The notes under the pieces were generated by a model, which was not told the DNA's origin, ran no database searches, and saw nothing but the letters and a program-made list of their open reading frames with translations. A stretch of DNA of 44,388 nt, taken from positions 1-44,388 of the IMG/VR virus record IMGVR_UViG_3300029448_007258; one strand, given 5' to 3'. The DNA comes from a virus. Shown here piece after piece: positions 1 through 44,388 of this stretch; within the stretch, counting starts at the first letter, position 1, and each line of letters starts with the position of its first letter. Position numbers and translations under genes: made by a program.

Positions 1-173
1 ATCATCACCGGCGCTACCTTAGCATATCCATTTCTAAATTGTATAACATCGTAGTGCCTACCCTCTAATCTTTTAGACCAATATGGTGTAATATCTCTGT
101 ATTCTATTGTCTTTTCACCTTTAAGAATTGCATCGAAGTATTTACGATACAGATTAAGATGTAGTATTTTCAT
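1..173 (-). CDS. ASCH/PUA-like domain protein (3' end outside window)
   Basis: The reading frame starts at an ATG at 173 and runs off the window edge, giving 57 residues. The start MKILHLNLYRKYFDAILKGE followed by KTIEYRD is the classic opening of ASCH domains (hydrophobic strand, then YFdaIlxGxKtiExR), a PUA-like fold that binds RNA or nucleotides. It is the last gene visible in the minus-strand run after the phosphatase gene. Family assignment is from pattern recognition; the substrate is unknown and the C-terminal half is not visible. Confidence 0.7.
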   Translation of the reverse strand, partial: MKILHLNLYRKYFDAILKGEKTIEYRDITPYWSKRLEGRHYDVIQFRNGYAKVAPVM

Positions 174-180
174 ATAACCT

Positions 181-798
181 CTATATTAAATTATCAAATA
201 ATGTCTCTGCTAGTTTCTTACCAAACTCTTTGTCTGATGGGTAATGAGCTTTAGCAATTATTCTTGATTCAGCTACATCCTCTCCCAGCTGCATAAATTC
301 TTTTCTATATTCAGGATGCCTTTCAGAATAAATTTTACCTAATAAGTAACCTTGTGTTGCGTGGCCGCTTGGATAGGATGGTGTATTCATAGAATCCATA
401 TTGAAGTTACTAACGTCCATATGATAAAACTCAGCTATCTGATAAGGTCTTGGTCTGTTATATTTATACTTCAGTTCCATAAGGTACTTAGCAGATTGTT
501 TAAGTAACTCATCAGCTTCTTCTTTATTAAATTCTAAATCTAAATCTTCAAATAGATTTTTAAAAACTTTAGTAACATCATCATGCTCTTCCACAAACTT
601 TTTATCTACGCTTTGTTGTTCTAAATATTTTAATTCAGATAGTGTTTCTTTACTACCATTCTCAGGAAAAGGATTTTCTTCCATAGTAAAATCTTCAAAC
701 ATAGTTACGGGGTAGTCCATTCTCTTCTGGTGCTTTGGTTTAGGACCTTTATTATATGTCATCTCATTTATATGTAATAAATCTTTTAGTTTAAGCAT
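181..798 (-). CDS. PAP2-family acid phosphatase with capsid-targeting-like N-terminus
   Basis: A 205-residue protein. I place the start at the ATG at 798, not 816, because GAGGGTGG sits just upstream and because it gives MLKLKDLLHINE, the N-terminal peptide shared with its neighbours. The C-terminal half carries the complete PAP2/vanadium-haloperoxidase phosphatase signature: K-x6-R-P (about residues 110-118), PSGH (143-146) and S-R-x5-H-x3-D (178-189). All catalytic residues are present, so it should be an active phosphomonoesterase. It lacks membrane helices and a signal peptide, unusual for this family. The N-terminal peptide ends I-N-E, a plausible prohead-protease site, so the enzyme may be packaged in the head. 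It overlaps the preceding HAD gene by 8 bases. Confidence 0.85.
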   Translation of the reverse strand: MLKLKDLLHINEMTYNKGPKPKHQKRMDYPVTMFEDFTMEENPFPENGSKETLSELKYLEQQSVDKKFVEEHDDVTKVFKNLFEDLDLEFNKEEADELLKQSAKYLMELKYKYNRPRPYQIAEFYHMDVSNFNMDSMNTPSYPSGHATQGYLLGKIYSERHPEYRKEFMQLGEDVAESRIIAKAHYPSDKEFGKKLAETLFDNLI

Positions 799-1315
799 AC
801 TTAACCACCCTCGCATCCATTTTAATATTTGGATATTTTGATTTTAGTTTTTTCACAGCACTAACATTTTTTGGTGAGTCATCAAGAAACAATATATCAT
901 CATACCCATTTTCAATCTGACTCTGTACCCAATCAGATTTTTTCTGTGGATTTGAATCTCCCAATGCTACTACATATACATCACTATACCCAACATCTCT
1001 TAAAAAATTTTTGACTGGCTTATAAGCAGCTCTAGCAGTTAATACAGTTAATCTCCTACTACCACTTGCTTTATAAATATTTTTAAATACTCTGAACATA
1101 GCTTTTATTTTCTTTGGTTCTATCACCTTATCGAAATCAGAGAAGTCGAATTTATCACCAGACTTCTTCTTATATACTGCAAACTTACCAGGAGTTAATG
1201 TTGTTCTTACTCCATTATTATCGACATATACCTTAGAGTTAGACTTTACTAAAGTGTCATCAAAATCAAATACTCTTAGCTTTTTTTCTAAAAGTAAATC
1301 TCTTAACTTAATCAT
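791..1315 (-). CDS. HAD-family phosphatase with capsid-targeting-like N-terminus
   Basis: A 174-residue protein starting at the ATG at 1315. A GTG further upstream would extend it, but the ATG gives MIKLRDLLLEKK, matching neighbouring head-peptide genes. Directly after this leader come the HAD motifs: FDFDDT (motif I, nucleophile Asp), LTVLTAR (motif II Thr), a Lys in KKSDWV (motif III) and LFLDDSPKN (motif IV). The layout resembles the 3'-phosphatase domain of phage polynucleotide kinases, but the kinase half is absent. The substrate is unknown: nucleic-acid 3' phosphate or a small phosphoester are both possible. Cleavage at L-L-E would release a nearly intact HAD domain. Confidence 0.8.
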   Translation of the reverse strand: MIKLRDLLLEKKLRVFDFDDTLVKSNSKVYVDNNGVRTTLTPGKFAVYKKKSGDKFDFSDFDKVIEPKKIKAMFRVFKNIYKASGSRRLTVLTARAAYKPVKNFLRDVGYSDVYVVALGDSNPQKKSDWVQSQIENGYDDILFLDDSPKNVSAVKKLKSKYPNIKMDARVVKYA

Positions 1316-1451
1316 CACATAGTTCTTTTGTTGCATAATCACTCAGTACATCTGGCAACCAAGCATGAATGAATAGAGCTAAACTTATCCTCATAGCTCT
1401 CCACCAATGTTCAAAATATCCTACCTTATTTTCTTTTAGGTGTTTAATCAC
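1308..1451 (-). CDS. Small DUF6356-like protein
   Basis: A 47-residue frame begins with GTG at 1451, preceded by a strong AGAGGTGG ribosome site 8 bases away. It overlaps the HAD gene start by 8 bases. The pattern HLKENKVGYFEHWWRAMRIS, then LALFIHAWLPDVL, matches the DUF6356 style (H-x-x-E-x3-YF-x-H-x-x-x-A, then HA-x-x-P) seen in marine bacteria and phages. One amphipathic or membrane-associated helix (about residues 18-37) is predicted by eye. Function unknown. Confidence 0.7.
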   Translation of the reverse strand: MIKHLKENKVGYFEHWWRAMRISLALFIHAWLPDVLSDYATKELCDD

Positions 1452-1452
1452 G

Positions 1453-2145
1453 CTAAACACCACCTCTTATATTTTGCTGTGCTTTAGTGTATTTTCTATC
1501 TCCGATATCAGATGAATCTGCCATTATATCAACTCCAGGTGGTAAATTATATCCTTTTTGTATTCCGGCCTTTTTTAATCTATCTTCTACCATATCACTT
1601 AAATCACCATTACCTTCAGGATTTTTCTTTCTAAAATAATCTCTACCCAAAGCTATAGTTATCTTATCTTCATCATTTAGATGGATTGTAGCCTTAACCT
1701 TTATATCTTTTAAGGCTTTAACTATTTTGTCAAATGTCTTTTTATCTGATTTGTTTTCATTTATAGATTCATTTTTTAGTTTTGCTATTTTCTTTTTAGC
1801 ATCCTTAATATCTTGCTGTATCAATTTTATATACTTTTTTGCATTAGGATCTTTTCTTTTTTGTAGAATTTTTGCATTACTTAACATATTACTTAAATCT
1901 TCGATATGTTGAGCTAAATTATTTCTATCTCTTTGTGAACCTTCAACTACGGATTCTTTAATCTTTTTAGTCTTACCTTTAGTGATAAGCTTTTCACCAC
2001 CAACGAATTTTGCAGCTACTTTTTTCTCTGCGTCTTTTTTATCTTTAGCTTGGACATCTGTGGTATATCTTCCCAACTTCGCATCCTCTATATCAAAAGT
2101 TACTCTGAATGTTGCTTCTGTTAATAATTTTTTTAATTTTATCAT
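1453..2145 (-). CDS. Putative internal head protein with prohead-protease-like sites
   Basis: A 230-residue, lysine-rich protein of no recognised fold. Residues 1-10 (MIKLKKLLTE) are the shared targeting-like peptide, followed by Ala, a good prohead-protease product. Two further sites of the form E-S-(V/I)-x-E lie at 64-68 (ESVVE, then G) and 126-130 (ESINE, then N). They divide the protein into a small alpha/beta segment (11-68), a charged helical segment (69-130) and a C-terminal domain (131-230). The start directly follows the stop of the next gene upstream. By analogy with T4 IPI-IPIII and gp22 it would be packaged and processed; that is inference. Confidence 0.75.
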   Translation of the reverse strand: MIKLKKLLTEATFRVTFDIEDAKLGRYTTDVQAKDKKDAEKKVAAKFVGGEKLITKGKTKKIKESVVEGSQRDRNNLAQHIEDLSNMLSNAKILQKRKDPNAKKYIKLIQQDIKDAKKKIAKLKNESINENKSDKKTFDKIVKALKDIKVKATIHLNDEDKITIALGRDYFRKKNPEGNGDLSDMVEDRLKKAGIQKGYNLPPGVDIMADSSDIGDRKYTKAQQNIRGGV

Positions 2146-2147
2146 AA

Positions 2148-2633
2148 TTAATCTTCCAATGGATTAGCTGCTTTAGCCTTTGCTGAAAATTCTACGAAAT
2201 GTTTTTTATAAAGTTTCATAAGTTCTAAAGCCTTCTTTTTATCTCTTTTAGCAACATCGTTTTTAATAAGGTCTTTAATAATTTTATCACATCTTTGCAT
2301 AGCAACCATTACCTGTGTAGCGATAACTTGGTTTGTTGTAAGTTCATTTACAGATTCATTATATCTCTTATCCTTTAATAAATCCATCATAAGCTTTGAT
2401 TTTGAATGTATGTATTCTACTTCTTCTTTTGTAGTTAAATCGTTTTGATTCTTTATAGCTCTCATTAGGTTTTTAGCAGAGTCCATTAGATATTTAGCTT
2501 GTCCTTTTATTTCCATAAACCCTCTTCTTGTTATAGCTTCAACTACTGATTCTACTTTAAAGGGTGGTCTATCTTTATCTGTATAGACTTTACCTAATTC
2601 TAAATCTTTAATCATATCTTTTAATTTTACCAT
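2148..2633 (-). CDS. Putative internal head protein, helical, prohead-protease-like sites
   Basis: A 161-residue helical, lysine-rich protein. It opens with MVKLKDMIKDLE, a looser copy of the shared leader. ESVVE-A at 28-33 and ESVNE-L at 93-98 are the same pentapeptide class as in neighbouring genes and bracket a helical middle domain (33-97), leaving a helical C-terminal domain (98-161). The start ATG overlaps the end of the 400-residue gene. I recognise no family; role inferred from leader, sites and context. Confidence 0.72.
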   Translation of the reverse strand: MVKLKDMIKDLELGKVYTDKDRPPFKVESVVEAITRRGFMEIKGQAKYLMDSAKNLMRAIKNQNDLTTKEEVEYIHSKSKLMMDLLKDKRYNESVNELTTNQVIATQVMVAMQRCDKIIKDLIKNDVAKRDKKKALELMKLYKKHFVEFSAKAKAANPLED

Positions 2634-3829
2634 TTTCTACAGCTCCAGTAACGGGCTTTATGTCTTGGCCCTGGTGAATCACAATTATGTCTAGCTCTGA
2701 ATGATTTTCTGGCACCTGGATTAGACTTACGAATCTTCATAGTTCCACCCTTAGCCTTACCACCTTGTCCAAAGTTAACCTTAACAACATTACCCTTTGG
2801 GTTCTTAACATACACCTTAAACTTCTTTGCATCACCTTGCATAATCTTACCGAGCTTTACTTTTCTACCTTGGTATTCAGCCTCATTTAGTTTACCGTCA
2901 TTTATATGCTCAAATGTATATCCGTAACCTTTACCATCTGACTCATAGAATATTTCTGTAATTTCTTTTACACAATTAGGCACCATCTTACCACCTTTGT
3001 CTTTCATACCCTTTTGTTGGTAACCTACCCAGCAAGTTCCTCTAGCTTCATTTCTTTTTTTCTTCATACTTTTTTTGAGGTCTTTTGGTAATGCTTTCAA
3101 ATCATCTAAACCTTCATTAGCCATTTTAAGAGCATTCTTTACTTTCTTATCTTTGGATAATCCCTTTTTAATCTTTTCAATTGCCTTAACAGCACCTGTC
3201 ATATTACCACCCATCACAAGAGCTATACTTACTGCCTGTCTTTGGTGGTTGCTTAATTTTTTAAAAAATGGACTAAGACCTATATCTCTTATAGAGTATC
3301 CCTCTCCCATAGATTGGAGTCCTATAAGTGCCATAGTCTTACCTCTTGGGGATGAATTACTATATGCTTTATTTACATATTTTAAATTCTTTTTAATCAT
3401 AGCTGCAGCATCCTTTGCACTACTTCCATACTTGATAAGAAGATTGTATATCTTCTTCATTTCAGGATTTACCCTTTCATCTACAGACTCCATACCAAGA
3501 TGACTTATCTTACCCATACCTGATTTACTTCTAAGTCTAATTGGTTTTTTCTTCTTTAATTTTTTGAGAGCATCCATATTCTTCTTTCTCTTCTTATTAT
3601 ATTTATTTAAGGTTTTACCAAACTTATCACCTAACCCTTCTTTCTTAGATTTATTACCCCAATTTTTTGCACCAGCTTTACGACATTTTACGAGAGCACC
3701 ACTAGCATAAGCGGATGGCCAGACATCGTATCTCGCTTTAACCTTATGGTAACAAGCATCCTTCTTACCAGCGGCTTCATCAAACTGAGCTTCTGTAATT
3801 GACTTACCAACTAATTCTTCTAACTTCAT
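2627..3829 (-). CDS. Multidomain basic head-peptide protein (possible polyprotein)
   Basis: A 400-residue, very basic protein. MKLEELVGKSITE (1-13) is the leader, with Ala after it. Three recognisable pieces follow: a Cys-containing segment (CYHKVKARYDVWPSAYASG, then LVKCRK-x-GA-x-NWG, 26-59) common in marine T4-like phages, then a run of Lys/Arg (60-110); a helical centre (120-290); and a C-terminal basic domain (about 317-400) ending HNCDSPGPRHKARYWSCRKW, also known from marine phages as an unnamed conserved domain. Candidate cleavage sites ITE-A (13), SVDE-R (118), ITE-I (292) and LNE-A (316) fall between these pieces. The polybasic character suits DNA contact inside the capsid. Confidence 0.75.
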   Translation of the reverse strand: MKLEELVGKSITEAQFDEAAGKKDACYHKVKARYDVWPSAYASGALVKCRKAGAKNWGNKSKKEGLGDKFGKTLNKYNKKRKKNMDALKKLKKKKPIRLRSKSGMGKISHLGMESVDERVNPEMKKIYNLLIKYGSSAKDAAAMIKKNLKYVNKAYSNSSPRGKTMALIGLQSMGEGYSIRDIGLSPFFKKLSNHQRQAVSIALVMGGNMTGAVKAIEKIKKGLSKDKKVKNALKMANEGLDDLKALPKDLKKSMKKKRNEARGTCWVGYQQKGMKDKGGKMVPNCVKEITEIFYESDGKGYGYTFEHINDGKLNEAEYQGRKVKLGKIMQGDAKKFKVYVKNPKGNVVKVNFGQGGKAKGGTMKIRKSNPGARKSFRARHNCDSPGPRHKARYWSCRKW

Positions 3830-3838
3830 TACACTCTC

Positions 3839-4396
3839 CTACTTCTTTGGTTTGGTACTTACTCTGATTGGCTTCTTACCACCACCACTTATAGATGATG
3901 TACCGCCCCTACCAGCTTTATTTTGAGCCGCCCTCTTCCTACGTGTCGCTGACGCTTTTTGTTTTTTGGACATCCCAGCAGCCTTAGATGCTGGAACACA
4001 CTTAGCATACCCTCTTTTTTTTCCACTTGAACCACACGGTGGATGACCACCGCCCTTTTTCTTTTTACCGATATTAACCCACCTATCACTAAACCATTTC
4101 TTTAAGTTCTCATTTGCAAAGTCACCACAATTTTCACATATGTTGTCAGCTATCATACCAGCTTGTTCTAAAGTAACTGTAGTATCAATTCCTTCTTTCT
4201 TTACACAATTCCTATATCTCTTACCAAACATAACTTTTGTTTTACGAGTAGGATGTGTCATATATCCTTTTTGGCAAGCTTCATCTAAATCAAATTTTTT
4301 CTTCTTCAAAAGATGAGGGCCAGCTGGCTCATCGCCTAGCTGACCATCAACACCATAGCCACAAGTACCTTCTAATATTTCTTGTAACTTAATCAC
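3839..4396 (-). CDS. Basic Cys-containing phage protein with capsid-targeting-like leader
   Basis: A 185-residue protein starting with GTG at 4396, one base after the upstream stop codon. MIKLQEILEG (1-10) matches the shared leader with an L-E/G cut. The body has CQKGY...YRNCVKKEG (41-69), a CENCG pair (87-91) and a long basic C-terminus: RWVNIGKKKKGGGHPPCGSS (105-124), then KRGYAKCVPASKAAGMSKKQ. This RWVNI...GGG-x2-PCG...YPKC-type module recurs in cyanophages and other marine myoviruses as a hypothetical protein. The cysteines could bind zinc. It is probably a nucleic-acid-binding head protein; exact function unknown. Confidence 0.75.
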   Translation of the reverse strand: MIKLQEILEGTCGYGVDGQLGDEPAGPHLLKKKKFDLDEACQKGYMTHPTRKTKVMFGKRYRNCVKKEGIDTTVTLEQAGMIADNICENCGDFANENLKKWFSDRWVNIGKKKKGGGHPPCGSSGKKRGYAKCVPASKAAGMSKKQKASATRRKRAAQNKAGRGGTSSISGGGKKPIRVSTKPKK

Positions 4397-4397
4397 A

Positions 4398-4511
4398 CTA
4401 AAAACCTGTCAATGCACCATTCGCAGCTGCAAAACCTGCAACCAGAAATCCCACTACAAATCCTAATCCAAAAAATACTATTTCTTTAATGTGACCCATC
4501 AACCATTTCAT
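4398..4511 (-). CDS. Small single-span membrane protein
   Basis: A 37-residue frame starts with ATG at 4511 and ends one base before the next GTG start. MKWLMGHIKEIVFFGLGFVV then GFLVAGFAAANGALTGF gives one glycine-rich hydrophobic span (about 11-31) with a short basic N-terminus. It sits in the head-peptide operon between the secreted Lys-rich peptide and the Cys-containing basic protein. It could be a holin-like or membrane-anchoring peptide, but nothing in the sequence decides this. Confidence 0.6.
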   Translation of the reverse strand: MKWLMGHIKEIVFFGLGFVVGFLVAGFAAANGALTGF

Positions 4512-4513
4512 GG

Positions 4514-4708
4514 TTATTTGCTCCCAAAGATTTTAGAGAAGAAACCTTTCTTACTCTTTTTGCCTTTTTTAGCACCGACTTTCTTACCTTTCTTTTTCTT
4601 CTTCTTGACTTCTTCCATCCCAGCCATGTTCATGTCCATAGCATTTACAGTTGGTACAGTACCAAAGAATATAAAAAGAGAAAGTATACCTGTTAGTATT
4701 GATTTCAT
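4514..4708 (-). CDS. Tiny exported lysine-rich peptide
   Basis: The ATG at 4708 has a near-perfect GGAGGA site 7 bases upstream and gives 64 residues. MKSILTGILSLFIFFGTVPT then VNA-M looks like a Sec signal peptide (cut near residue 23). The mature part is about 40 residues: a short Met/Asp segment, then a polylysine tract (VKKKKKKGKKVGAKKGKKSK) and an aromatic tail GFFSKIFGSK. It is first in the head-peptide run. A cationic periplasmic or membrane-active peptide is plausible; alternatively it binds DNA or LPS. No family recognised. Confidence 0.65.
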   Translation of the reverse strand: MKSILTGILSLFIFFGTVPTVNAMDMNMAGMEEVKKKKKKGKKVGAKKGKKSKKGFFSKIFGSK

Positions 4709-4775
4709 AATACTATCCTCCAATTAACGCGTTATTGTTATGTAAATAAATATAAAAAATTAAAGTTTTATGTAT
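4709..4775 (-). promoter_or_regulatory. Likely promoter/leader region of the head-peptide operon
   Basis: A 67-base AT-rich gap separates the membrane-protein pair from the head-peptide genes and ends in the GGAGGA ribosome site at 4716-4721. On the minus strand it contains TATATTTATTTACATAAC. I do not see a T4-type TATAAATA late element nor a clear -35. It is the only space where a promoter for the downstream genes could sit, but none can be defined. Confidence 0.3.
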
Positions 4776-5093
4776 CTATAATTGTAACCTCTTTATCCAA
4801 TCTGGTACATTTTGTTCCATATAATGTTGTATTACAAATGCTTCACACAAATGTGAAAAGAACCAAAAGAATGTAAGTATCGGAACATAAATTCTAAAGT
4901 CTAACTCCATTACAGAAACACCCAACCAAGTAAAGAATATCATACCTATGGTCTTAGTTATAAAACTTATACCTGTAAATCCTAAACTCAGTAAGTTACC
5001 TCTTGCGACTACTATATAAATGTTTAACACCAAATGCATTAAGTTTAAAAAAGATGGTGCTATAACACCCATTAAAAAATATTCTGCTATCAT
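4776..5093 (-). CDS. Small multi-span membrane protein
   Basis: A 105-residue protein. The start is taken as ATG 5093, which overlaps the stop of the preceding membrane gene as ATGA; the longer frame to 5183 would have a non-hydrophobic N-terminus buried in the other gene. About three hydrophobic spans (6-28, 37-60, 66-90) are followed by a polar tail PDWIKRLQL. It is translationally coupled to the SMR/DMT-like gene, suggesting a two-subunit membrane complex. Family not recognised. Confidence 0.6.
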   Translation of the reverse strand: MIAEYFLMGVIAPSFLNLMHLVLNIYIVVARGNLLSLGFTGISFITKTIGMIFFTWLGVSVMELDFRIYVPILTFFWFFSHLCEAFVIQHYMEQNVPDWIKRLQL

Positions 5094-5437
5094 AAATTTG
5101 TTACCTGTATTAATATTATTGCCATAGCCAACATTAAACTGATAATAGTTTTTAAGGTTGGCACTTCTCCAAATATAGACCAAGCCATCAAACCAAATAC
5201 AATTGTACCAATACCAAATCCAGCCAATCTAAAATTCCAAAATGCACCAAAGTGTTCATAAGACCATTTGGTAGCATAAAAGAATAATGGTGCTATTGGT
5301 ATGCTTGTTAAGTAAACCCACCACATACTACCAAAGAACTTTTTATATTGGGGAAAGGCGTAGTGTCCTTGTAATTGATAAAATGCTAATATAGAACCAA
5401 TGGCTTGAGCTCCTACAGCCCACCATAGTTTACTCAC
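5090..5437 (-). CDS. Small four-span membrane protein resembling SMR/DMT transporters
   Basis: A 115-residue protein with four hydrophobic spans, the size and topology of small multidrug-resistance or half-EamA proteins. The last span, preceded by FGEVPTLKTIISLMLAMAII, looks like the GE-x-P-x5-(hydrophobic)-Gly-poor helix that ends DMT-family repeats. The conserved SMR Glu in helix 1 is not evident. It is coupled to the next membrane gene and overlaps the PC4-like gene boundary by one base. Heterodimeric transporter-like pair is a guess. Confidence 0.55.
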   Translation of the reverse strand: MSKLWWAVGAQAIGSILAFYQLQGHYAFPQYKKFFGSMWWVYLTSIPIAPLFFYATKWSYEHFGAFWNFRLAGFGIGTIVFGLMAWSIFGEVPTLKTIISLMLAMAIILIQVTNL

Positions 5438-5649
5438 TAAAAATTATCCCAATCACCGGATTCGGCTATCTTTAATATTCCTTCAACTATTTCTTTTGTT
5501 TTTGATGGGTTGAATGAAATACCTTTTTTTGTAGGTTTATACTCACCACCATCTGTATACCAAATTCGTAAGTCTACAAACTTATGACCTTCATATTCAG
5601 ATTCAGTTATACGAATAACCTCTCTACTGTTTTTTTGTATCTCTACCAT
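5437..5649 (-). CDS. PC4/Sub1-like single-stranded DNA-binding protein
   Basis: A 70-residue protein with the PC4 pattern: REVIRITESEYEGHKFVDLR (9-28) then IWYTDGGEYKPTKKGISFNP (29-48) and a C-terminal amphipathic helix (50-63). PC4-fold proteins form dimers that bind single-stranded DNA and can act as transcription coactivators; phages use them in replication or recombination. The start overlaps the preceding stop as TAATG. Assignment is by the P-T-K-K-G-I-S core. Confidence 0.8.
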   Translation of the reverse strand: MVEIQKNSREVIRITESEYEGHKFVDLRIWYTDGGEYKPTKKGISFNPSKTKEIVEGILKIAESGDWDNF

Positions 5650-5822
5650 TACACTTCCTCAACAGCTTTAGGTTCTGTTATGTAGTGTTCCGTACACCTT
5701 ATTATACTACCGGATGGCAGCTCTACGGAATACAAACCTGACTCTTCATCAAATTTTACTACCATACCCCTATTAAGTGATTTAGCCTTAAACTCAACCA
5801 CATCATTTATCTTATACTTCAT
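5649..5822 (-). CDS. Small SH3/KOW-like protein
   Basis: A 57-residue frame starting at ATG 5822 with a strong GAGG site 6 bases away. The strand-rich pattern MKYKINDVVEFKAKSLNRGM, then VVKFDEESGLYSVELPSGS, resembles a small KOW/SH3-like beta barrel (…vkf.….y.V.l.sG.). It ends TAATG, coupled to the PC4-like gene. It could be a nucleic-acid or ribosome-associated accessory; function unknown. Confidence 0.65.
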   Translation of the reverse strand: MKYKINDVVEFKAKSLNRGMVVKFDEESGLYSVELPSGSIIRCTEHYITEPKAVEEV

Positions 5823-5831
5823 TGTTACCTC

Positions 5832-6041
5832 TTAGTTATTAATTTTAAATGAATTACTCAATTCTGTTATATGTCTACATTTCTTTCTGAAAGCATAACC
5901 TTTACAACCGCAACTATAGTGTCCGTGAAATGGATGCCACTCTACTGTATAGTGATTACCATTAGAACCAGCTACACGCCATTGGTTATCTACCATAATC
6001 TCACCATCAAATGTATCAATTATTTTTTCTAATAAATTCAT
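5832..6041 (-). CDS. SWIM zinc-finger protein
   Basis: A 69-residue protein carrying the SWIM signature C-x-C-x(n)-C-x-H in YSCGCKGYAFRKKCRH (42-57), preceded by a beta-hairpin YTVEWHPFHGHY typical of SWIM domains. SWIM fingers bind DNA or protein partners and accompany recombination, transposase and helicase proteins. Here it stands alone. It overlaps the upstream gene by 4 bases. Confidence 0.8.
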   Translation of the reverse strand: MNLLEKIIDTFDGEIMVDNQWRVAGSNGNHYTVEWHPFHGHYSCGCKGYAFRKKCRHITELSNSFKINN

Positions 6042-6265
6042 AAATTTTCAAGTGCTCCCATAGTTCCCTCAAAGCCAGGTATCTCTACCTTTTCATTGAG
6101 TATAGATTTTTCTATCTCATCCTTTAGATGATAAAGGGTACACCGAGCACCATCAATATAACTCTGTGAATCAGAGTTAGCATTGTAGTCTGGTAAAGAA
6201 TAGTAAGCGTCATCCAGCTCACCTTCTATCTCAATTAACATTTCTAGTATTTTTTCTTTACTCAT
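6038..6265 (-). CDS. Hypothetical helical acidic protein
   Basis: A 75-residue protein beginning MSKEKILEMLIEIEGELDDA, with a GGGG-containing ribosome site upstream. Two or three helices are likely (1-22, 34-57); the region SDSQSYIDGARCTLYHLKDE recalls small phage helical bundles. No motif or family recognised. Confidence 0.6.
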   Translation of the reverse strand: MSKEKILEMLIEIEGELDDAYYSLPDYNANSDSQSYIDGARCTLYHLKDEIEKSILNEKVEIPGFEGTMGALENL

Positions 6266-6266
6266 T

Positions 6267-6566
6267 TTATATCCCCATCGATAGTTCAGCTTGTGAATTT
6301 AACCAATCGGCTTCTTCATCAGCCATTAGGTTCTGCATAAATGGTTCGATTACAGCGTCATCAGGAACACCACACATTCTATTCGTCATATCATCCTCTA
6401 ACCTAGTCATCAAACTCTTATTACCTTCTGGACTCATCCAATTAGTCCTATGAAATTTACCATTAACCCACATATCAACCACCTTGATTGAATCTGTAAT
6501 ACTGCTATGGCAATACTCTACTTTAACATTGTCATTACCGACAACATATTCATAAACATAAGTCAT
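6267..6566 (-). CDS. Hypothetical protein, 99 residues
   Basis: Mixed strand then helix composition: a beta-rich N-terminus (MTYVYEYVVGNDNVKVEYCH) and an acidic helical C-terminus containing MQNLMADEEADWLNSQAEL. It is packed between the promoter-proximal gene and the acidic helical gene, co-transcribed from the promoter at 6941-6970. No family recognised. Confidence 0.6.
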   Translation of the reverse strand: MTYVYEYVVGNDNVKVEYCHSSITDSIKVVDMWVNGKFHRTNWMSPEGNKSLMTRLEDDMTNRMCGVPDDAVIEPFMQNLMADEEADWLNSQAELSMGI

Positions 6567-6914
6567 TTATGCTTCTCCTTTTACTTTGTTAAAAAATTCA
6601 TCCTTAGTAATACCAAGTCTACCTTTGGTTTTCAAACCCCAAGAATATTCACTCTTTAATTTCTTGTTAGCCAATACATTAACCCAAAACTCATCAGTTG
6701 GATTAACACAAACAAAATCATAGTTCTTTAAGAACCTATCAACAGCATCACCTCTAAAAAAATAACATCTCTCATATCGTAGATTAAGAGTAGAATTAAA
6801 AAGTTTGGGTTTACCATCATAACCTTCATCTACAGAAACATGATGAATAGTACCACTCTTCTTATTTACCCAAATACTATAAGAACCTTTCTTCAGATGT
6901 TTTTTCAAATTCAT
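6567..6914 (-). CDS. Hypothetical protein, first gene after promoter P1
   Basis: The ATG at 6914 gives 115 residues (MNLKKHLKKGSYSIWVNKKS...). I prefer it to 6935 because AAAAAGGG lies 8 bases upstream, whereas 6935 falls at the predicted transcription start. Content includes a strand-rich start and an aromatic segment (LRYERCYFFRGDAVDRFLKN). Unknown function; leader mirrors that of the HAD gene at 7101-7607. Confidence 0.6.
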   Translation of the reverse strand: MNLKKHLKKGSYSIWVNKKSGTIHHVSVDEGYDGKPKLFNSTLNLRYERCYFFRGDAVDRFLKNYDFVCVNPTDEFWVNVLANKKLKSEYSWGLKTKGRLGITKDEFFNKVKGEA

Positions 6915-6940
6915 TATTTTTTCCCTTTTTGTCATATGTG

Positions 6941-6970
6941 AATATACTAAAGAATTAGTATATGTGTCAA
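6941..6970 (-). promoter_or_regulatory. Promoter P1 (TTGACA-18-TATATT)
   Basis: Minus-strand -35 TTGACA at 6970-6965 and -10 TATATT at 6946-6941, 18 bases apart, with an A-rich stretch just upstream of the -35. One of eight near-identical minus-strand promoters in this block. The sequence after the -10 (CACATATGACAAA) is repeated after P2. Confidence 0.8.
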
Positions 6971-6984
6971 GGTTTTTTTTAAAT

Positions 6985-7099
6985 TAATTTTGAGTGCCAC
7001 TAACTTAACCCACATTCCATGGCGGCGCTTATTGTCCAATGTGGAGAACGCACTATTAGCGTTCGGCGCTCGAGAACCATTAGTGAACACTCAAAATTA
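6985..7099. ncRNA. Structured RNA element, branched fold
   Basis: A 115-base gap between the HAD stop and promoter P1 has no gene but extensive pairing. A closing helix of 12 pairs joins 6985-6996 with 7088-7099 and is continued by 6 pairs (6998-7003 with 7080-7085). Inside are a 7-pair arm (7010-7016 with 7038-7044) and a 6-pair arm with a 7-base loop (7046-7051 with 7059-7064; loop ACTATTA in plus sense). GGCGCT occurs in both remaining loop segments. The coding strand is uncertain because the helices are symmetric; as minus-strand RNA it would be the 3' part of the HAD transcript. No known class recognised. Confidence 0.65.
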
Positions 7100-7100
7100 T

Positions 7101-7607
7101 TTAGAAGTCTCCCGGTGCTACTTGAAAAGTATTAAGACCTAAGTCTCTCCACATCTTCACAACCTTATCTCTATCGTCAACTACAAGAAAAACATCATCG
7201 ATATCTACGAAAGTATCTAACATAGCCTTCTTTAGTATTTCATCTGGCATAAATCTCATATCAGGTGTGGCTGGATTACCAGCAGCAATTGGCCACGAGT
7301 CTGCTTTAAACTTATCTGGTCTCATAACCAAAAGGTCAAATGGTACATTATGTATCTTCAACCAATCTCTAGTAGCAAAGAAACCTCTATCGTTTCTTCC
7401 ACTAAAGATAACAATCTTAAATCCATCTTTATGAAACATCTGAGCCATTTTGATTACTGGTGCATTTGGTGTATCCCAATCCATAATAGAAGTAGGAGAA
7501 GCAAATATATCCCAATTCAACTTACCATTAGCTTTAAGAGACTTATCTCTCCTAACATCAATATTAGCAAGAGTTCCATCTAAATCAAAAATTACTGTTT
7601 TTTTCAT
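7101..7607 (-). CDS. HAD phosphatase (polynucleotide-kinase phosphatase-like)
   Basis: The ATG at 7607 follows TGAGGAAAAA and gives MKKTVIFDLDGTLAN; 168 residues. HAD motifs: DLDGT (8-12), IVIFSGRND (motif II), a Lys in KMWRD/KADSW region and VFLVVDDRDK (motif IV). The layout with NVPFDLLVMRPD is typical of the 3'-phosphatase domain of T4 Pnkp and stand-alone phage relatives. Probable role is removal of 3' phosphates from DNA or RNA ends or of small phosphates. Transcribed from P2. Confidence 0.8.
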   Translation of the reverse strand: MKKTVIFDLDGTLANIDVRRDKSLKANGKLNWDIFASPTSIMDWDTPNAPVIKMAQMFHKDGFKIVIFSGRNDRGFFATRDWLKIHNVPFDLLVMRPDKFKADSWPIAAGNPATPDMRFMPDEILKKAMLDTFVDIDDVFLVVDDRDKVVKMWRDLGLNTFQVAPGDF

Positions 7608-7630
7608 TTTTTCCTCATTTGTCATATGTG

Positions 7631-7660
7631 AATATACAAATAAAAGGTTATACAAGTCAA
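7631..7660 (-). promoter_or_regulatory. Promoter P2 (TTGACT-18-TATATT)
   Basis: -35 TTGACT at 7660-7655, -10 TATATT at 7636-7631, spacing 18. It drives the HAD gene. The bases after the -10 duplicate those of P1 (CACATATGACAAA). Confidence 0.8.
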
Positions 7661-7664
7661 GGTT

Positions 7665-7967
7665 TTATTTATCTTTTTTTGGATATTTTATTCTCTCTAT
7701 GATGTTACCAAATGTATCGTGATCGTATACCGACTCAGAACCATCTCTATGTTTAGTTCCGTTTATTACTCTTTCATCTACAAATGCTATGTGGGCTGGG
7801 TGTTCGTGCGGTAATACCAAAGCTAGTTTTATATTTTCAAATTGTAGCTCAGCCCAGCTCTCATCTTGATAGCTTACCTCACAATCGAAATTTTCTTTAT
7901 ACCAGTTAACTCCATGATTTATATTTGTAACTACTATTGCTATGTGATCAATCTTCTCCATCTTCAT
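7665..7967 (-). CDS. VOC/glyoxalase-fold protein
   Basis: A 100-residue protein: MKMEKIDHIAIVVTNINHGV then NWYKENFDC...VSYQDESWAELQFENIKLALV and HPAHIAFVDE. This is the beta-alpha-beta-beta-beta order of a vicinal-oxygen-chelate domain, with His8 and His in HIAF as possible metal ligands. The single short domain would dimerise. Substrate unknown. The start overlaps the acidic tail of the upstream gene. Confidence 0.75.
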   Translation of the reverse strand: MKMEKIDHIAIVVTNINHGVNWYKENFDCEVSYQDESWAELQFENIKLALVLPHEHPAHIAFVDERVINGTKHRDGSESVYDHDTFGNIIERIKYPKKDK

Positions 7968-8256
7968 CCTCGTCTTTTTTATTCATAAACCTTAGTTCTA
8001 AATCAGCCACCATTTCATCTAAGGTCATGGAATCTCTTTCTCCAACAGGTTTGTTTTCATCTGGCATTGTATTTTGGTCACCAAATATAAACTCATCTAA
8101 CATATCATTATAAGCTCTCATATCTTTTAGATTTTGAATAAACCTATTAAAAGATCCAATATCAGGAAACTTATCGCTAACCATTTGTAAAGTTGCTATA
8201 ATCATATTAAGTTGTTTACCTTGAACCAAAAAATGTTTTTCAGGATCTTTCCACAT
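7948..8256 (-). CDS. Hypothetical protein with acidic tail
   Basis: A 102-residue helical protein beginning MWKDPEKHFLVQGKQLNMII with AGGAG 8 bases upstream, ending in KKDEDEDGED. The acidic tail and helical core suggest protein binding, but there is no recognised domain. Confidence 0.6.
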   Translation of the reverse strand: MWKDPEKHFLVQGKQLNMIIATLQMVSDKFPDIGSFNRFIQNLKDMRAYNDMLDEFIFGDQNTMPDENKPVGERDSMTLDEMVADLELRFMNKKDEDEDGED

Positions 8257-8270
8257 ATTATTCTCCTTAT

Positions 8271-9206
8271 TTATAAATATAACTCTTTGTATTTCTCAAC
8301 CGCTAACTCCTTAGCCTTTGCCTCAACCATAACATCCAACTCATGACCATATGTATTTATTTTATTTATAACATAATCAGAGTGAGCTTGTGGTCTAATC
8401 GATTCATCTAATTGTTCTTTACTTCTACTTTCTGAATAATGAACAACCGGTTTTATATCTCCCCAAGTTTCAACAGCCATACATAAGGCTTCTTCTTCTG
8501 TCAAATCACCTGTACAGAATTTATGGTGATGGTAATCAAAAACAATAGGAATGCCAATACGGTTGTAAACTCCGTAATATAAGTCTTTAACAGAATACAT
8601 AGAAGCCTTATCATCGTTCTCTACAGTTAACCTACTCTTTACTGATTTCGGTAACCTCTTAAAGTTCTTACAGAATCTTTTCATAGCTGATTGTTTATCT
8701 CCATAAGCTCCACCGATGTGTATATTTATCTTATTGTATGGACTATGATACAATCCCATCATATCGAATACATCACCATGCATCGACAAATCATTGATAC
8801 AATTATCAACAACGTGTTCGTGTGGTGAAGTCAATACATTGAAAGGACCTGGATGGGATGTAATTCTTAGATTATGAGTCTTAGCCTTAACACCAGCAGA
8901 ATGTAAATACATCTTAATTTCATCCAAGTCTTTCAAGTCTGCCCAATTATACTCTGATTTCCAAGGAGCTAAGCCTGAAGATACACGAAAAATTTTGTAT
9001 CCATTGAGAATATTCCAATCAATAATCTTTCCCAAGTCTTTACAATTCTGTAAGGTTAGTTCACTAGCATAATCCAAACCCTTAGATTCAAAGGTTCTCT
9101 TAATCATACTACGACCTGTAGTGATTGGTTTTACTCCCTTCTCCTGCCCACCATACTTTTGTGGATAACTCAGTTGCATATTAATACAAGCATAGCCCAT
9201 ATTCAT
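8271..9206 (-). CDS. uvsE: UV damage endonuclease UvdE/UvsE
   Basis: A 311-residue TIM-barrel repair nuclease. The ATG at 9206 is chosen over 9221 because AGGAAGG precedes it and MNMGYACINMQLS is the usual UvdE opening. Family segments in order: YACIN (5-9), FRVSS (73-77), RITSHPGPF (114-122), NIHIGG (161-166), TVENDD (194-199), FDYHHH (223-228), VHYSES (255-260), AHSDY (274-278); the His, Glu and Asp metal ligands are present. It nicks DNA 5' to UV photoproducts, useful to a sunlit marine phage. Confidence 0.93.
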   Translation of the reverse strand: MNMGYACINMQLSYPQKYGGQEKGVKPITTGRSMIKRTFESKGLDYASELTLQNCKDLGKIIDWNILNGYKIFRVSSGLAPWKSEYNWADLKDLDEIKMYLHSAGVKAKTHNLRITSHPGPFNVLTSPHEHVVDNCINDLSMHGDVFDMMGLYHSPYNKINIHIGGAYGDKQSAMKRFCKNFKRLPKSVKSRLTVENDDKASMYSVKDLYYGVYNRIGIPIVFDYHHHKFCTGDLTEEEALCMAVETWGDIKPVVHYSESRSKEQLDESIRPQAHSDYVINKINTYGHELDVMVEAKAKELAVEKYKELYL

Positions 9207-9221
9207 TTTACCTTCCTGCAT

Positions 9222-9497
9222 TTAACTTTCCTTTCCATCAGGCTCATCCCAATAATGTTCTTCACCTGGTGAGTTTATTTGTGATTCAATAAAATCTTCT
9301 GATGACATATTATCGTCACCCATATAATCTATACCATAATTATAATAATCGTTAATGTATCTTTGTATGTCTTTTGAATTGATGTATAACCCAACCATAT
9401 TTTGTGGTCTTATTTTGTTTAAAGCTGTTTGGTCTTTGTTGATTCTCTTAAATAAATAGTGGCCTAATTTGTTAAACATCATAATTTTTTTATCCAT
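9222..9497 (-). CDS. Hypothetical protein, acidic C-terminus
   Basis: A 91-residue protein (MDKKIMMFNKLGHYLFKRIN...). It overlaps the zinc-ribbon gene by 19 bases. A downstream ATG pair at residues 6-7 could be the true start. Tyr/Asn-rich centre, acidic tail EEHYWDEPDGKES. No family recognised. Confidence 0.55.
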   Translation of the reverse strand: MDKKIMMFNKLGHYLFKRINKDQTALNKIRPQNMVGLYINSKDIQRYINDYYNYGIDYMGDDNMSSEDFIESQINSPGEEHYWDEPDGKES

Positions 9498-10015
9498 CTT
9501 CGTTGCTTGGTAGACATCATTTGTAACGAGGTAAGTTCGTTGGTGATTTTGGATTTAACGGTTAGTGAAATCTTATCGCTTGTGTACAACGATTGTGTAA
9601 GTTCATACGCTGCTTGATAACCTCTACTATCATATCTATCAATAACTTCTTGCATGGCTTCCCGAATAGGAATGTAAATGGGTAATGGTGTAGGTTTGGG
9701 AATGTGTTTTGGCTTATCCTCTTTCTTAGTGTAATACCCCTTTAACCACCTATCCCAAGACTTATCCGATACGATACCTTTTGCTTTACGAGTAGTACCA
9801 CCAGCAGCTCGTCTATCCAAGCGCTTCATATTATTAGACTGTTCAGCTGACATAGGTTGGATATACCCACCTGTCTTATGTGGGTATACTGTATGGGATG
9901 CATACTTCTCTGTAGAACTACAATCCAAACATTCTGTGTAACCTAATTTATATCTATCCTCTGATACATTATTATCACAACTTACGCAAACGATGGCTTC
10001 TCTTTCTTTATCCAT
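9479..10015 (-). CDS. Zinc-ribbon protein
   Basis: A 178-residue protein with an N-terminal four-Cys zinc ribbon (C10-x2-C13 and C29-x2-C32 in CVSCDNNVSE...CLDCSS). A conserved basic segment follows (SNNMKRLDRRAAGGTTRKAK), then a proline-rich linker and a helical C-terminus. DksA/TraR-like or nucleic-acid-binding roles are possible, but the DksA coiled coil is missing. Function unknown. Confidence 0.6.
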   Translation of the reverse strand: MDKEREAIVCVSCDNNVSEDRYKLGYTECLDCSSTEKYASHTVYPHKTGGYIQPMSAEQSNNMKRLDRRAAGGTTRKAKGIVSDKSWDRWLKGYYTKKEDKPKHIPKPTPLPIYIPIREAMQEVIDRYDSRGYQAAYELTQSLYTSDKISLTVKSKITNELTSLQMMSTKQRRWIKKL

Positions 10016-10185
10016 TCAATATCCTTTATGTTTTTCTTACCTAATATCTGTCTAATGTGCGACTCTGAATCACCCCATAACCAAAATGTAATAACCTTAC
10101 CATCAGGCTTATAGATATCCATATCCCTAGCCTTAATATGAAACCATTGTGGTTCATCGTCACCATAGTCAAAGAATTTACTCAT
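9982..10185 (-). CDS. Small hypothetical protein, start uncertain
   Basis: A 67-residue frame (MSKFFDYGDDEPQWFHIKAR...). The ATG at 10185 has no ribosome site and lies inside the spacer of promoter P3, upstream of its -10. If P3 is active, translation must begin further in, perhaps at ATG 10122 where AGGG lies 4 bases ahead. A strand-rich body ends WIKKEKPSFA. No family recognised. Confidence 0.45.
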   Translation of the reverse strand: MSKFFDYGDDEPQWFHIKARDMDIYKPDGKVITFWLWGDSESHIRQILGKKNIKDIEWIKKEKPSFA

Positions 10186-10204
10186 AAAATGCCATACAAG
10201 TCAA
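10175..10204 (-). promoter_or_regulatory. Promoter P3 (TTGACT-18-TAAATT)
   Basis: -35 TTGACT at 10204-10199 and -10 TAAATT at 10180-10175, spacing 18. The spacer TGTATGGCATTTTATGAG is almost the same as that of P6 (TGTATGGCAATTAATGAG). The weaker -10 and the overlap with a possible start codon make it the least certain copy. Confidence 0.55.
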
Positions 10205-10207
10205 GCA

Positions 10208-10477
10208 CTATTTTACGAATCCTAAATATTTTCTGTATAGCTCATTAGCTAATCTTTTCTGTTCTTTGTTAAGAACATTATTAAGCCCGGACGATAGGTG
10301 ACCTTCCATCCTTAATACAGAGGTAAAATTCTTTCTCCAGTTAACCTTATCATACTCAGTAGTATTAGAAAACTTATCACCCCAGCGGCACATAGCTATC
10401 TGTAATGCTTTAATCTTCTTCTCTTGGGATATACGAATCTTATTAATCAACTTAGACCCGTAAACCTTTTTATCCAT
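10208..10477 (-). CDS. Hypothetical basic protein
   Basis: The start ATG at 10477 (MDKKVYGSKLINKIRISQEK) has GGAGAG upstream and overlaps the preceding stop by 8 bases; the longer frame is hydrophobic out-of-frame shadow of the upstream gene. 89 residues, Lys/Arg-rich, helical, ending KRLANELYRKYLGFVK. No family recognised. Confidence 0.6.
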   Translation of the reverse strand: MDKKVYGSKLINKIRISQEKKIKALQIAMCRWGDKFSNTTEYDKVNWRKNFTSVLRMEGHLSSGLNNVLNKEQKRLANELYRKYLGFVK

Positions 10478-10703
10478 TAATCGAATCTCTCCAAGCGTTA
10501 GAGATTTCAGGCATCGGGTCATTATCCTTAGCCCACGCTTCAAACCCATCAAACAACTCTTGATCGGTAAAACCACCAGCATCAGGATGACACCACAAAT
10601 CGGCATCCATATAGTTCCAATTAACACCACCCCTAAAAGGTCCTTCTGTAAACCAGTTCTCCGGCTTCTCTATTGCTTCTTGTAATATTTGATTTATTGT
10701 CAT
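10470..10703 (-). CDS. Hypothetical Trp/Asp-rich protein
   Basis: A 77-residue acidic protein (MTINQILQEAIEKPENWFTE...) with AAAGGA upstream. Many Trp, Asp and Gly residues suggest a compact globular fold. It is followed by the basic gene with an 8-base overlap, an acidic/basic pair that may interact. No family recognised. Confidence 0.6.
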   Translation of the reverse strand: MTINQILQEAIEKPENWFTEGPFRGGVNWNYMDADLWCHPDAGGFTDQELFDGFEAWAKDNDPMPEISNAWRDSING

Positions 10704-10714
10704 ATACTTTCCTT

Positions 10715-10939
10715 TTACTTTGTTGTTTCTAAATACTCTTCGATGATTGTCCTATCAGCCGTATCAGCCAAGTCATACAACTCAAAACCATCCTCATCAA
10801 AACCACCTGTGTCATAAAGAATGTGTTCTGCCATTCCCTCGTCAAAGTCGATAGTTCCATCAGCATTTATTGGGTGAGTCATTCCGGTTTTCATATTTAA
10901 AGCAGTTCCGATACTTTCTAATCTAACTAAGTTCATCAT
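10715..10939 (-). CDS. Hypothetical acidic protein after promoter P4
   Basis: ATG 10939 (or the next ATG, 10936) follows AAAAGG; the upstream in-frame GTG is not needed. About 74 residues, acidic (DFDEGMAEHILYDTGGFDED). The leader layout matches that of the gene after P1, where the product also begins MNL. Function unknown. Confidence 0.55.
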   Translation of the reverse strand: MMNLVRLESIGTALNMKTGMTHPINADGTIDFDEGMAEHILYDTGGFDEDGFELYDLADTADRTIIEEYLETTK

Positions 10940-10962
10940 TTTTTTCCTTTTATTCACAACTA

Positions 10963-10991
10963 AATATACACAGAATAACCGATAAAGTCAA
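10963..10991 (-). promoter_or_regulatory. Promoter P4 (TTGACT-17-TATATT)
   Basis: -35 TTGACT at 10991-10986, -10 TATATT at 10968-10963, spacing 17, with A-rich sequence upstream. Drives the acidic gene below it. Confidence 0.78.
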
Positions 10992-11000
10992 GGACTTTTT

Positions 11001-11372
11001 TTAATTATTTACAACGTAAGGCTTATCCCACTTACCAAGGTTAACGGAGATATACCAACCGACATCAAAGTAGTCTGTCATTATATCTGAGTTGTCGTGG
11101 TTACCATTGTTCATCGCTGGGATGACCTCACTTAGAAAGGCAAGAGCTTCTGCATTATCAGCGAAGTGGTCTTTGTACCAATACTCATTTATGTTTCTGA
11201 TAGTCCTACCATCCTGACCAACATACTTGAAGTCAATAGGACCAGATTGAAGCGTCAACCTGAGGGTAGAATAGTTATCAACAGAAAGAGTTCCTTTCAT
11301 ATTATGCTTCTTCAAAGCCTGTTTAATGGTTGGAGCTAACTTCTTTTTCTTTTCTTGATTCATATAAGCCAT
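11001..11372 (-). CDS. Hypothetical protein, 123 residues
   Basis: MAYMNQEKKKKLAPTIKQAL then KKHNMKGTLSVDNYSTLRLT; a basic helix followed by a strand-rich region and NEYWYKDHFADNAEALAFLS. The style (KxxLAPxIKxxLKxxxMKGTLSVxxHxTLxLxIxSG) recurs in phage and plasmid antirestriction or DUF-type proteins, but I cannot name the family. Transcribed from P5 through a leader of about 45 bases. Confidence 0.65.
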   Translation of the reverse strand: MAYMNQEKKKKLAPTIKQALKKHNMKGTLSVDNYSTLRLTLQSGPIDFKYVGQDGRTIRNINEYWYKDHFADNAEALAFLSEVIPAMNNGNHDNSDIMTDYFDVGWYISVNLGKWDKPYVVNN

Positions 11373-11424
11373 TACTTATTTCCTTTTTTTAAGTTGTTTA
11401 TTAATCTCTCATTTCTCATACCAT

Positions 11425-11454
11425 AATATACGGCAAAAATGCAATACGAGTCAA
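11425..11454 (-). promoter_or_regulatory. Promoter P5 (TTGACT-18-TATATT)
   Basis: -35 TTGACT at 11454-11449, -10 TATATT at 11430-11425, spacing 18, A-rich upstream element. Drives the 123-residue gene. Confidence 0.78.
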
Positions 11455-11477
11455 GTCTTTTTTAAAGTTTTTTTAAA

Positions 11478-11804
11478 TTAATTCCAATCAACCCCTGTGT
11501 ACGGTATCCTTAATAAATAATAGTGCTTATTGTCAATGGTAAATACCTCATTCTTAGCAAACTGATTCGTGGTCTCAAAAACTATCCTATCTATAATAAC
11601 CTCTTCCAGCTCAATTGAATATATAACAGGTAAACCATTCAAAGCAACCGGCCTGATAATCTCTATCTCAAGGTGACAACCCTCATCAAAAGCCGGTACC
11701 AGTCTATAAGGCACCATCTCTATCTTATACTGCCCCTTAGCGGTACAGAACATAAACGTAACTATAACCAATACCACATGTATCACACTAAACAACCTCT
11801 TCAT
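11478..11804 (-). CDS. Small secreted protein
   Basis: A 108-residue protein with AAAAGGAG ahead of the ATG. MKRLFSVIHVVLVIVTFMFC then TAKGQ forms a signal peptide, probably cut at KG/Q or TA/K. The mature part is beta-rich (YKIEMVPYRLVPAFDEGCHL...) with one Cys. A Gln start after cleavage is common in FCB-group bacteria. Periplasmic or surface function unknown. Confidence 0.65.
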   Translation of the reverse strand: MKRLFSVIHVVLVIVTFMFCTAKGQYKIEMVPYRLVPAFDEGCHLEIEIIRPVALNGLPVIYSIELEEVIIDRIVFETTNQFAKNEVFTIDNKHYYLLRIPYTGVDWN

Positions 11805-11831
11805 CTTATAACTCCTTTTATCTTTATTATA

Positions 11832-12074
11832 TTAAATGCTCTTCTTAACCAGATAGCTTAACCCATCTATCCTCTTATTAAGCTTGACAACCAACTCCTC
11901 AAGCTCAACCATACGCTTCTCCAACTCCTCAAACTTTTCCCTACTAGCTATGTTTACATTGTACATATCAGGATCTGATATAACCTTTGAAATCTTACCT
12001 ACCTTCTTCTCCAAGCTGCTCCTATTGGTTGCTTTGGTTAGCTTATTTAACTTATCCCAATTGTCATCTGCCAT
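11832..12074 (-). CDS. Small coiled-coil protein
   Basis: An 80-residue protein with AAAGGG upstream. Residues 42-75 (SREKFEELEKRMVELEELVV then KLNKRIDGLSYLVK) form a clear heptad coiled coil; the N-terminus is polar. Probably an oligomeric adaptor. No family recognised. Confidence 0.6.
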   Translation of the reverse strand: MADDNWDKLNKLTKATNRSSLEKKVGKISKVISDPDMYNVNIASREKFEELEKRMVELEELVVKLNKRIDGLSYLVKKSI

Positions 12075-12141
12075 AGTAGTTTCCCTTTAAGAAGTAAAGT
12101 CCTTTTGTATTACTTGTACTACGCTGTTTATTTTTTATCGT

Positions 12142-12258
12142 CTACGATACCGTAAAAGTATCAATTTCTATAGGAAGCAAAAACCAGTCTCTATTTAAAA
12201 ACAGGTATGAGCGACGTGACACTTTGTCATACTTTGGCGATTCACGAGCAATTGCCAT
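12142..12258 (-). CDS. Possible small protein (weak)
   Basis: A 38-residue frame (MAIARESPKYDKVSRRSYLF...) fills most of the gap after the 65-residue gene. There is no good ribosome site, and the area holds two copies of the 15-mer operator-like motif, so it may be regulatory instead. Kept only as a candidate. Confidence 0.25.
   Translation of the reverse strand: MAIARESPKYDKVSRRSYLFLNRDWFLLPIEIDTFTVS
12216..12230 (-). promoter_or_regulatory. Operator-like 15-mer, copy A
   Basis: ATGACAAAGTGTCAC on the minus strand, one of four matches to ATGWCRnnnTGWCAC in the window. It faces copy B at 12263-12277 in the opposite orientation. Confidence 0.45.
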
Positions 12259-12262
12259 GGGT

Positions 12263-12277
12263 ATGTCATTCTGTCAC
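12263..12277 (+). promoter_or_regulatory. Operator-like 15-mer, copy B
   Basis: ATGTCATTCTGTCAC on the plus strand, at the 3' end of the 65-residue gene. See copies A, C and D. Confidence 0.45.
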
Positions 12278-12474
12278 TAAGCTTCCCCTACCTCCATAAA
12301 GTTCATCCAGTAGTGTCTTTCCAGCATCACGGCTGATACTATGGTCCTGACGAACTCCACATCTTCCTTTATAAGCTTCGGTATGTGCTTGTCGTCCAGC
12401 CACATCATTATCATCTCCTGTTCCACCACCTCTAACACCTTCATAGCTACATTGTTTGGATCGAATTTTTCCAT
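12277..12474 (-). CDS. Small hypothetical protein behind a long structured leader
   Basis: A 65-residue helical, acidic protein (MEKFDPNNVAMKVLEVVEQE...), with AAAGGAG 9 bases upstream. It is the first gene after promoter P6, separated from it by about 170 untranslated bases with defined hairpins, so its translation may be controlled by RNA structure. Family not recognised. Confidence 0.65.
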   Translation of the reverse strand: MEKFDPNNVAMKVLEVVEQEMIMMWLDDKHIPKLIKEDVEFVRTIVSAVMLERHYWMNFMEVGEA

Positions 12475-12479
12475 ATTGG

Positions 12480-12645
12480 TATGCTCCTTTATCTGTATAC
12501 CTATAAATATTGTCTAGCTAAATATTATTTAGCGTACCGCTAAAATTTAGTGGGAACTCCAGACACCGACTCTATCGCCAGGACGGTGAACAGTGGCTCT
12601 TAACCCTAGTTCCCTCTAATTCTTTATTTTATCTCTCTAACTCAT
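12480..12645 (-). ncRNA. Structured 5' leader (riboregulator candidate)
   Basis: Minus-strand RNA from P6. A 63-base domain is closed by 7 pairs (12608-12614 with 12552-12558) and contains CACCG/CGGTG pairing (12584-12588 with 12564-12568). Downstream, nearer the gene, two mutually exclusive hairpins share one arm: the 17-base palindrome at 12517-12533 and the inverted repeat at 12528-12544. Then comes the ribosome site. This domain-plus-switch order is that of riboswitches or attenuators; no known class recognised. Confidence 0.5.
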
Positions 12646-12650
12646 GCCTA

Positions 12651-12680
12651 AATATACTCATTAATTGCCATACAAGTCAA
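12651..12680 (-). promoter_or_regulatory. Promoter P6 (TTGACT-18-TATATT)
   Basis: -35 TTGACT at 12680-12675, -10 TATATT at 12656-12651, spacing 18, preceded by AAAAAAATTAAAAAAA as an UP-like element. It opens the structured leader of the 65-residue gene. Confidence 0.8.
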
Positions 12681-12694
12681 GTCTTTTTTTAATT

Positions 12695-12920
12695 TTTTTC
12701 ACATAGTAGAATGGGGGAGAATCGAACTCCCCAGCCATACTAGCGGACTACTCAGGTAATCACTCCCTTTTGTCCTCTGACGCCACTTACCTAAGAGAGT
12801 GATTAGCTCTCTATCATCAGCCTTCATCCCATCGCCTTACTCAGTTGGGGATTTGAACCCCCGGCACACCAATTTTCAGCACCTTTCAGACTTCTGAGAG
12901 TGTCTTTGTTCTCTCTCAAC
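12695..12920 (-). ncRNA. Untranslated RNA with tRNA-Phe-like 3' half and second T-arm-like hairpin
   Basis: About 225 bases between promoters P7 and P6 with no gene. A T-arm-like segment (GGGGG TTCAAAT CCCC) lies at 12845-12861, and CTGAAAA, the anticodon loop of tRNA-Phe(GAA), lies exactly 22 bases upstream of the T loop as in real tRNA. The anticodon stem, D-arm and 7-pair acceptor do not form. A second T-arm-like hairpin (GGGGAG TTCGATT CTCCCC) is at 12713-12731. Between them, 9 pairs join 12797-12805 with 12757-12765, and a competing 6-pair helix joins 12787-12792 with 12754-12759. Degenerate tRNAs or a tRNA-mimic RNA are both possible. Confidence 0.5.
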
Positions 12921-12925
12921 ACCTA

Positions 12926-12955
12926 AATATACACATAAAAGCGCACATGAGTCAA
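12926..12955 (-). promoter_or_regulatory. Promoter P7 (TTGACT-18-TATATT)
   Basis: -35 TTGACT at 12955-12950, -10 TATATT at 12931-12926, spacing 18, A-rich element upstream. It transcribes the tRNA-like RNA region only. Confidence 0.8.
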
Positions 12956-12964
12956 GTCTTTTTT

Positions 12965-13200
12965 TCATTTATTTTAACTTTTTTATTGGTTATTACGCTG
13001 GTGAAGCGTTAACGGCTGGAACAGATAATGTTGCTATGGGATATTGTAAGCTACCGAGCTCATCCTAACCTATATCGCTGCGCCCAGTCGCACGATGTTA
13101 ACCCAGCCTGGTTTAAATCCACGATTCATTTAAAATAAACCTTGACTATTACCTCAAATATGTGTAAATTCCAGGTTGTTTTTGATTAACTTAACGATAT
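12965..13200. ncRNA. Structured intergenic region after the regulator gene
   Basis: No credible reading frame. Inverted repeats include ACGCT/AGCGT around 13000, GGCTGG (about 13015) with CCAGCC (about 13104) enclosing roughly 85 bases, and a GC-rich segment CGCTGCGCCCAGTCGC. It may be a 3' UTR of the regulator on the minus strand or a separate RNA. The plus strand carries a promoter-like sequence at 13142-13170 pointing toward the regulator gene. Confidence 0.35.
13142..13170 (+). promoter_or_regulatory. Plus-strand promoter-like sequence (TTGACT-17-TAAATT)
   Basis: TTGACT at 13142-13147 and TAAATT at 13165-13170, spacing 17, with AT-rich sequence upstream. It would produce RNA antisense to the regulator gene. 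It is the only convincing plus-strand promoter I see. Confidence 0.4.
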
Positions 13201-13211
13201 GCTTGGATTAG

Positions 13212-13715
13212 CTACTCAGAAGAAAATAAATTACCTACTGCTTTCTTGAATTGTCGGACATTCTTAGGCTGTTTCACCTTTAATCGCTGCCCTTTCATGA
13301 TGAAAAAGCAGTTAAAACACAATACCCTGAGGTTAATCAGCTCCTTATTGCTGAAATCATCATCCATATAGTCCAACATAAGCGGCTTACTCATATCAGA
13401 TGCTCTATATCTGCTCTCACCACAGTTGCAACACTCCTCTTTAAGATAACCCTCTCGAAAACAGCGGTGTAATAGCTTGGTAGTAGAGTAATTAGGGTTC
13501 TTACCAGCAAATATTCTTTCTAGCTCAGTCGGCTTATGCCCACCGGTGGTAGTATGCTTAATTCCTTTCTGTGACTCCACAGGTTGGAATACCTCATATA
13601 GCTTGGCATACTTCTTAAAGGTATTGTAAGCGACATTTAATAACTTAGCCGCTTGTTTCATCGACTGAGTTTCGTTAATCGCCCAAACTATCTTACTTTT
13701 GCTTAATTTAGCCAT
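13212..13715 (-). CDS. HTH protein with degenerate HNH/zinc fold (candidate regulator)
   Basis: A 167-residue protein with TAGGAG 6 bases upstream. Residues 8-40 form a helix-turn-helix (IVWAINETQSMKQAAKLLNV). Residues 95-137 match the zinc-stabilised HNH fold of phage endonucleases: C95-x2-C98, LMLDYMDDD (where LxLDHIDGD is normal), INLR, C133-x2-C136. But the two catalytic His are replaced by Tyr116 and Phe137, so cleavage is unlikely. It stands behind its own TTGACA/CATAAT promoter, with two operator-like 15-mers between promoter and gene, suggesting an autoregulated DNA-binding protein. Confidence 0.75.
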   Translation of the reverse strand: MAKLSKSKIVWAINETQSMKQAAKLLNVAYNTFKKYAKLYEVFQPVESQKGIKHTTTGGHKPTELERIFAGKNPNYSTTKLLHRCFREGYLKEECCNCGESRYRASDMSKPLMLDYMDDDFSNKELINLRVLCFNCFFIMKGQRLKVKQPKNVRQFKKAVGNLFSSE

Positions 13716-13729
13716 AGAAAGCTCCTATT

Positions 13730-13744
13730 ATGACATTTTGACAC
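13730..13744 (+). promoter_or_regulatory. Operator-like 15-mer, copy C
   Basis: ATGACATTTTGACAC, immediately upstream of the regulator's ribosome site, matching ATGWCRnnnTGWCAC. Confidence 0.5.
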
Positions 13745-13777
13745 ACCGATAATATCACTTCAATGGGTCTACAAAGT

Positions 13778-13792
13778 GTGACATAACGACAT
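13778..13792 (-). promoter_or_regulatory. Operator-like 15-mer, copy D
   Basis: ATGTCGTTATGTCAC on the minus strand, 33 bases from copy C and in inverted orientation, between the promoter at 13839-13867 and the regulator gene. Confidence 0.5.
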
Positions 13793-13838
13793 ACGCGTGT
13801 TATATAAAATTATAACTGATACCCATTTAATCCTGTGT

Positions 13839-13867
13839 ATTATGTAATAAGTAGGTAAGGGTGTCAA
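13839..13867 (-). promoter_or_regulatory. Promoter of the regulator gene (TTGACA-17-CATAAT)
   Basis: -35 TTGACA at 13867-13862 and -10 CATAAT at 13844-13839 with the ideal 17-base spacing. It is unlike the P1-P8 family. A leader of about 115 bases holds operator copies C and D. Confidence 0.7.
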
Positions 13868-13885
13868 AAAGTGGGTTGTGGTGGG

Positions 13886-14038
13886 TTAACTTATCTTCCA
13901 CCATATATGCGAGATTGTTAGTAGTAGTACGATGAGAGTTATATCAAATAGGTTCTGATATATGTTTACTCCACATAACACATTGTATATGAAGTATGAT
14001 ATTATAACCATTAGCCGCTTAATCGGTAATGATTTCAA
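13886..14038 (-). CDS. Small membrane protein
   Basis: A 50-residue frame starting at TTG 14038, with AAGGGG 7-8 bases ahead; an ATG at 14011 would give 41 residues. MKSLPIKRLMVIISYFIYNV then LCGVNIYQNLFDITLIVLLL gives two hydrophobic spans (8-22, 31-46) and a basic N-terminus, as in small holin-like or inner-membrane peptides. It ends just before the regulator promoter. Function unknown. Confidence 0.55.
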   Translation of the reverse strand: MKSLPIKRLMVIISYFIYNVLCGVNIYQNLFDITLIVLLLTISHIWWKIS

Positions 14039-14130
14039 AAGGCTTCCCCTTATCCGTTACTATAATAAATAGTCAGGAGCCCCTCTAATTCTGTGAATAT
14101 CGCTGTTTTATATTTATCTTGGAATGAATT

Positions 14131-14158
14131 GAAGGGGAGCGGCTTAACACTCCCCTTC
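14131..14158 (-). terminator. Strong hairpin after the TonB-domain gene
   Basis: Nine GC-rich pairs (GAAGGGGAG with CTCCCCTTC) and a 10-base loop, starting about 10 bases after the TonB-domain stop codon. No U-tract follows, so it may stabilise the mRNA 3' end or act as a factor-dependent terminator. Confidence 0.5.
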
Positions 14159-14167
14159 ACCTTGAAC

Positions 14168-14518
14168 TTAATCTACCTGAAATACTATCGGAAGCACATA
14201 TCTCACGTGAACCGGTATTCCATTCTGAAGGGCTGGAATGAACTCCAACCTTTCCACTGCATCTATTACAGCATCATTAAATTTTATATTGAATGTATCT
14301 GTTATCTGTGGGTTACATACCTTACCTGTAGTATCTACCTCGAATGAGACATTTATCTTACCTGTATCGTATGTGTTGTATGATATTGAGTCTAGGTTTA
14401 AATCGTTTAGTAGTTTGGGGTATTGACTTCCCTTCTCCATTGGTTTGTTAATCCCATCGGATAAAAGATTTTGGGCTGCCAATGAGCCCCATAACATTAG
14501 CACCAGCTGTATTTTCAT
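14168..14518 (-). CDS. Exported stand-alone TonB C-terminal domain
   Basis: The ATG at 14518 follows GGGAG and gives a 116-residue protein. MKIQLVLMLWGSLAAQN is a signal peptide. The rest matches the TonB C-terminal fold: GKINVSFEVDTTGKVCNPQI (53-72), an AVIDAVERLEFIPALQNGIP (83-102) segment and VHVRYVLPIVFQ. The inner-membrane anchor and proline-rich spacer of true TonB are absent, so it cannot transmit proton-motive energy. Floating in the periplasm, it could bind TonB boxes of outer-membrane receptors. Rare in phages to my knowledge. Confidence 0.82.
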   Translation of the reverse strand: MKIQLVLMLWGSLAAQNLLSDGINKPMEKGSQYPKLLNDLNLDSISYNTYDTGKINVSFEVDTTGKVCNPQITDTFNIKFNDAVIDAVERLEFIPALQNGIPVHVRYVLPIVFQVD

Positions 14519-14606
14519 TTTTATTTCTCCCAAGCCGATATCTTTTAAGCGTACCGAGCCTTTTTGTTTAATTAATTAATCGGTTAAGCATCCTACTTAA
14601 CTTCAC

Positions 14607-14620
14607 GACTATATATAGTC
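14607..14620. promoter_or_regulatory. Perfect 14-base palindrome
   Basis: GACTATATATAGTC lies in the 128-base gap upstream of the TonB-domain gene. On the minus strand it overlaps TTGACT, a possible -35 followed 17 bases later by TAAGTA. It could be an operator overlapping a promoter. The rest of the gap shows nothing else definite. Confidence 0.35.
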
Positions 14621-14661
14621 AATTAATTTAAAATATCACAAGCTTTTTTGTTAGAAATTGA

Positions 14662-14973
14662 TTAGTTTCTCTTACTCCTCGTGATGTGATGTAGGTATCC
14701 CCAATCATCCTTCTTTCTTTTACCGTACACCGATCTGACGTCCTCCCATTGACGATGGATTGAACAGTATAGGGTGAGCCGCTGGTTGTGTCTTGGAAAG
14801 ATTACGTTGTGTAGGTTCTTCCCATACCTGTGGGAAACATCATCGTGACCGAGTAGGGGATAGTCGGTTGGGTTGATACCGTGTACCAACGGCCTATGGA
14901 CGTTTATGGCTCCGTTTGGAGCTTGGGTACAAGCAACCAAGGTTAGCGATGCTATGAAAATTGTTCTAAGCAT
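14662..14973 (-). CDS. Small lipoprotein
   Basis: A 103-residue protein. MLRTIFIASLTLVACTQAPN has a lipobox (LVAC) with the Cys at 15. The mature part is rich in His, Tyr, Arg (GHDDVSHRYGKNLHNVIFPR...). It overlaps the 42-residue gene upstream by 22 bases. Overlapping small lipoprotein arrangement recalls Rz1-type spanins, but the partner is soluble and the protein is not proline-rich, so I do not call it a spanin. Confidence 0.65.
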   Translation of the reverse strand: MLRTIFIASLTLVACTQAPNGAINVHRPLVHGINPTDYPLLGHDDVSHRYGKNLHNVIFPRHNQRLTLYCSIHRQWEDVRSVYGKRKKDDWGYLHHITRSKRN

Positions 14974-15080
14974 CTGTTGAACCTGGTTAGTATCCGTTTG
15001 ATTAAATTGGGCTTTTGGTAGTTCCTAGCAATCATCAATATTGCTTGGCTTCTAATGTAAGATTCTTGGGCTTCTGACAT
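14952..15080 (-). CDS. Small hypothetical protein (42 residues)
   Basis: ATG 15080 has TAGGAGA 7 bases upstream. MSEAQESYIRSQAILMIARN then YQKPNLIKRILTRFNRCLEQ FS gives a helical basic peptide without membrane span. It overlaps the lipoprotein start. Its leader contains the alternative hairpins at 15160-15200. Function unknown. Confidence 0.6.
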   Translation of the reverse strand: MSEAQESYIRSQAILMIARNYQKPNLIKRILTRFNRCLEQFS

Positions 15081-15159
15081 AACTCTTTCTCCTATGGATA
15101 ACCGAACTCCAATGAAGAGTTTACCTTATACGGAGGAGCCGCTTATCCGTTACCTAAGT

Positions 15160-15205
15160 ACTACTATCTGGTGAAATCTACGATAGTAGATTTTACCTTA
15201 GTGTC
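15160..15205 (-). promoter_or_regulatory. Leader with mutually exclusive hairpins
   Basis: On the minus strand GGTAAAATCTAC-TATC-GTAGATTTCACC is a near-perfect 12-pair hairpin. Its inner CTACTATC can instead pair with a downstream GATAGTAG. TTGACA at 15207-15202 abuts it. The neighbouring 15200-15265 stretch holds GTGTC/GACAC and GGTGTC/GACACC inverted repeats. Attenuation or operator control of the genes below is possible. Confidence 0.4.
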
Positions 15206-15294
15206 AATGATATTAAGCGACACACGTATTCACACGCGTTTTCGGTGTCTCCCGCCATTGACACCCTCTGTTAATATATATGTATTTACTGATA

Positions 15295-15579
15295 TTATAT
15301 TTTGAATAAATCGTATAATTGTTTGAAAAACAATCCTATAAAACCAGCCCCAATCATTCCTCTCCACTTACTAGCGGATTCTCTGAATTGGGTATTTTGT
15401 TTTGTCTCAGCCCATAGTCCTTCGTTGGGATTGAATAGGTTTTCCTTAATGAATCTTAGATTGTCATCCGTTTTAAGATGAGCCTTTTCCATATCTATTT
15501 GCATTTTCTCTAAGTTGTTTTTGAGTTCATCTATCTTTAAATGAACAATCTCAAATTCCTTACGGTCATTTTGATTCAC
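15295..15579 (-). CDS. Coiled-coil protein with C-terminal membrane anchor
   Basis: Starts with GTG 15579 (GGAG upstream); 94 residues. A long coiled coil (about 8-46) leads to a hydrophobic helix GMIGAGFIGLFFKQLYDLFK near the C-terminus. This XhlA-like layout (coiled coil plus terminal span) is seen in phage lysis accessories. Role inferred only. Confidence 0.6.
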   Translation of the reverse strand: MNQNDRKEFEIVHLKIDELKNNLEKMQIDMEKAHLKTDDNLRFIKENLFNPNEGLWAETKQNTQFRESASKWRGMIGAGFIGLFFKQLYDLFKI

Positions 15580-15646
15580 TACTCGATCTCCATTTAAGTT
15601 ATATTCTGCAGTTTTTTAACTTATTAATAAATATACAACAATTTAA

Positions 15647-15886
15647 TTAATCACCAACTTTTATTGATTTAACTTTCAAGTTTCTTTTTTTGCGAGGTTG
15701 TGGTTTACTCTGATTCTCTAGTCTGAATATCTCCTCTTTAAGAGCATCCCTTATAGCTATATGATGAAATATTTCTCTCTCTAAGTCGCCTATCTTAGCA
15801 CTAGCTCCGAATGCTGAAACAGTGACACCAACCAATACCCCAATTATTATTCCTAACCATACCCAGCCGATTATTGTTAAATCCAC
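15647..15886 (-). CDS. N-terminal membrane span plus coiled coil
   Basis: GTG start at 15886 overlaps the upstream stop (TAGTG). 79 residues: an N-terminal span (IIGWVWLGIIIGVLVGVTVS), a coiled coil (32-60) and a basic tail. Topology like an inner-membrane spanin or i-spanin, but no outer-membrane partner is coupled directly. Probable lysis or membrane role; uncertain. Confidence 0.6.
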   Translation of the reverse strand: MDLTIIGWVWLGIIIGVLVGVTVSAFGASAKIGDLEREIFHHIAIRDALKEEIFRLENQSKPQPRKKRNLKVKSIKVGD

Positions 15887-15990
15887 TACTCACTCTCTTT
15901 CTTTACACTCAACATTTTAACAATCATATCTAATTTCTTTTCTATTGACGCTAGAAGGTTAATAAGCTGATTTGATGTTTTTTCATCCAT
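15886..15990 (-). CDS. Very small helical protein
   Basis: 34 residues: MDEKTSNQLINLLASIEKKL then DMIVKMLSVKKESE. CAGGAG sits 7 bases upstream and it overlaps the Mom-like gene's end by 8 bases. One amphipathic helix; probable oligomerisation peptide. Function unknown. Confidence 0.65.
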   Translation of the reverse strand: MDEKTSNQLINLLASIEKKLDMIVKMLSVKKESE

Positions 15991-16747
15991 GATTTACTCC
16001 TGTTTTGTTATTATAAACTTTTACCTTTATTACTTCTGGTTCCATTATATCCGCTGTTTTAGGATAAGGAAATATAGGATGTTTTAGATTCTGTGTAGCC
16101 GTTCTCTTCTCTCTCTTAGTACCGAGCAGATACACATACCTATGTTTTCTCAACTCCTTCTTTACCCAAAAATCTTTCTCTACCAAGCTCTTCATCTTTT
16201 CTATGTTGTTTGTTCCATAATATGGAAATATAGTTCTACCATGTTGCCATTTACCATCCTCTTCCCATTTAAATAACCAACTGTCATTTGGTCTTATCCT
16301 ATTACCCTGATATAACCAATTGGTTGCTTGGTATATAGTACCTACATGACCTTGTTGGGGATCTGAGTATGATATGAGAGCCTTTATATCTTTTCTATTC
16401 TTCTTTAACCAATTAAAGCCTTCTCCTATCAGATACGATTCAACGTTACTTCCATAACCATCATGCACAAATAGTCTTACTAATTCGTATACATTTTCTC
16501 TTGGTATAGCAGCTGATATCGAAGCGCCTGAATGTCTACCTATCGGATCACCATAACATATTGTACCGATTAGTTTCTCTTCTGGCTCATCAAAAAATTG
16601 GTGTTCATTACCTGTGGTGTAATATAACCCTAAAGCTATACTACATTTAGTCCATTGTTTAGAGTAGTGGTATTTAACCACCATACTTTTAGCAACCTTT
16701 CTATCTATTTCCCTAACCGATAATTTTGAGGTATCTACATATTTCAT
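15983..16747 (-). CDS. mom: Mom-like DNA-modification GNAT protein
   Basis: 254 residues, close to Mu Mom. Features: KYHYSK (25-30), ELVRLF (88-93) and SYSDPQQGHVGTIYQATNW (126-144), the strongly conserved Mom core, then KHRYVYLLG (201-209). Mom is a GNAT-fold protein that hypermodifies adenine and shields phage DNA from restriction enzymes. The zinc-finger translational activator Com of Mu is not found nearby. Whether the same chemistry occurs cannot be read from sequence. Confidence 0.85.
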   Translation of the reverse strand: MKYVDTSKLSVREIDRKVAKSMVVKYHYSKQWTKCSIALGLYYTTGNEHQFFDEPEEKLIGTICYGDPIGRHSGASISAAIPRENVYELVRLFVHDGYGSNVESYLIGEGFNWLKKNRKDIKALISYSDPQQGHVGTIYQATNWLYQGNRIRPNDSWLFKWEEDGKWQHGRTIFPYYGTNNIEKMKSLVEKDFWVKKELRKHRYVYLLGTKREKRTATQNLKHPIFPYPKTADIMEPEVIKVKVYNNKTGVNHG

Positions 16748-16986
16748 TCTTCCTCATCAATATCAGGTAAATCCAATGGGTCGGGATTCCATTCAGCTAA
16801 TTTTTCTGCATTTGTCTTATCTTCATTTAGAATATCAGCATTCTCGTGTACCACTATAATACTGCCGCTTTCCTCTAATGGAGTTGGATTCTGTTCATAG
16901 TCTATTTTCATTTGTATAGCCTCAGCTTCCATCTCAATTGCTAGTATCTCTAATTCTCTTTGTTGTTCTTCTGTTAAATCTTTCAT
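16744..16986 (-). CDS. Small acidic hypothetical protein
   Basis: About 80 residues from ATG 16986 (MKDLTEEQQRELEILAIEME...), very acidic (ending DPLDLPDIDEEE). An N-terminal helix is followed by a disordered acidic tail. It precedes and overlaps the Mom-like gene by 4 bases; an acidic DNA-mimic or a partner is conceivable. No family recognised. Confidence 0.6.
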   Translation of the reverse strand: MKDLTEEQQRELEILAIEMEAEAIQMKIDYEQNPTPLEESGSIIVVHENADILNEDKTNAEKLAEWNPDPLDLPDIDEEE

Positions 16987-16988
16987 AT

Positions 16989-17255
16989 CTATATATCCAA
17001 CTCCGAGCCATCCTCTCCTATATCCTTCCACCACTCATATTTTCTTTTACCCATTTGTCTGTCTTTTAGACCTAATTTAAATTGAGTATTCCATTCATCT
17101 TCTGTCATTACTCGCCACAATTTATCAAATTCATCATCATCTGGCATTTGTTTAACTCCTTTGAAGTATGTATGAGCTCCAATCCTACCGGCAGTATCAG
17201 GTAAATCAACTTTACTTACTATCTCATCTAATTTATTAACCAACACATATTTCAT
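16989..17255 (-). CDS. Hypothetical protein
   Basis: Start at ATG 17255 with AGGAGAGG upstream, giving 88 residues (MKYVLVNKLDEIVSKVDLPD...). A short beta N-terminus then GRIGAHTYFKGVKQMPDDDE and FDKLWRVMTEDEW. This style of small phage protein is common, function unknown. Confidence 0.6.
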   Translation of the reverse strand: MKYVLVNKLDEIVSKVDLPDTAGRIGAHTYFKGVKQMPDDDEFDKLWRVMTEDEWNTQFKLGLKDRQMGKRKYEWWKDIGEDGSELDI

Positions 17256-17265
17256 TTGCCTCTCC

Positions 17266-17853
17266 TTAATCAAATATTAAATCAAAGTTCCCAAAGGTTT
17301 CTTCTCCCGTCCAATTGTCGTGGTAACCATAAAATATCTTCGCTGTATCTCCAATCATAGTTTTTACAGGAGCCACCATAATATTAATCTCACCATCCTC
17401 TCTACTATAAGATGAACCATTTACTATAGGAACTTCATTACCACCAAACCAATTTATAAATGTTGTATCGTAACCAACATATGTCATATCATCAGTTAAA
17501 CCATTGTTAGCTATAACATAACCAAAATTATCTCCTATTATCCAATAGTGAGAACTAGACCATACAAACTTAACAACATTTACCGGATTACCATCTCTAC
17601 TCACACTACCACTTATTCTATGTGTTGTCTGCCAGCTTGATGTGTCTACATCTAAGTGATGATAACCGTTAGCATCAATCTCTAAACGAGAATCTAAACT
17701 AAAAGTTATAGGAGATATCTCTTCTAATTGTTCATTATATTCTACTACAGGACCAAACGGATTATTGTGTTCACATCCTATGAATAGGCTAAATCCTATT
17801 AGGTTGATTACTCCATAACTTACCAGTTTTTTTATTCCTTTTAGTTTGCTCAT
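17266..17853 (-). CDS. Phage-borne lipoprotein, beta-rich
   Basis: 195 residues. A basic N-terminus and hydrophobic segment end in lipobox FIGC (Cys 27), followed by EHNNPFGP. The mature part is beta-rich (ISGSVSRDGNPVNVVKFVWS) with many Gly, Asn and Trp, like Ig-type or adhesive lipoproteins of FCB-group marine bacteria. Likely sorted to the outer membrane; superinfection exclusion is possible but unproven. Confidence 0.7.
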   Translation of the reverse strand: MSKLKGIKKLVSYGVINLIGFSLFIGCEHNNPFGPVVEYNEQLEEISPITFSLDSRLEIDANGYHHLDVDTSSWQTTHRISGSVSRDGNPVNVVKFVWSSSHYWIIGDNFGYVIANNGLTDDMTYVGYDTTFINWFGGNEVPIVNGSSYSREDGEINIMVAPVKTMIGDTAKIFYGYHDNWTGEETFGNFDLIFD

Positions 17854-17968
17854 TCGCTTTTACTTCCTTCCAAGTTTTCTTTTGTTTCTTTGGTTTCTTT
17901 TTATTCTTAACTACTTCTTCGTAGGTTTCTTCTTCAAGCTCTTCCCATTCTAAATAGTCTGTTGCCAT
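17789..17968 (-). CDS. Small charged protein overlapping the lipoprotein gene
   Basis: ATG 17968 has AGGAGA 7-8 bases upstream and is the first start after promoter P8. 59 residues: acidic half (MATDYLEWEELEEETYEEVV) then a Lys-rich half (KNKKKPKKQKKTWKEVKANE). It overlaps the lipoprotein gene by 65 bases in another frame. Function unknown. Confidence 0.55.
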   Translation of the reverse strand: MATDYLEWEELEEETYEEVVKNKKKPKKQKKTWKEVKANEQTKRNKKTGKLWSNQPNRI

Positions 17969-17982
17969 CTTATCTTCTCCTA

Positions 17983-18012
17983 AATATACTTAACTTTTAC
18001 TATACAAGTCAA
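17983..18012 (-). promoter_or_regulatory. Promoter P8 (TTGACT-18-TATATT)
   Basis: -35 TTGACT at 18012-18007, -10 TATATT at 17988-17983, spacing 18. It is the highest-coordinate copy of the family and separates the sugar block from the small-gene block. Confidence 0.8.
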
Positions 18013-18245
18013 GACATTATTTTCCATTTTGTAATTAAATCCAAAAACTCTGACACTTCGTATGTTCTTTTTTGTTCATCTACAATAGTTACAGTTTCTA
18101 ATAATTCGGGTTGTCTTACAACTATGTTATTTAAAGCCTTAAAACCATTACCTGTATAAAACGTTTCAAAGGATTCTTCTCCTAAAATGTTTTCATCCCA
18201 TATATCTTCTATGGAATCGTTGTCTAATAATATATAGTATGTCAT
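18009..18245 (-). CDS. Hypothetical acidic protein
   Basis: 78 residues (MTYYILLDNDSIEDIWDENI...), last gene of the sugar-block run and overlapping the epimerase stop by 4 bases. Alternating strands and helices, no recognised domain. Its 3' end overlaps promoter P8. Confidence 0.6.
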   Translation of the reverse strand: MTYYILLDNDSIEDIWDENILGEESFETFYTGNGFKALNNIVVRQPELLETVTIVDEQKRTYEVSEFLDLITKWKIMS

Positions 18246-19159
18246 TTTTTTAAAATGTAGTTTTCTTTAATAAATTTTATGATGTCCCCATTTGGTTTCC
18301 AATCCAATACATCCCTAGCTTTAGTATCTGTGTTTAGAGTCTCTCTCATCTCACCTGGCCTAGCTTCAATATGCTCTGTAGGATAATCTCCGAATGCTTT
18401 AGCTAATTCGTTGATAGAACGATTATTACCGTTACCCAATTCAAATGATTGGCCATTAACATCACCATTACCCCAAACATCTAAATGAGCTTCACCACAT
18501 CTAACTAGCCCATCAACAATGTCACCCACATAGGTAAAATCTCTTCGTTGTTCACCATCACCTGTAATGGTTAGTGGTTCTCCATTACTGAATTGTCTTT
18601 GGAATATACCCAACACATTACAATAACTACCCTCACTTGCTTGATGTTCCCCATACACATTATAGAATCTACAAATAGAAGTTGGAACTTCAAATAGTTT
18701 ATTATATAGTTCCAATAGATGTTCATTTTGCCACTTGGTAAATGTGTAAGGATTAGCATAAACATCACCTGTAACTGATGATGATCCAGCATATATTACC
18801 GGCGTATGAGAATGTTTAGCCCAATCCAATACATTGATTGTTGCTAAAGGACCTGCTTTAAATGTATCAACAGGGTTTTCAAATGATGGAACAATTCTTG
18901 GTAGAGCAGCTAGGTGATATATTATATCAACTGGTTCTATCTGACAATCACAAGACCACTCACAATAATCCTCATCCCATAAAGCCCACCAAATTTTATT
19001 TGACAAGTCTTTATGATAATATTTACATCCCTCTTGTTCATTTTCTTTTTTACCTGTTGAGTAATTGTCTACCGAAATAACCTCATGACCATCTTTTAAC
19101 AACCTCTTTATTAAGTTAGTACCAACAAACCCAGCTCCACCAGTTACTAAGACTCGCAT
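18242..19159 (-). CDS. NAD-dependent sugar epimerase/dehydratase (SDR)
   Basis: 305 residues. MRVLVTGGAGFVGTNLIKRL is the Rossmann NAD site (GxxGxxG), VDNYSTGKKEN the usual second strand, and Y-TFT-K gives the catalytic Tyr-x3-Lys (about 159-163). Closest in style to UDP-glucose 4-epimerase or dTDP-glucose 4,6-dehydratase relatives. The exact substrate is not readable. It sits among glycosyltransferase genes. Confidence 0.85.
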   Translation of the reverse strand: MRVLVTGGAGFVGTNLIKRLLKDGHEVISVDNYSTGKKENEQEGCKYYHKDLSNKIWWALWDEDYCEWSCDCQIEPVDIIYHLAALPRIVPSFENPVDTFKAGPLATINVLDWAKHSHTPVIYAGSSSVTGDVYANPYTFTKWQNEHLLELYNKLFEVPTSICRFYNVYGEHQASEGSYCNVLGIFQRQFSNGEPLTITGDGEQRRDFTYVGDIVDGLVRCGEAHLDVWGNGDVNGQSFELGNGNNRSINELAKAFGDYPTEHIEARPGEMRETLNTDTKARDVLDWKPNGDIIKFIKENYILKK

Positions 19160-20364
19160 ACTATCAACTCCTTTTCATATGTGTTCAATGAATTTATACT
19201 GAATTTAAATATATCATATTCCATCTCACCTATCTCGCCGCTATCGCTTAACATTTCAGACATATTTACAATTATTTGAAAGTTCTGTGGTGTAAGCTTT
19301 TGAGCATCGAAACTAATCACTATATCATTAATTGGTTTTGTATGATGTGAATGTAGTTTGTTACTTAATTTAAACTTTGTATTTGGTTGTTCCTCTTCGA
19401 TGTATTTATTCACACCAAATCCCTTATGTCCAACCCAATCACCATACATATCAGAACACCAAGGTTCTAACTCTCTTAACATATTATTATCACAATTCTC
19501 AACCACAAAACCTACATCGTATTTTGGTGGCACTATTGGTTTAAGATACTCATCATGTAAAACCATATGTCCCCACTTACGAATGAAGTTTCTTGTACTC
19601 CTTAGATTCTGAGCTAGCCACTCTGATGATTCTCTACCTTTCATAAAGACCTGACCAGCAGGATTCCTCATAGCCCCATCCTTAAATCTACTACCTCTAC
19701 AAGTCATATGATATACAAACCCTTGCCAAGTCTGAATTGTTTCATATCCAGCCAATACAAACCTATTGAATATATCAGAGTCCTCTTTTGATTGTGGAGC
19801 ATATAAAGGATCATGCCCACCTATAGCGAGAAAGTCCTCTTTGTGTATAGCCCACGGTGCAAATATACCCCGTGTATATTTCTCTGGCCGCTCTTCATTT
19901 ATCCAACTCAATAATCCTTGTTCATCAAACTCTTCAGGTTCTATACCAAAGTCTACTAATACCTTTTCTGGCCCATCAGGATGTAATGGTGGTTCTATTC
20001 TAGTAGCAGATACAACACTACCTTTAGTTAATTTATCTAATACAGCCTCATCCATACCAGGACAAGCATACATATCAGCATGATATATCATAACAACATT
20101 ACTCGTAGCCATCTTAACTAACGTATCATATAATATTGTATGTCCTAATCTTGTAGGTCCTTCATTTCTATGTATTTTGATATTACCATCTTTCTTTGCT
20201 GTTTCTTGCATCCATTCCCAAGTTCCATCATCAGAGAAATCATCAGCCCAACATATCTCGTGTCTGTATCCTAAGTTTTTACGAATACTATTATAACTCC
20301 ATCTTAAATACTTTAAATTATTTCTGCTCGGCTGGATAAAACTTATTATTCTATCATCACTCAT
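19147..20364 (-). CDS. Family 2 glycosyltransferase with C-terminal extension
   Basis: 405 residues. The GT-A domain covers about 1-250: FIQPSRNNLKYLRWSYNSIR, WADDFSDDGTWEWM (nucleotide-sugar site), MIYHADMY (DxD-like), and EDSDIFNR as the acceptor/catalytic region. The remaining 150 residues are an unrecognised domain. Donor and acceptor unknown. Confidence 0.8.
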   Translation of the reverse strand: MSDDRIISFIQPSRNNLKYLRWSYNSIRKNLGYRHEICWADDFSDDGTWEWMQETAKKDGNIKIHRNEGPTRLGHTILYDTLVKMATSNVVMIYHADMYACPGMDEAVLDKLTKGSVVSATRIEPPLHPDGPEKVLVDFGIEPEEFDEQGLLSWINEERPEKYTRGIFAPWAIHKEDFLAIGGHDPLYAPQSKEDSDIFNRFVLAGYETIQTWQGFVYHMTCRGSRFKDGAMRNPAGQVFMKGRESSEWLAQNLRSTRNFIRKWGHMVLHDEYLKPIVPPKYDVGFVVENCDNNMLRELEPWCSDMYGDWVGHKGFGVNKYIEEEQPNTKFKLSNKLHSHHTKPINDIVISFDAQKLTPQNFQIIVNMSEMLSDSGEIGEMEYDIFKFSINSLNTYEKELIVCES

Positions 20365-20605
20365 ATAACTTACTCCATTTCTTTAATTTTTCTTCTTTTA
20401 ACTTCATACGGACTTGAACATCTTCCCAACTAATTAAATCATAATCGTGCATCAGCTCTATCATCTGTTGAACATCACCAACTTCTTCCAATAATTTATC
20501 ATTATCATAGTATGTATCACAGCGAATTGCTTTACTGCATGCTTGAATCAACTCACCACATTCTTCCATTGTGATTGTCAATAATTCTTGCAATTTATTA
20601 TCCAT
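20357..20605 (-). CDS. MazG-like NTP pyrophosphohydrolase
   Basis: 82 residues, all helical. TMEECGELIQACSK and LLEEVGDVQQMIEL carry the E-x2-E...E-x2-D metal-binding motif of MazG/all-alpha NTP pyrophosphatases. It may clean up nucleotide pools or ppGpp-related signals. Its place inside the sugar cluster, overlapping both neighbours, is typical of phage cargo insertion. Confidence 0.8.
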   Translation of the reverse strand: MDNKLQELLTITMEECGELIQACSKAIRCDTYYDNDKLLEEVGDVQQMIELMHDYDLISWEDVQVRMKLKEEKLKKWSKLYE

Positions 20606-21617
20606 TTAAAGACTCCAATATTTCTGTTATGTAAGGTACAAAATTCTTTTCATTGTATAACGATTTAATATAATTTTCTTTAGCTGAAAAACTACACTCT
20701 CCGTAAAAATCATTATCTTTTAATTTATTAGCTAATAGTTTAGCTGAGTATAAATCACCATCTTTTACTGTTAGTTCCGAATGAAGTTCTTCTTGTGTAT
20801 CCAACCCCTCATAACCAATACAAGGTATGCCGTGAAATGCACAATTCAATGCAAATGTACCAGCAGCGTGAGTTGGCATCAGATGAACACCTACGTGGTA
20901 TTGGCTTAAATTATTTATCCAATCCACCCAAGTCATATAAGGTAAATGTTGTATATCCATCTCATCTTCTCTATCTATTTTTCTACCCATTGATGGAGCG
21001 AATATTGGCATATCAAACTCTTGTGCGATTACATAAGAATCAAAACCACCATACCATCTTACCATATTACCACCGATAATTGCCTTATCCTCTTCATAAG
21101 CCTTTGGGCTTGGCAAATCACCATACTCATCCACCAAGGTATCGTATTTAGAAACTATATTTAGCTTTTCGGTTAACATTAGTGTCGGCATCTTATGTAC
21201 AGGTTTATTTGTAATACCCTTATAATAATTTACATCTTTGTGGTTGTGAGCAAATAACATATCAAACTCTGTGAGGGCATTAAACCACCAAATCTGTTGT
21301 TCCATTGTGTAGTCTTGAAATAACCAATGAGGACCTTCTTGCATTGATATGGTTTTCTTACACAACTTCTTCAAGTTACCTATCATATCAAACTTCATTA
21401 GTTCTTCTGTCTTTGTTTTAGGTAGGGTTACGATACCAAAATCAAAATGATTCTCACCAAAGTGCTGTAGCACCTCCGATATCTGAAATATAGGGTAATG
21501 TTCAGCTCCTAAAACATACTTAGTGGACACATCATTTCTCATATTAGGATTGTCCAATCCAACTTTACCTTGCCAACCACCTTCAGTAAACCAAGCTATT
21601 TTATAGTCTTTTAACAT
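20598..21617 (-). CDS. GT-B-type glycosyltransferase-like protein
   Basis: 339 residues. The C-terminal half (VRWYGGFDSYVIAQEF..., HVGVHLMPTHAAGTFALNCA, HGIPCIGYEGL) looks like the donor-binding half of GT-B enzymes, where a small residue-rich helix holds the nucleotide. The N-terminal half is less conserved. Donor unknown. Confidence 0.65.
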   Translation of the reverse strand: MLKDYKIAWFTEGGWQGKVGLDNPNMRNDVSTKYVLGAEHYPIFQISEVLQHFGENHFDFGIVTLPKTKTEELMKFDMIGNLKKLCKKTISMQEGPHWLFQDYTMEQQIWWFNALTEFDMLFAHNHKDVNYYKGITNKPVHKMPTLMLTEKLNIVSKYDTLVDEYGDLPSPKAYEEDKAIIGGNMVRWYGGFDSYVIAQEFDMPIFAPSMGRKIDREDEMDIQHLPYMTWVDWINNLSQYHVGVHLMPTHAAGTFALNCAFHGIPCIGYEGLDTQEELHSELTVKDGDLYSAKLLANKLKDNDFYGECSFSAKENYIKSLYNEKNFVPYITEILESLNG

Positions 21618-22519
21618 TTATTAACCATCTCCAACATTTCTTCCCAACTCATTTTTTCAGCACTAGCTGAATTATATGGTTCAAATAATCTATTTACTTC
21701 AGTATTCTTTTCAGCTTTTATATGTATGTCATCATCATAAATAAAAGTACGAGCTATTTCTCTTTCAGATATTAAATCCTCATCTCTTTTTTCACCAGGC
21801 CTCTTACCGACTATCTCTATGTCATTAGAAATTACTTTAGCTAAATCTAACATATTCACACATTTCATCTTATACGACTTTACAAAACCACCACCATATT
21901 TTTTAGTAAAATCAATAGTTCTATTAATTAAACTAGCAGCATCTTCTTTTGTAAATATTAATCTGTTCATCTTTGGGTCTGTAAGTTTAAGTGGTTTACC
22001 TTCTGATTTTAACTTTAACCAAAATGGTAATACTGAACCATTACTATGAGCCACGTTAGCAAATCTAGTCAAAGCAAATCTACTACCATTATTGTTATTA
22101 CTATTCATAAAGACTCTTTCCATCAGATACTTTGAAGCACCATAGACACTCTCTGATAAGCAAGCTTTATCTGTACTGACACCAATGGTTATTGGCACAT
22201 CATTTATAATACTAGCCTCTACTACATTTAAACTACCTATAACATTTACGTTACAACCAGCAATAGGATTCTGCTCCATCAAATCGATATGTTTCATAGC
22301 AGCTGAGTGGACTACCACATCTGGTTTTACCTCTTTAAATACTCTTAACAGTAAAGACTTATCTTCAATATTACCTATATAACATTTAACACTTGGATAC
22401 TCTCTTTTTAGATTGGTTATATTTTCTTCGTTTCTACTGATACTGACATACTCATTGTCGTTCTGTGCGATAAGAGATTTACCTACAGTCCCAGTTCCTC
22501 CTGTTATCAATACTTTCAT
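21611..22519 (-). CDS. UDP-sugar 4,6-dehydratase/epimerase (CapD/PseB-like)
   Basis: Starts at ATG 22519 (AGGAG upstream); 302 residues. MKVLITGGTGTVGKSLIAQN is the NAD site; VHSAAMKHIDLMEQNP and STDKACLSESVYGASKYLME are diagnostic of the CapD/PseB family, with the S/T-D-K and Y-x3-K motifs. Members act on UDP-GlcNAc to open routes to deoxy-amino sugars. It lacks the membrane domain of long CapD proteins. Confidence 0.87.
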   Translation of the reverse strand: MKVLITGGTGTVGKSLIAQNDNEYVSISRNEENITNLKREYPSVKCYIGNIEDKSLLLRVFKEVKPDVVVHSAAMKHIDLMEQNPIAGCNVNVIGSLNVVEASIINDVPITIGVSTDKACLSESVYGASKYLMERVFMNSNNNNGSRFALTRFANVAHSNGSVLPFWLKLKSEGKPLKLTDPKMNRLIFTKEDAASLINRTIDFTKKYGGGFVKSYKMKCVNMLDLAKVISNDIEIVGKRPGEKRDEDLISEREIARTFIYDDDIHIKAEKNTEVNRLFEPYNSASAEKMSWEEMLEMVNKC

Positions 22520-22520
22520 T

Positions 22521-23252
22521 TTAACTCCTAAATGCCATTTTATTATCGTAATCAACTTTAATTTGAGGATAAAACTTTTTTTCTATATACCTAAATATAT
22601 CTTGGTCTTGTGAACCCTTTGGATAATCCTTTGGTTGACTACTTAAATAATCTCTATAATCATCCATAGTTACCCCATGTGGTAAAGCATATTTCATAGC
22701 TTCTTGTATCATTTTTTTTACAAAAGAGGTTCTACCTATGTAGACTCCACTATTTAAATACCTACCTCTAACATTTATGGTATCAACCCACTTCTTTACA
22801 TTTGGCATACAGTTATAACCATCGGTAGAGTGTGTGGACATAAAAAGAGCATCACAGTCGTATGAGCGAAATATATCAATCACCCTCTGTGGTTCATCCA
22901 CCCATATGACATCTATAGCATCTAAACACATAAAATACTTTGTTTTACAATCACCAGAATTTAAATAATTGTGTAACATTTCAAACTTAAATGTATTTCT
23001 CCACGGAAGTCTGGCATCTTTTAGAACAACCAATTCCATTCCCAAATACTCCATATTTCTTTCTAATATGGATTGCTCCTCATAGCCCGATAGATGTGGT
23101 ATTATCCTATCCGCTAATGTTCCTTCATTTCTACAAGTAACTATTGTTAGGTTATCAGGCTTTTGGAACTCATCAGTTCCATTTTGAATTAATTGTTCCA
23201 TAGCTTGTTTCACTATATGTCTATCGTGAATTATCGGCTGTGTTATATCCAT
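22521..23252 (-). CDS. GT-A glycosyltransferase (PLOD-type)
   Basis: 243 residues. KYFMCLDAIDVIWVDEPQRV replaces the usual D-x-D, GRYLNSGVYIGRTSFVKKMI is the family's Y-L-N-S-G stretch, and KGSQDQDIFRY matches the D-D-Q-x-x-F element. These are marks of the procollagen-lysine glycosyltransferase-like fold often found in large phages. Donor and acceptor unknown. Confidence 0.72.
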   Translation of the reverse strand: MDITQPIIHDRHIVKQAMEQLIQNGTDEFQKPDNLTIVTCRNEGTLADRIIPHLSGYEEQSILERNMEYLGMELVVLKDARLPWRNTFKFEMLHNYLNSGDCKTKYFMCLDAIDVIWVDEPQRVIDIFRSYDCDALFMSTHSTDGYNCMPNVKKWVDTINVRGRYLNSGVYIGRTSFVKKMIQEAMKYALPHGVTMDDYRDYLSSQPKDYPKGSQDQDIFRYIEKKFYPQIKVDYDNKMAFRS

Positions 23253-24124
23253 TTCAAATCCTTTAATTGTTTTTGAACATTTGACAAATAATTCTCACCA
23301 GCTCTGTGATTACTTACAAATCCCCTCTCACCCTCAATACAATATTTACTAACCCTTTTCATATCAGAGAGCCATCTTGTGCTATCAACTAAGTTACCCT
23401 CATATAAAAAGTCTCTAAATGTACCAGCATGCGTATTCCAAGCTTTTATACCATCATATCCGGCACTAGAAGTTTCACCACTACGATTTACAATACCATA
23501 ACCACCATTTTCATACATATTAAACTTATTATTAGGTAACATATCTATAAGTTCTTTCTTATAGAAACTAAAAGAGCCACGTGGTGTAAAGGCTTTTGGT
23601 AAACTTTCAGTATAACCATTGTCTAAAAATAACCAATTATTATCTAATTTAACCGACTCTATATTAAATTGATGAGCTCCATATCTACTTTCTTCTATTG
23701 GTTTATAAACTTCAACACCACCGACAATATCAGTAAACAATTCATCTGATAGTATGAAATTATCATCGTGTGTAACTAAAACAAAATCATATTCTCTGTA
23801 ATCATAGTGTTCAGACCATTGATTAAAGCACTCCATATCACCCACAGTGTTTTCTTCTAACATAAATTCCCAACCAAAATCTTCTATTTGTTTTGTAGTG
23901 ATAGGGTGTATGTACATCATCTGATCTAACTCATTTAAAAAATGACCATCATTTAAATTTCTTACATTATCTTTTTCTTTGATTGTATTTTCATCTTCGG
24001 GCGTTCTGTGAGCTACACAATAGTAATCTATTTCCCAACCATCGGGCACAATCTGCTGTGCCATTTTCTCATAAAAATGAGAACTGAAATGCCAACCAGT
24101 TGCTATTACTAATATCTTATTCAC
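23243..24124 (-). CDS. Putative glycosyltransferase, family unclear
   Basis: 293 residues. The Rossmann-like start MNKILVIATGWHFSSHFYEK and an acid pair in DYDFVLVTHDDNFIL-type strand (about 105-118) suggest a GT-A enzyme. TPRGSFSFYKKELIDMLPNN may be an acceptor loop. I cannot name the family; context is the main support. Confidence 0.5.
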   Translation of the reverse strand: MNKILVIATGWHFSSHFYEKMAQQIVPDGWEIDYYCVAHRTPEDENTIKEKDNVRNLNDGHFLNELDQMMYIHPITTKQIEDFGWEFMLEENTVGDMECFNQWSEHYDYREYDFVLVTHDDNFILSDELFTDIVGGVEVYKPIEESRYGAHQFNIESVKLDNNWLFLDNGYTESLPKAFTPRGSFSFYKKELIDMLPNNKFNMYENGGYGIVNRSGETSSAGYDGIKAWNTHAGTFRDFLYEGNLVDSTRWLSDMKRVSKYCIEGERGFVSNHRAGENYLSNVQKQLKDLKWI

Positions 24125-24687
24125 GAGAAATCCAAATCGTATTTATCTGTATTGTAGATAGCAGAAGCTGAATACTTAACATTACCAGTCAATATCTTAT
24201 AACCTATTTCATCTTTAATATCATACATTTTTCCACCAACATGACCAGATTCATCTCTAATTTGAGAACCACCTTCAAAGAATACAACCGAGCCACTGTC
24301 TATTTGGTTTTTAACTTTATCATATAATTTCATCAATTTTTCAGAAGTATTATTTATATCAAAATAAAGTAAATCAAATTCCTCCGGCTCCTCTATCCAT
24401 TCAAAGAAATTTAAATTATTTAATGTTATGGAATCTTCCACACCCCAAGCTGAATATTGAGCTTGAGTACTTACTTGTTTTCCCCAATACTCATCATCCC
24501 ATATATCATAAGACTTAATGTGTCCATCTATATTATTTTCTTTTAGAGCCTTAGCCATACATATTGTGGTATAGCCTGAACCAGGACCAAATTCTATTAT
24601 TCTTTTTGGTTTTAATGTAACTACAAAATCATATAGTATTGGAAGCCATTCATATTTACCGTGTTCTGGATAGTTCATTGAACTCAT
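24121..24687 (-). CDS. Class I SAM-dependent methyltransferase
   Basis: 188 residues. RIIEFGPGSGYTTICMAKAL is motif I (SAM-binding G-x-G-x-G) and FDLLYFDINN is the motif post-II acidic strand. It probably methylates a sugar or a sugar-linked acceptor, by context. Short but complete. Confidence 0.75.
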   Translation of the reverse strand: MSSMNYPEHGKYEWLPILYDFVVTLKPKRIIEFGPGSGYTTICMAKALKENNIDGHIKSYDIWDDEYWGKQVSTQAQYSAWGVEDSITLNNLNFFEWIEEPEEFDLLYFDINNTSEKLMKLYDKVKNQIDSGSVVFFEGGSQIRDESGHVGGKMYDIKDEIGYKILTGNVKYSASAIYNTDKYDLDFS

Positions 24688-25619
24688 TACATATTCTCCT
24701 TAACTTTACTAATAAGATATTCTAATTCAATAAAGGATATTTTTTCATTCATCGGTAGTGAAACAGTATGTTTCTCAACATTTTCTGATTTTGGTAAATT
24801 AATTTTCTTACCATCATTATAAGTGGAATTAAGATGTAATGCTGGATAATGTATACCACAAACTATCCCAGCTCTTTTCATATCATCGATAAATTTTTCT
24901 TGATTCACAACCTCTATCCTATACAGATGTTTACTAGTATTTTTATAACCTAGCTCTTTGTTATATATATCAACCAGTTTATCCAAAGTACTTATTTTTT
25001 TATCATAGTGTTCAAAATTATTCATTATAATTTTAGCTTGGATGGAGCTCATATAGAATTTATAGCCAGGAAAAGATATTCCCCTTTCCCAATTATTATT
25101 AGAAAATGTAGTTCCATTTAAAACTGCTTGTTTAAACCATTTATATTTTTTATAATCATCTGTTACTATTACACCACCATCGGCACCACCTAAAGGTTTA
25201 GTTGGGTAATGACTGAATATCATTAAATCATTTGGTTTACACTCTTTCCTAAATTGATTTGGTTCTAATTTTTGAGCTGAATCAACCACCTTATATGTTC
25301 TGAATTTGTGTAGAATATAAGAATCACCAACCCATTTTACATCATCAGTAAACTCTACTCTATTACCACTTGTTATTATAGCATTAGCAACCACAGGCGG
25401 AATTATACTTGGTATTTTGACTGTGCGAGGATTCATATATTCTTCCATCTTCATTATTAAGAATATAGCGTTAGTAGCACTATTAATAGCACAAGCATAT
25501 TTAGCACCCACATAGTCAGCAATTTTCTTTTCATACTGAATTACTATATCGTCGTGTAACATATTAGAAAATTCAGATGTATCTATTGTATGATTATTTA
25601 TATTAAATAGCTGTATCAT
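24687..25619 (-). CDS. DegT/DnrJ/EryC1/StrS-type sugar aminotransferase
   Basis: 310 residues, shorter than the usual 370. INSATNAIFL is the PLP phosphate pocket, VVDSAQKLEP matches the V-x-D-x-A-Q element and SHYPTKPLGGADGGVIVT carries the Schiff-base Lys141. It would transfer an amino group to a keto-sugar nucleotide. Together with the FdtA- and RmlC-like genes it suggests a 3- or 4-amino deoxyhexose. Confidence 0.85.
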   Translation of the reverse strand: MIQLFNINNHTIDTSEFSNMLHDDIVIQYEKKIADYVGAKYACAINSATNAIFLIMKMEEYMNPRTVKIPSIIPPVVANAIITSGNRVEFTDDVKWVGDSYILHKFRTYKVVDSAQKLEPNQFRKECKPNDLMIFSHYPTKPLGGADGGVIVTDDYKKYKWFKQAVLNGTTFSNNNWERGISFPGYKFYMSSIQAKIIMNNFEHYDKKISTLDKLVDIYNKELGYKNTSKHLYRIEVVNQEKFIDDMKRAGIVCGIHYPALHLNSTYNDGKKINLPKSENVEKHTVSLPMNEKISFIELEYLISKVKENM

Positions 25620-26326
25620 TTAGTAATCTTTTCCATTTTTGTTGTATCCATAGAACAATCTGTTGCCATATTGACATCAGATATATCTTTCAGATAAATA
25701 GGTTCAATGTTTACATTCTCTTCTTTTACAAAATCATAAACGGATTGAGACTTACCACCAACATTTATTATACCATTCTCATTCAATAACTTTAATGTAG
25801 CTTTAGCTGCATCTTCGATGTACATCAAACTCTTTCTCATATCCTTTAAAGCTTTTGGGTGTGGAAATGGTTTTTTATTCATAGCCATTCTAAGTATCAA
25901 ATGATTATCACACATTTGTACTGCACACTCACCACCTAATTTAGACCAACCATATTTAGTAAATGGCTTCATAGGGTTTGATTCATTATAGTTACCATGC
26001 TTTCCTTCATAAACGTAGTCTGTTGAAATATAAATTATCTTTTTGTTATATCTTTCACACATTAATACAACATTAGAAGTACCGATTATATTTGTTTTTA
26101 TACTCAAAGTGGGATTATCCTCGTGAATAACCATTGGTCTTGTAATAGCAGCTGCGTGAATAACATAATCAAATTCATTTTGATGTAAATAAAAGTAAGA
26201 GTCTAAGTTCCAATAGTGTCTTATATCAGCTTCTTTTTTGGTTGGTGTTAGGAATGTACAGTCCTTTCCTTCTTCAACTAAATGTTTACAAAATTCACCA
26301 TCCCCACCTGTAATTAATATTCTCAA
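25616..26326 (-). CDS. RmlD-like sugar-nucleotide reductase
   Basis: 236 residues. MRILITGGDGEFCKHLVEEG has a shortened NAD site. YVIHAAAITRP, ISTDYVYEGK and YGWSKLGGE (Y-x3-K) are the RmlD/SDR hallmarks. It probably reduces a 4-keto-6-deoxysugar nucleotide. It overlaps both neighbours by 4 bases. Confidence 0.82.
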   Translation of the reverse strand: MRILITGGDGEFCKHLVEEGKDCTFLTPTKKEADIRHYWNLDSYFYLHQNEFDYVIHAAAITRPMVIHEDNPTLSIKTNIIGTSNVVLMCERYNKKIIYISTDYVYEGKHGNYNESNPMKPFTKYGWSKLGGECAVQMCDNHLILRMAMNKKPFPHPKALKDMRKSLMYIEDAAKATLKLLNENGIINVGGKSQSVYDFVKEENVNIEPIYLKDISDVNMATDCSMDTTKMEKITK

Positions 26327-27003
26327 CTGAACTCCAAATTATTATTAAATTTAGCTTTTATTTGATTGCCTTTCTCATCTTTAGACCAAAACATAACTCC
26401 TAATGTTTTTCTATTCATACCCTTTGTTATTTCAGGTAAACCATGCCAAGAGTTTTCAGAACATTTGAATACATTTAATTGATTAAATTTATATGGTATA
26501 GTTCCATGTTCTTTTCCATTATGTATTCTTAAATCAAAGGAAGAATCATACTTTTCTGATAGACAGAGTATAGCACTAAACTCCCTTTTCCAATTGTTAT
26601 GTATTCCGTGGTGACTGGCATCAACATGCATTCCTAAGTAACCACCCTCTCCATTTCTATTGGGTGTAATCATCATACCACCACCATAGTGAGACATATC
26701 GGGAAAACATTTAGTATCGAATCCCATCATCATATCAGGATTACAATGTGTTGCTATGTAGTCTAGCATAAGTAATGCAGGTGCTGGTACATTCTCACGA
26801 CCTAATTTAGAACAATACTGAATTTGTCCAGCATCATCCCCACCATACTTAACCCAATCCTCTACATCATCAAAACTCTCAGCAGCTGCTCTTACCATTG
26901 GTTCTGATGGATGAAAGTTTTCTATTGTTATAGCTGGATATGGTTTATCAATTGATTTTACTCTCACATTTTTTTCCTTATAAAAGATATTGTTGTCGGC
27001 CAT
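26323..27003 (-). CDS. 2-oxoglutarate/Fe(II)-dependent oxygenase
   Basis: 226 residues. The iron triad is H126-x-D128 (LGMHVDASHH) and H187 (NSWHGLP), with R198 (NRKT) as the 2-oxoglutarate anchor, all at the usual spacing. Phages use these enzymes in nucleotide or sugar hydroxylation. Inside this cluster a sugar or lipid hydroxylase is most likely, but the substrate is open. Confidence 0.85.
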   Translation of the reverse strand: MADNNIFYKEKNVRVKSIDKPYPAITIENFHPSEPMVRAAAESFDDVEDWVKYGGDDAGQIQYCSKLGRENVPAPALLMLDYIATHCNPDMMMGFDTKCFPDMSHYGGGMMITPNRNGEGGYLGMHVDASHHGIHNNWKREFSAILCLSEKYDSSFDLRIHNGKEHGTIPYKFNQLNVFKCSENSWHGLPEITKGMNRKTLGVMFWSKDEKGNQIKAKFNNNLEFS

Positions 27004-27671
27004 ATATAATTCCTATAAGATTCGGCACCGATTTTAGTATGACACCACTCCATTTCATTTCTAATTTTAGTTATCATATCAGCTGGTACATAATTTGTTT
27101 CTGTAACTTTATCATCACCATTTTCTAAACTTTTTAATAAATCTGTAGTTATAGTATCTCCTTCTTTTATAACCTCATAACCATATAAGGTAGGCCATTG
27201 TCCACTGCAGCTGTGTAAATCTTCTATGACATAAACACCGCCTGGCTTTACAGAATCCCATAAGTGATTTAATGATACCTGCATTTGCTCCATTGTATGA
27301 CCACCATCGTCTATTATCATATCAAAATTATTACCATACTCTTCTTTAAATCTATTCAAATCACTAACGTTTGCTTGGTCTCCTTTAAATAAAACAGACC
27401 TATCTAAATATGGATTACCCCTTTGTAATCTATTAAACTCTTCTACATAACCAGACCTATCCAACTCATTAAACACATCCATACCATATATTTTAGCATT
27501 AGGAAAATATTCTAACCACAACCTATGAGACCTTCCTGTCTCCACTCCAATCTCTAAAACTTTAGTAAAATCATTCCTAACCTCACTCAACAATTGTTCA
27601 TAGTGTTGTGTATAACCTAACTCTAAAGCATCAACATCATATTTTACAGTTAAATCATTTAGTAATCCCAT
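26964..27671 (-). CDS. SAM-dependent methyltransferase (TylF/CmcI-like)
   Basis: 235 residues. KVLEIGVETGRSHRLWLEYF (motif I) and MIIDDGGHTMEQMQVSLNHL (acidic motif with conserved DDGxH) are typical of O-methyltransferases acting on sugars in macrolide and cell-surface pathways; PGGVYVIEDLHS follows. It overlaps the oxygenase by 40 bases. Confidence 0.82.
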   Translation of the reverse strand: MGLLNDLTVKYDVDALELGYTQHYEQLLSEVRNDFTKVLEIGVETGRSHRLWLEYFPNAKIYGMDVFNELDRSGYVEEFNRLQRGNPYLDRSVLFKGDQANVSDLNRFKEEYGNNFDMIIDDGGHTMEQMQVSLNHLWDSVKPGGVYVIEDLHSCSGQWPTLYGYEVIKEGDTITTDLLKSLENGDDKVTETNYVPADMITKIRNEMEWCHTKIGAESYRNYIWPTTISFIRKKM

Positions 27672-28077
27672 TTTTTATCTCCTTAAATCTATTATAGTCC
27701 TCAATATAATCAGTTGAATCGTAGTTTGTGTTTGCTAAAACCAACAAAACAGAATCTTTGCTCATATAAACCTGTTCATCCCATATCATTTCAGGTATAT
27801 ATAAAGCTTTCCAAGGTTGATTAAGCTGCCAATTTTCAACACCACCCATTCCATCATCACATTTTACATCGATAGCACCATTAATACAAATTAAAAGCTG
27901 TTTGGTTGTAAAGTGACTGTGCTTTCCTCTATCATTCTGATTATGTACACCAAACACATAGAACATTCTTTTTACCTCAAATGGTATATCCTTATCAAAT
28001 TCAATCGGCGTTAACCTACCATCCGGCTCATCAAAAAACTTTAAATTAATTCTTTTAACATCTTCAATTGTTGTCAT
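27655..28077 (-). CDS. FdtA/WxcM-like 3,4-ketoisomerase
   Basis: 140 residues, single cupin. RGKHSHFTTKQLLICINGAI (50-69) holds the catalytic His pair (H53, H55), and LYIPEMIWDEQVYMSKDSVL then DYIEDYNRF are family marks. FdtA converts dTDP-4-keto-6-deoxyglucose to its 3-keto isomer ahead of amination by a DegT enzyme, which is present 2 kb downstream. Confidence 0.87.
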   Translation of the reverse strand: MTTIEDVKRINLKFFDEPDGRLTPIEFDKDIPFEVKRMFYVFGVHNQNDRGKHSHFTTKQLLICINGAIDVKCDDGMGGVENWQLNQPWKALYIPEMIWDEQVYMSKDSVLLVLANTNYDSTDYIEDYNRFKEIKNGITK

Positions 28078-28457
28078 TTATTCTCCGTTGTCCACTCCTC
28101 ACCAAAATGTCCTACTGGAACTCTAAACTCATCATCTGGATTATATTTCTCTGTTAGATAATAGAGTAATATAGAACCTGGCTCCAATGCCTTATATCCG
28201 TGATAGACTCCTGGTTTCATTTCAATAACTCTTGGTTCTTTATCTGATAGATATACAAAATCACATCCATCTTCTTCGGTAGCCATCCCCACCTTAAAAG
28301 AACCTTTGATACAAGTCCAATAATCTGATTGTATATCGTGTTTATGCCAAGCGACAATGTGTTCTGTACTATTAACGTATGAAACATTTATTTGTCCATC
28401 TATAACTTCAAAAACATCCAATAACCTTTGAGCTCTGTCATCCTCGTTGTAATACAT
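28074..28457 (-). CDS. RmlC-like cupin epimerase
   Basis: 127 residues, shorter than RmlC (~180). AWHKHDIQSDYWTCIKGSFK and PGVYHGYKALEPGSILLYYL give the cupin core with the catalytic His and the HG-Y element. It probably acts as a 3- or 5-epimerase on a deoxysugar nucleotide. Confidence 0.78.
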   Translation of the reverse strand: MYYNEDDRAQRLLDVFEVIDGQINVSYVNSTEHIVAWHKHDIQSDYWTCIKGSFKVGMATEEDGCDFVYLSDKEPRVIEMKPGVYHGYKALEPGSILLYYLTEKYNPDDEFRVPVGHFGEEWTTENK

Positions 28458-28467
28458 ATCACTCTCC

Positions 28468-29655
28468 TTATGAAAATACCATTATTTGTGGTACGTGTGT
28501 AATAAATTTACCACCACTTTCTATAAAATCTCGTTCTTTGTTTGCTATGGTATCTTTAAAATTCCAAGCACCTAAGAAAGCGTAATCGTAATCATTCAAG
28601 TCCACAGAATCTCTATCAACTACAGGTATGTGACTACCTGGAGCTAACAACCCCTGCTTATCAGGTGTAGTATCTGTAATACAATCAATTACAGAACCAT
28701 CAATACCACAATAGTTAAATACTGTTGTGGATTTAGATGTAGCACCTATACTGACTATCCTTTTACCATTATGTTTTAAATTAGTTAACTTTCTGTACAA
28801 TGTATCTTTAGACTCTTTAACTCTATTAGCAAATATTTCATAAGTCTGAAAATTACCGACACCGAATGTTTCTTCTTCTTTTAGGTTGTTGTAAACATTA
28901 GGTGATATGGTGTTGTCCGATGGAGTGTTTGGTTTTTTAGCATATATTCTGTTTGAACCACCATGAACTGATAAATTATCTACATCAAACATTACTAAAC
29001 CATTCTTCTTCAAAATATTATCCAAAGCCGTCACAGAAAATACATGCGCATGCTCATCATATATTTGGTCATAAGAACCTCTCTCCAACATTTTAAGTAA
29101 TGATGGATCTTCAAATACAAATACACCTTTGTCACTCAGTAAGTTAGCAGCTGCACTAAAACAATCATCTAAGTCTTGAATGTGGCATATACAATTAGCA
29201 GAGTAAATTAAATCCATTTTACCATCATTGTCTTTAATCTTCTCAGAAAGTTCTGCTGTCCAAAACTCTGTGCTAGTTTTGTATCCCATATCACCTGTGA
29301 TTTTAGCAAAGTTATCACAAGGTTCTACACATATAGAAGAATCTTTTGGAAAATTACTTATGAAAGGACCATCATTAGAACCTATCTCCAAAACTTTCTT
29401 TGGTTGAAACCTATTCTCTAACATTTGGGCAGTCTGTCTAAAATGATTAACCATCGGTGTAGATAATGATGTGTTGTATTTATAATCCTCATTGAACATT
29501 AACTCTGGCTTAACAAAGTCTTTCATAGAAACTAACTTAGTTTCCTCATCAAAAACTACCTTTAAATCAAAGAAGAACTCATCATTAATTTCATCCTCTT
29601 TTAAAAACTTATTTGCTATAGGCTGTCTACCTAAATCTAAAAACTCTTTCTTCAT
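28468..29655 (-). CDS. Sugar C-methyltransferase (TylC3/NovU type)
   Basis: 395 residues. KKVLEIGSNDGPFISNF is the SAM site, DPSLLKMLERGSYDQIYDEH and FSVTALDNIL mark the family, and the C-terminal third (ITDTTPDKQGLLAPGSHIPV) is the Methyltransf_14 domain. The N-terminal zinc-binding CxxC motif normally ahead of LDLGRQPIANKFL is missing: the protein starts at MKKEFLDLG. This enzyme adds a methyl branch to a sugar carbon. Confidence 0.88.
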   Translation of the reverse strand: MKKEFLDLGRQPIANKFLKEDEINDEFFFDLKVVFDEETKLVSMKDFVKPELMFNEDYKYNTSLSTPMVNHFRQTAQMLENRFQPKKVLEIGSNDGPFISNFPKDSSICVEPCDNFAKITGDMGYKTSTEFWTAELSEKIKDNDGKMDLIYSANCICHIQDLDDCFSAAANLLSDKGVFVFEDPSLLKMLERGSYDQIYDEHAHVFSVTALDNILKKNGLVMFDVDNLSVHGGSNRIYAKKPNTPSDNTISPNVYNNLKEEETFGVGNFQTYEIFANRVKESKDTLYRKLTNLKHNGKRIVSIGATSKSTTVFNYCGIDGSVIDCITDTTPDKQGLLAPGSHIPVVDRDSVDLNDYDYAFLGAWNFKDTIANKERDFIESGGKFITHVPQIMVFS

Positions 29656-30308
29656 CTAACTAACTCCTTATTTGTAAACAGTAAATCTTTCTGAACCACT
29701 ATATCTTTATCATAGTGTTCGCCGATACTAATACGTTCTTCAAAACCAATCCCATTCATATAGTCTATGGTTTCTTTATCTGTTGGTGCACCTATATTAT
29801 GTTCAATAAAAGAAACCTCTAATATAACTGCTTTAGCTTTACTAACTAAATTTTTACCACCTTTTAATATATCTATCTCAGAACCTTGGGTATCTAACTT
29901 TATTAAATCAAATACTGCATCATCCTCAAATAGATTATCTAACTTCTGTAAGGTTACTTTACTTTCTTGTACCAATTGTGGTATATCCCAATAATTATAT
30001 TCTTTGTAATAGGAATTACCCTCCGTATGTGGTTTGTCGGTTCTGGTGTAGAAAATAACCTCTCTTTCTTCATCACCTACAGCAGCTATTAAATACTTAT
30101 CACCATTCATCATGGCTAGTTTATCTAAAGCACTCTCGTGTAATGGATTAGATTCTATCATAAAAATACCCACATCTGACCAAACCCTTTTAGCCCAACT
30201 ATGAAACTGTCCAGAATGGGCTCCTATATCTAATATAGCGTTTGGGTAAATTCCAAATGAGTCATTAACCTCTTCCAATCTCATTGTCTCACCATTTCTA
30301 TAAGCCAT
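29652..30308 (-). CDS. FkbM-family methyltransferase
   Basis: 218 residues. NAILDIGAHSGQFHSWAKRV (motif I), TLQKLDNLF and DLIKLDTQGSEIDILKGGKN are typical of FkbM O-methyltransferases. Frequent in surface-polysaccharide loci of marine bacteria and large phages. It overlaps its upstream neighbour by 11 bases. Confidence 0.88.
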   Translation of the reverse strand: MAYRNGETMRLEEVNDSFGIYPNAILDIGAHSGQFHSWAKRVWSDVGIFMIESNPLHESALDKLAMMNGDKYLIAAVGDEEREVIFYTRTDKPHTEGNSYYKEYNYWDIPQLVQESKVTLQKLDNLFEDDAVFDLIKLDTQGSEIDILKGGKNLVSKAKAVILEVSFIEHNIGAPTDKETIDYMNGIGFEERISIGEHYDKDIVVQKDLLFTNKELVR

Positions 30309-31044
30309 TTAACATCTCCAATTTTTCAACATCCTTACACACTCTTTTTATATCTTCATAATATCTACCATGACCTTTTGCTGGATTCACTCCCCATGGT
30401 TTGTGTAATCCAAATGGTGCTTTATCATCTAATGGATTAATGTATCCATTATCTATTGAAAAGCTTATCACATCTTTCACCTTTGGTTTAGTCCTTATCC
30501 TATCTGTTACAAAGTAATCCTCACAAGGATTTCCACCCCTATCTAAATATGGCTGTAATTCGTTTTTAATTATATCCAACATAAAACTTTTCTTTCTAAT
30601 TGACAACCCACCATTCATAACTCTATCATAAGATTCGTCAATAGATCTAGGATTAAAGCTACCACCCCACCATCCACCGATATAATCAAAGTGTTCAAAG
30701 TCTTTAACATTGTATTCTGAATTAGTACATAGCATCGAATCACATTCAAAATACAATACAGTTTCACCAACCACCTTATTCCAAAAATCTTCTGTCAACA
30801 TAATCTCTAAGCTAGAATCATCAGCACTAATTGACTCTATATTAAGATTAGTAAATGTTGTTTTCTTTTTGACATTACTCAAAAAATCATCATCAAACAT
30901 AATATCATTAATATAATCGTAGTTATTAGAGCCATGAAATATCTGTAACTTCCACTCATCTGGTAGAATAGACATAACATTACTCAATACAAATGGAAGA
31001 GCCATGTGTTTTCTTGTCTCCACTATTACTGCTACTTTTTCCAT
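30298..31044 (-). CDS. DUF5672-type putative glycosyltransferase
   Basis: 248 residues. VLYFECDSMLCTN supplies an acid pair, FDYIGGWWGG and RVMNGGLSIRKKSFMLDIIK are the characteristic DUF5672 segments, and a conserved CEDYFVT follows. These proteins look like GT-A enzymes. Donor unknown. Confidence 0.75.
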   Translation of the reverse strand: MEKVAVIVETRKHMALPFVLSNVMSILPDEWKLQIFHGSNNYDYINDIMFDDDFLSNVKKKTTFTNLNIESISADDSSLEIMLTEDFWNKVVGETVLYFECDSMLCTNSEYNVKDFEHFDYIGGWWGGSFNPRSIDESYDRVMNGGLSIRKKSFMLDIIKNELQPYLDRGGNPCEDYFVTDRIRTKPKVKDVISFSIDNGYINPLDDKAPFGLHKPWGVNPAKGHGRYYEDIKRVCKDVEKLEMLNGL

Positions 31045-32672
31045 GCTTTACTCACCAAAATACCATAGTCTCTAAAGTATAGATAGTCTATATTAGTTCT
31101 TAAAAAACAATCCAATGCGTGTTCTGGAGTTTCTACTATAGGTTCTCTATCGTTAAAGCTTGTGTTAAGAACTATTGGAACACCAGTCCTTTCTCTAAAC
31201 TTATCTATGAAATTATAATACCATTCATTATCTTCCTTACTGACAGTTTGTAATCTAGCCGTATCATCGAAGTGAACTACTGCTGGAACTTTTTCAGACA
31301 TACCCTCTTTAAATTTCATAGCTAAATTCATATACGGACTGTCAGCATCATGAACAAACCAATCCTTAACATAATCCCTCAGTACCGATGGAGCAAATGG
31401 TCTGAACCATTGTCTATGTTTAACCCTTTCATTGACTATATCTTTTGTTTCTGCGTGTGTCGGGTCAGCTAAAATACTTCTATTACCTAAAGCCCTTCTA
31501 CCCGATTCCGAACCACCACCGAATACCGATATTATTTTCTTATTAATCATTGTTTGTACTACATAATCATCATCAGCCCCTATGACTTCAATTTCATCTT
31601 CTCTTTCTTTTATAGCAGCCTCAACCTCACTTTCTGAATATGTATAACCCAAATATGGACTCCAATTCTGTGGCGTATCTTTTATTCTTGGATTATCTAA
31701 TATATGATGCCATACATATCTAGAAGAACCTAAAGATAATCCAGCATCATATGGTATTGGATCTACAAATATATTTATACCAGGAAACCAATCTAACATC
31801 TTACCTACAGATACACAATTAAGACTTACCCCACCTGATAGACATAGGTTTTTTGGTTTGTGTTCTTCGATGTATGGAGTTAATAAGGCTCTGATAACTT
31901 TCTCTGTTTCTTTTTGTAGAGAGGCTGATATGTCAAACCTATTCTGTTCTTCTTTATCAGCTTCTTTTTTTAGATAATCAAAGTCTATCGAACCTGCGCC
32001 ATCTCCACCAAATAAACCATCTGTTAGTTTATTTTCAAAGTAAGACATATACTTTTCTGGATTCCCCAAAGCAGCCATTCCCATTACAGTACCTGCTTGG
32101 TCTCCTCTTGGGTCTCTCCAAGTTCCAAGACCAAATATTTTACTTGTACACATAGACCAATCTTTTCCTAAATTTATAGCTCCATTTGGAATTATTTCTA
32201 ATGGTTTTATTTTATTTCCCTTACCACTCCAAAAAGTAGTACAGGTTACCAAAGCATTTTTAATCGTATCAATATCAGATTTATTATGTAACGAGCCATC
32301 TCCATTGTCAATACCACCACCATCAATTGTAACAATCAATGCCTCTTCATAGTCGCTAGTAAAAAAAGCATTAGCTGCATGAGATTGGTGGTGACCTATG
32401 ATATAAAGTTCTCCACCATTTTTTTCAATTATCTCTTGACATCTATTGAAAGAATCCATATATTTGTTATCAACCATACCACCAGTACGATGTGTCACCA
32501 TATATTTTATATCATCTAAATCATTTTCATTATCTAAAAAGAATTGTATTGAATTAGCAACTGAGTTTTTTCTTCTGTTAAATCTTTCCAATTCATTGTG
32601 TATTGTTGGTATACCATCTTCTAATATACTATAAGCTGAATCATGTCCGCTGTGAAACCCTACTATTTTCAT
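31032..32672 (-). CDS. NodU/CmcH-type carbamoyltransferase
   Basis: 546 residues, full length. MKIVGFHSGHDSAYSILEDG, GHHQSHAANAF (93-103) and a C-terminal YrdC-like/transferase part with GGGSESGRRALGNRSILADP and FRPFAPSVLRDY. The His-x3-His metal site is intact. It moves a carbamoyl group from carbamoyl phosphate to a hydroxyl, here probably a sugar. An unusual phage cargo. Confidence 0.9.
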   Translation of the reverse strand: MKIVGFHSGHDSAYSILEDGIPTIHNELERFNRRKNSVANSIQFFLDNENDLDDIKYMVTHRTGGMVDNKYMDSFNRCQEIIEKNGGELYIIGHHQSHAANAFFTSDYEEALIVTIDGGGIDNGDGSLHNKSDIDTIKNALVTCTTFWSGKGNKIKPLEIIPNGAINLGKDWSMCTSKIFGLGTWRDPRGDQAGTVMGMAALGNPEKYMSYFENKLTDGLFGGDGAGSIDFDYLKKEADKEEQNRFDISASLQKETEKVIRALLTPYIEEHKPKNLCLSGGVSLNCVSVGKMLDWFPGINIFVDPIPYDAGLSLGSSRYVWHHILDNPRIKDTPQNWSPYLGYTYSESEVEAAIKEREDEIEVIGADDDYVVQTMINKKIISVFGGGSESGRRALGNRSILADPTHAETKDIVNERVKHRQWFRPFAPSVLRDYVKDWFVHDADSPYMNLAMKFKEGMSEKVPAVVHFDDTARLQTVSKEDNEWYYNFIDKFRERTGVPIVLNTSFNDREPIVETPEHALDCFLRTNIDYLYFRDYGILVSKAWKK

Positions 32673-33433
32673 TAATCTATTCTCCTCTCTAAATAATGGT
32701 CTTGAACATTTGTATGACCAACATGTAATATTATCTCATTACCACAACCTATATGTCCACTACCAACTCCCCATTGTATCGGCATTGAATATGGATTTAT
32801 TCCAGATTCCCAAGCAGCTCTACTCATATGTAATGGTGCTCTAACATTGGGATGTTTTTCAGACATCTGTAATTTTAATTCTTCTAAATATTTCCTAGCT
32901 CTTTTATTTGTTGTATCAAAACTAGTCCACCACAAATCATAAGTTAATAAATTACCCCTACTCTCATCCTCATCTAAGTAATAGTCACCATTGTTTCCAC
33001 GAGTATGAATACCATCAACCTTTACTAATTGTCTTTCATTGGTAGGAACACATACTCCAAACTTTTTAGTGATAGGTAGTAAAGTTTTTACCTCATCGGA
33101 TGCAAACATCAAATCCGAATCCATAGATATAGCAATATCAGCCTTTGATTCAAGTAACCCACATACCTCATAATAGTCACAGCAAAACCATCCCCAATAT
33201 GAATGACTTTTAGAGAAAGGGCTATCGTTTTCCACATCTACAACCCTAACTTCAACATCATCATAATCATCACCTATTTCAGGACAATCAGTATATAATG
33301 TAAGTTTAGCATTAGGAAATTGTTCTTTAACCGATAAGTATGTTGGATCCAATCTACCCATTCCACCAAATTTTAAATTATTATTGTTATTTCTATTAGA
33401 ACCAAACTCTGCAAATATTATTTCTAATTCCAT
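32672..33433 (-). CDS. GT-A-like glycosyltransferase
   Basis: 253 residues. ADIAISMDSDLMFASDEVKT carries D-S-D as the metal/nucleotide site; IQWGVGSGHIGCGNEIILHV is near the C-terminus. AAGGAA lies ahead of the ATG. It follows a 42-base gap, the only break in this part of the sugar run. Family unnamed. Confidence 0.65.
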   Translation of the reverse strand: MELEIIFAEFGSNRNNNNNLKFGGMGRLDPTYLSVKEQFPNAKLTLYTDCPEIGDDYDDVEVRVVDVENDSPFSKSHSYWGWFCCDYYEVCGLLESKADIAISMDSDLMFASDEVKTLLPITKKFGVCVPTNERQLVKVDGIHTRGNNGDYYLDEDESRGNLLTYDLWWTSFDTTNKRARKYLEELKLQMSEKHPNVRAPLHMSRAAWESGINPYSMPIQWGVGSGHIGCGNEIILHVGHTNVQDHYLERRID

Positions 33434-33475
33434 TTATAACTTCCTTATTTATATATAAATATATACAACTATTCT

Positions 33476-34615
33476 TTAATACAATATTTTTTTAATTTCT
33501 TGACTAACTTCTTTTGATTTAATCAAAGTCATACACTTACCATCATACGGACAAGGGAATTGGTCGTGGCAGCTTAAACAATCCAATTCCTTTCTGACAA
33601 ACTTTTTTCCAAGACCAAGCAAATCTGTTTCTTGATAAGGTGTAGGTCCATAAAAGGTAATGATGTTCTTTTTAAATGTAATGGCTAGATGTAAAGCCAT
33701 CGTATCACCTGTAACAACTACCTTAGATAAGTTTACTAAAAAACAAAACTCTTCTATTGTGTATTTGTCTGTAGTATTAATAATATTATCAGATGTATAT
33801 GAATTTGATAGTTTATAATTTCTTCTTATTTCATCTTGACCACCAGCTAATATTATCTTATTATTTGAATCTTTTAGTAAGTCACCAATTAATTCTTCGT
33901 AACCATCATATGTCCATTTTTTATGTGGAAACACAGGACCACATCCGGTGTTTAGTAAAATTAGATTATCAGCTGATGTAATATTATTCTCTTTACAGAA
34001 CTTAGACTCAAATTGTTTATACTTAGAATCATCCAAGTTAACAATCATTCTCTCATTATCAAACTCTAACTCAGAAGCCTCAAATATCATTTCTTGATAA
34101 GTCTTTGTATTACTTTGTTTAGCTCCCCAATTGTCTAGACAAATATCATAGTGATATTTAGTTCCATCGTTCAGAGGGAAAGGATAACCATCGGTAGATA
34201 AACCATAACCTCGCTTATCATTTGAATTAAATAATGTAATCATAGATGTTGCTTTTGAATCTTTGTCTAAATTTATTATTGTATCAAACTCTTGGCATTG
34301 TAATGCCCTTACAGTCTCATCATTGTATGAAAGCACTTCATCAATAAACTTATTACCTTTTAAGAAAAAAATAGATTGAGGTTGAGTTAACCAAATTAGC
34401 TTACAATTCGGATATTTCTTTTTAATTCCCTCTGCTAAGGGTGTACATCTTATAACATCACCCAAAGCATCTAATTTTATCAGTAATATTCTATGTGAGT
34501 ATTTTTCGTAGTAAGGACTGTTACTATCCCAACAGTCATGCTTTCTATCTAACCAATAATATTCACAGGGCCTATCACCTTTGAACTTCTTACACGAGCC
34601 AGTCTTTGAAATCAC
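33476..34615 (-). CDS. ADP-heptose-type glycosyltransferase (GT9)
   Basis: 379 residues. RILLIKLDALGDVIRCTPLA (about 43-62) is the GT9 opening; LILLNTGCGPVFPHKKWTYD and VVTGDTMALHLAITFKKNII followed by FYGPT are the donor-binding half. A Cys-rich N-terminus (about 1-35) and a Cys-rich tail (LDCLSCHDQFPCPYDGKCMT) suggest a bound metal. It neighbours heptose-biosynthesis genes, consistent with heptosyltransferase. Confidence 0.85.
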   Translation of the reverse strand: MISKTGSCKKFKGDRPCEYYWLDRKHDCWDSNSPYYEKYSHRILLIKLDALGDVIRCTPLAEGIKKKYPNCKLIWLTQPQSIFFLKGNKFIDEVLSYNDETVRALQCQEFDTIINLDKDSKATSMITLFNSNDKRGYGLSTDGYPFPLNDGTKYHYDICLDNWGAKQSNTKTYQEMIFEASELEFDNERMIVNLDDSKYKQFESKFCKENNITSADNLILLNTGCGPVFPHKKWTYDGYEELIGDLLKDSNNKIILAGGQDEIRRNYKLSNSYTSDNIINTTDKYTIEEFCFLVNLSKVVVTGDTMALHLAITFKKNIITFYGPTPYQETDLLGLGKKFVRKELDCLSCHDQFPCPYDGKCMTLIKSKEVSQEIKKILY

Positions 34616-35255
34616 TTAAAAAACCCTTTACTGAATAGTCTGTCATTGGATGTTCTAAGATGCCTGGAAATAAGTTGTAACCAGCAGTAACAATGTGACC
34701 ACCAGCTGCCCAAGACTGCACTATATCCCTTTCCTTTCTTATACTACCAACTATAATTTCAGAATTTATATTATTTTTATCAAAATTATTTCTTACATTT
34801 GTAAGAACTTTCAATGGATTTCCACCATAGTCTAATAACCTATTATAAAATAGTGAAACGTATCTAGCCCCAGCCAATGCTGCTAACTCCATCTGAGCTT
34901 CAGTAAAACAGCAAGTTACATTTACATCAATATCCTCTTTGTGTAATTTACTAACCACTTCAAGTTCTTCATAACCAACAGGTATTTTAATATTTAAATT
35001 TTCATATTCTAATGCATCATATATTTCTAATGCTTGTGAATACATCTCAGCTGGCTTTTCTGCAAATACCTCAACACTTAATGGAACGTTATCATACTCC
35101 TCACAAATTTCTGTAATTTTATCAATATGTTTTATGAAATCTGATTTCGGTTCTTTTGACATTAATGATGGATTCGTAGTAACACCACTAACAAACCCTT
35201 TTTTTAATGTTTCTTCGATATGTTCTAAATTAGCTGTATCTATAAAAAATTCCAT
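34590..35255 (-). CDS. talC: Transaldolase (TalC/FSA type)
   Basis: 221 residues, complete. Asp6, TTNPS (26-30), NIKIPV with Schiff-base Lys90, CCFTEAQMELAALAGARYVS and GSIRKERDI match small transaldolases. Cyanophages carry related genes to boost the pentose phosphate flow. Here the neighbours are heptose genes, so making or draining sedoheptulose 7-phosphate may be its role. Confidence 0.9.
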   Translation of the reverse strand: MEFFIDTANLEHIEETLKKGFVSGVTTNPSLMSKEPKSDFIKHIDKITEICEEYDNVPLSVEVFAEKPAEMYSQALEIYDALEYENLNIKIPVGYEELEVVSKLHKEDIDVNVTCCFTEAQMELAALAGARYVSLFYNRLLDYGGNPLKVLTNVRNNFDKNNINSEIIVGSIRKERDIVQSWAAGGHIVTAGYNLFPGILEHPMTDYSVKGFLSDFKDWLV

Positions 35256-35257
35256 AA

Positions 35258-35677
35258 TTACTCCTTATCTTCTATGAATTTATAACTGTGTCCATCTTCC
35301 ACTAAGTGTGAATCTCCATCATCATCTTTAGTGGAAGCTTCTATTATTACTGTGTCCTCTAATGCCATTCTCATATGCATTAAACCTGGTTTTATGTGAA
35401 ATACATCACCTTTTTGTAGTATGATAGATTTGTTTTTAGCTCTTCCAACTCTTAAACCAACTTTTAACAAACCTGAATCAATATAGTATGATTCAACTTT
35501 TTTTACGTGATATTCTAAACTACTCTGTGAACCCTTTCTCATAAAAATCTTTTTTACACTATAATCATCTGTTTCAAATAGCGTGTCCATATGTCCCCAA
35601 TATTTATCAATACTTTTTATTGGTTTCTCTATCGGTGGAATATCTGTTATCCCATATTCAATTTCTTTATTGTCCAT
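35258..35677 (-). CDS. Cupin, mannose-6-phosphate isomerase type II-like
   Basis: ATG 35677 gives 139 residues (upstream start 35719 is possible). KYWGHMDTLF, MRKGSQSSLEYHVKKVESYY and LQKGDVFHIKPGLMHMRMAL form the single cupin barrel of type II phosphomannose isomerase relatives; one or two metal His remain. Possible sugar isomerase or epimerase. Confidence 0.75.
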   Translation of the reverse strand: MDNKEIEYGITDIPPIEKPIKSIDKYWGHMDTLFETDDYSVKKIFMRKGSQSSLEYHVKKVESYYIDSGLLKVGLRVGRAKNKSIILQKGDVFHIKPGLMHMRMALEDTVIIEASTKDDDGDSHLVEDGHSYKFIEDKE

Positions 35678-36347
35678 AATAACTATTTTCTCCGTGTTTT
35701 CTAAAAAAGTGTTTGTCAATTAAATTGGTATCCATTTTAACATCGGTAAGTATACAAGTACGATAAGCTAACTTAGCAACGTGTTCTAAAACTATAGCAT
35801 TTTCTACAGCATCTATTATAGACTCACCCCACACTACTGGCCCGTGACTTGGTAAAAGAGCAGCTTTCATATGTAATGGATTTATCTTATTTTCTTTAAA
35901 AAAGTTTACTATAGACTTACCACTATTCTTTTCAAAGTCATTGTCTATTTCATTTTTGGTTAAATCATTTACTACTGGAATTTCACCATAAAAGTAATCA
36001 GAATGTGTTGTTCCCACACAAGGTATTGGTAGTTTAGATTGTGAAAATATAGTAGCATATTCAGAGTGAGTATGTACTACGCTCGTAACACCATCAAATC
36101 CTTTGTATATTTCTAAATGTATGTCCGTGTCTACTGACGGCTTGTATTCAGATTCGATTTGGTATTTTTCTTTATTTGACATAGCAACCGTAACTAAATC
36201 ACTCCATCCTAAATCTTGAACAGGAACTCCTGATGGTGTTATAGTAACTAAATCTTTGTTAGTATCACTTCTAAAACTGACATTTCCCCAAGAACCAATT
36301 ACCAAACCACTTTCACATATTTTTTTATATCCATCGTACACATTCAT
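35667..36347 (-). CDS. Class II aldolase/AraD-family protein
   Basis: 226 residues. GSWGNVSFRS, TPSG, VVHTHSEYATIFSQSKLPIP (zinc His pair) and LPSHGPVVWG are the class II aldolase/adducin motifs; the third zinc His lies in LEHVAK. It acts on sugar phosphates as aldolase or 4-epimerase. Position between kinase and cupin genes suggests sugar-phosphate supply. Confidence 0.86.
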   Translation of the reverse strand: MNVYDGYKKICESGLVIGSWGNVSFRSDTNKDLVTITPSGVPVQDLGWSDLVTVAMSNKEKYQIESEYKPSVDTDIHLEIYKGFDGVTSVVHTHSEYATIFSQSKLPIPCVGTTHSDYFYGEIPVVNDLTKNEIDNDFEKNSGKSIVNFFKENKINPLHMKAALLPSHGPVVWGESIIDAVENAIVLEHVAKLAYRTCILTDVKMDTNLIDKHFFRKHGENSYYGQ

Positions 36348-37288
36348 TAGATATTCTCCAAATAATATTTTAGTTGTTTTTTCTTCGGACAGATTGTTCC
36401 GTGATTTTCAACAGACAGTCCAGCCCAACAATTACTAATAAATAGTGAATCTTCTGGAGACTCTTTCCAATTTGTTAAACATAAGGCAGAAATAAAACTA
36501 TCCCCAGCACCACATGGGTCTACCTCTTCAATGTCTATAACTTCACTATGATATTTCTCACCACCCATAAATAAAGTAGAACCACCCCTGCCACTTGTAA
36601 CACAAATATCACAACCAAATATTTGCGGTAAATCTTCTATAGATTGATTTTTACCTAAATTAAATTCAGCTTCTAATTTATTCATAACGATTAAATCAGC
36701 ACCTTTAAAATTAATATGATTTGAAACTAGTCCCCTACCATAATCTGATATCTGTGAACTAACAACTATTGGTATTGATTTTTTATTTAGAACAGGCATC
36801 AATCTATTTAAAAAATCTTTTGTGAACAAACCATGTCTGTAATCTATCAACATTACAACATCGAATTTATCATCTAATGTATCCTCTATATTTTTAATCA
36901 TCTTATCTATTGATTCTTTCTTTATAGATTTATTATCTATTACATTTACCTGTAAATGTTTGTAATTAGAGCCGCCCCTTTCAATCCAAAACCTTTCTTT
37001 AATAGTATTTTTTCTATCATCTTCAACCACACTGTGTAGTTTAATATCCTTTATAGATTCATAGGTTTTTGTATACTCATCATCTCCAAGCAAAGTTAAG
37101 AAAGTTATATCAGCTCCAAGCTCTTTTAGATTACTGACAACATTTGCAGAACCACCAAACGTATGTTTCTTTTCTATAAGTTTGGATTTTAATGTGGGAG
37201 TTTCTAATGATAAACCTACAGCTTTAGCATAAGTCCAAACATCCAATATGACATCTCCTATCACAAGAACCTTTTTGTTATTAATCAT
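36347..37288 (-). CDS. hldA: Heptose-phosphate kinase (HldE N-domain/HldA, PfkB fold)
   Basis: 313 residues. KVLVIGDVILDVWTYAKAVG, TFGGSANVVSNLKELGADIT and the ATP motif VDPCGAGDSFISALCL identify the PfkB family, and the overall order fits the HldE kinase domain that makes heptose 1,7-bisphosphate. In this phage the adenylyltransferase half is a separate, RpiB-fused gene directly upstream in transcription. Confidence 0.85.
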   Translation of the reverse strand: MINNKKVLVIGDVILDVWTYAKAVGLSLETPTLKSKLIEKKHTFGGSANVVSNLKELGADITFLTLLGDDEYTKTYESIKDIKLHSVVEDDRKNTIKERFWIERGGSNYKHLQVNVIDNKSIKKESIDKMIKNIEDTLDDKFDVVMLIDYRHGLFTKDFLNRLMPVLNKKSIPIVVSSQISDYGRGLVSNHINFKGADLIVMNKLEAEFNLGKNQSIEDLPQIFGCDICVTSGRGGSTLFMGGEKYHSEVIDIEEVDPCGAGDSFISALCLTNWKESPEDSLFISNCWAGLSVENHGTICPKKKQLKYYLENI

Positions 37289-38129
37289 TATATCCCTTTA
37301 TTTTTTCTATAACATCTGTAGTAGATTTATCCGTTACTATTGGAAATATTTTTATGATTACATCTTCATTTATATCATCCCTTTCCCTTATCTCATCAGC
37401 AGTAAATTCACCACCTCTGACTACGACATCAGGATTAACACTTTCTCTAATACTTTTTGGATTAATATCATCAAAAATAACAACCTCATCAACACAATCA
37501 AGAGCTTGTATAACTGCCTTTCTGTCATTTTCAGAATTAATTGGTCTATCATCACCTTTTAACTTTTTAATAGAGTCATCAGAGTTTATAGCAACAATTA
37601 ATCTATCTCCGAATGTTTTAGCAAACTGTAGTAAACCTATATGTCCTGTATGTAATATATCAAAACACCCATTGGTAAAAACAATTTTATTAGGTTTTTG
37701 TTCTGAAATCTTCTCTACCCTCTTAACATGCCTACCTTCTCCAAATGGAGTTGAAATCCAAGAATCAACTATTTGTAAAGACTGTTTTTCGGTTGTTATC
37801 CAAGAACCAAGACATATAACATTTGAATCATTGTGTTCTCTAGTTAGTGGTGCTGTTTCTAAATTATGAACCAACGAGCCTCTTACATTTTTAAACCTAT
37901 TAACTGCTATACTCATACCAACACCAGTTCCACATATAAGTATACCAAAATCAGCGTCTTTTTTATCAACTATACTACCTAACTGATAGGCATAATCTGT
38001 ATAATCTACACTATTACTACCATCAGGCCCTAAGTCTATACAACTATAACCATTATCCTTTAAATATTCATACAATACTTTTTTTAATTCTACACCATTG
38101 TGGTCAGCTGCCAGTACTATTGTTTTCAT
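37281..38129 (-). CDS. Fusion: RpiB-family isomerase + heptose 1-phosphate adenylyltransferase
   Basis: 282 residues. Residues 1-142 are a full RpiB/LacAB isomerase: AADHNG (7-12), ICGTGVGMSIAVNRF (65-79, catalytic Cys66), REHNDSNVICLG (97-108) and EGRHVKRV. Residues 149-282 are an HldE-type cytidylyltransferase-fold adenylyltransferase: TNGCFDILHTGHIGLL (H160-x2-H163), VVRGGEF (237-243), STTDVIEKI (269-277). I know of no standard fusion of this kind. The isomerase may replace GmhA in converting sedoheptulose 7-phosphate, feeding the HldA-like kinase next door. Confidence 0.88.
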   Translation of the reverse strand: MKTIVLAADHNGVELKKVLYEYLKDNGYSCIDLGPDGSNSVDYTDYAYQLGSIVDKKDADFGILICGTGVGMSIAVNRFKNVRGSLVHNLETAPLTREHNDSNVICLGSWITTEKQSLQIVDSWISTPFGEGRHVKRVEKISEQKPNKIVFTNGCFDILHTGHIGLLQFAKTFGDRLIVAINSDDSIKKLKGDDRPINSENDRKAVIQALDCVDEVVIFDDINPKSIRESVNPDVVVRGGEFTADEIRERDDINEDVIIKIFPIVTDKSTTDVIEKIKGYND

Positions 38130-38431
38130 TATATTTCCTCAATTCTTTTAGTCTTATCACATATTAATAAATCATAATATGGTTTTTCACCTGTGATTAA
38201 TTTATGGTACTTACAACCCCAACTATCTAATTGTTTTTTAGTTAATTGATAATAGTCATTACCTGATGTAGAACCTCTAGCAGTCCAATATGTTATATCA
38301 TTACCATCCTCATACAACTTATTTATCTTAGCTATATTTTCATGACTGGGTTCAGCTTCATTATAATCACCTTTCCAATCATCATAAAAACAGATAGTTA
38401 AATCTATGTCAACATATAATTTTTTACCCAT
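38129..38431 (-). CDS. Small HAD phosphatase (GmhB-like role possible)
   Basis: ATG 38431, preceded by GAGGAG, gives 100 residues. YVDIDLTICF (motif I D-x-D), ITYWTARGS (motif II) and Lys/Asp motif DLLICDKTK (motif IV) fit a short HAD phosphatase related to capsule-biosynthesis hydrolases. It could remove the 7-phosphate of heptose bisphosphate, filling the GmhB step; that is inferred only from context. Confidence 0.72.
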   Translation of the reverse strand: MGKKLYVDIDLTICFYDDWKGDYNEAEPSHENIAKINKLYEDGNDITYWTARGSTSGNDYYQLTKKQLDSWGCKYHKLITGEKPYYDLLICDKTKRIEEI

Positions 38432-39233
38432 TGTATAACTCCTCATATACTCTTTTCATCCAATATGTTCTATCCCTACCCATATCGCTTGGTGGTATAG
38501 CATTAAATTGGTATACCCAAGCTGAATTGTAAAGGTGAGTTAAGCTATCTTCCCAATAGCAGTTGGGATGATAAAAGAATAATTGTTTTCTAATCATATC
38601 CATCATACCAAATTGTCTTGGTAACAGATTTAACTCCACACCAAATTCTTTTCTCATACAATTCATCATTGATATATCACTTCCTGTTAACAAAATATCA
38701 TAAGATTTAATAATCTTTTCTTTGTTTGTTTCATAAAAATCAAAAACCTTTTCAAAAAATTCTTTATGATTCTTATTAATAACAACAAAGCCTGTTTGGA
38801 AAAATTCAAATGATGGTATACAAAATTGTTTGTTCCAAAACATTTTAGAGTATCCGTTTATAGCTCTATTTATCCACTCAAAGTCACCATCAGTTAACAC
38901 ACTTGTAAATTTACCATCCGTCATCTCAAAAAAGTTTGGACAATCAGGATGAACTACAGAATCAGCATCCACAACTAATACTTGGTCATATTCTATTTCA
39001 TTATGTTCTAATATATTCAACACCTGCCATCTTTGCCAAGTTATCAACATCTCAGACTCAGGACAAAGTAAGTCCGACATAATATAAACTTCGTGACCAT
39101 TCTTTTTAGCCCAAGCTTTCCAAGAGTTTATCCCATACTCATAACCATGATGCCTGTTTGAATGTCCTATACTTGATTCGCCAGTTAAATCTTTTTCTCT
39201 TTTTATATAAGGTATAAAAATTATGTTTTTCAT
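38424..39233 (-). CDS. GT-A glycosyltransferase (GT8-like)
   Basis: 269 residues. YDQVLVVDADSVVHPDCPNF is a clear D-A-D metal site; FFQTGFVVINKNHKEFFEKV and FYHPNCYWEDSLTHLYNSAW follow in the order of GT8-like enzymes. Donor unknown. Confidence 0.72.
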   Translation of the reverse strand: MKNIIFIPYIKREKDLTGESSIGHSNRHHGYEYGINSWKAWAKKNGHEVYIMSDLLCPESEMLITWQRWQVLNILEHNEIEYDQVLVVDADSVVHPDCPNFFEMTDGKFTSVLTDGDFEWINRAINGYSKMFWNKQFCIPSFEFFQTGFVVINKNHKEFFEKVFDFYETNKEKIIKSYDILLTGSDISMMNCMRKEFGVELNLLPRQFGMMDMIRKQLFFYHPNCYWEDSLTHLYNSAWVYQFNAIPPSDMGRDRTYWMKRVYEELYNG

Positions 39234-39916
39234 TTCTTTCCTATATGTGCGTTTGTACTTCTGTAAAAATATTCGTTGTCTCTCGAATCACCATCCATAT
39301 AATTAAATTTTAGATTGTTTTTCCAAGCACAATAATTAAAACTTAGTTGGTCTCTTTTACTATTATATTTAATTTCTGTCCACCAATCTTCCATTGTCTT
39401 TATACAATCAGATTCATTGTGCCTTCTTAAAATTACCATACCGGTAATCAAACCATTATTCTGAGGATATCCTAACTTAGCATATCTTTCAAATTGTTTA
39501 ACAATAATCTTAGGATTATCCTTATAGTTTAACATACCCCTATCTGGTGTAAGTTTCATATTCTTAGCTCCTAAATCAAGTATGGTCTGAGCTTCTTGAT
39601 AAGCACAATTTCTGGCATCTAAATGATTATTATTATGGCTAAAGAAAGCAACATTTGAATCACTTAAATACTTATCAATCAACTCATCTAAATTTCCTCT
39701 TACATCCATATTACCATCTATAAAAATACTATACTCATAGTCCTGTAAATATCTATGTGGCAATACCTTAAACCTTTTAGCGTTTCTGTTATTATCCTCA
39801 TACAATGACAAGCTATTGTCCTCACTAAAACATTTCCAATCCCAGCCATCCGAACTCTGTTCTGTAACCTTATCGTATCCACCGAATACAGAAGTGTAAA
39901 CTACACGCTTTGACAT
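39230..39916 (-). CDS. TOD1/MUCI70-type glycosyltransferase (DUF616)
   Basis: 228 residues. VVYTSVFGGYDKV, WKCFSED, FKVLPHRYLQDYEYSIFIDG and LRRHNE are DUF616/TOD1 family marks (V-x-T-x-x-F-G-x-Y-D, then K-x-x-P-H-x-x-L). Eukaryotic members are galacturonosyltransferases; bacterial and phage ones are uncharacterised. Confidence 0.82.
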   Translation of the reverse strand: MSKRVVYTSVFGGYDKVTEQSSDGWDWKCFSEDNSLSLYEDNNRNAKRFKVLPHRYLQDYEYSIFIDGNMDVRGNLDELIDKYLSDSNVAFFSHNNNHLDARNCAYQEAQTILDLGAKNMKLTPDRGMLNYKDNPKIIVKQFERYAKLGYPQNNGLITGMVILRRHNESDCIKTMEDWWTEIKYNSKRDQLSFNYCAWKNNLKFNYMDGDSRDNEYFYRSTNAHIGKK

Positions 39917-41361
39917 ATTATACCCTCATAGTCTTTTAATATTTTGTTCTGTGTTGTTGGGTAAAAAGTTCCCTTTAATTGTCCTATCTTTTTTAGAACT
40001 TTGAATTGACCTCTTTCAACATATTCATCTATTGCTTGTTTAAGTTCAGGAAATAATCCATAATCATCAAAAGCAATTATAGTTCCCTTCCCAAAGCTAC
40101 TGATAGAGTTATCTATATCACTTTTGATGTGAGCATAATCGTGAACACAATCTATAAATACAATATCCATATGTTCAAAGTTCCAAGGTTGATTATACAC
40201 ATCCATTACGACATATTCTATGTTATCGCTTTTACTATTTAATTTTTTGGATTGTTCATGCCTCTCATATAGGTTATCAAGAGCTATAACTTTTTTAAAT
40301 AAATAACTTAATATTTTTGTGCTGTGTCCTAATGAAGAGCCAACTTCCAATACTTTCATATCCTTATATTCTTCTTTATCAAAGAAATCTATAAAATCAG
40401 CTTTAAATTTTAAACTCGTAGTCGTTTTTGATTCTGTCTTATCAGGTAAGCCGTTTAGTAAATTTCTTACTTTGTCATTTCTTAAATATGTCTCACCACG
40501 TACAAAGTTATGAGCGATGGGAAATTGTCTTTGAACTGTGTATGTTTTGGAATAACGTGTTGTTAGTTGTGTAGTCCCACATTGATTACCAACATTGTAT
40601 TTAGCTTTAGACCTAATGTAAAGTTGTGTTCTAATTGGCATATGTCTCATATCCAATGCTTTATTTAAAATATTAAATGAAGTCTGTTCAATTGGTCTCT
40701 CCGTCCAATAAAAGTGTTTTAATTTTGGGTCTATAACATCCATCATTAACTTATCCATTGTGTAGTCATATCTATCTGATAATAGTAAACAACCATAATC
40801 TTCTTCACCAACATATTCTTTTATAATTTTATCAGCCAGCTGCTTTTCTTCTTCAGTAAAATATAATTCAGGAGCAGAGTCATTACACTCATCCTCTTCA
40901 AATTGCCAGAATCTTAACATCTGTTCTAACATTGGTATATTTGGATTGTCTTTATTATAAACTCTATAGTGGTCATGAAATATTTCACCACTTACAGAAT
41001 CTGCAAACCCATCAATGTATGGATTGTTTTTAAATACATTGACTCCATTTTCAAATGGGTTCTTCCAACTATTCCACTCATCTCCAATATCACCACATAT
41101 CTTTTTTTGTAATTTAGCAGTTGGTGCATAAACCTTACAATCAGGATACTTTTGTTTAAGTAGTCTTGGCATAGCCGATACCACCCCCCAATCTCCTATA
41201 CCTAAACACATTCTCATAATAACAAATGTACGAGCATCTAAATATTCATCCGGTATTCTCAAACCCTCAGATTCTTCAAATCCCAAAATACTAACATCTC
41301 CAGCACTATATAATGCATTATCAACTATTCTGAAGAAAACCATTTGTTCTTCCATTTTCAC
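39901..41361 (-). CDS. Fusion: GT-B/heptosyltransferase-like + SAM methyltransferase
   Basis: 486 residues. The first ~300 resemble a GT9-type enzyme (RMCLGIGDWGVVSAMPRLLK, KYPDCKVYAPTAKLQKK), although the C-terminal donor half is not typical. The last ~170 form a class I methyltransferase: MKVLEVGSSLGHSTKILSYL (motif I) and MDIVFIDCVHDYAHIKSDID. A single protein may add and then methylate a sugar. Overlaps its neighbours by a few bases. Confidence 0.75.
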   Translation of the reverse strand: MKMEEQMVFFRIVDNALYSAGDVSILGFEESEGLRIPDEYLDARTFVIMRMCLGIGDWGVVSAMPRLLKQKYPDCKVYAPTAKLQKKICGDIGDEWNSWKNPFENGVNVFKNNPYIDGFADSVSGEIFHDHYRVYNKDNPNIPMLEQMLRFWQFEEDECNDSAPELYFTEEEKQLADKIIKEYVGEEDYGCLLLSDRYDYTMDKLMMDVIDPKLKHFYWTERPIEQTSFNILNKALDMRHMPIRTQLYIRSKAKYNVGNQCGTTQLTTRYSKTYTVQRQFPIAHNFVRGETYLRNDKVRNLLNGLPDKTESKTTTSLKFKADFIDFFDKEEYKDMKVLEVGSSLGHSTKILSYLFKKVIALDNLYERHEQSKKLNSKSDNIEYVVMDVYNQPWNFEHMDIVFIDCVHDYAHIKSDIDNSISSFGKGTIIAFDDYGLFPELKQAIDEYVERGQFKVLKKIGQLKGTFYPTTQNKILKDYEGIICQSV

Positions 41362-42014
41362 CTCACATTCATTTCTGGACTAAAATTTTTATTATAAAAC
41401 ATATTTTGTTTCTCTTGCTTTTCTATAGTTTTTGGGTGATATAAGCTCAACTCTTCGTGTGGTGGTAGGTGTGAATATGTTTTACAACCTGTAATGTATT
41501 CATGTAGTGGTCTTGTCCATCTAATATCTTTGTGGTTACGGAATACCCTTGCTTGATAATCAGGATAGTTTACCCAACTTTTTTCACTAACATTCCAACC
41601 CCATCTTTGTATGTGTTCTTGTTTCATACCATCAATTGTATTCACTCTTGGTATCCAAATTAAATCCACGCCATTATTCATTTGTATGATTTCTTTAAGC
41701 TGCTGTAACAATATCTCATTTGGAAACTCGTCAGCATCAATATGAAAGATATAATCACCAAATGAGTTTTCTATAATAGAATTTTTTTGAGCAGCAAAGT
41801 CTCTCTCAAGTTTTCTTTGATAAACTTTTATAGGTTTATATGAGTCATAAAACTTTTTAGAGTATACATCTAATTCAAATCTTACAGCATCATCATCCCC
41901 GTCAACACAAACAACAACCTCATCAGAATCATCTATGTTTCTATATAATATATCCAATAACCTTTTTAACTCAGCAGCCTCGTTGTGAACTGTAATACCA
42001 TAACTAATTTTCAT
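41358..42014 (-). CDS. Family 2 glycosyltransferase (WaaE-like)
   Basis: 218 residues. ISYGITVHNEAAELKRLLDI, VVVCVDGDDDA, DYIFHIDADEFPNE (D-A-D) and WTRPLHEYITG are the GT2/WaaE-like pattern, common in LPS core assembly. Complete and short. Confidence 0.85.
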   Translation of the reverse strand: MKISYGITVHNEAAELKRLLDILYRNIDDSDEVVVCVDGDDDAVRFELDVYSKKFYDSYKPIKVYQRKLERDFAAQKNSIIENSFGDYIFHIDADEFPNEILLQQLKEIIQMNNGVDLIWIPRVNTIDGMKQEHIQRWGWNVSEKSWVNYPDYQARVFRNHKDIRWTRPLHEYITGCKTYSHLPPHEELSLYHPKTIEKQEKQNMFYNKNFSPEMNVR

Positions 42015-42414
42015 TTAATTCCTTAACAAATTGTACGGGTAATTTTAAATCTTCTAAAAATACTGAACTTTTCCTAGCTTTGTCAAAACTATAGGTTCTG
42101 TATATACCATGTCTTTTTATTAAAGCTTTCATTTTCGTATAAGTTTGCTTTGCATTACCATCTAACATAACCCTATATATTTTCTTATCACCATCAACTA
42201 CTTGTGTAGTTCCAGCAGACTCTAATATCTTTTTAATCTCCGTATTGGTTGGCATATTAGATACTTCTAATTGTATACCGTGAATTAGATTCTTACGTTT
42301 AGGTTCTAATACAAGTATAGTTCTACGAAGTCTCCTACCTTCTCTGTTCTGATATATAAATGATATAATATCACCAGCACTAACTTTGTTCCAACTATAC
42401 GGTAACTTAGCCAT
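42004..42414 (-). CDS. Conserved marine myovirus hypothetical protein
   Basis: 136 residues (MAKLPYSWNKVSAGDIISFI...). The pattern YxWNKVxxGDxIxFxYxN...RRTILVLEPK..NLIHGIQLE is one I associate with conserved hypothetical proteins of cyanomyoviruses and related marine T4-like phages; it looks like a beta-barrel. Function unknown. Confidence 0.65.
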   Translation of the reverse strand: MAKLPYSWNKVSAGDIISFIYQNREGRRLRRTILVLEPKRKNLIHGIQLEVSNMPTNTEIKKILESAGTTQVVDGDKKIYRVMLDGNAKQTYTKMKALIKRHGIYRTYSFDKARKSSVFLEDLKLPVQFVKELNEN

Positions 42415-42862
42415 TATCCTTTACAATACCCATAGCTTTACAAGCTTCCATAAATTCAAACTGACCAAACTTTTTAGCGTTATCAACATCTAATCTTTTC
42501 TCATGACCATCATATTTATCTCTTTCATCCTCAGGTATTTCTATGACTTTAGCATAATACCAATGCCAATCAGTAACTTTCCCCTCAGGATATATTATTC
42601 CTTTTTCACCCATATTGATTACGGATGGAAACCAAACTATACCCCTTTCTTTATCAAATATTTTTAAATCATTCATCAACTGACTATGACTTTTTGTGTA
42701 TTCCTCTAACTTCTCGCTATCAAAAGCTAGATAAGTATTTGATGTCATACCACATTGGAAACATATAAGAGATTCAAATGGTTCACCTTCAATTTCTGTT
42801 TGTTCTACGAAACAATTATTATGTGTATCTAAGTCACAAGGACATTTTGTTCTTAATTCCAT
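42407..42862 (-). CDS. Conserved hypothetical protein with Cys-rich N-terminus
   Basis: 151 residues. CPCDLDTHNNCFVEQ and LICFQCGMTSNTYL supply four or five Cys that could bind zinc; the middle has WFPSVINMGEKGIIYPEG. It travels with the preceding gene in marine T4-like phages by my recollection. Function unknown. Confidence 0.6.
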   Translation of the reverse strand: MELRTKCPCDLDTHNNCFVEQTEIEGEPFESLICFQCGMTSNTYLAFDSEKLEEYTKSHSQLMNDLKIFDKERGIVWFPSVINMGEKGIIYPEGKVTDWHWYYAKVIEIPEDERDKYDGHEKRLDVDNAKKFGQFEFMEACKAMGIVKDNG

Positions 42863-42863
42863 A

Positions 42864-44198
42864 TCAAACCTTCTTTAGTTTAGGTAATTTCATTTCGGTT
42901 GGTTTCTTTTCTGAAACTTTCTTTAGCTTCGGTAATCTCAGACTAACTTCTTTCGGCTGCTCTTCAAATTTAGGAAGATAGTTATTTAATATTCTACTAA
43001 ATTCAAGATTCATTTTATTCATAGAAAAATTTACTCTATTGTGCATAGCCTGTTTTTTAGCTTTTAATGTGTACTCTCTATTCTTTTTAAATACATCTAA
43101 CATAATCTGTGAAGCATATTGATAATTAATAGTAAACCATTGAGCCCCATCAACCAACATTTCTTTTGGTAGGGATGAATTTGCAACTTTTGTTAAACTA
43201 CCAGGTAGTAAAACTGAGTTGTTTTTATTTAAAAAATCTAAATGTCCACTCCAATTTGAAGCTATTACTATCTTTTCCGAAACACTAGCTTCTAATAAAG
43301 GACGACCAAAACCCTCACCATGCGTAAAACTAACATGAGCTTTTACTTTAGGATGATTATACATTTCATTCATTTCTTCATCTGTTAAGTCTCCATGTAA
43401 GAAATAAACAGGAGGCAACTTACCAACCACACTATTCTTAATTTCTTTTATTTTAGCCATAATTTCATTTCTATCAATAATTGAAAATGTAGCTCCGCTT
43501 GTTTTCATAAGAAGCGCTGGTGGATTAGGTTTGTTCTTAAATGTTTCTAAGAAAGTTTTTAGTAACATACCTGTATCTTTCCTATCTTCTCCTAAGTTAC
43601 CTTGTAGCCAATGTCCTGTGTAAAGAAATACAAATCTTTCTTTAATATTAGACATCTCAGATTTAAAATTGTCTGAAATTTTATTTGTTTTTTTATAAAC
43701 ATTGGTATCCAAACCCTCAAACAAAACTTCTATTGGTTTAGTTACTCTTAACTCACCAGTTTTTTGTTTTGTTCTTTCGTCAATCTGTTCATAAGATACT
43801 CTTTGAAATATTTCTTTTACAAATTTAGAGGGAACAATATTCATATTCATTCTGTTTATTCCTTGAATCCACTCTGCTGCTGGTGCTGTGTTTTCTATAC
43901 CAGCAGTTATACCAATATTATATTTAGCTATCGGTGTAAATTCATTAGGAACACTAATCTGAATATGTATCTCAGGTTGTCTTGGTAAATTATTAGTATA
44001 AATAATTTTATCAATTATCATTTTATCATTTGGATTTTTATCATCCAATGCGTTCATAGGACAATTACCCCATTTCATAGAGTTTATTCTTATATCAAAT
44101 CTATCCATTGATATGAGACTCCTAACTAAGTCTCTACTGTGTGAACCATATCCACTTCTAGTAGCAACGGGTGCTGTAATTAACATTAACGGTTTCAT
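42864..44198 (-). CDS. GT4/GT1-type glycosyltransferase with basic C-terminal repeats
   Basis: 444 residues. VPSKFVKEIF (acceptor half), FLYTGHW, and FTHGEGFGRPLLEASVSEKI (donor-binding E-x7-E region) identify a GT-B enzyme. The last 35 residues are a low-complexity tail with LPKLKKV repeated (LRLPKLKKV and MKLPKLKKV), perhaps for anchoring or partner binding. Such enzymes are widespread in marine myoviruses. Confidence 0.83.
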   Translation of the reverse strand: MKPLMLITAPVATRSGYGSHSRDLVRSLISMDRFDIRINSMKWGNCPMNALDDKNPNDKMIIDKIIYTNNLPRQPEIHIQISVPNEFTPIAKYNIGITAGIENTAPAAEWIQGINRMNMNIVPSKFVKEIFQRVSYEQIDERTKQKTGELRVTKPIEVLFEGLDTNVYKKTNKISDNFKSEMSNIKERFVFLYTGHWLQGNLGEDRKDTGMLLKTFLETFKNKPNPPALLMKTSGATFSIIDRNEIMAKIKEIKNSVVGKLPPVYFLHGDLTDEEMNEMYNHPKVKAHVSFTHGEGFGRPLLEASVSEKIVIASNWSGHLDFLNKNNSVLLPGSLTKVANSSLPKEMLVDGAQWFTINYQYASQIMLDVFKKNREYTLKAKKQAMHNRVNFSMNKMNLEFSRILNNYLPKFEEQPKEVSLRLPKLKKVSEKKPTEMKLPKLKKV

Positions 44199-44206
44199 TC
44201 TAACTC

Positions 44207-44374
44207 CTATCCTTCAAAAATTGTATAACGTTTACGTGGTGTCCATTTATCAAATGCTGTATCCATATGCTCTATAAAAAGATTAGACATAGCAGTAGCT
44301 GACATCATAGCATCATCGCTCATAACAAATTCATGACCTAACTTACCACATTCACCTCTCTTATCCTTATCCAT
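44207..44374 (-). CDS. Small hypothetical protein, possibly complete
   Basis: A frame ending at 44207 is open to the window edge. ATG 44374 with AGGGTGG about 7 bases upstream would make it complete at 55 residues (MDKDKRGECGKLGHEFVMSD then DAMMSATAMSNLFIEHMDTA). No family recognised; a longer gene extending beyond the window cannot be excluded. Confidence 0.5.
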   Translation of the reverse strand: MDKDKRGECGKLGHEFVMSDDAMMSATAMSNLFIEHMDTAFDKWTPRKRYTIFEG

Positions 44375-44388
44375 ATCATACCACCCTT

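Follow-up and report, generated by a model that had tools for sequence, protein, structure and literature searches.

A predicted T4-type cassette of capsid-targeted cargo with polyprotein-like precursors in a phage genome fragment

A cluster of six genes (p1-p6), all on the minus strand and lying within positions 181-4396 of a 44,388-nucleotide stretch of viral DNA (the window), probably constitutes a T4-type cassette of capsid-targeted cargo, some of whose precursors resemble polyproteins; judged on sequence comparisons, the probability of this reading is roughly 0.8. The analysed record is a 55.9-kb fragment of a phage genome, with 78 ORFs (15,759 aa) beside p1-p6. Reading of the ORFs recovered each of the six leaders reported in the initial annotation, at the place given there and on the minus strand, with N-termini of the MxKLxxLL type. 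The six genes had also been described as adjacent; they are indeed clustered, but strict adjacency does not hold, since a small leaderless ORF separates p2 and p3. The genes and leaders are arranged as follows:

181..798, minus strand: p1, a PAP2/class A acid phosphatase of 205 aa with a targeting-type leader (Pfam PF01569, 7e-8)
763..798, minus strand: p1 leader, MLKLKDLLHINE (compared with the N-termini of homologs in L003, L016, L186 and L017)
791..1315, minus strand: p2, a HAD phosphatase of 174 aa, polynucleotide-kinase-phosphatase-like (phrog_415, 1e-6)
1286..1315, minus strand: p2 leader, MIKLRDLLLE
1308..1463, minus strand: small leaderless ORF between p2 and p3, weakly DUF6356-like (Pfam E=0.0074, below the cut-off)
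1453..2145, minus strand: p3, a three-part protein
2116..2145, minus strand: p3 leader, MIKLKKLLTE
2148..2633, minus strand: p4, 161 aa, with two internal sites and the leader MVKLKDMIKDLE
2627..3829, minus strand: p5, modular and very basic, 400 aa, net charge +61 (phrog_727/38880/9737/7595)
3791..3829, minus strand: p5 leader, MKLEELVGKSITE (identical leader in L014 and L016)
3839..4396, minus strand: p6, basic and Cys-rich, 185 aa, net charge +25, weakly DUF5872-like (phrog_23735)
4370..4396, minus strand: p6 leader, (M/V)IKLQEILE, with a GTG start

These leaders follow the T4-type pattern of about 10 residues with hydrophobic residues at positions 4 and 7/8 and a glutamate at position 10, p2 and p3 matching it exactly. 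The glutamate lies at position 9 in p6, 13 in p5 and 12 in p1, where it is not conserved, and p4 bears a longer propeptide. The earlier description of all six leaders as ending or nearly ending in (I/L/V)-x-E accordingly needs amendment for p4, which reads D-L-E, and for p1, most of whose homologs lack the glutamate. As set out in PMC9026906, the capsid-targeting rule of T4 assigns targeting to residues 4 and 7 and processing to residues 8 and 10.

Leaders of this kind recur across uncultured T4-like phages. Matches to the leader DNA pattern coincided with ORF starts in 167/176 instances, and the 246 leader proteins fetched fell into 140 mutually unrelated BLAST families; in an alignment of 122 representatives the leader was the sole common part. 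Any figure for Glu-10 in this set is partly built in, as the scan loci were chosen with Glu at position 10. Head genes of the gp20-gp23 block were found in 45/124 leader loci versus 5/76 leaderless loci, and in L094 and many other loci the leader genes are interspersed among gp20, gp21 and gp22. Close homologs of p5 and p6 occur in L014 downstream of gp22-gp23. Few leaders of this type were seen in HTVC008M. Microcystis phage Mel-JY01, whose gp43 shares 46.6% identity with that of the present phage, has genes opening with MIKLKSLLQE and MIKLMSLVTE, and its annotation includes a prohead protease. The domains matched in the leader proteins include ADP-ribosyltransferases (of the PolyVal type), zeta-type kinases, Nudix, HD, exonuclease and phosphatase domains, and the PADLOC matches among them are single and mixed; a shared cargo function such as RNA repair was considered and is not claimed. 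The recurrence of the leader on 140 unrelated families and the location of many leader genes within gp20-gp23 operons argue for the packaged-protein module proposed in the initial annotation.

A gp21 homolog is present in relatives having leader genes; a Peptidase_S77 search of the 55.9-kb fragment gave no match, a negative that carries little information as the controls were silent too. In the gp23 proteins of relatives the expected maturation position is occupied by QL[ILV]xE followed by A, S or T, and [LIV]xE lies at the T4-like maturation position in nearly all relatives' capsid proteins that cover this region. It had been suggested earlier that the motif be sought in scaffold and capsid: the [LIV]xE in gp23 of relatives is compatible with the [LI]xE specificity of a T4-type protease; their gp22 showed no enrichment of ES[VIL]xE (5 versus 4.0 expected), and the notion that ES[VI]xE marks every head-protease substrate was rejected.

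The present leaders resemble those of the T4 internal proteins IPI-III and Alt in being N-terminal elements of about 10 residues fitting the 4/7/8/10 rule, in a predicted cut site compatible with the L/I-x-E rule, in that a single type of leader precedes cargo proteins which differ from one another and are mostly basic, and in the company of gp21-gp22-gp23 head genes. They differ in that the leader reads MIKLKDLLxE, the cargo families are numerous in the fetched set and many are enzymes, Val is apparently tolerated at P3 of the relatives' capsid site, cargo is fused in tandem with cut-like linkers, and there is an additional longer propeptide of the GKVY form.

The five ESxxE pentapeptides that had been reported in three proteins are all present, in p3, p4 and p5. 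Together with related features of these proteins they are:

1942..1956, minus strand: p3 internal site ESVVE, residues 64-68
1756..1770, minus strand: p3 internal site ESINE, residues 126-130, aligning with the leader end of stand-alone homologs
2538..2633, minus strand: p4 long propeptide, MVKLKDMIKDLELGKVYTDKDRPPFKVESVVE
2538..2552, minus strand: p4 site ESVVE (residues 28-32), the likely cut point of the propeptide
2343..2357, minus strand: p4 internal site ESVNE, residues 93-97
3476..3490, minus strand: p5 internal site ESVDE, residues 114-118 (L083 has ESVDE at the same junction)
2882..2890, minus strand: p5 site LNE, residues 314-316, immediately ahead of module B (compared with the upstream peptides of module B)
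2630..2881, minus strand: p5 module B (AEYQGRKVKLG...YWSCRKW), nearly invariant among relatives

The five occurrences of ES[VI]xE in p1-p6 compare with a shuffle mean of 0.021, at least five being reached in 0/5000 shuffles, and the other 78 ORFs of the 55.9-kb record contain none. Among relatives the motif occurs 145 times versus 28.4 after shuffling, with reversed or substituted motif controls far lower, at no more than about 2.3x. It is also found in conserved regions of the portal and neck proteins, where the matches are probably false and uncut; ES[VI]xE alone is therefore not specific. A further comparison concerns domains that directly follow a leader in one phage and are internal to a longer protein in another. 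At such boundaries [LIVMF]xE lies at most 2 residues from the aligned leader Glu in 55 of 97 cases versus 10.0 expected, or, averaged by family, in 13.8/21 versus 1.9, with 0/2000 permutations reaching the observed enrichment; boundaries at which homology begins past the leader give 27/48 versus 5.0. It might be argued that these are coincidental motifs in the Glu/Lys-rich proteins of an ordinary operon, and the composition is indeed rich in Lys and Glu, while a loose leader regex matches 5/78 other ORFs of the record (none of the five being of the MxKL type); against the shuffle and permutation results, however, chance is disfavoured and appears very improbable. The earlier proposal of processing at more than one point likewise gains support, in that the predicted internal sites coincide with the starts of leader-borne cargo elsewhere.

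The two phosphatase genes bear on the nature of the leader itself. p1 carries all three PAP2 motifs (KX6RP, PSGH and SRX5HX3D) and matched PhoN-type acid phosphatases in the PDB (4e-10). Its homologs in L003, L016, L186 and L017 keep the amphipathic part of the leader and not the Glu, most p1 homologs replacing the Glu motif at the leader end (LALNK, LSLRN, VNMNN), and the predicted PAP2 leader of p1 is one without a conserved cut site. In p2 the leader is joined straight onto the catalytic domain, at which the leaderless homolog L185 begins. Sequence searches of p2 and of the ligase-like protein of L114 against solved structures gave no convincing match; the 'ligase' label of the latter reflects a KxDG motif spotted by eye. 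The short, amphipathic leaders, and the p1 homologs that retain the amphipathic part without the Glu, could be accommodated if the leader were some other shared N-terminal element, namely an uncut membrane or core docking segment, a translation start context or a degradation tag, with LxE a by-product of composition. This is improbable in the light of the peptides that precede the cargo: in the HAD family, fetched without use of the leader and with at least three unrelated kinds of N-terminus, [LIVMF]xE is present in 51/51 distinct upstream peptides (3.4 expected), and it likewise stands ahead of internal modules with dissimilar upstream peptides (52/54 distinct peptides for module B, 27/31 for module A, 14/14 for the P-loop kinase and 18/22 for the ligase-like domain). 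The linkage of leader genes to gp20-gp23 also speaks against it, as does the cytidylyltransferase of cyanophage S-SM1, a distant leader enzyme that was detected in S-SM1 virions (PMC3037559) and has a T4-like leader at its N-terminus (MKKFSAFLNE, then A).

The architectures of p3-p6 provide further clues regarding processing. p3 consists, in order, of the leader, a domain, ESVVE, a helical domain, ESINE and a C-terminal domain, the last of which forms a gene of its own, with a leader, in L003, L082 and L083. Its AlphaFold model is weak (mean pLDDT 58) and only low-confidence breaks were taken from it, at residues 48-69, containing ESVVE, and 127-132, at ESINE; the model of p5 was discarded (mean pLDDT 52). 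In p4 the likely cut point is ESVVE at residues 28-32, giving a propeptide longer than first thought, with a GKVY segment in common with HAD and other freshwater-phage proteins. p5 is composed of modules C, A and B, each of which is elsewhere a separate leader gene (C in L036, A in L162 and B in L114); the junction ahead of its module A is K-R-N-E, outside the motif, where relatives have ESVDE or ESVNE. The cargo of p6 (GTCGYG...) sits internally behind LAKMNE in L126.

It is slightly favoured that in uncultured T4-like phages the head protease splits one precursor into several injected effectors, with the module order reshuffled between phages. A less probable, though still sizeable, alternative is that the proteins are head-targeted and the internal sites just clear long propeptides, as in phiKZ-like phages, with the C-terminal module alone kept. 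The p4 ESVVE site does resemble a propeptide end, and the phage literature describes several cuts inside SPN3US propeptides (PMC10052503) and redundancy built into phiKZ processing (PMC9026906). Since almost every cut found in SPN3US serves to remove an N-terminal propeptide (PMC10052503), retained multi-module products would be unusual. Against this alternative, each upstream module of p5-like proteins also exists elsewhere as a complete, leader-bearing gene, and such modules therefore look like cargo and not just propeptide. In phiKZ and SPN3US a gp21-related protease cuts the inner-body and ejection proteins, at several points each, after a short motif ending in Glu, as is predicted here; the cuts found there remove N-terminal propeptides, apart from self-cleavage of the protease, and in the parts consulted there is no mention of modules changing between leader-borne and internal positions.

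The modular p3 and p5 are also reminiscent of the polyvalent proteins (Iyer et al. 2017, PMC5512222), which are multidomain, are predicted to be co-delivered with phage DNA and have the ART-PolyVal domain type in common with the leader proteins. Release of their parts, where proposed, is via internal peptidase domains, whereas the linkers here resemble head-protease sites; no embedded peptidase domain, a feature of some polyvalent proteins, scored above the curated cut-off in p1-p6 or in the protein at 10371-14957 of L009, which combines a polyA-polymerase head, HD and cytidylyltransferase-like domains. An N-terminal head-targeting signal is also known in DarB of phage P1, where it brings DarB itself, and a foreign protein as well, inside the head (PMC9024508); this differs in being shown for DarB alone, and P1 appears to be without a separate scaffold.

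We infer targeting, cleavage, packaging, injection and cargo function along the following lines. The N-terminal capsid-targeting propeptide (M-x-K-L-x-x-L-L-x-E, or the GKVY form in p4) would dock the cargo onto the scaffold core while the prohead is being assembled, and a gp21-type prohead protease, whose site in this phage group resembles [LIVM]-x-E, would strip it. The same protease would also cut the ES[VI]xE or similar linkers of p3, p4 and p5, yielding several small basic modules from each. The products would stay in the head alongside the DNA and be carried into the next host as the genome enters. The p1 protein would likewise be targeted, though perhaps left untrimmed.

If the polyprotein reading is true, any domain would become cargo once preceded by a leader or by an [LIV]xE linker, and tandem processing by the head protease would be an unusual route to several virion proteins per gene. 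If the cassette reading is right, a ten-residue tag and its cut site would allow proteins that are likely packaged, and perhaps injected, to be read from sequence alone. In uncultured T4-like phages most such proteins are without annotated function, and it would become testable what the phages bring into their hosts as infection begins.

The full virus record, of which the window is a part, comprises 55,907 bases from an uncultured virus. Its remainder (L001) encodes a family-B DNA polymerase, a sliding clamp and a clamp loader, all of which appear T4-like by reading, the nearest isolate by polymerase being Microcystis phage Mel-JY01 (46.6% identity). Its principal features here are:

Window 181-4396, minus strand: six leader-bearing genes, p1-p6
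Window 4514-4723, beside this cluster: short protein that starts like a signal peptide and has a Lys-rich tail; no significant family match
Window 15983-16747: Mom-like DNA-modification gene (phrog_1384, 3e-50)
Window 18242-44198: long cluster of sugar-nucleotide epimerases, glycosyltransferases, methyltransferases, a Nol-like carbamoyltransferase and a transaldolase
L001 4181-4822 and 6408-7175: ORFs with a start motif similar, by eye, to that of the Mom-like gene
L001 10560-11849, near the record end: ORF that by reading only resembles a TonB-dependent receptor's end; possibly an assembly join

Re-reading of the sequence recovered all six leaders (short N-terminal MxKLxxLL-type peptides ending at or near a Glu) and the five internal ES[VI]xE peptides as the initial annotation had them; its description of the genes as adjacent holds except between p2 and p3, which are separated by a small leaderless ORF. 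The five pentapeptides compare with an expectation of 0.021 (0 of 5000 shuffles reach 5), and the 78 other ORFs of the record contain none. The proteins themselves are diverse. p1 belongs to the PAP2/class A acid phosphatases and has all three of their motifs. p2 is a HAD phosphatase akin to the phosphatase portion of phage polynucleotide kinases; a leaderless HAD homolog in another fetched locus (L185 1946-2515) begins at the catalytic domain. Two internal sites divide p3 into three segments. p5 and p6 are basic, modular proteins with net charges of +61 and +25 respectively, p6 also being Cys-rich; p5 contains module A (TCWVGYQQKGMK), module B (AEYQGRKVKLG...YWSCRKW) and module C (YHKVKARYDVWPSAYASGALVKC), which elsewhere occur as separate leader genes.

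In a first set of loci, fetched mainly through similarity to p5, the leader motif occurs at 92 of 1527 ORF starts vs 38 of 12,560 internal start codons. Viral contigs were then scanned with a DNA pattern for MIKLK[DENK][IL][IL]xE, whose codons also admit Met or Phe and in which Glu at position 10 is built in, so that its presence is partly preset. This gave at least 176 matches in the fetched loci, with 167 of the matches listed being ORF starts. The set has at least 246 leader proteins in at least 140 families by BLAST. Alignment of 122 representatives extends over the leader only, with a mean column identity of 5%, and leader proteins carry more positive charge than the rest (median net charge per residue +0.040 vs -0.005).

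The head genes of these relatives bear on the probable protease specificity. In nearly all gp23 capsid sequences covering the region, Q[LI][ILV]xE followed by A, S or T immediately precedes the conserved capsid domain, a site which we take to correspond to the T4 gp23 maturation site. As Val occurs at P3 of this site, it would support the Val of ESVxE as acceptable to the protease. In most relatives the gp21 prohead protease itself has NES-type sites close to one end or to both. The ES[VI]xE motif occurs in portal and neck proteins as well, and the relatives' gp22 scaffold proteins show no enrichment of it over expectation. Peptidase_S77 (gp21) is present in relatives with leader genes; the 55,907-base fragment itself yielded no match, in a search whose controls were equally silent. 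In L094, the interval from gp21 to gp22 holds four leader genes plus the gene for a protein containing both ESVDE and ESVNE, all of them on the strand of gp20 and gp23, and in L014 p5 and p6 homologs lie ~4-6 kb downstream of gp23. More generally, among loci carrying a leader gene 45 of 124 also have gp20-gp23, vs 5 of 76 among those lacking one, a comparison rather than a controlled test, as the two groups were fetched by different routes.

Across proteins of the fetched loci ES[VI]xE occurs 145 times vs 28.4 after shuffling; for reversed or substituted control patterns in the same loci the ratio of observed to shuffled counts is ~0.9 to 2.3. We further considered domains that one protein has behind a leader and another has internally, scoring [LIVMF]xE when it lies no more than 2 residues from where the leader Glu aligns. 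Such a site is present at 55 of 97 boundaries vs 10.0 expected (family-averaged, 13.8 of 21 vs 1.9; 0 of 2000 permutations), and at 27 of 48 vs 5.0 for alignments beginning after the leader. The clearest case is p3, with ...KLKNESINE|NKSDKKTFDK in the window vs MIKLKDLVIE|NKSDKKTFDK in L083. The HAD family was retrieved with domain-derived patterns alone, and all 51 of its distinct upstream decapeptides contain [LIVMF]xE (3.4 expected), despite N-termini of at least three kinds. In a larger set the upstream motif precedes HAD in 52/54, kinase in 14/14, ligase-like in 18/22, and modules A, B and C in 27/31, 52/54 and 45/48 cases respectively, with mean upstream identity of 0.15-0.38 across these families. 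Module B is the weakest of these cases because its site may count as part of the module, and the KRNE ahead of module A in p5 itself departs from the motif.

A longer putative propeptide type is seen in p4, whose N-terminus continues as LELGKVYTDKDRPPFKVESVVE. In other phages, too, a GKVY segment, with [ILM]xE at its end in many cases, stands ahead of HAD, a module-B protein, a DHEVSMAQ protein and others; in L309-L355 three or more unrelated kinds of protein bear a longer GKVY-type propeptide.

The 122 leader proteins matched 37 Pfam families, most of those listed by a single member, including ART-PolyVal, DUF5872, Nudix, RNase_T, PAP2, HD, GNAT, zeta toxin, PRTase, RimK, NT5C and M23 with phage lysozyme; one leader protein of another phage matched Mom. 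A 1528 aa protein (L009 10371-14957) combines a polyA-polymerase head with HD, cytidylyltransferase-like and KxDG-motif domains and an ESVNE linker. The cytidylyltransferase (T4-GC190) of S-SM1, which starts MKKFSAFLNE|A (predicted cut at |), was detected in purified S-SM1 virions (PMC3037559). PMC9026906 describes the T4 leader rule and reports that with Asp at position 10 trimming is blocked and targeting persists; given this result and p1 homologs lacking the Glu, p1 is a candidate for targeting without trimming.

Taken together, the form of the leader, the diversity of the cargo, the linkage and the sites suggest that this system works like T4 capsid targeting, with putative packaging and cleavage. 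Among open-licence papers we found no description of the leader or of prohead-protease polyproteins. Compared with T4, phiKZ/SPN3US and P1 as described in the literature consulted, the cargo here is broader and includes tandem, swappable modules parted by cut-like linkers.

Follow-up and report, generated by a model that had tools for sequence, protein, structure and literature searches.

A predicted soluble PAP2 phosphatase with a T4-type capsid-targeting-like leader in an uncultivated phage

A PAP2 phosphatase-like protein of 205 residues, encoded on the minus strand at positions 181 to 798 of the window (the whole stretch of DNA analysed, positions 1-44388 in a virus record 55,907 bases long), is a candidate internal head protein. 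With a probability that we put at roughly 0.6, on the basis of its N-terminal leader and of analogy with phage T4, this soluble class A-like enzyme would be packaged in the head of a T4-type phage and ejected with the DNA. Internal proteins of T4-type phages are already known, and what appears to be new is a complete PAP2 enzyme as cargo together with the loss of Glu10 from the leader.

Family and fold of the PAP2 protein

The ORF list gives an upstream ATG at position 816 for this gene, and the ATG at 798 has a Shine-Dalgarno-like sequence, GAGGGTGG, ahead of it (positions 805 to 812); the PAP2 starts of two other records, L127 and L129, are also preceded by a sequence resembling GAGGGTGG. 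The 205-residue protein scored above the cut-off of the Pfam PAP2 family PF01569 (E 7.1e-8, 32.7 bits; cut-off 27.2), and the superfamily motifs Kx6RP, PSGH and SRx5Hx3D are found on the minus strand as K110-x6-R117-P118 (445 to 471), P143-S-G-H146 (361 to 372) and S178-R179-x5-H185-x3-D189 (232 to 267). The sequence-only reading had described the motifs as complete, and this was borne out: all three are exact, and K110, R117, P118, PSGH, R179, H185 and D189 showed no variation across 44 of 44 aligned phage homologues, S178 being nearly invariant. By the mechanism of the PAP2 family, His185 would be the nucleophile, His146 the acid, and K110, R117 and R179 the phosphate site.

The same reading had seen neither a signal peptide nor membrane spans, and the hydropathy scans agreed with it. 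The top 19-residue Kyte-Doolittle mean, -0.05 in the window protein and at most 1.45 in the 44 phage homologues, indicated no membrane span, and the maximum 10-residue hydropathy within the first 40 residues of the PAP2 protein (0.71) indicated no signal peptide; many of the cellular PAP2 homologues fetched have a strongly hydrophobic N-terminus, with 10-residue values of 2-3.6. When a profile of the 44 phage homologues was compared with the PDB, class A acid phosphatases came out on top (7f17/7f18, E about 1e-16; PhoN 2akc, 2e-14) and LpxE was far weaker, and the AlphaFold model of the protein (mean pLDDT 94.8, pTM 0.91) retrieved the same class A enzymes in Foldseek (7f17_C, E 1.1e-6, TM 0.63). 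By sequence and modelled fold, the PAP2 protein is thus a soluble enzyme nearest the class A acid phosphatases, its activity being predicted. A membrane PAP2 protein of the PgpB or LpxE type was ruled out by the zero spans and the weaker PDB and Foldseek matches.

Class A nonspecific acid phosphatases are secreted with a signal peptide. The phage protein resembles PhoN and PhoC in its PAP2 catalytic motifs, its soluble all-helical fold and its top PDB matches; unlike them, it has a leader and a basic linker in place of the signal peptide, and its score with the NCBIfam PhoC model was 31 against a cut-off of 430. PHROGs and PADLOC gave zero matches to the PAP2 protein, and INPHARED gave just three weak PAP2 matches (29-33% identity over about half of the query).

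Other genes were seen in the window, all on the minus strand. A sugar gene block at 33476-38129 (a transaldolase-like protein, RpiB fused to a cytidylyltransferase-like domain, a PfkB kinase, a family 9 (heptosyl) transferase and a class II aldolase) resembles a phage-borne pathway for heptose or a related sugar, and a carbamoyltransferase with both Pfam domains (31032-32672) lies within a glycan gene block. A Mom family protein at 15983-16747 (Pfam E 3e-45) suggests DNA base modification. A phage contig related to the window, L018, encodes at 18092-18535 on the plus strand a pilin-like protein that has a methylation motif at its N-terminus.

A leader common to otherwise unrelated genes

Residues 1-12 of the PAP2 protein (MLKLKDLLHINE; 763 to 798, minus strand) form a leader resembling a capsid targeting sequence (CTS), with a helix predicted at residues 4-11 and with Ile instead of Glu at residue 10, in an I-N-E stretch at 10-12. 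It is followed by a basic linker (residues 13-32; 703 to 762, minus strand) that occurs in leader-bearing PAP2 proteins and is missing from the leaderless branch. Five neighbouring minus-strand genes, otherwise unrelated, open with versions of the same leader. They encode a HAD phosphatase-like protein (791 to 1315; leader MIKLRDLLLE, with a cut predicted before KKLRVFDFDD), two proteins of no assigned function (1453 to 2145, MIKLKKLLTE/A; 2148 to 2633, leader-like start MVKLKDMIKDLE), a relative of PHROG 727 that has regions in common with cyanophages (2627 to 3829, MKLEELVGKSITE/A) and a member of PHROG 23735 (3839 to 4396, MIKLQEILE/G).

A DNA pattern for leader residues 1-8 only, used to scan viral_contigs, matched at least 120 loci, with 131 sites among the matches listed. 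Of these sites, 127 opened ORFs of at least 60 residues or open at the contig end (four short ones were dropped), and 117 ORFs were unique over the first 40 residues. Among the matches listed, 98 of 116 unique ORFs (one row ended earlier) had Glu at residue 10, a position outside the scan, against a Glu background of 6% in the rest of the leader-bearing proteins. With the pattern permuted at constant composition, the scan gave 20 sites in all and eight ORFs of at least 60 residues, one of them with Glu10. The head-targeting-like leader claimed from the sequence alone is therefore common to five neighbour genes and lies far above chance.

After removal of the leader, 110 cargos among the matches listed fell into 71 BLAST clusters. 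Pfam, run on the 63 cluster representatives of at least 90 residues, recognized 14 families, including NUDIX, phage lysozyme, AAA_33, zeta toxin, MPTase-PolyVal and PAP2, and PHROGs added a 5'-3' deoxyribonucleotidase. Across the 63 representatives the leader was nearly invariant at L4, L7, L8 and E10.

Head targeting and the missing processing residue

According to the accessible part of PMC9026906, the first 10 residues of T4 IPIII are enough for packaging, residues 4 and 7 of the T4 CTS mainly carry targeting and residues 8 and 10 processing, and Asp10 stops processing and not targeting. As in T4 IPI-III and Alt, a leader of about 10 residues is common here to otherwise unrelated proteins; as in the T4 CTS, it is hydrophobic at positions 4, 7 and 8 and has Glu10 in most of its cargo, and the S77 prohead protease is encoded in many of the same records. 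Its letters, MIKLKDLLxE, differ from those of the T4 internal proteins, among which a complete PAP2 enzyme is not named in the part of PMC9026906 that is accessible. From sequence and from these analogies we infer that the leader behaves as a T4-type capsid targeting sequence.

Head genes were sought in 40 leader-site records, namely 39 of the 80 displayed scan rows, picked for a length of at least about 20 kb, together with L129; in two of them, L103 and L123, the leader site holds just a short or truncated ORF. Over the Pfam cut-offs, S77 was present in 25 of the 40 and a gp23-type capsid protein in 19, and in all 12 gp23 proteins fetched a [VIL]xE motif, with A or S next to it on the C-terminal side, lay at about residue 60. 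Three PAP2 records (G024, G049 and G054) contain S77 or gp23 head genes. In the searches for these two head genes, neither PF03420 nor PF07068 scored in the fragmentary record of the window or in the 10 nearest PAP2 records (0 of 11), and 14 control genomes were silent too, so that this silence does not demonstrate absence; both searches did score in other phage records. Across the 18 leader-PAP2 records examined, which are fragments or of unestablished completeness, S77 was found in three and gp23 in five, so that the absence of head genes from such records weighs little.

The leader might instead serve a destination different from the prohead, for instance a membrane, a ribosome or a host complex. 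This idea is encouraged by the fragmentary record of the window, in which no head genes were found, and by the indirect character of the case for head targeting in this phage group. We regard it as very unlikely, because the register of the leader and its Glu10 fit the T4 CTS and the specificity of S77, because S77 accompanies the leader in so many records, and because of the junctions of the HAD family. Among the best 80 of 560 HAD relatives, 58 N-termini were unique and of at least three leader types, and in 58 of 58 a [LIVMF]xE motif lay no more than seven residues from the conserved HAD domain start. Many of the HAD homologues L338-L387 have a second, longer leader type (VEFGKVYSNP, then F..INE) that also ends in hydrophobic-x-Glu.

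The PAP2 leaders depart from this scheme at one position. The leader was kept in 20 of 20 distinct PAP2 proteins of the close clade, with M1, K3, L4 and L7 invariant in the aligned leaders, and it has the hydrophobic residues at 4 and 7 that mark a T4-type CTS (PMC9026906, accessible part). Glu10, on which processing in T4 depends, is present in nearly all other leader-bearing cargo but was missing from all 20 PAP2 proteins, and each of the 13 aligned leaders had Leu or Ile at residue 10. The PAP2 leader thus appears to have kept the T4 targeting positions and lost the usual processing position, and cleavage at residue 10, which the loss of Glu10 fails to support, is doubtful. Either the leader stays on, or its cleavage may have moved.

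A moved cut is a sub-case of the packaging proposal, in which a pro-piece would be removed from a head-targeted protein at [hydrophobic]-x-Glu, either with the Glu at 9-12 or near residues 35/36, where the leaderless homologues start. The first motif was found in 11 of the 20 leader-PAP2 proteins and the second, 5-12 residues ahead of the conserved P45, in 15; 19 had at least one of them, and the HAD family, too, shows longer pro-pieces that end in xE. Against this stand the post hoc character of a motif search over two regions, which gave no single fixed cleavage site across the 20 proteins, the lack of either motif in L245, and the predicted order of the N-terminal segment; we consider such a cut possible, though on the unlikely side. 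The predicted order of this segment, together with the conserved Leu or Ile at residue 10, would also suit a different history, in which the N-terminal helix, once a targeting sequence, has come to serve the PAP2 clade structurally or as a contact surface, and the protein is an ordinary late intracellular enzyme serving, for example, nucleotide salvage or phosphate release. In the AlphaFold model the helix at 4-11 is docked on the fold with pLDDT 86-94, so that it could be structural, whereas the leader of the HAD protein is disordered (mean pLDDT 49 over residues 1-10). However, leaderless PAP2 homologues manage without the helix, the invariant M1, K3, L4 and L7 recall the T4 targeting positions, and the neighbours of the PAP2 gene, in the window as in several relatives, are leader-bearing cargo; we hold this history to be unlikely, and favour packaging in the head.

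Distribution of the leader and proposed function

At least 237 PAP2 relatives were matched, of which the best 80 were kept; since the leader itself served as one of the two search patterns, leader-bearing members are favoured in this sample. When these 80 and two MAG contigs were sorted by rule, 13 of the 82 rows were leader-type, 46 began at the catalytic core and 23 had other N-termini, the last including proteins of 503-2007 residues with PAP2 inside. In the core tree the leader-bearing close clade came together, save for one intruding long branch (L252), and the 14 leaderless rows included formed one group (92/81). For the sequence-only reading, phage homologues that consistently lacked the leader would have been a refutation. 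The leader was present throughout the close clade and absent from 46 of the 82 rows; neither S77 nor gp23 was found in any of the 26 leaderless records examined, which are fragments or of uncertain completeness, so that among phages of the T4 type no consistent lack of the leader is seen. In 20 other PAP2 records (four leader-type, 16 other), S77 was present in six and gp23 over the cut-off in seven.

Very long phage proteins with a PAP2 domain (938-2007 residues) are encoded in L244 (4284-10304), L248 (4284-7097) and L309 (4782-8024), those of L244 and L309 scoring above the Pfam PAP2 cut-off, and the leaderless PAP2 genes of L288, L275 and L314 have an ORF of 1176-1590 residues upstream. Polyvalent and other injected phage effectors, as described in the accessible part of PMC5512222, are likewise enzymes that are predicted to be injected along with the phage DNA, and some phage PAP2 domains likewise lie inside proteins of 503-2007 residues; the PAP2 protein of the window differs from them in being single-domain with a short leader. 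The words 'phosphatase' and 'PAP2' have no occurrence in the main text of that paper.

According to the packaging proposal, the amphipathic leader, hydrophobic at 4, 7 and 8, would bind the prohead core like the T4 CTS. It would probably escape cutting at residue 10 and either remain attached, docked against the catalytic domain, or be cut in some members at another [hydrophobic]-x-Glu. In the new host the enzyme, having no signal peptide, would be active in the cytoplasm, by way of a His-phosphate intermediate. The co-tagged NUDIX, deoxynucleotidase and HAD cargos act on nucleotides or phosphate esters, and our guess is therefore that nucleotides or other small phosphate esters are likelier substrates than lipids. 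To our knowledge, few injected phage enzymes are known. The open-licence literature searched showed no PAP2 protein or acid phosphatase in phage virions or among injected proteins, and did not contradict the earlier remark that no described case was known. Among injected T4 proteins, Ip1-3 block type IV restriction (PMC12373910, accessible part), which makes an anti-defence role for an injected PAP2 enzyme plausible by analogy. A bolder version, tentative and unlikely, makes the PhoN-like phosphatase an injected first-minute effector with an uncut, docked targeting helix that destroys host signalling nucleotides or defence messengers on entry, one of the many interchangeable leader-tagged enzymes with which uncultivated T4-type phages would be armed.

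The leader offers a sequence handle, since one scan led to at least 71 unrelated cargo clusters. These include NUDIX, zeta-toxin-like kinase, lysozyme, metallopeptidase, deoxynucleotidase, HAD and PAP2 proteins. Should the leader indeed load heads, the PAP2 protein would show targeting without the usual processing, and sequence alone would suffice to list the effectors that uncultivated T4-type phages inject.

Follow-up and report, generated by a model that had tools for sequence, protein, structure and literature searches.

We report a previously undescribed non-coding RNA gene carried by six uncultured marine phages. One of these phages is the source of the window, by which we mean the whole stretch of viral DNA analyzed here (44,388 nucleotides; IMG/VR virus record IMGVR_UViG_3300029448_007258, positions 1 to 44,388). 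There, the gene specifies a branched RNA of about 105 nt on the minus strand, directly behind a gene for nucleic-acid-end repair that encodes a putative phosphatase. Defined by homologs and covariation, the whole structured RNA extends over 6985-7099, with the family-model core at 6990-7094. Our preferred reading, to which we assign a probability of roughly 0.6, is that the element belongs to a new family, stands alone as an RNA acting in trans and is not part of the phosphatase mRNA. A branched RNA in a gap of a tightly packed genome had been pointed out earlier from the letters of the window alone (hereafter the original prediction), and that observation is right but understated. The gap spans 6936-7100, and minus-strand open reading frames of at least 50 amino acids cover about 94% of the window.

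The fold, common to all six sequences, is a four-way junction of helices P1, P2, P3 and P4. Read along the minus strand of the window, it starts with the 5' strand of P1 (7079-7099; core 7094-7079, with an AU-rich outer extension to 7099). Next come P2, a 3-pair hairpin at 7065-7078 with the 8-nt loop UCUCGAGC at 7075-7068, and P3, a 6-pair hairpin at 7046-7064 with a 7-nt loop at 7058-7052. P4 follows at 7009-7045, a 7-pair arm extended inward by 4 pairs (P4b), and a 4-nt linker (7008-7005) leads to the 3' strand of P1 (6985-7004). P1 has 15 core pairs and about 20 in the window; the pairs of P4 are conserved, and the P4b pair nearest the loop is unformed in the window. The original prediction described a closing stem of 12 + 6 pairs with a small bulge, a 7-pair arm and a 6-pair arm with a 7-nt loop. 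All of these are present at 6985-7099: the outer arms TAATTTTGAGTG/CACTCAAAATTA form 12 pairs, followed by the small bulge and by the 6 pairs of CACTAA/TTAGTG, and the further arms are CCACATT/AATGTGG (7 pairs) and GAACGC/GCGTTC (6 pairs, 7-nt loop). Left out of that description were the 3-pair hairpin P2, the 4-pair P4b and the strand.

The minus strand folds with a minimum free energy (MFE) of -40.2 kcal/mol (z -4.30, with none of 200 shuffles as good) and the plus strand with -35.4 kcal/mol (z -4.37). When 7,382 segments of 115 nt from the two strands of the window are ordered by MFE, the minus-strand segment at 6985-7099 comes second; with GC content corrected for, it comes first. The copy in contig L182 is only moderately significant by RNAfold (z -1.96). 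The closing stem, being an inverted repeat, can fold on both strands, and low energy is therefore insufficient to establish the strand or the reality of the RNA.

To look for homologs, we collected 80 relatives of the phosphatase from viral contigs and inspected the sequence that follows their stop codons. Most of these relatives have tRNAs or protein genes at the place of the RNA, and three homologs were found in this manner, in contigs L084, L087 and L085. A covariance model of four sequences (R1), applied to matches of a degenerate pattern, identified two more distant homologs, L190 (107.6 bits, E 4e-24) and L182 (96.7 bits, E 2e-21). The five homologs, all from uncultured phage contigs, score between 128.3 and 96.7 bits, and the window, one of the model's own sequences, scores 112.5 bits. 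Eight further pattern matches (L204-L211) failed the covariance model, and L086 was discarded as a chance 18-mer match in coding DNA. The resulting set comprises six sequences, about five of them independent, from one group of uncultured phages, with pairwise identities of 71.7-99.1%.

Each carrier record contains one copy of the RNA. Searches with covariance model R1 or R2 over the full length of 150 distinct phage records, the six carriers and 144 related ones, detected no further copy, many of the records being fragments. Two exact patterns, which would miss diverged copies, had no match in 84,980 prokaryote genomes. When the region was compared with phages and plasmids by BLAST, nothing matched, and the RNA alone gave chance matches only (e.g. 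19 nt in T4 regB). Consistent with the original prediction, which could name no RNA class for the element, Rfam 15 gave no match in the window at the gathering score, and permissive thresholds up to E 10 produced nothing credible on the RNA of the window, L182 or L190.

The pairing had been taken from the outset to be under selection, a view that compensating changes in the stems of related phages would support, and such changes are present among the five homologs. Standard pairs make up 98.6% of the 210 pair cells in the six sequences. Changes on both sides of a pair affect 10 of 35 pairs and 18 cells, compared with 5.2 and 6.4 in shuffled alignments, none of 500 of which scored as high. Sliding the pairing partners destroys this signal, and a MAFFT alignment, which is independent of the model, yields identical counts. 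The pairs changed on both sides are distributed over P1 (5 of 15 core pairs), P2 (2/3) and P3 (3/6). For example, most of P3 differs in two homologs, where GAACGC/GCGUUC has given way to AGCCGG/CCGGUU and GGUCGG/CCGAUC; pairing is complete in both. P1, P2 and P3 are thus supported by covariation across the aligned sequences; P4 is nearly invariant, with one-sided variation at 2 pairs only, and thus lies outside the reach of covariation. Since G-U pairs are tolerated (31 of the 210 cells) and A-C is absent (0 of 210), the covariation places the structured strand on the minus strand, in the sense of the phosphatase transcript. We regard it as almost certain that the structure is real and selected, and as very probable that the element acts as RNA. 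The compact size of the RNA would suit NMR, crystallography or gel tests, and covariation fixes most of the fold.

Among the unpaired positions that never vary is the entire P2 loop, which carries the palindrome CUCGAG in all six sequences. By our own estimate, a 6-nt palindrome arises in a random 8-nt loop with a chance of roughly 5%, and for this reason we treat it as a hint only, one that may point to RNA-RNA pairing.

Next, we considered the surrounding genes. The adjoining HAD gene of the original prediction is an open reading frame at 7101-7655 on the minus strand, directly upstream of the RNA, that matches the PNKP-type 3'-phosphatase family (PF25109 HAD_PNKP, E 1.6e-26). It also matches T4 polynucleotide kinase (1ltq, E 2.7e-10), its matches in the PDB being T4 Pnkp and Pnkp1, and the true start is probably an ATG inside the open reading frame. 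The promoter proposed beside the RNA corresponds to a sigma-70-like sequence at 6941-6970 on the minus strand (TTGACA-18-TATATT, 11/12 consensus positions, a match that does not by itself prove use), directly 3' of the RNA and ahead of the next gene (6567-6935). Another promoter-like sequence, TTGACT-18-TATATT at 7631-7660 on the minus strand (10/12), lies in front of the phosphatase gene; of the candidate promoters for the RNA in the window phage, it is the nearest. No intrinsic terminator was called at the element in the window, where an A-run rather than a U-run follows on the minus strand. The phosphatase could point to RNA-end repair, but PNKP-type enzymes act on DNA ends too. A UvdE gene is located near the phosphatase in the window, and no RNA ligase was found in the same phages, although the PF09511 search gave no control match either and is uninformative for that family. 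Because such phosphatases also act on DNA, no ligase was found and UvdE is nearby, we do not press a link to RNA repair.

The RNA lies directly 3' of the phosphatase gene in five of the six carriers (the window, L084, L085, L087 and L190), starting a few bases after the stop codon. In the L084 genome, relatives of the window neighbors (6267, 6038, the glyoxalase-like 7665, and 7948) sit at about 36-41 kb, where neither phosphatase nor RNA is present. These two occur together at 72 kb, and the pair has therefore been kept together in two different genomic places. Both patterns would suit a cis-acting 3'-UTR element of the phosphatase mRNA that protects the 3' end or serves as a processing site between mRNA and tRNA, an explanation that we consider rather unlikely. 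In L182, the RNA is located 2.6 kb from the phosphatase, and the detached copy indicates that an adjoining phosphatase gene is not needed. There the RNA begins at 6605, 4 nt past the -10 box of a promoter-like sequence (TTGACT-17-TATATT) that ends at 6609, and the RNA ends 9 nt ahead of a tmRNA whose first base is 6490. The L182 RNA appears to have its own promoter, which would start transcription at the 5' end of the RNA. Moreover, most related phosphatase genes lack the RNA, and simple protection would leave the invariant P2 loop and the conserved P4 sequence unexplained. The stand-alone reading leans on one contig, L182.

Three of the six carriers have tRNA or tmRNA genes within 9 nt of the RNA. 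In L084 and L087 the order is tmRNA, a gene of no assigned function, phosphatase, RNA, 7 nt, tRNA-Ala, tRNA-Cys and tRNA-Gly; together with L182, this arrangement could indicate a cis-acting leader, either a riboswitch or a processing leader, of the following tRNA or tmRNA. A glutamine riboswitch has in fact been reported with a marine phage tmRNA, the glnA-type element of phage Melnitz (PMC9004378), which is a structured RNA at a tmRNA as is the new RNA in L182. By Rfam, however, the new RNA is a different element, with no match to glnA or any other riboswitch, and it also occurs without a tmRNA or tRNA behind it. The 55.9-kb record of the window has no tRNA or tmRNA (ARAGORN finds none in the window), and none follows in L085 as far as the contig reaches; in L190, the order is phosphatase, RNA and tRNA-Gly, with 61 nt between the last two. 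Elsewhere, the spacers are too short for a terminator. What follows the RNA varies among tRNA-Ala, tRNA-Gly, tmRNA, a GIY-YIG gene and a promoter, which disfavors a leader for a single downstream gene, and we hold such a role to be improbable.

The distribution of the RNA is patchy. On the phosphatase tree, the six carriers require 5 presence changes, at least 3 of which are forced by well supported branches, and this number argues for frequent gain or loss of the RNA. The window is also a mosaic: its P1 and P2 are 95.9% like L190 and its P3 is 94.7% like L084; its phosphatase groups with that of L084 (84% DNA identity versus 66% for L190). Recombination within the RNA gene would be the simplest reading of these identities; parallel change of a few stem pairs is a less simple alternative that would also account for them. 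Patchiness and mosaicism, along with the inverted-repeat ends, would be expected of an element acting at the DNA level, be it a mobile element with inverted repeats, a hotspot of homing or recombination, or a hairpin resembling an origin. So would the SegE-type GIY-YIG endonuclease gene of L085, which starts at about 9757 immediately 3' of the RNA, a position held by tRNA-Ala in other phages. We judge a DNA-level role to be less probable still, as against it stand the covarying internal arms, the tolerance of G-U but never A-C, and the single copy per record. Finally, a short open reading frame, suggested by one frame that runs uninterrupted across the element in five of the six sequences, can practically be dismissed, with 10-12 nonsynonymous versus 2-5 synonymous differing codons in divergent pairs, a shifted and stopped frame in the window and no ATG in L182.

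We conclude that the element is a new RNA family of a loosely known kind, namely phage RNAs near translation RNA genes. To our knowledge, phage tRNA islands hold several structured RNAs of unknown role (T4 RNA C and D, GOLLD and ROOL), to which the new RNA adds a further, unrelated and much smaller member. A parallel is found in the tailed phage T4, whose tRNA cluster, which also contains a GIY-YIG homing endonuclease gene, ends in two small stable RNAs, RNA C and RNA D (species 1 and 2); we know of no function for either. Their predicted folds differ from the new RNA, RNA C ending in a tRNA-like T-arm sequence, and an unfiltered model search of the T4 cluster gave chance scores only (best 6.8 bits). 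GOLLD and ROOL, likewise from phages and prophages and without a known function, often lie close to tRNA islands, but they measure several hundred nt compared with about 105 nt, and the new RNA has no Rfam match. Both form assemblies by kissing-loop contacts, of which some are symmetric (PMC12286853). The invariant palindromic P2 loop would be compatible with an RNA-only homo-oligomer of this type.

Bacterial Y RNAs (YrlA) are likewise small structured RNAs linked to RNA-end repair genes. YrlA has a tRNA-like domain and has been suggested to be a competitive inhibitor of a tRNA nuclease (PMC7790460). A gene for the partner protein TROVE/Ro60 (Rsr) was detected in none of 22 phage records, many of them partial, and one control genome matched. 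The window RNA contains GNCGAA(N)G, which we take to be the Y-RNA motif. The motif is not kept in L190 and L182, and identity with Y RNAs was rejected on this ground together with the lack of a TROVE gene in those records. The new RNA further differs in that ARAGORN calls no tRNA in the window and Rfam gives no match. ARAGORN likewise does not call the element as a tRNA or tmRNA in L084, L085, L087, L182 or L190. A tRNA mimic was also discarded as a class assignment: P2 and P3 slightly resemble D and anticodon arms, but the junction linkers and U33 are missing.

For the preferred stand-alone RNA, we infer transcription, processing and action in trans. The RNA would usually be made as the tail of the phosphatase-gene transcript. 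Where tRNA-Ala or tmRNA follows within 7-9 nt, the RNase P cut at the tRNA or tmRNA 5' end would free the RNA 3' end; cleavage or trimming at P1 may contribute to release, and the long P1 helix would protect the RNA ends. In one phage, L182, transcription would start from the RNA's own promoter. The company of a 3'-phosphatase, tRNAs and tmRNA provides a setting in which to seek function, namely nucleic-acid-end repair and translation during infection. As a tentative guess, the RNA might pair with itself via the P2 palindrome or bind a host factor, serving phage takeover or the protection of translation RNAs. More speculative, and in our view doubtful, is a new class of small trans-acting phage RNA that would self-pair through P2 and protect or reprogram tRNA or tmRNA in infected cells, for instance by acting as a decoy for a host tRNA nuclease.

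Several other features were observed in the related phages and in the window. A DruA-domain gene lies behind the tRNA island in L084 (6295-7452; PF14236, E 6e-25) and in L190 (8146-9339), the latter looking like the same protein by its opening residues; PF14236 is a family of Druantia defence proteins, and the gene neighbors tmRNA, phosphatase and the new RNA. Predicted tmRNA genes with unusually long tag peptides (e.g. AKSNTAGVQVTPQAYQQSYAYAA) are found in L182 (6050-6490), L039 (1834-2254) and L044 (1771-2180). Within the window, a protein query from 9479-10015 found no relatives, and a Mom-like DNA modification protein is encoded at 15983-16747 (phrog_1384, E 2.8e-50). The largest stretch without a minus-strand open reading frame of 50 amino acids (12475-13211, 737 bases) contains a 53-nt imperfect direct repeat around a promoter-like sequence. 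Lastly, 18242-44198 holds a run of more than 20 kb of apparent sugar-nucleotide, glycosyltransferase and methyltransferase genes, as read from the translations of the open reading frames, that looks like an unusually large surface-sugar cassette for a phage.
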